From contig DGQJ01000364.1 in assembly GCA_002389705.1 (NCBI GenBank), positions 13,691-21,476 on the forward strand: a stretch of 7,786 nt of DNA, written 5' to 3'. Shown in pieces: positions 1 to 7,786 of the stretch. Both the position numbers and the translations under genes were made by a program. The notes under the pieces are model-generated. The model saw only the letters and a program-made list of their open reading frames with translations. It made no database searches and was not told the origin of the DNA. Origin of the DNA: Bacteroidales bacterium UBA4417 (GTDB taxonomy: Bacteria > Bacteroidota > Bacteroidia > Bacteroidales > UBA4417). Within the stretch, counting starts at the first letter, position 1. Each line of letters begins with the position of its first letter.

Positions 1-107
1 AATGCATAAGCAACCAGTTTATGTTGTGTGTCAGAATCTTCAGAAATAAAAGAATTTTACGGCAACAATAATTTGAACCCTGTATTACTGCAGAAACACT
101 ACCTGAA
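1..107. other. Upstream segment with no assignable gene
   Basis: No gene can be assigned here. A reading frame starting at base 2 runs 15 codons to a TAA at 47-49 and could be the tail of a gene beginning outside the window, but it is too short to judge. The sequence TAATTTG at 69-75 resembles the Bacteroidota -7 box but is one base short of the TAnnTTTG spacing, so I do not call a promoter. The promoter of the first two genes may lie here or before the window. Confidence 0.4.
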
Positions 108-554
108 ATGAAAACCGAAAACAGAGTAATACTCCTGGTTGAGGACAATGCCAGTGATGTTGAGTTGACAAAAAGAGCATTGTTAAAAGAAAACATTACA
201 AATGAAGTTGTGGTTGCCGAAGATGGGCAGGAAGCGCTTAACTACATGTTTGGTGAAGGCGAGTACCATGGACGCAAAGTTCACCAACTCCCTGCATTGG
301 TACTACTGGATATCAACCTCCCGATTATTGACGGCATTGAAGTGTTGAGACGAATACGGCAGGACCCACGCACACACCGGCAGTTGGTTGTAATTCTCAC
401 ATCATCAAAAGAAGAACAGGACATATTGAAAAGTTACGACCTGGGTGTAAACAGTTATATCCGCAAACCAGTTGATTTCAACCAGTTTTCGGAAGCTATC
501 CGTTGCCTGGGTATGTACTGGCTGGTAATTAATGAACCTCCACCATCAAGATAG
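108..554 (+). CDS. Single-domain response regulator, Rcp1-like receiver
   Basis: A stand-alone receiver (REC) domain of 148 aa, which accepts a phosphoryl group from a histidine kinase or phosphorelay and acts through protein contacts, as it has no DNA-binding or enzymatic domain. The acidic pair is Glu12-Asp13, the phospho-acceptor is Asp68 (in LLDINLP), the switch residue is Thr98 and the conserved lysine is Lys120 followed by Pro121. The insertion around residues 46-62 (YMFGEGEYHGRK) and the WLVINEPPP ending match the Rcp1 family, whose members often serve PAS/GAF or phytochrome-type kinases; the partner here is unknown. The stop at 552-554 lies 6 bases before the next start, so the two genes are almost certainly co-transcribed. 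No phytochrome is present in the window, so a light-sensing role is not supported. Confidence 0.93.
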   Translation: MKTENRVILLVEDNASDVELTKRALLKENITNEVVVAEDGQEALNYMFGEGEYHGRKVHQLPALVLLDINLPIIDGIEVLRRIRQDPRTHRQLVVILTSSKEEQDILKSYDLGVNSYIRKPVDFNQFSEAIRCLGMYWLVINEPPPSR

Positions 555-560
555 AAGGAT

Positions 561-2366
561 ATGGAAAAACCTTTACGCATACTTATCGTTGAAGATAATA
601 CCAGTGATGTTGAAATTGTTAAAAGACTCCTGAATAAAGGAGGTTTTCATTTTACAGATAAGGTGGTTGATTCGAAAGAAGAATTTCTTTCGGCTATGTC
701 CGATTTTGAACCCGAACTTATTCTTTGCGACTATTCGATGCCACGGTTTGATGGCATGAGAGCGCTGCTTATCCGCAAGGAAATGGCACCATTAACACCT
801 TTTATACTGGTTACTGGTTCGGTAAACGAAGAAGTAGCCGTGGAATGTATGAAAGCCGGGGCTGACGATTATGTTTTAAAACAAAACCTGATCAGGCTGG
901 TACCGGCCGTAAAGGCAGCACTCGAAAAGCAACAAACCATACGAATGCGGCAGGAAGCCGAAGCTGCCCTCCGGATCAGCGAAGAACGGTTTAAGCAAAT
1001 TGCCGAAGCAGCCGGCGAGTTTATCTGGGAAATAGATAGTAACGGGCTATACACCTATGTGAATAAAATCAGTGAAGGCATTTTGGGTTATTCGTCGAAC
1101 GAAATTGTTGGCAAAAAACATTTTTACGACTTCTTTGTACCCGAACTGGCAGAACAACTGAAAAAGGATGCATTCAAGGCTTTCGCTGACAAATCAGGCT
1201 TTAAACGCTTCGAAAATGCCAATATACATAGGGATGGACATATTGTAATACTCTCCACTACTGGTATGCCAGTGTTGGATGCTGAAGGTAACCTACTCGG
1301 GTACCGCGGTGTAGATACTGATATTACTGAACAGAAAAAAGCTGAACTGGCCCTGCGCGAAAGCGAGGAACGATTCAGGAACCTTTATTCCAATATGGCC
1401 GAAGGGGTCTGCCTTCAGAAACTGGTTTTCGATCACCATGGCAAAGCAATTGACTACCAGATTATCGGGGTAAACCAGCAATATGAAAACATACTGGGAA
1501 TTAAGCAGGAAGATGTTGTTGGCAAACTGGCATCAGAGGTGTACGACCACAGTCCGGCTCCCTACCTGACAGTATATTCCTCGGTAGTAAAAACAGGAAT
1601 TCCTTATGCGTTTGAGAGCTTTTACGAACCCATGAACAAGCATTTCTCCATATCCGTATCTCCCTGGGATAAGGATGGGTTTGCCACCATTTTTGCAGAT
1701 ATCACGCACCGGGTTAAAGCTGAGGAAGTACTCAGGCAGGAGCGGATGATGCTTCGTACGCTGATTGATCATATCCCTGACAGTATTTTTGTTAAAGACG
1801 CACAGGCTCGTAAAACCATAGCCAATCCGGCCGACCTTATCATCATGCAGTTAGCCACCGAAGCCGAGGCTATTGGTAAAACCGACCTCGAGTTATTCCC
1901 GGGTGAAACGGGACAAGCATGGTATAATGACGATATGACTGTAATTTCATCAGGACAGCCTCTCCTGAATAATGAAGGGTATTATATTGATGAAAACGGC
2001 AACAAACGTTGGCAGGTAGCTTCTAAAATACCGTTAAAGGACGAAGCGGGCCATATCATCGGGCTGGTTGGCATAGGTCACGACATCACGAAGCAACGCC
2101 AGACCGAAGAAGAAATAAGGCAAAAAGTTAAGGAACTGGCACTTTCGAACGATGAGCTCACCAGGTTCAACCGACTGGCCATTGGCCGAGAAATGCGTAT
2201 GATAGAACTCAAACAGCATTGCAACCGGCTTTCCAAACAACTCGGGTTGGCCGAACCCTACAACCTCGATTTCCTGAAACAGGATGTAAGCCAGATGTAT
2301 GATGATAAAAATCCTTCCATCCCATTGAAAAAAACCAATCTGAAAACCGATTCGGAATCAGACTGA
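561..2366 (+). CDS. Receiver-PAS-PAS-PAS protein without kinase domain
   Basis: A 601-aa soluble signalling protein with an N-terminal REC domain (about 5-125; Glu11-Asp12, phospho-acceptor Asp57, Thr85, Lys107) and three PAS/PAC units at about 143-257, 271-382 and 396-510, each ending in a D-I-T motif and joined by helical linkers. Residues 511-601 form a predicted coiled coil containing RFNRLAIGREMRMIELK (535-551), then a polar tail. There is no His-box, ATPase, GGDEF/EAL or DNA-binding domain. The Lys107-Gln pair instead of Lys-Pro is common in receivers fused to PAS domains. It probably links phosphorylation to PAS ligand sensing and works by binding a partner. Its receiver start resembles that of the gene before it (VEDNxSDVE). 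AAGGA at 555-559 sits only one base before the ATG, too close for a good Shine-Dalgarno site; translational coupling is more likely. Confidence 0.9.
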   Translation: MEKPLRILIVEDNTSDVEIVKRLLNKGGFHFTDKVVDSKEEFLSAMSDFEPELILCDYSMPRFDGMRALLIRKEMAPLTPFILVTGSVNEEVAVECMKAGADDYVLKQNLIRLVPAVKAALEKQQTIRMRQEAEAALRISEERFKQIAEAAGEFIWEIDSNGLYTYVNKISEGILGYSSNEIVGKKHFYDFFVPELAEQLKKDAFKAFADKSGFKRFENANIHRDGHIVILSTTGMPVLDAEGNLLGYRGVDTDITEQKKAELALRESEERFRNLYSNMAEGVCLQKLVFDHHGKAIDYQIIGVNQQYENILGIKQEDVVGKLASEVYDHSPAPYLTVYSSVVKTGIPYAFESFYEPMNKHFSISVSPWDKDGFATIFADITHRVKAEEVLRQERMMLRTLIDHIPDSIFVKDAQARKTIANPADLIIMQLATEAEAIGKTDLELFPGETGQAWYNDDMTVISSGQPLLNNEGYYIDENGNKRWQVASKIPLKDEAGHIIGLVGIGHDITKQRQTEEEIRQKVKELALSNDELTRFNRLAIGREMRMIELKQHCNRLSKQLGLAEPYNLDFLKQDVSQMYDDKNPSIPLKKTNLKTDSESD

Positions 2367-2436
2367 CCATTATATGAAACTGCGGATATCATCCGGGCAA
2401 CTGAGCACCATTTCAACCTGAAATTTAAACATAATT

Positions 2437-2447
2437 TAAAAGCCCCG
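2437..2447 (+). promoter_or_regulatory. Shared 11-mer TAAAAGCCCCG, copy 1
   Basis: The sequence TAAAAGCCCCG occurs here and again at 4970-4980, the latter upstream of the hybrid kinase. Both copies lie 5' of the same dyad and promoter arrangement, but this copy is 10 bases further from the -7 box than the other. An upstream regulator site is the inference; no known regulator is recognised. Confidence 0.3.
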
Positions 2448-2500
2448 TTCTTTCACATCTGCTGCAAAACCCGGAAAGCCAATTTTACAAACCCAGCCAC

Positions 2501-2519
2501 TGTAGTGCTAATTGCTACA
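2501..2519. promoter_or_regulatory. Dyad TGTAG-N9-CTACA, candidate operator (copy 1)
   Basis: A perfect inverted repeat with 5-base arms and a 9-base spacer, centred about 77 bases before the -7 box. An identical arrangement at the same distance from the promoter occurs at 5024-5042. The position suits an activator site upstream of the promoter. The NarL-type regulator at 4173-4805 is a candidate ligand by context only. Confidence 0.45.
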
Positions 2520-2560
2520 TCACTAGTATTAAATCAGCTACAGTTGAATGCAATGAACAT

Positions 2561-2594
2561 CTATAGTGTATTTATTTTACAACTTATATTTTTG
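2561..2594 (+). promoter_or_regulatory. Promoter of the PAS kinase gene
   Basis: TATTTTTG at 2587-2594 fits the Bacteroidota -7 consensus TAnnTTTG exactly. No TTTG/TTG -33 box stands at the usual spacing; CTATAG at 2561-2566 occupies that place, 20 bases upstream. Both elements, with the same 20-base spacing and with TAC following, recur at 5084-5120. Transcription would start near 2600 and leave a leader of about 20 bases before the ATG at 2619. Confidence 0.65.
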
Positions 2595-2618
2595 TACGAG
2601 TAAAAACAATAAATTTTC

Positions 2619-4043
2619 ATGAACAAGGAAACAAATGCACAAACCATTGAACAGCTTCAGCTCGAAAATGGAGAACTGCGTTTGCAACTTGCTGTTTCGC
2701 AGGCAGCGCTCAATGCCATCAGGAATATTCATCAGGACACACTTTCGGGGCCTGGTGTAAATATTAACAACATTATTTCCACCTCTCTGAGCGAAACTTC
2801 GGCCCAAACTTTCCTGGAAAAAATGAAAGAAGGAGCGCTGATACTCGCACCCAATGGCAAAATTGTGTATTGCAACAGCCATTTTGGAGGTCTCATGAAT
2901 TTACCGGTCGAAAAAATAATCGGGGCTAGACCCCAGGATTTTGTCATGCCGGCCCAGAAACATAATTTTGAAATCCTCCTGCGTAAACAACAACTGGAAC
3001 CGGGTATAATTCACGCGCTTTTCCAACCCTCCAAAAATTGCCCGCCCATACCATTAAGCCTTTCTTTCAGCCACCTCTCAGGCAAAGGAAGCGAAGGCGA
3101 AATCGGGATAATTGCCACTGATATTTCGGAATACAAAGCTATAGAAGATCAATTGCGCGAAGCCCATAACACCCTCGAAAAGCGTGTAGCTGAACGTACC
3201 GAAAACCTGGCAAAAGCCAACGAAGAATTGTCGAAAGCCCGCATCGCAACGCTGAGCATGATGGCCGACAATATGGAGGTGATGAATGAGTTAGAGGTTA
3301 CCAATGCCAAACTGCTTACTGAAATTGGCGAACGTACGAAATCGGAAATAAAGCTGGAAGAAGCCAATGAGCAGCTCAGGGCACTTACATCGCGAATTGT
3401 AACCGTGCGCGAAGAAGAACGCACAGCGCTCTCGCGCGAAATACACGACGAACTGGGTTCGGCACTCACCGGCGTTAAGATGGGGCTTATGCACATTAAA
3501 CGCACGTTACCCGAAAACGACTCAGGCAAAGAATCCGCACAAATACAGGAGCTTATAGTCTCAATGACCAATATTATTGACGGCACCATCCGTATGGTAC
3601 GCAAAATTATTACAGACTTGCGCCCCGAAATACTCGATGAAGTTGGACTTTCGGAAGCGCTGCAATGGTACGCAGGCGAATTCGAGAAAAGAACCGGTAT
3701 TTCGATACAATTTACGGTTTTCCCCCGAAAATTTAGCCTCGATAAAAATCAAACAACTCAACTTTTCCGTATCTTTCAGGAGATATTGGCCAATATAGCA
3801 AAACATGCAGGAGCTACCAAGGTTATTGTATTTCTAAAGAAAGAACAAACACTTGTTACACTGAGGGTTAAAGACGATGGCATCGGGATAAAGGAATCGG
3901 ATATGGCCAACAAAAATTCATTCGGCCTGATCGGAATCAGGGAAAGGGCAAGCCTGATGGGTGGGCATATGAATATAAAAGGAGTTGAAGGCAATGGCAC
4001 AACTATAAGTATTGAAGTACCACTGGTTAATAAGGTAAAATAA
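2619..4043 (+). CDS. Soluble PAS sensor histidine kinase, NarX/DegS type (HisKA_3)
   Basis: A 474-aa cytoplasmic sensor kinase. Residues 9-40 are helical and run into a linker (LNAIRN), then a PAS domain (about 65-170, beginning FLEKMKEGALIL and ending in D-I-S). A coiled coil follows (about 171-265), including a segment at 208-243 that recurs in the hybrid kinase at 5346-7349. The HisKA_3 dimerization domain carries phospho-acceptor His276 in REIHDELG. The ATPase domain shows the N box (Asn392, His396), DDGIGI (419-424) and SFGLIGIRER (434-443). Kinases of this class phosphorylate NarL/FixJ regulators, and one is encoded next at 4173-4805. There are no membrane helices, so the signal is internal; residues binding a cofactor in the PAS domain are not evident. 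The start is supported by the promoter about 25 bases upstream. Confidence 0.93.
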   Translation: MNKETNAQTIEQLQLENGELRLQLAVSQAALNAIRNIHQDTLSGPGVNINNIISTSLSETSAQTFLEKMKEGALILAPNGKIVYCNSHFGGLMNLPVEKIIGARPQDFVMPAQKHNFEILLRKQQLEPGIIHALFQPSKNCPPIPLSLSFSHLSGKGSEGEIGIIATDISEYKAIEDQLREAHNTLEKRVAERTENLAKANEELSKARIATLSMMADNMEVMNELEVTNAKLLTEIGERTKSEIKLEEANEQLRALTSRIVTVREEERTALSREIHDELGSALTGVKMGLMHIKRTLPENDSGKESAQIQELIVSMTNIIDGTIRMVRKIITDLRPEILDEVGLSEALQWYAGEFEKRTGISIQFTVFPRKFSLDKNQTTQLFRIFQEILANIAKHAGATKVIVFLKKEQTLVTLRVKDDGIGIKESDMANKNSFGLIGIRERASLMGGHMNIKGVEGNGTTISIEVPLVNKVK

Positions 4044-4048
4044 AAGTT

Positions 4049-4075
4049 CAGTTTTCTCGCCTTGAAACTGGGCGA
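4049..4075 (+). other. Alternative short hairpins after the kinase stop codon
   Basis: CAGTTT (4049-4054) pairs with AAACTG (4065-4070), and TCGCC (4057-4061) pairs with GGCGA (4071-4075). The pairings interleave and, with no bases between the two right arms, probably exclude each other. No T-run follows, so this is not a standard terminator. It lies between the kinase and its regulator and could affect their relative expression, but this is weakly supported. Confidence 0.2.
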
Positions 4076-4172
4076 CGAAACGCACTAAAAACTTTAACAG
4101 CATTCAGTTAACCGGTGCAATTAAAATACAACGATAAGTAAAACTGAGATTTAAACTAAAAAAAAAGCAACT

Positions 4173-4805
4173 ATGATCAATATACTCATTGTTGATGATC
4201 ATGCCATAGTCCGCGAAGGGCTTAACCGCATTATTGCAGCTGAAAAGGACATGAAAGTAGCCGGCATGGCTAAGGATGGAAATGAAGTGATACGGGTAAT
4301 GCTCGATTCGGATATAGATGTAGTGGTTCTTGATATTTCGATGCCCGGCAAAAGCGGCCTCGACCTGATTAAAGACCTGAAACAGGTACAGCCCATGGTG
4401 AAAATACTGATGTTGAGCATGTACCCCGAAGAGCGTTTTGCCATGCGCTCCATTAAAGCAGGTGCATCGGGTTACCTCACCAAGGAAATGGCTCCCGAAG
4501 AAATTGTGAATGCCATACGCACCATATATTCAGGCCGTAAATACATTACACCGGCATTGGCCGACATTATTGCCGAGGAACTTCAGAACCCATCCGAAAA
4601 AGTTCCGCACGAACTGCTGTCGGATCGTGAATTCGAGGTCCTATGTATGTTGGCTATCGGGAAACCCGTTGTTGAAATTGCAGCATCGCTCTCCTTGAGT
4701 GAAAGCACCGTGAGTACTTACCGGATGCGCATTTTGCAGAAAATGGGGCTTAAAACAAACTCCGACCTCATACATTATGGCATTGAACACGGACTTGTAG
4801 AATAA
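4173..4805 (+). CDS. NarL/FixJ-family response regulator (REC + LuxR HTH)
   Basis: A 210-aa DNA-binding response regulator. The receiver (about 1-120) has the acidic pair Asp8-Asp9, phospho-acceptor Asp54, Ser82 at the switch position and Lys104. The C-terminal LuxR-type helix-turn-helix (about 147-206) begins LSDREFEVLCMLA and includes the recognition-helix region SESTVSTYR. Length and domain order are standard for the family. The gene lies 129 bases after a HisKA_3 kinase, the class that normally phosphorylates such regulators, so the two are very probably a cognate pair. No TAnnTTTG box is visible between them, so co-transcription is likely. The sequence before the start is an A-run with no clear Shine-Dalgarno site, common in this phylum. 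Target genes are unknown; the two kinase promoters in this window are candidates. Confidence 0.95.
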   Translation: MINILIVDDHAIVREGLNRIIAAEKDMKVAGMAKDGNEVIRVMLDSDIDVVVLDISMPGKSGLDLIKDLKQVQPMVKILMLSMYPEERFAMRSIKAGASGYLTKEMAPEEIVNAIRTIYSGRKYITPALADIIAEELQNPSEKVPHELLSDREFEVLCMLAIGKPVVEIAASLSLSESTVSTYRMRILQKMGLKTNSDLIHYGIEHGLVE

Positions 4806-5023
4806 AATATCCGGCATTAGACTCCGGCAAGATTCTGCAATTTAAACCTTAACCGGGAAACGCCCGATCGGAAACGGTTGCATGCTCTCAGCCAAAATGG
4901 TCTGGGTGTACACTGACCTGTTGATTCAATACTTAAGCCTGAAATCTACACTGACTATATCCGACCTTCTAAAAGCCCCGAATTTCGTCAGAAAAAATTG
5001 CGACCATTACCATTCCGTTTCCT
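4806..5023. other. Intergenic stretch with short repeats, no gene seen
   Basis: This is the first part of a 540-base gap, and no plausible coding region was found. It contains direct repeats of TCCGGCA (4810-4816 and 4823-4829) and GGAAACG (4856-4862 and 4870-4876), the palindrome GTGTACAC (4906-4913), and the second copy of the 11-mer TAAAAGCCCCG (4970-4980). None of the short repeats is strong enough to assign a function. Confidence 0.4.
4970..4980 (+). promoter_or_regulatory. Shared 11-mer TAAAAGCCCCG, copy 2
   Basis: Identical to the element at 2437-2447 and likewise upstream of the dyad and promoter of a kinase gene. Relative to the -7 box it sits 10 bases closer than copy 1, about one helical turn, which would keep the same face of the DNA. 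Confidence 0.3.
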
Positions 5024-5042
5024 TGTAGGCCTTTCAACTACA
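5024..5042. promoter_or_regulatory. Dyad TGTAG-N9-CTACA, candidate operator (copy 2)
   Basis: Same arms, same 9-base spacer and same distance to the promoter as the dyad at 2501-2519: 41 bases from the end of the dyad to CTATAG in both cases. The spacers differ in sequence, so the arms appear to be the conserved part. Confidence 0.45.
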
Positions 5043-5083
5043 CTATTTAAAGGAAAATAATTACATAAAAAGAGCACCATCCT

Positions 5084-5117
5084 CTATAGCCGGATATATA
5101 TTGTCCGGCTATTTTTG
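5084..5117 (+). promoter_or_regulatory. Promoter of the hybrid kinase gene
   Basis: CTATAG at 5084-5089, 20 bases, then TATTTTTG at 5110-5117, which matches the Bacteroidota -7 box and is followed by TAC as in the copy at 2587-2597. Transcription would begin near 5123 and produce a leader of about 220 bases before the ATG at 5346. The promoter overlaps an inverted repeat (5086-5112), so the same bases could instead be read as a terminator. Confidence 0.55.
5086..5112 (+). terminator. Perfect 9-bp hairpin followed by T-run, possible terminator
   Basis: ATAGCCGGA (5086-5094) and TCCGGCTAT (5104-5112) form a perfect 9-bp stem with a 9-base loop, followed by TTTTG (5113-5117). In RNA this has the form of an intrinsic terminator for read-through from the regulator gene ending at 4805, although the U-run is short. 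It coincides with the promoter call at 5084-5117; both functions are possible. Confidence 0.4.
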
Positions 5118-5253
5118 TACTAATCTTTTTCAGTCCTGGTAAAAAGAGAGTTATTAAAACACCAGGAAACATTAAAAGCTGAGAATCTACCTAATGAATC
5201 AAAATTAATTGAATATCTGAAACACTGAATATCCGTTGAAAACCTTGAACCAT

Positions 5254-5349
5254 ATGCCTGGAGCAAGACGTTCAGCCATTGAATCATCTGAGAAACGCAA
5301 ATTAAAAATTGCTTCACCCAAAACAAGTTACCCTATTTTTATGTTATGA
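5254..5349 (+). CDS. Candidate 31-aa leader peptide overlapping the kinase start
   Basis: A short ORF in the leader of the hybrid kinase mRNA. It starts at ATG 5254 and ends at TGA 5347-5349, which overlaps the kinase ATG at 5346-5348 in the ATGA arrangement typical of translational coupling. The predicted peptide is basic (MPGARRSAIESSEKRKLKI at the start) and not recognised. There is no Shine-Dalgarno site, and 31 open codons can occur by chance, so it may be only an untranslated leader. If translated, it could tune expression of the kinase. Expression is unproven. Confidence 0.25.
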   Translation: MPGARRSAIESSEKRKLKIASPKTSYPIFML

Positions 5350-7349
5350 GAAACAGCATGTCCCATAGCACGAATTTCGAACAACTGCATAAGAATCAAA
5401 AATATACTAAAAAGCAAAATGTATCGAAGCAAGCAAGCACCTTTAACTTGTATGACAATTATAATGCTATGCCACCACTAAAAGGAAACAAAAAGAAAGT
5501 TTCAGCCAGGATCAGAACCATGCAGTCAGAACACTTTTACAAGGAACTGAATATTCCATCATTCGAAGGACGCCCCTGGGACGAAGAACTTTATATAACC
5601 CGTATTGCCACGCTCAGCATGATGGAGGATGCAGTGGAAGCAAGAATATCTCTCGAAAATACCAACAAAAAATTACTCGAAGAAATTGCGGAGCGTACCC
5701 GTTCCGAAAAAATAACACAGGTGCTTTATGCAATATCCAATGCAGCCCAAACAGCCATTGATGTTGATGAACTCATCGGGATTATAAGGCACGAGCTCGG
5801 CACTCTGATTGATACAACTAATTTTTATGTAGCTTTTTACAATGCCGAAACCGGCTTGCTTTCGGCATCAAGTGCCAGCGACGAGATGGATTTTTTCGAA
5901 ACCTGGCCTGCTGAAAAATCGTTGACCGGAATTGTAATCCACGAAAACAAATCCAGGCTTTTCACCCGGGACGAAATCCTAGGCATGAACCAGGATGGCG
6001 AAATTGATATTATAGGCAGCCTGCCACAGGTTTGGATGGGTGTTCCGCTGCTTGTTGATGGAACTGCAGGTGGTGCATTTGTAATACAGAATTACCATGA
6101 TGTAAATGCCTATACCCCGAAAGATCTGGATATGCTCGAATTTATTTCGAACCAGATCAGCATTTCCATACAACGAAAAAAAAATGTACAGCACCTGGAA
6201 GCCGCCCTGCTGAAAGCCGAAGAAAATGATCGCCTCAAAACTGCTTTTCTGCACAATATCTCACACGAGATACGCACTCCCATGAATGCCATTATAGGCT
6301 TTTCCGGATTTTTAAACGACCCCGACCTTAAAGCTGGTGAAATGCAGGAATACACCGAAATAATCTGCAATGCCACCCACCAATTGCTATCTATCATTGA
6401 GGATATCATCAACATATCCACCCTGGAAGCCGGGCAGGAAATAATCGTTCATAAGGAAACCAATATTAATGCGCTGCTCACAGCACTAAACAAACAGTTC
6501 CAGGGGAAAATAATTAACTCGGATATTGATCTCCGGATTAACAGTTCATTACCCGATGACGCGGCAATAATTACTACCGACGAAACAAAACTGCTGCAAA
6601 TCATGACCAACCTGCTGAACAATGCCTGCAAGTTCACCCGGAAAGGTAAAGTAAGCCTGGACGTTGAGGTTAAAAACAATTACCTCGAGTTTCGAGTGCA
6701 GGACACAGGCATTGGAATAGATAAAAGTATGCACCAGGCCATTTTTGAACGCTTCAGGCAGGCCGATGGCAATATTGCCCGCGAATTTGGAGGAACAGGG
6801 CTGGGTTTATCGATTTCGAAAGCATACGTTGAATTACTGGGCGGTAAAATATGGGTTGACGCTGAACCAGGAAAGGGCTCAACCTTCTTTTTTACCATTC
6901 CATATGTGCCTGTAAATACAGCCTTGGAAGCACAGGAGCAAAAAACAGAGGTCGAAATGCTTGCGCCCGATCAACAAAAAACCATCCTGATTGCCGAAGA
7001 CGAAAAATTCAACTACATGCTGATCAGTGAAATGTTTAAAGGCATGAATACCAAACTCATTTGGGCCAAAAACGGGTGGGAAGTACTGCAAGCCTGTCAT
7101 ACAGTCGAAAAAATTGACCTGGTACTTATGGATATGAAAATGCCGGTTATGGATGGTTTTGAAGCCACCCAGATGCTCCGTGGATTTTACCCGGAAATTC
7201 CGATTGTTGCCCAAACAGCCTACGCCAGTGAAAAGGAAAAGCAACGCATACTCGAATGCGGATGCAACGAGATGATAACAAAACCTTTTGACGTGAACCA
7301 GTTCAGGTTAATCGTGAACAAATACTTATCGTTCAACAGTAACAATTAG
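5346..7349 (+). CDS. Soluble GAF hybrid histidine kinase with C-terminal receiver
   Basis: A 667-aa hybrid kinase. Residues 1-85 are basic and polar with no recognisable domain. Residues 86-121 form a coiled-coil segment 24/36 identical to one in the kinase at 2619-4043. A GAF sensor domain follows (about 125-278). HisKA carries phospho-acceptor His307 in SHEIRTPMN. The ATPase domain shows the N box (Asn425-Asn426), DTGIGI (453-458) and FGGTGLGLS (481-489). The receiver (about 548-665) has Glu551-Asp552, Asp596, Thr624 and Lys646-Pro647. All catalytic residues are present. No membrane helix is seen, so the signal is intracellular. Hybrid kinases usually relay through an HPt protein; none is in the window, so the final target is unknown. 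In-frame ATGs at 5358, 5469 and 5520 are alternative starts; 5346 gives the ATGA overlap with the leader ORF. Confidence 0.92.
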   Translation: MRNSMSHSTNFEQLHKNQKYTKKQNVSKQASTFNLYDNYNAMPPLKGNKKKVSARIRTMQSEHFYKELNIPSFEGRPWDEELYITRIATLSMMEDAVEARISLENTNKKLLEEIAERTRSEKITQVLYAISNAAQTAIDVDELIGIIRHELGTLIDTTNFYVAFYNAETGLLSASSASDEMDFFETWPAEKSLTGIVIHENKSRLFTRDEILGMNQDGEIDIIGSLPQVWMGVPLLVDGTAGGAFVIQNYHDVNAYTPKDLDMLEFISNQISISIQRKKNVQHLEAALLKAEENDRLKTAFLHNISHEIRTPMNAIIGFSGFLNDPDLKAGEMQEYTEIICNATHQLLSIIEDIINISTLEAGQEIIVHKETNINALLTALNKQFQGKIINSDIDLRINSSLPDDAAIITTDETKLLQIMTNLLNNACKFTRKGKVSLDVEVKNNYLEFRVQDTGIGIDKSMHQAIFERFRQADGNIAREFGGTGLGLSISKAYVELLGGKIWVDAEPGKGSTFFFTIPYVPVNTALEAQEQKTEVEMLAPDQQKTILIAEDEKFNYMLISEMFKGMNTKLIWAKNGWEVLQACHTVEKIDLVLMDMKMPVMDGFEATQMLRGFYPEIPIVAQTAYASEKEKQRILECGCNEMITKPFDVNQFRLIVNKYLSFNSNN

Positions 7350-7442
7350 CTTATTTAAACGGTTGCTCCGATAATACGCTGATTGCTGTAATACAAACCT
7401 AAAAAACAACTCAAATTCACTAAGCAAAATTCTCGTAACACC
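7350..7442. other. Spacer between hybrid kinase and small ORF
   Basis: These 93 bases hold no gene, no terminator hairpin and no + strand TAnnTTTG box. The short palindrome TGTAATACA (7387-7395) is present. The absence of both a terminator and a promoter suggests the small ORF at 7443 may be read from the kinase transcript. Confidence 0.35.
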
Positions 7443-7532
7443 ATGAATTTCTCATTAGTTGCAGTTCTCATCGCATTTTTGCTGGTAATAACATTCGGAG
7501 GTAAATTATTTGCAAAGTTTTTTAAAAGATGA
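7443..7532 (+). CDS. Probable 29-aa single-pass membrane peptide
   Basis: A 29-codon ORF from ATG 7443 to TGA 7530-7532. The peptide starts MNFSLVAVLIAFLLVITFGG, a hydrophobic stretch (about residues 4-19) long enough for one membrane helix. It ends in a short basic, aromatic tail with Lys21, Lys25, Lys28 and Arg29 and several Phe. The positive-inside rule would put the C terminus in the cytoplasm. The size and layout resemble small membrane proteins such as KdpF-like subunits or TisB-like toxins, but it lacks specific features of either, so no function is given. It follows the hybrid kinase by 93 bases. No Shine-Dalgarno site is visible, which is usual here. The clean split into hydrophobic and charged parts favours a real gene; its short length is the main doubt. 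Confidence 0.5.
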   Translation: MNFSLVAVLIAFLLVITFGGKLFAKFFKR

Positions 7533-7749
7533 CATCCTCTGTCTGAGATAAACGAGCAAAAATTACAACTGTTTGAGAAATAAAGGTTATCCCGGCTTTT
7601 TACAACCGGAATTAGAATCACTTTTCAAAATATCACGACATTTAAAAGAACAATAATTTTCGTACAAAACTCGTTTAAAAACAGGTTGCTTATAAAAACA
7701 CCGATGATCCCGGGCATCTTAACCGCCTGGCTCCCGATTTTACCGATTT
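7533..7749. other. Non-coding tail region, no feature recognised
   Basis: No convincing gene on either strand. CCGG at 7582-7585 and 7596-7599 could form a 4-bp stem, but there is no proper terminator structure. The stretch is AT-rich and probably leads into the promoter of a gene beyond the window. Confidence 0.4.
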
Positions 7750-7762
7750 ACAATAGTATTGT
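7750..7762. promoter_or_regulatory. Palindrome ACAATA-G-TATTGT, candidate operator
   Basis: A perfect 13-base palindrome ending 13 bases before the -7 box at 7776-7783. It lies where the -33 region would be, so a bound repressor would block RNA polymerase. No regulator is recognised. Confidence 0.3.
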
Positions 7763-7775
7763 GGATAAGATGTAA

Positions 7776-7783
7776 TATATTTG
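7776..7783 (+). promoter_or_regulatory. Promoter -7 box for a gene beyond the window
   Basis: TATATTTG matches the TAnnTTTG consensus exactly and points out of the window to the right. CAATAG at 7751-7756, 19 bases upstream, loosely recalls the CTATAG of the two kinase promoters. The dyad seen at those promoters is absent here. Confidence 0.45.
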
Positions 7784-7786
7784 CCT

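Follow-up and report, generated by a model that had tools for sequence, protein, structure and literature searches.

A phased CTACA array ahead of two sensor kinase genes is the predicted operator of a NarL/FixJ-type response regulator in Bacteroidales bacterium UBA4417

Two sensor kinase genes in a stretch of the Bacteroidales bacterium UBA4417 genome are preceded by promoters of one plan, in which an inverted repeat is followed by half-sites at a constant 23-bp pitch, the last of them lying where a -33 box would be, and by a Bacteroidota -7 box. We propose that these CTACA arrays are likely bound by the response regulator encoded at 4173-4805, which would thereby activate its own gene, the two kinase genes, and genes of exopolysaccharide and surface type, a reading to which we assign a probability of about 0.78 on sequence evidence. 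Together the predicted sites make up a regulon whose operator is new but belongs to a known kind. We refer throughout to the whole 7,786-nt stretch analyzed (G000:C325:13691-21476) as the window and to its source genome as G000; as this assembly is 74% complete in 412 contigs, the list of G000 sites is partial.

Results

Kinase promoters with phased half-sites

The first-pass annotation had described four blocks occurring twice upstream of the kinase genes, TGTAG (2501/5024), CTACA (2515/5038), CTATAG (2561/5084) and TATTTTTGTAC (2587/5110), and had counted 51 agreeing bases in 100. A script placed all eight blocks at these positions with an offset of 2523 and returned the same 51/100 for 2501-2600 versus 5024-5123. 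When the intergenic regions were compared in 200 dinucleotide shuffles, the best ungapped 100-bp identity over all offsets came to 51 or more just once. The blocks are thus real, but they are only part of a phased array: an initial G000 search with loose spacing gave four matches (control 0), whose alignment exposed another half-site between CTACA and CTATAG, read as CTACA at 2538 and TTACA at 5061. Because this half-site follows CTACA by 23 bp in both copies, CTACA, YTACA and CTATA(G) are spaced 23 bp apart. The full anatomy reads TGTAG-N9-CTACA-N18-YTACA-N18-CTATAG-N20-TATTTTTG, with a -7 box of the TAnnTTTG class and the last half-site starting 26 bp before its TA (Table 1). A pattern made of the blocks and the missed half-site matched the window twice at up to three mismatches versus 0 in 200 shuffles; the -7 box alone is common, with 10 TAnnTTTG in the window versus 8.2 expected.

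Table 1. Genes and predicted promoter elements of the window, in window positions
Feature	Position	Strand	Basis or remark
Receiver gene	108-554		
Receiver-PAS protein, several PAS domains	561-2366		Pfam
TGTAG, inverted (left) half-site of upstream dyad, promoter A	2501-2505	+	
CTACA, half-site 1, promoter A	2515-2519	+	
CTACA, half-site 2, promoter A	2538-2542	+	23 bp after half-site 1; overlooked in first pass
CTATAG, half-site 3, promoter A, in -33 box place	2561-2566	+	One 23-bp step past half-site 2
TATTTTTG, predicted Bacteroidota -7 box, promoter A	2587-2594	+	TAnnTTTG consensus (PMC7366714)
PAS-HisKA_3-HATPase histidine kinase, 474 aa	2619-4043	+	Pfam; HisKA_3 = PF07730
NarL/FixJ-type response regulator, REC + GerE, 210 aa, predicted array binder	4173-4805	+	Pfam
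TGTAG, inverted half-site, promoter B	5024-5028	+	
CTACA, half-site 1, promoter B	5038-5042	+	
TTACA, half-site 2, promoter B	5061-5065	+	Overlooked in first pass
CTATAG, half-site 3, promoter B	5084-5089	+	
TATTTTTG, predicted -7 box, promoter B	5110-5117	+	
GAF-HisKA-HATPase-REC hybrid kinase, 667 aa from first start codon	5346-7349	+	Pfam

HisKA_3 kinases pair with NarL/FixJ regulators, and the HisKA_3 kinase of the window adjoins a regulator of this type, in which Pfam found an N-terminal receiver (PF00072, 98.3 bits) and a C-terminal GerE helix-turn-helix (PF00196, 60.4 bits). No kinase or output domain was found by Pfam in the receiver-PAS protein. Residues 34-662 of the hybrid kinase match an orthologue in G015, another species of the genus, at 66% identity, and since the match begins at residue 34 the true start may lie further in. 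Just 3' of the hybrid kinase we noted by eye a 29-codon frame for a membrane-spanning-looking peptide (7443-7532), with a short frame akin to it following the C122 array (L034, about 1120-1269), and a -7-like box, TATATTTG, stands at the window end (7776-7783) with no array ahead of it.

We compiled a logo from 16 promoters, namely 10 of the 11 G000 sites (C174 was left out) and six G015 sites. It gave right half-sites TTCnnCTACA at a 23-bp pitch, CTATAG as the last, a -7 box TA.TTTTG, and TGTAG 14 bp ahead of the first half-site; the block letters are there partly by construction because the promoters were picked with the pattern itself, which did not include TGTAG, TTC or the TTT following half-site 1. 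The left half-sites of would-be dimers 2 and 3 are poorly conserved in the logo. An exact fourth CTACA occurs 23 bp further upstream in 5 of the 17 G000 and G015 promoters of the TTCnnCTACA type. Of 11 G000 promoters, seven have a TGTAG-like word (at least four of five letters) separated by N9 from the first half-site listed, and four lack it there, one of which carries TGTAG-N9 one repeat further upstream.

Recurrence of the array and the genes behind it

The first pass had described a twin promoter architecture and proposed searching the host genome and its relatives for the pattern. At up to one mismatch this search yielded eight promoters in G000 (five forward, three reverse; reversed control 0), six in G015 and one in G002, with none in the other 13 genomes of the genus or in 133 genomes of the order, where one reversed-control match occurred. 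The kinase promoters are not a twin pair but two of at least eight such promoters in G000. At up to two mismatches the 16 genus genomes gave 11 (G000), six (G015) and one (G002), with a reversed control of 0; a separate G000 listing of 16 rows, five of them arrays one repeat out of register, likewise came to 11 distinct sites (reversed control 1). The weak G000 rows at two mismatches (C174, C380:13142 and C25) were listed and not relied on, C380:13142 and C25 being kept in the logo; the C25 site stands ahead of a gene closely paralogous to the export gene of C24. All eight G000 and six G015 sites are intergenic in the ORF table and point at the next gene, the ORFs overlapping C380:26484 (G000, 85 aa) and C96:12552 (G015, 114 aa) being taken as spurious. 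When both pitches were allowed, 13 exact arrays were found in 5 of the 16 genus genomes (control 0), and the four outside the G000 and G015 sets (in G002, G004, G012 and G015:C26) all lie in loci of the window regulator's homologues.

In G015 the orthologue of the hybrid kinase (L043/L055, 66% identical) is preceded by this site too, so the site is conserved at an orthologous kinase; this comparison covers one kinase, as the upstream region of the other lies off the G015 contig. A search at up to three mismatches near 80 hybrid kinase relatives from named genomes found a site only at L055, which by length and sequence is the G015:C454 contig. We set aside a spread across the phylum: a pattern with both pitches matched 3 of 395 genomes, the own genome, G239 and G503, and the matches in G239 and G503, whose neighboring ORFs show no regulator or kinase by eye, were put down to chance, although the reversed control was 0.

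Besides both window kinases, the genes downstream of the G000 sites encode a UDP-glucose/GDP-mannose dehydrogenase, a polysaccharide export protein, a hybrid kinase with CHASE4 and GAF domains (its frame is split in two and contains masked bases), a CheR methyltransferase with a hybrid kinase behind it, a protein matching a type IX sorting domain below threshold, and a receiver (by eye) heading a cluster. That cluster runs on through a sugar transferase, an outer-membrane efflux-type protein, a protein matching Wzz and tyrosine-kinase-like domains, a 456-aa protein with no match above cut-off and an O-antigen ligase. Downstream of the G015 sites are the orthologous hybrid kinase, a large PKD-repeat protein, three proteins without a Pfam match and a protein matching DUF4402 below threshold, with two clear DUF4402 genes behind it. 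As a separate observation, arrays stand ahead of DUF4402-type genes in both G004 (L181, 4382-6312) and G015 (L042, 2581-8589), the latter stretch having a weak PapD-like match further on; these genes are perhaps a surface-fiber operon under this regulator type. With the same plan ahead of slime-polymer and surface-type genes, one regulator likely switches the kinases and these genes on together, and we infer that both kinases are co-regulated through their shared promoter plan.

Linkage of arrays to the regulator subfamily

The window regulator has an 89% orthologue in G015 alone among the 16 genomes, and G015 is also the sole other genome with a large site set; the next best match is at 46%. 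G000 and G015 may be sister species, so the regulator and sites that they have in common may amount to a single event, and several array loci from other species look orthologous to one another. G000 itself has 39 matches to the regulator (E <= 0.001), some of which share the receiver domain only. Against solved structures the regulator matched VraR (8.5e-30), DesR (1.7e-29), NarL (1.7e-29) and DevR (5.2e-27) over nearly its full length, a distant likeness of sequence alone.

A scan blind to half-site letters placed arrays beside two distant homologues of the regulator, and a scan with half-sites added more. We then compared 80 regulator loci, group A being the 25 closest homologues and group B 55 other LuxR-type regulators (342 kb), split by similarity rank after 30 loci had been scanned in short form. 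The rule was TGTAR-N8/9 plus three YTACA, with a mismatch sum of at most 4, at most 2 in each, a distance of 26 and a pitch of 22 or 23. It found 12 arrays in 10 of 25 A loci and none in 55 B loci, with six control distances at 0 (Fisher 2e-6); at a mismatch sum of 5, two control distances gave one match each in A. Arrays were absent under this rule from 15 of the 25 A loci. A stricter scan without TGTAR gave nine arrays in 7 of 25 A loci versus 0 of 55 B loci; 17 other distances within 18-35 gave 0, as did pitches without 22 or 23. When the half-site was replaced by 59 permuted words, TYACA gave 3, CYATA 1 and the near-identical CTAYA 7, against the nine arrays, and the rest gave 0. The letter-blind scan returned 16 rows in A (all but two at a pitch of 22-23), one in B and none in kinase loci (1.1 Mb). 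The groups are not independent: L170 and L177 overlap (L177 was left out of the dyad counts and of the dyad placement), and several loci are orthologues by eye.

Five array loci belong to other species or to a paralogue, and in four of them (L171, L181, L183 and L185) a HisKA_3 kinase (PF07730) lies beside the regulator; no kinase was seen in the L174 stretch. L174 (G002:C392) also carries, at 4548-4640, another dyad, accompanied by two CTACA half-sites but lacking a TAnnTTTG where one would be expected, and standing before a large secreted-looking protein at 5143. A recognition-helix tyrosine (TYR versus THR) was considered as a marker of arrays, and the four THR members of group A are without arrays; the idea was dropped because dyads occur beside the THR members L172, L175, L178 and L289.

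To look beyond the genus, we used an alignment of eight array-linked regulators as the query across 198 genomes of the order and obtained a match at 1e-40 in 111 of them, the bit scores leaving a gap from 230 down to 203; in most of these genomes only 15 first-look candidates were scored. Group A2 comprised 17 stretches holding the 19 regulator genes that scored above the gap in genomes other than the own one, from 12 other families, and B2 comprised 20 control loci below it; both were fetched after the A/B split and scanned with the same rule. Arrays were found in 2 of 17 A2 stretches and 0 of 20 B2 loci (p = 0.2 alone), with one stray A2 match at control distance 19 and, at a mismatch sum of 5, one match in B2 at one control distance. 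The letter-blind scan was less clean here, giving three rows in A2 and four in B2, with unrelated words. The dyad by itself gives a clearer signal: TGTAR-N8/9-YTACA occurred 26 times in A versus 2.0 expected and 10 times in A2 versus 1.3 expected, compared to 2 versus 5.5 in B and 2 versus 1.3 in B2 (expectations from eleven other spacers). Some of these dyads are probably chance occurrences, for example the intragenic one in L171. A common form in relatives is the near-perfect TGTAGGA-N4-TCCTACA.

LytTR sites are direct repeats about two helical turns apart, and the arrays could instead be bound by another factor, such as a LytTR-domain regulator, with the response regulator gene merely a target. 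TTCnnCTACA does form a direct repeat of about 10 bp resembling such sites, and the left half-sites beyond the first are weak. We nevertheless consider this unlikely: the upstream TGTAR-N8/9-YTACA is an inverted repeat, the dyad tracks the regulator subfamily across species and families and stays at background beside other LuxR-type regulators, and among the ORFs scanned next to arrays Pfam detected neither a LytTR domain nor any other that binds DNA.

The half-site in place of a -33 box

The primary Bacteroidota promoter (sigma-ABfr) has -33 TTTG and -7 TAnnTTTG; PMC7366714 gives this -7 consensus and states that no -33 motif could be found for Flavobacterium johnsoniae. The arrays resemble this promoter in their -7 box and differ from it in carrying a half-site where the -33 box would be. 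We found TAnnTTTG in 20 of 23 promoters and in both window copies, the other three ending in TTTA, with search patterns that favored TAnnTTTG. NTTG near -33 (starting 22-27 bp before the TA) occurred in 1 of the 23. By itself the missing -33 box says little and may be ordinary, because no -33 motif was found in F. johnsoniae either (PMC7366714). The scarcity of NTTG, together with the rigid CTATAG-N20-TAnnTTTG, would also suit a core promoter of an alternative sigma factor made of CTATAG and TATTTTTG, the upstream words being incidental. This seems improbable, as the word in that place at related loci is mostly CTACA or TTACA (TTCAA in L189-L191) and thus repeats the upstream half-site, more copies continue the 22-23 bp pitch, and the -7 box fits the primary sigma consensus (extract of PMC7366714).

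Origin of the shared plan and placement of the dyad

With two kinases in one locus, the promoter may be thought to have been duplicated along with its kinase and to have drifted since, under no common control. Two further words are indeed common to both upstream regions, TAAAAGCCCCG (2437-2447/4970-4980, offset 2533) and CCTGAAAT (2417-2424/4938-4945, offset 2521), at offsets other than 2523. The kinases nevertheless differ in kind (HisKA_3 versus HisKA hybrid), identity at offset 2523 in the 100 bp just upstream of the blocks is 26/100, which is background, and the same spacing is found before unrelated genes on other contigs genome-wide. We regard duplication as very improbable. In both G000 and G015 this spacing returns ahead of unrelated genes while the filler has diverged, which bears out the earlier suggestion of a selected module rather than a recent duplication.

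Forty homologous regulator genes could be placed, in 37 of 41 stretches; within 2 kb of the gene, 23 of them have a dyad 3' and five have one 5'. The window fits this placement, with the regulator stop at 4805 and the dyad at 5024. The 3' bias is also what a dyad working at the RNA level, as an mRNA hairpin or terminator following the regulator gene, would give, but there is very little chance of this. Promoter B alone among the eight own-genome sites comes directly after this regulator gene, the stem is AT-rich and short with no T-run by eye, and a hairpin would need neither the fixed pitch nor the fixed distance to the -7 box. Ten genes next in line after a dyad were scanned: three encode single receivers (L172, L176, L277), three encode surface proteins (SprB repeats in L180, Ig/PKD-like in L184, cadherin-like in L285), and the others encode CBM48 (L189), FlpD (L287), sigma-70 region 2 (L288) and a protein with no match (L182). 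The dyads in L285 and L288, from other families of the order, have N9 spacers and stand ahead of the cadherin-like and sigma-70 region 2 genes; a sigma factor as target in L288 would make a cascade.

Discussion

Regulator binding at the arrays would work much as BvgA does at its promoters. An extract of PMC7250471 describes three head-to-head BvgA dimers every 22 bp at fhaB, with the strongest site upstream and the last abutting -35, six dimers at ptx, and weak BvgA sites that are hard to predict from sequence. The arrays resemble fhaB and ptx in that the inverted repeat is furthest upstream in both window copies, the pitch is constant at about two helical turns (23 bp in G000, 22-23 bp in relatives), and the last predicted half-site sits at -33, matching the last BvgA site abutting -35. 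They differ in their half-site, CTACA rather than the BvgA heptad, in the 23-bp pitch of G000, in their Bacteroidota -7 promoter, and in downstream half-sites that are clearly conserved, in contrast to the weak BvgA sites (extract of PMC7250471). The comparison concerns the working principle only.

By this principle, a phosphorylated regulator dimer would first bind the upstream dyad (TGTAG-N9-CTACA here, TGTAGGA-N4-TCCTACA in relatives), and further dimers would line up every 22-23 bp on about the same face of the helix. The last, on CTATAG at the -33 position, would recruit polymerase, standing in for the missing -33 contact. Since 4044-4172 holds no plus-strand TAnnTTTG, the regulator is probably co-transcribed with the HisKA_3 kinase from promoter A, and because promoter A precedes both the kinase and regulator genes, the regulator would act positively on its own expression in a would-be loop.

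A wider and more tentative proposal, which we hold possible and rather less likely than its opposite, is that one entire subfamily of NarL-type regulators in the Bacteroidales uses one operator code, TGTAGGA-N4/5-TCCTACA followed by phased CTACA with the last replacing the -33 box. The number of half-sites would set a threshold, and a self-amplifying kinase-regulator loop would switch exopolysaccharide, adhesin and signaling genes in order, as Bvg does for early and late genes.

Searches of the open-licence PMC literature yielded no report of this operator, nor of any operator for Bacteroidota regulators of this type. Bacteroidota carry many NarL/FixJ-type regulators, and one subfamily of them here gains, from sequence, a specific predicted operator and a list of target promoters. 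The predicted operator ties sensor kinases to exopolysaccharide and surface-type genes, and its candidate activator site in the -33 place offers a direct way to test what that region does in promoters of the Bacteroidota.
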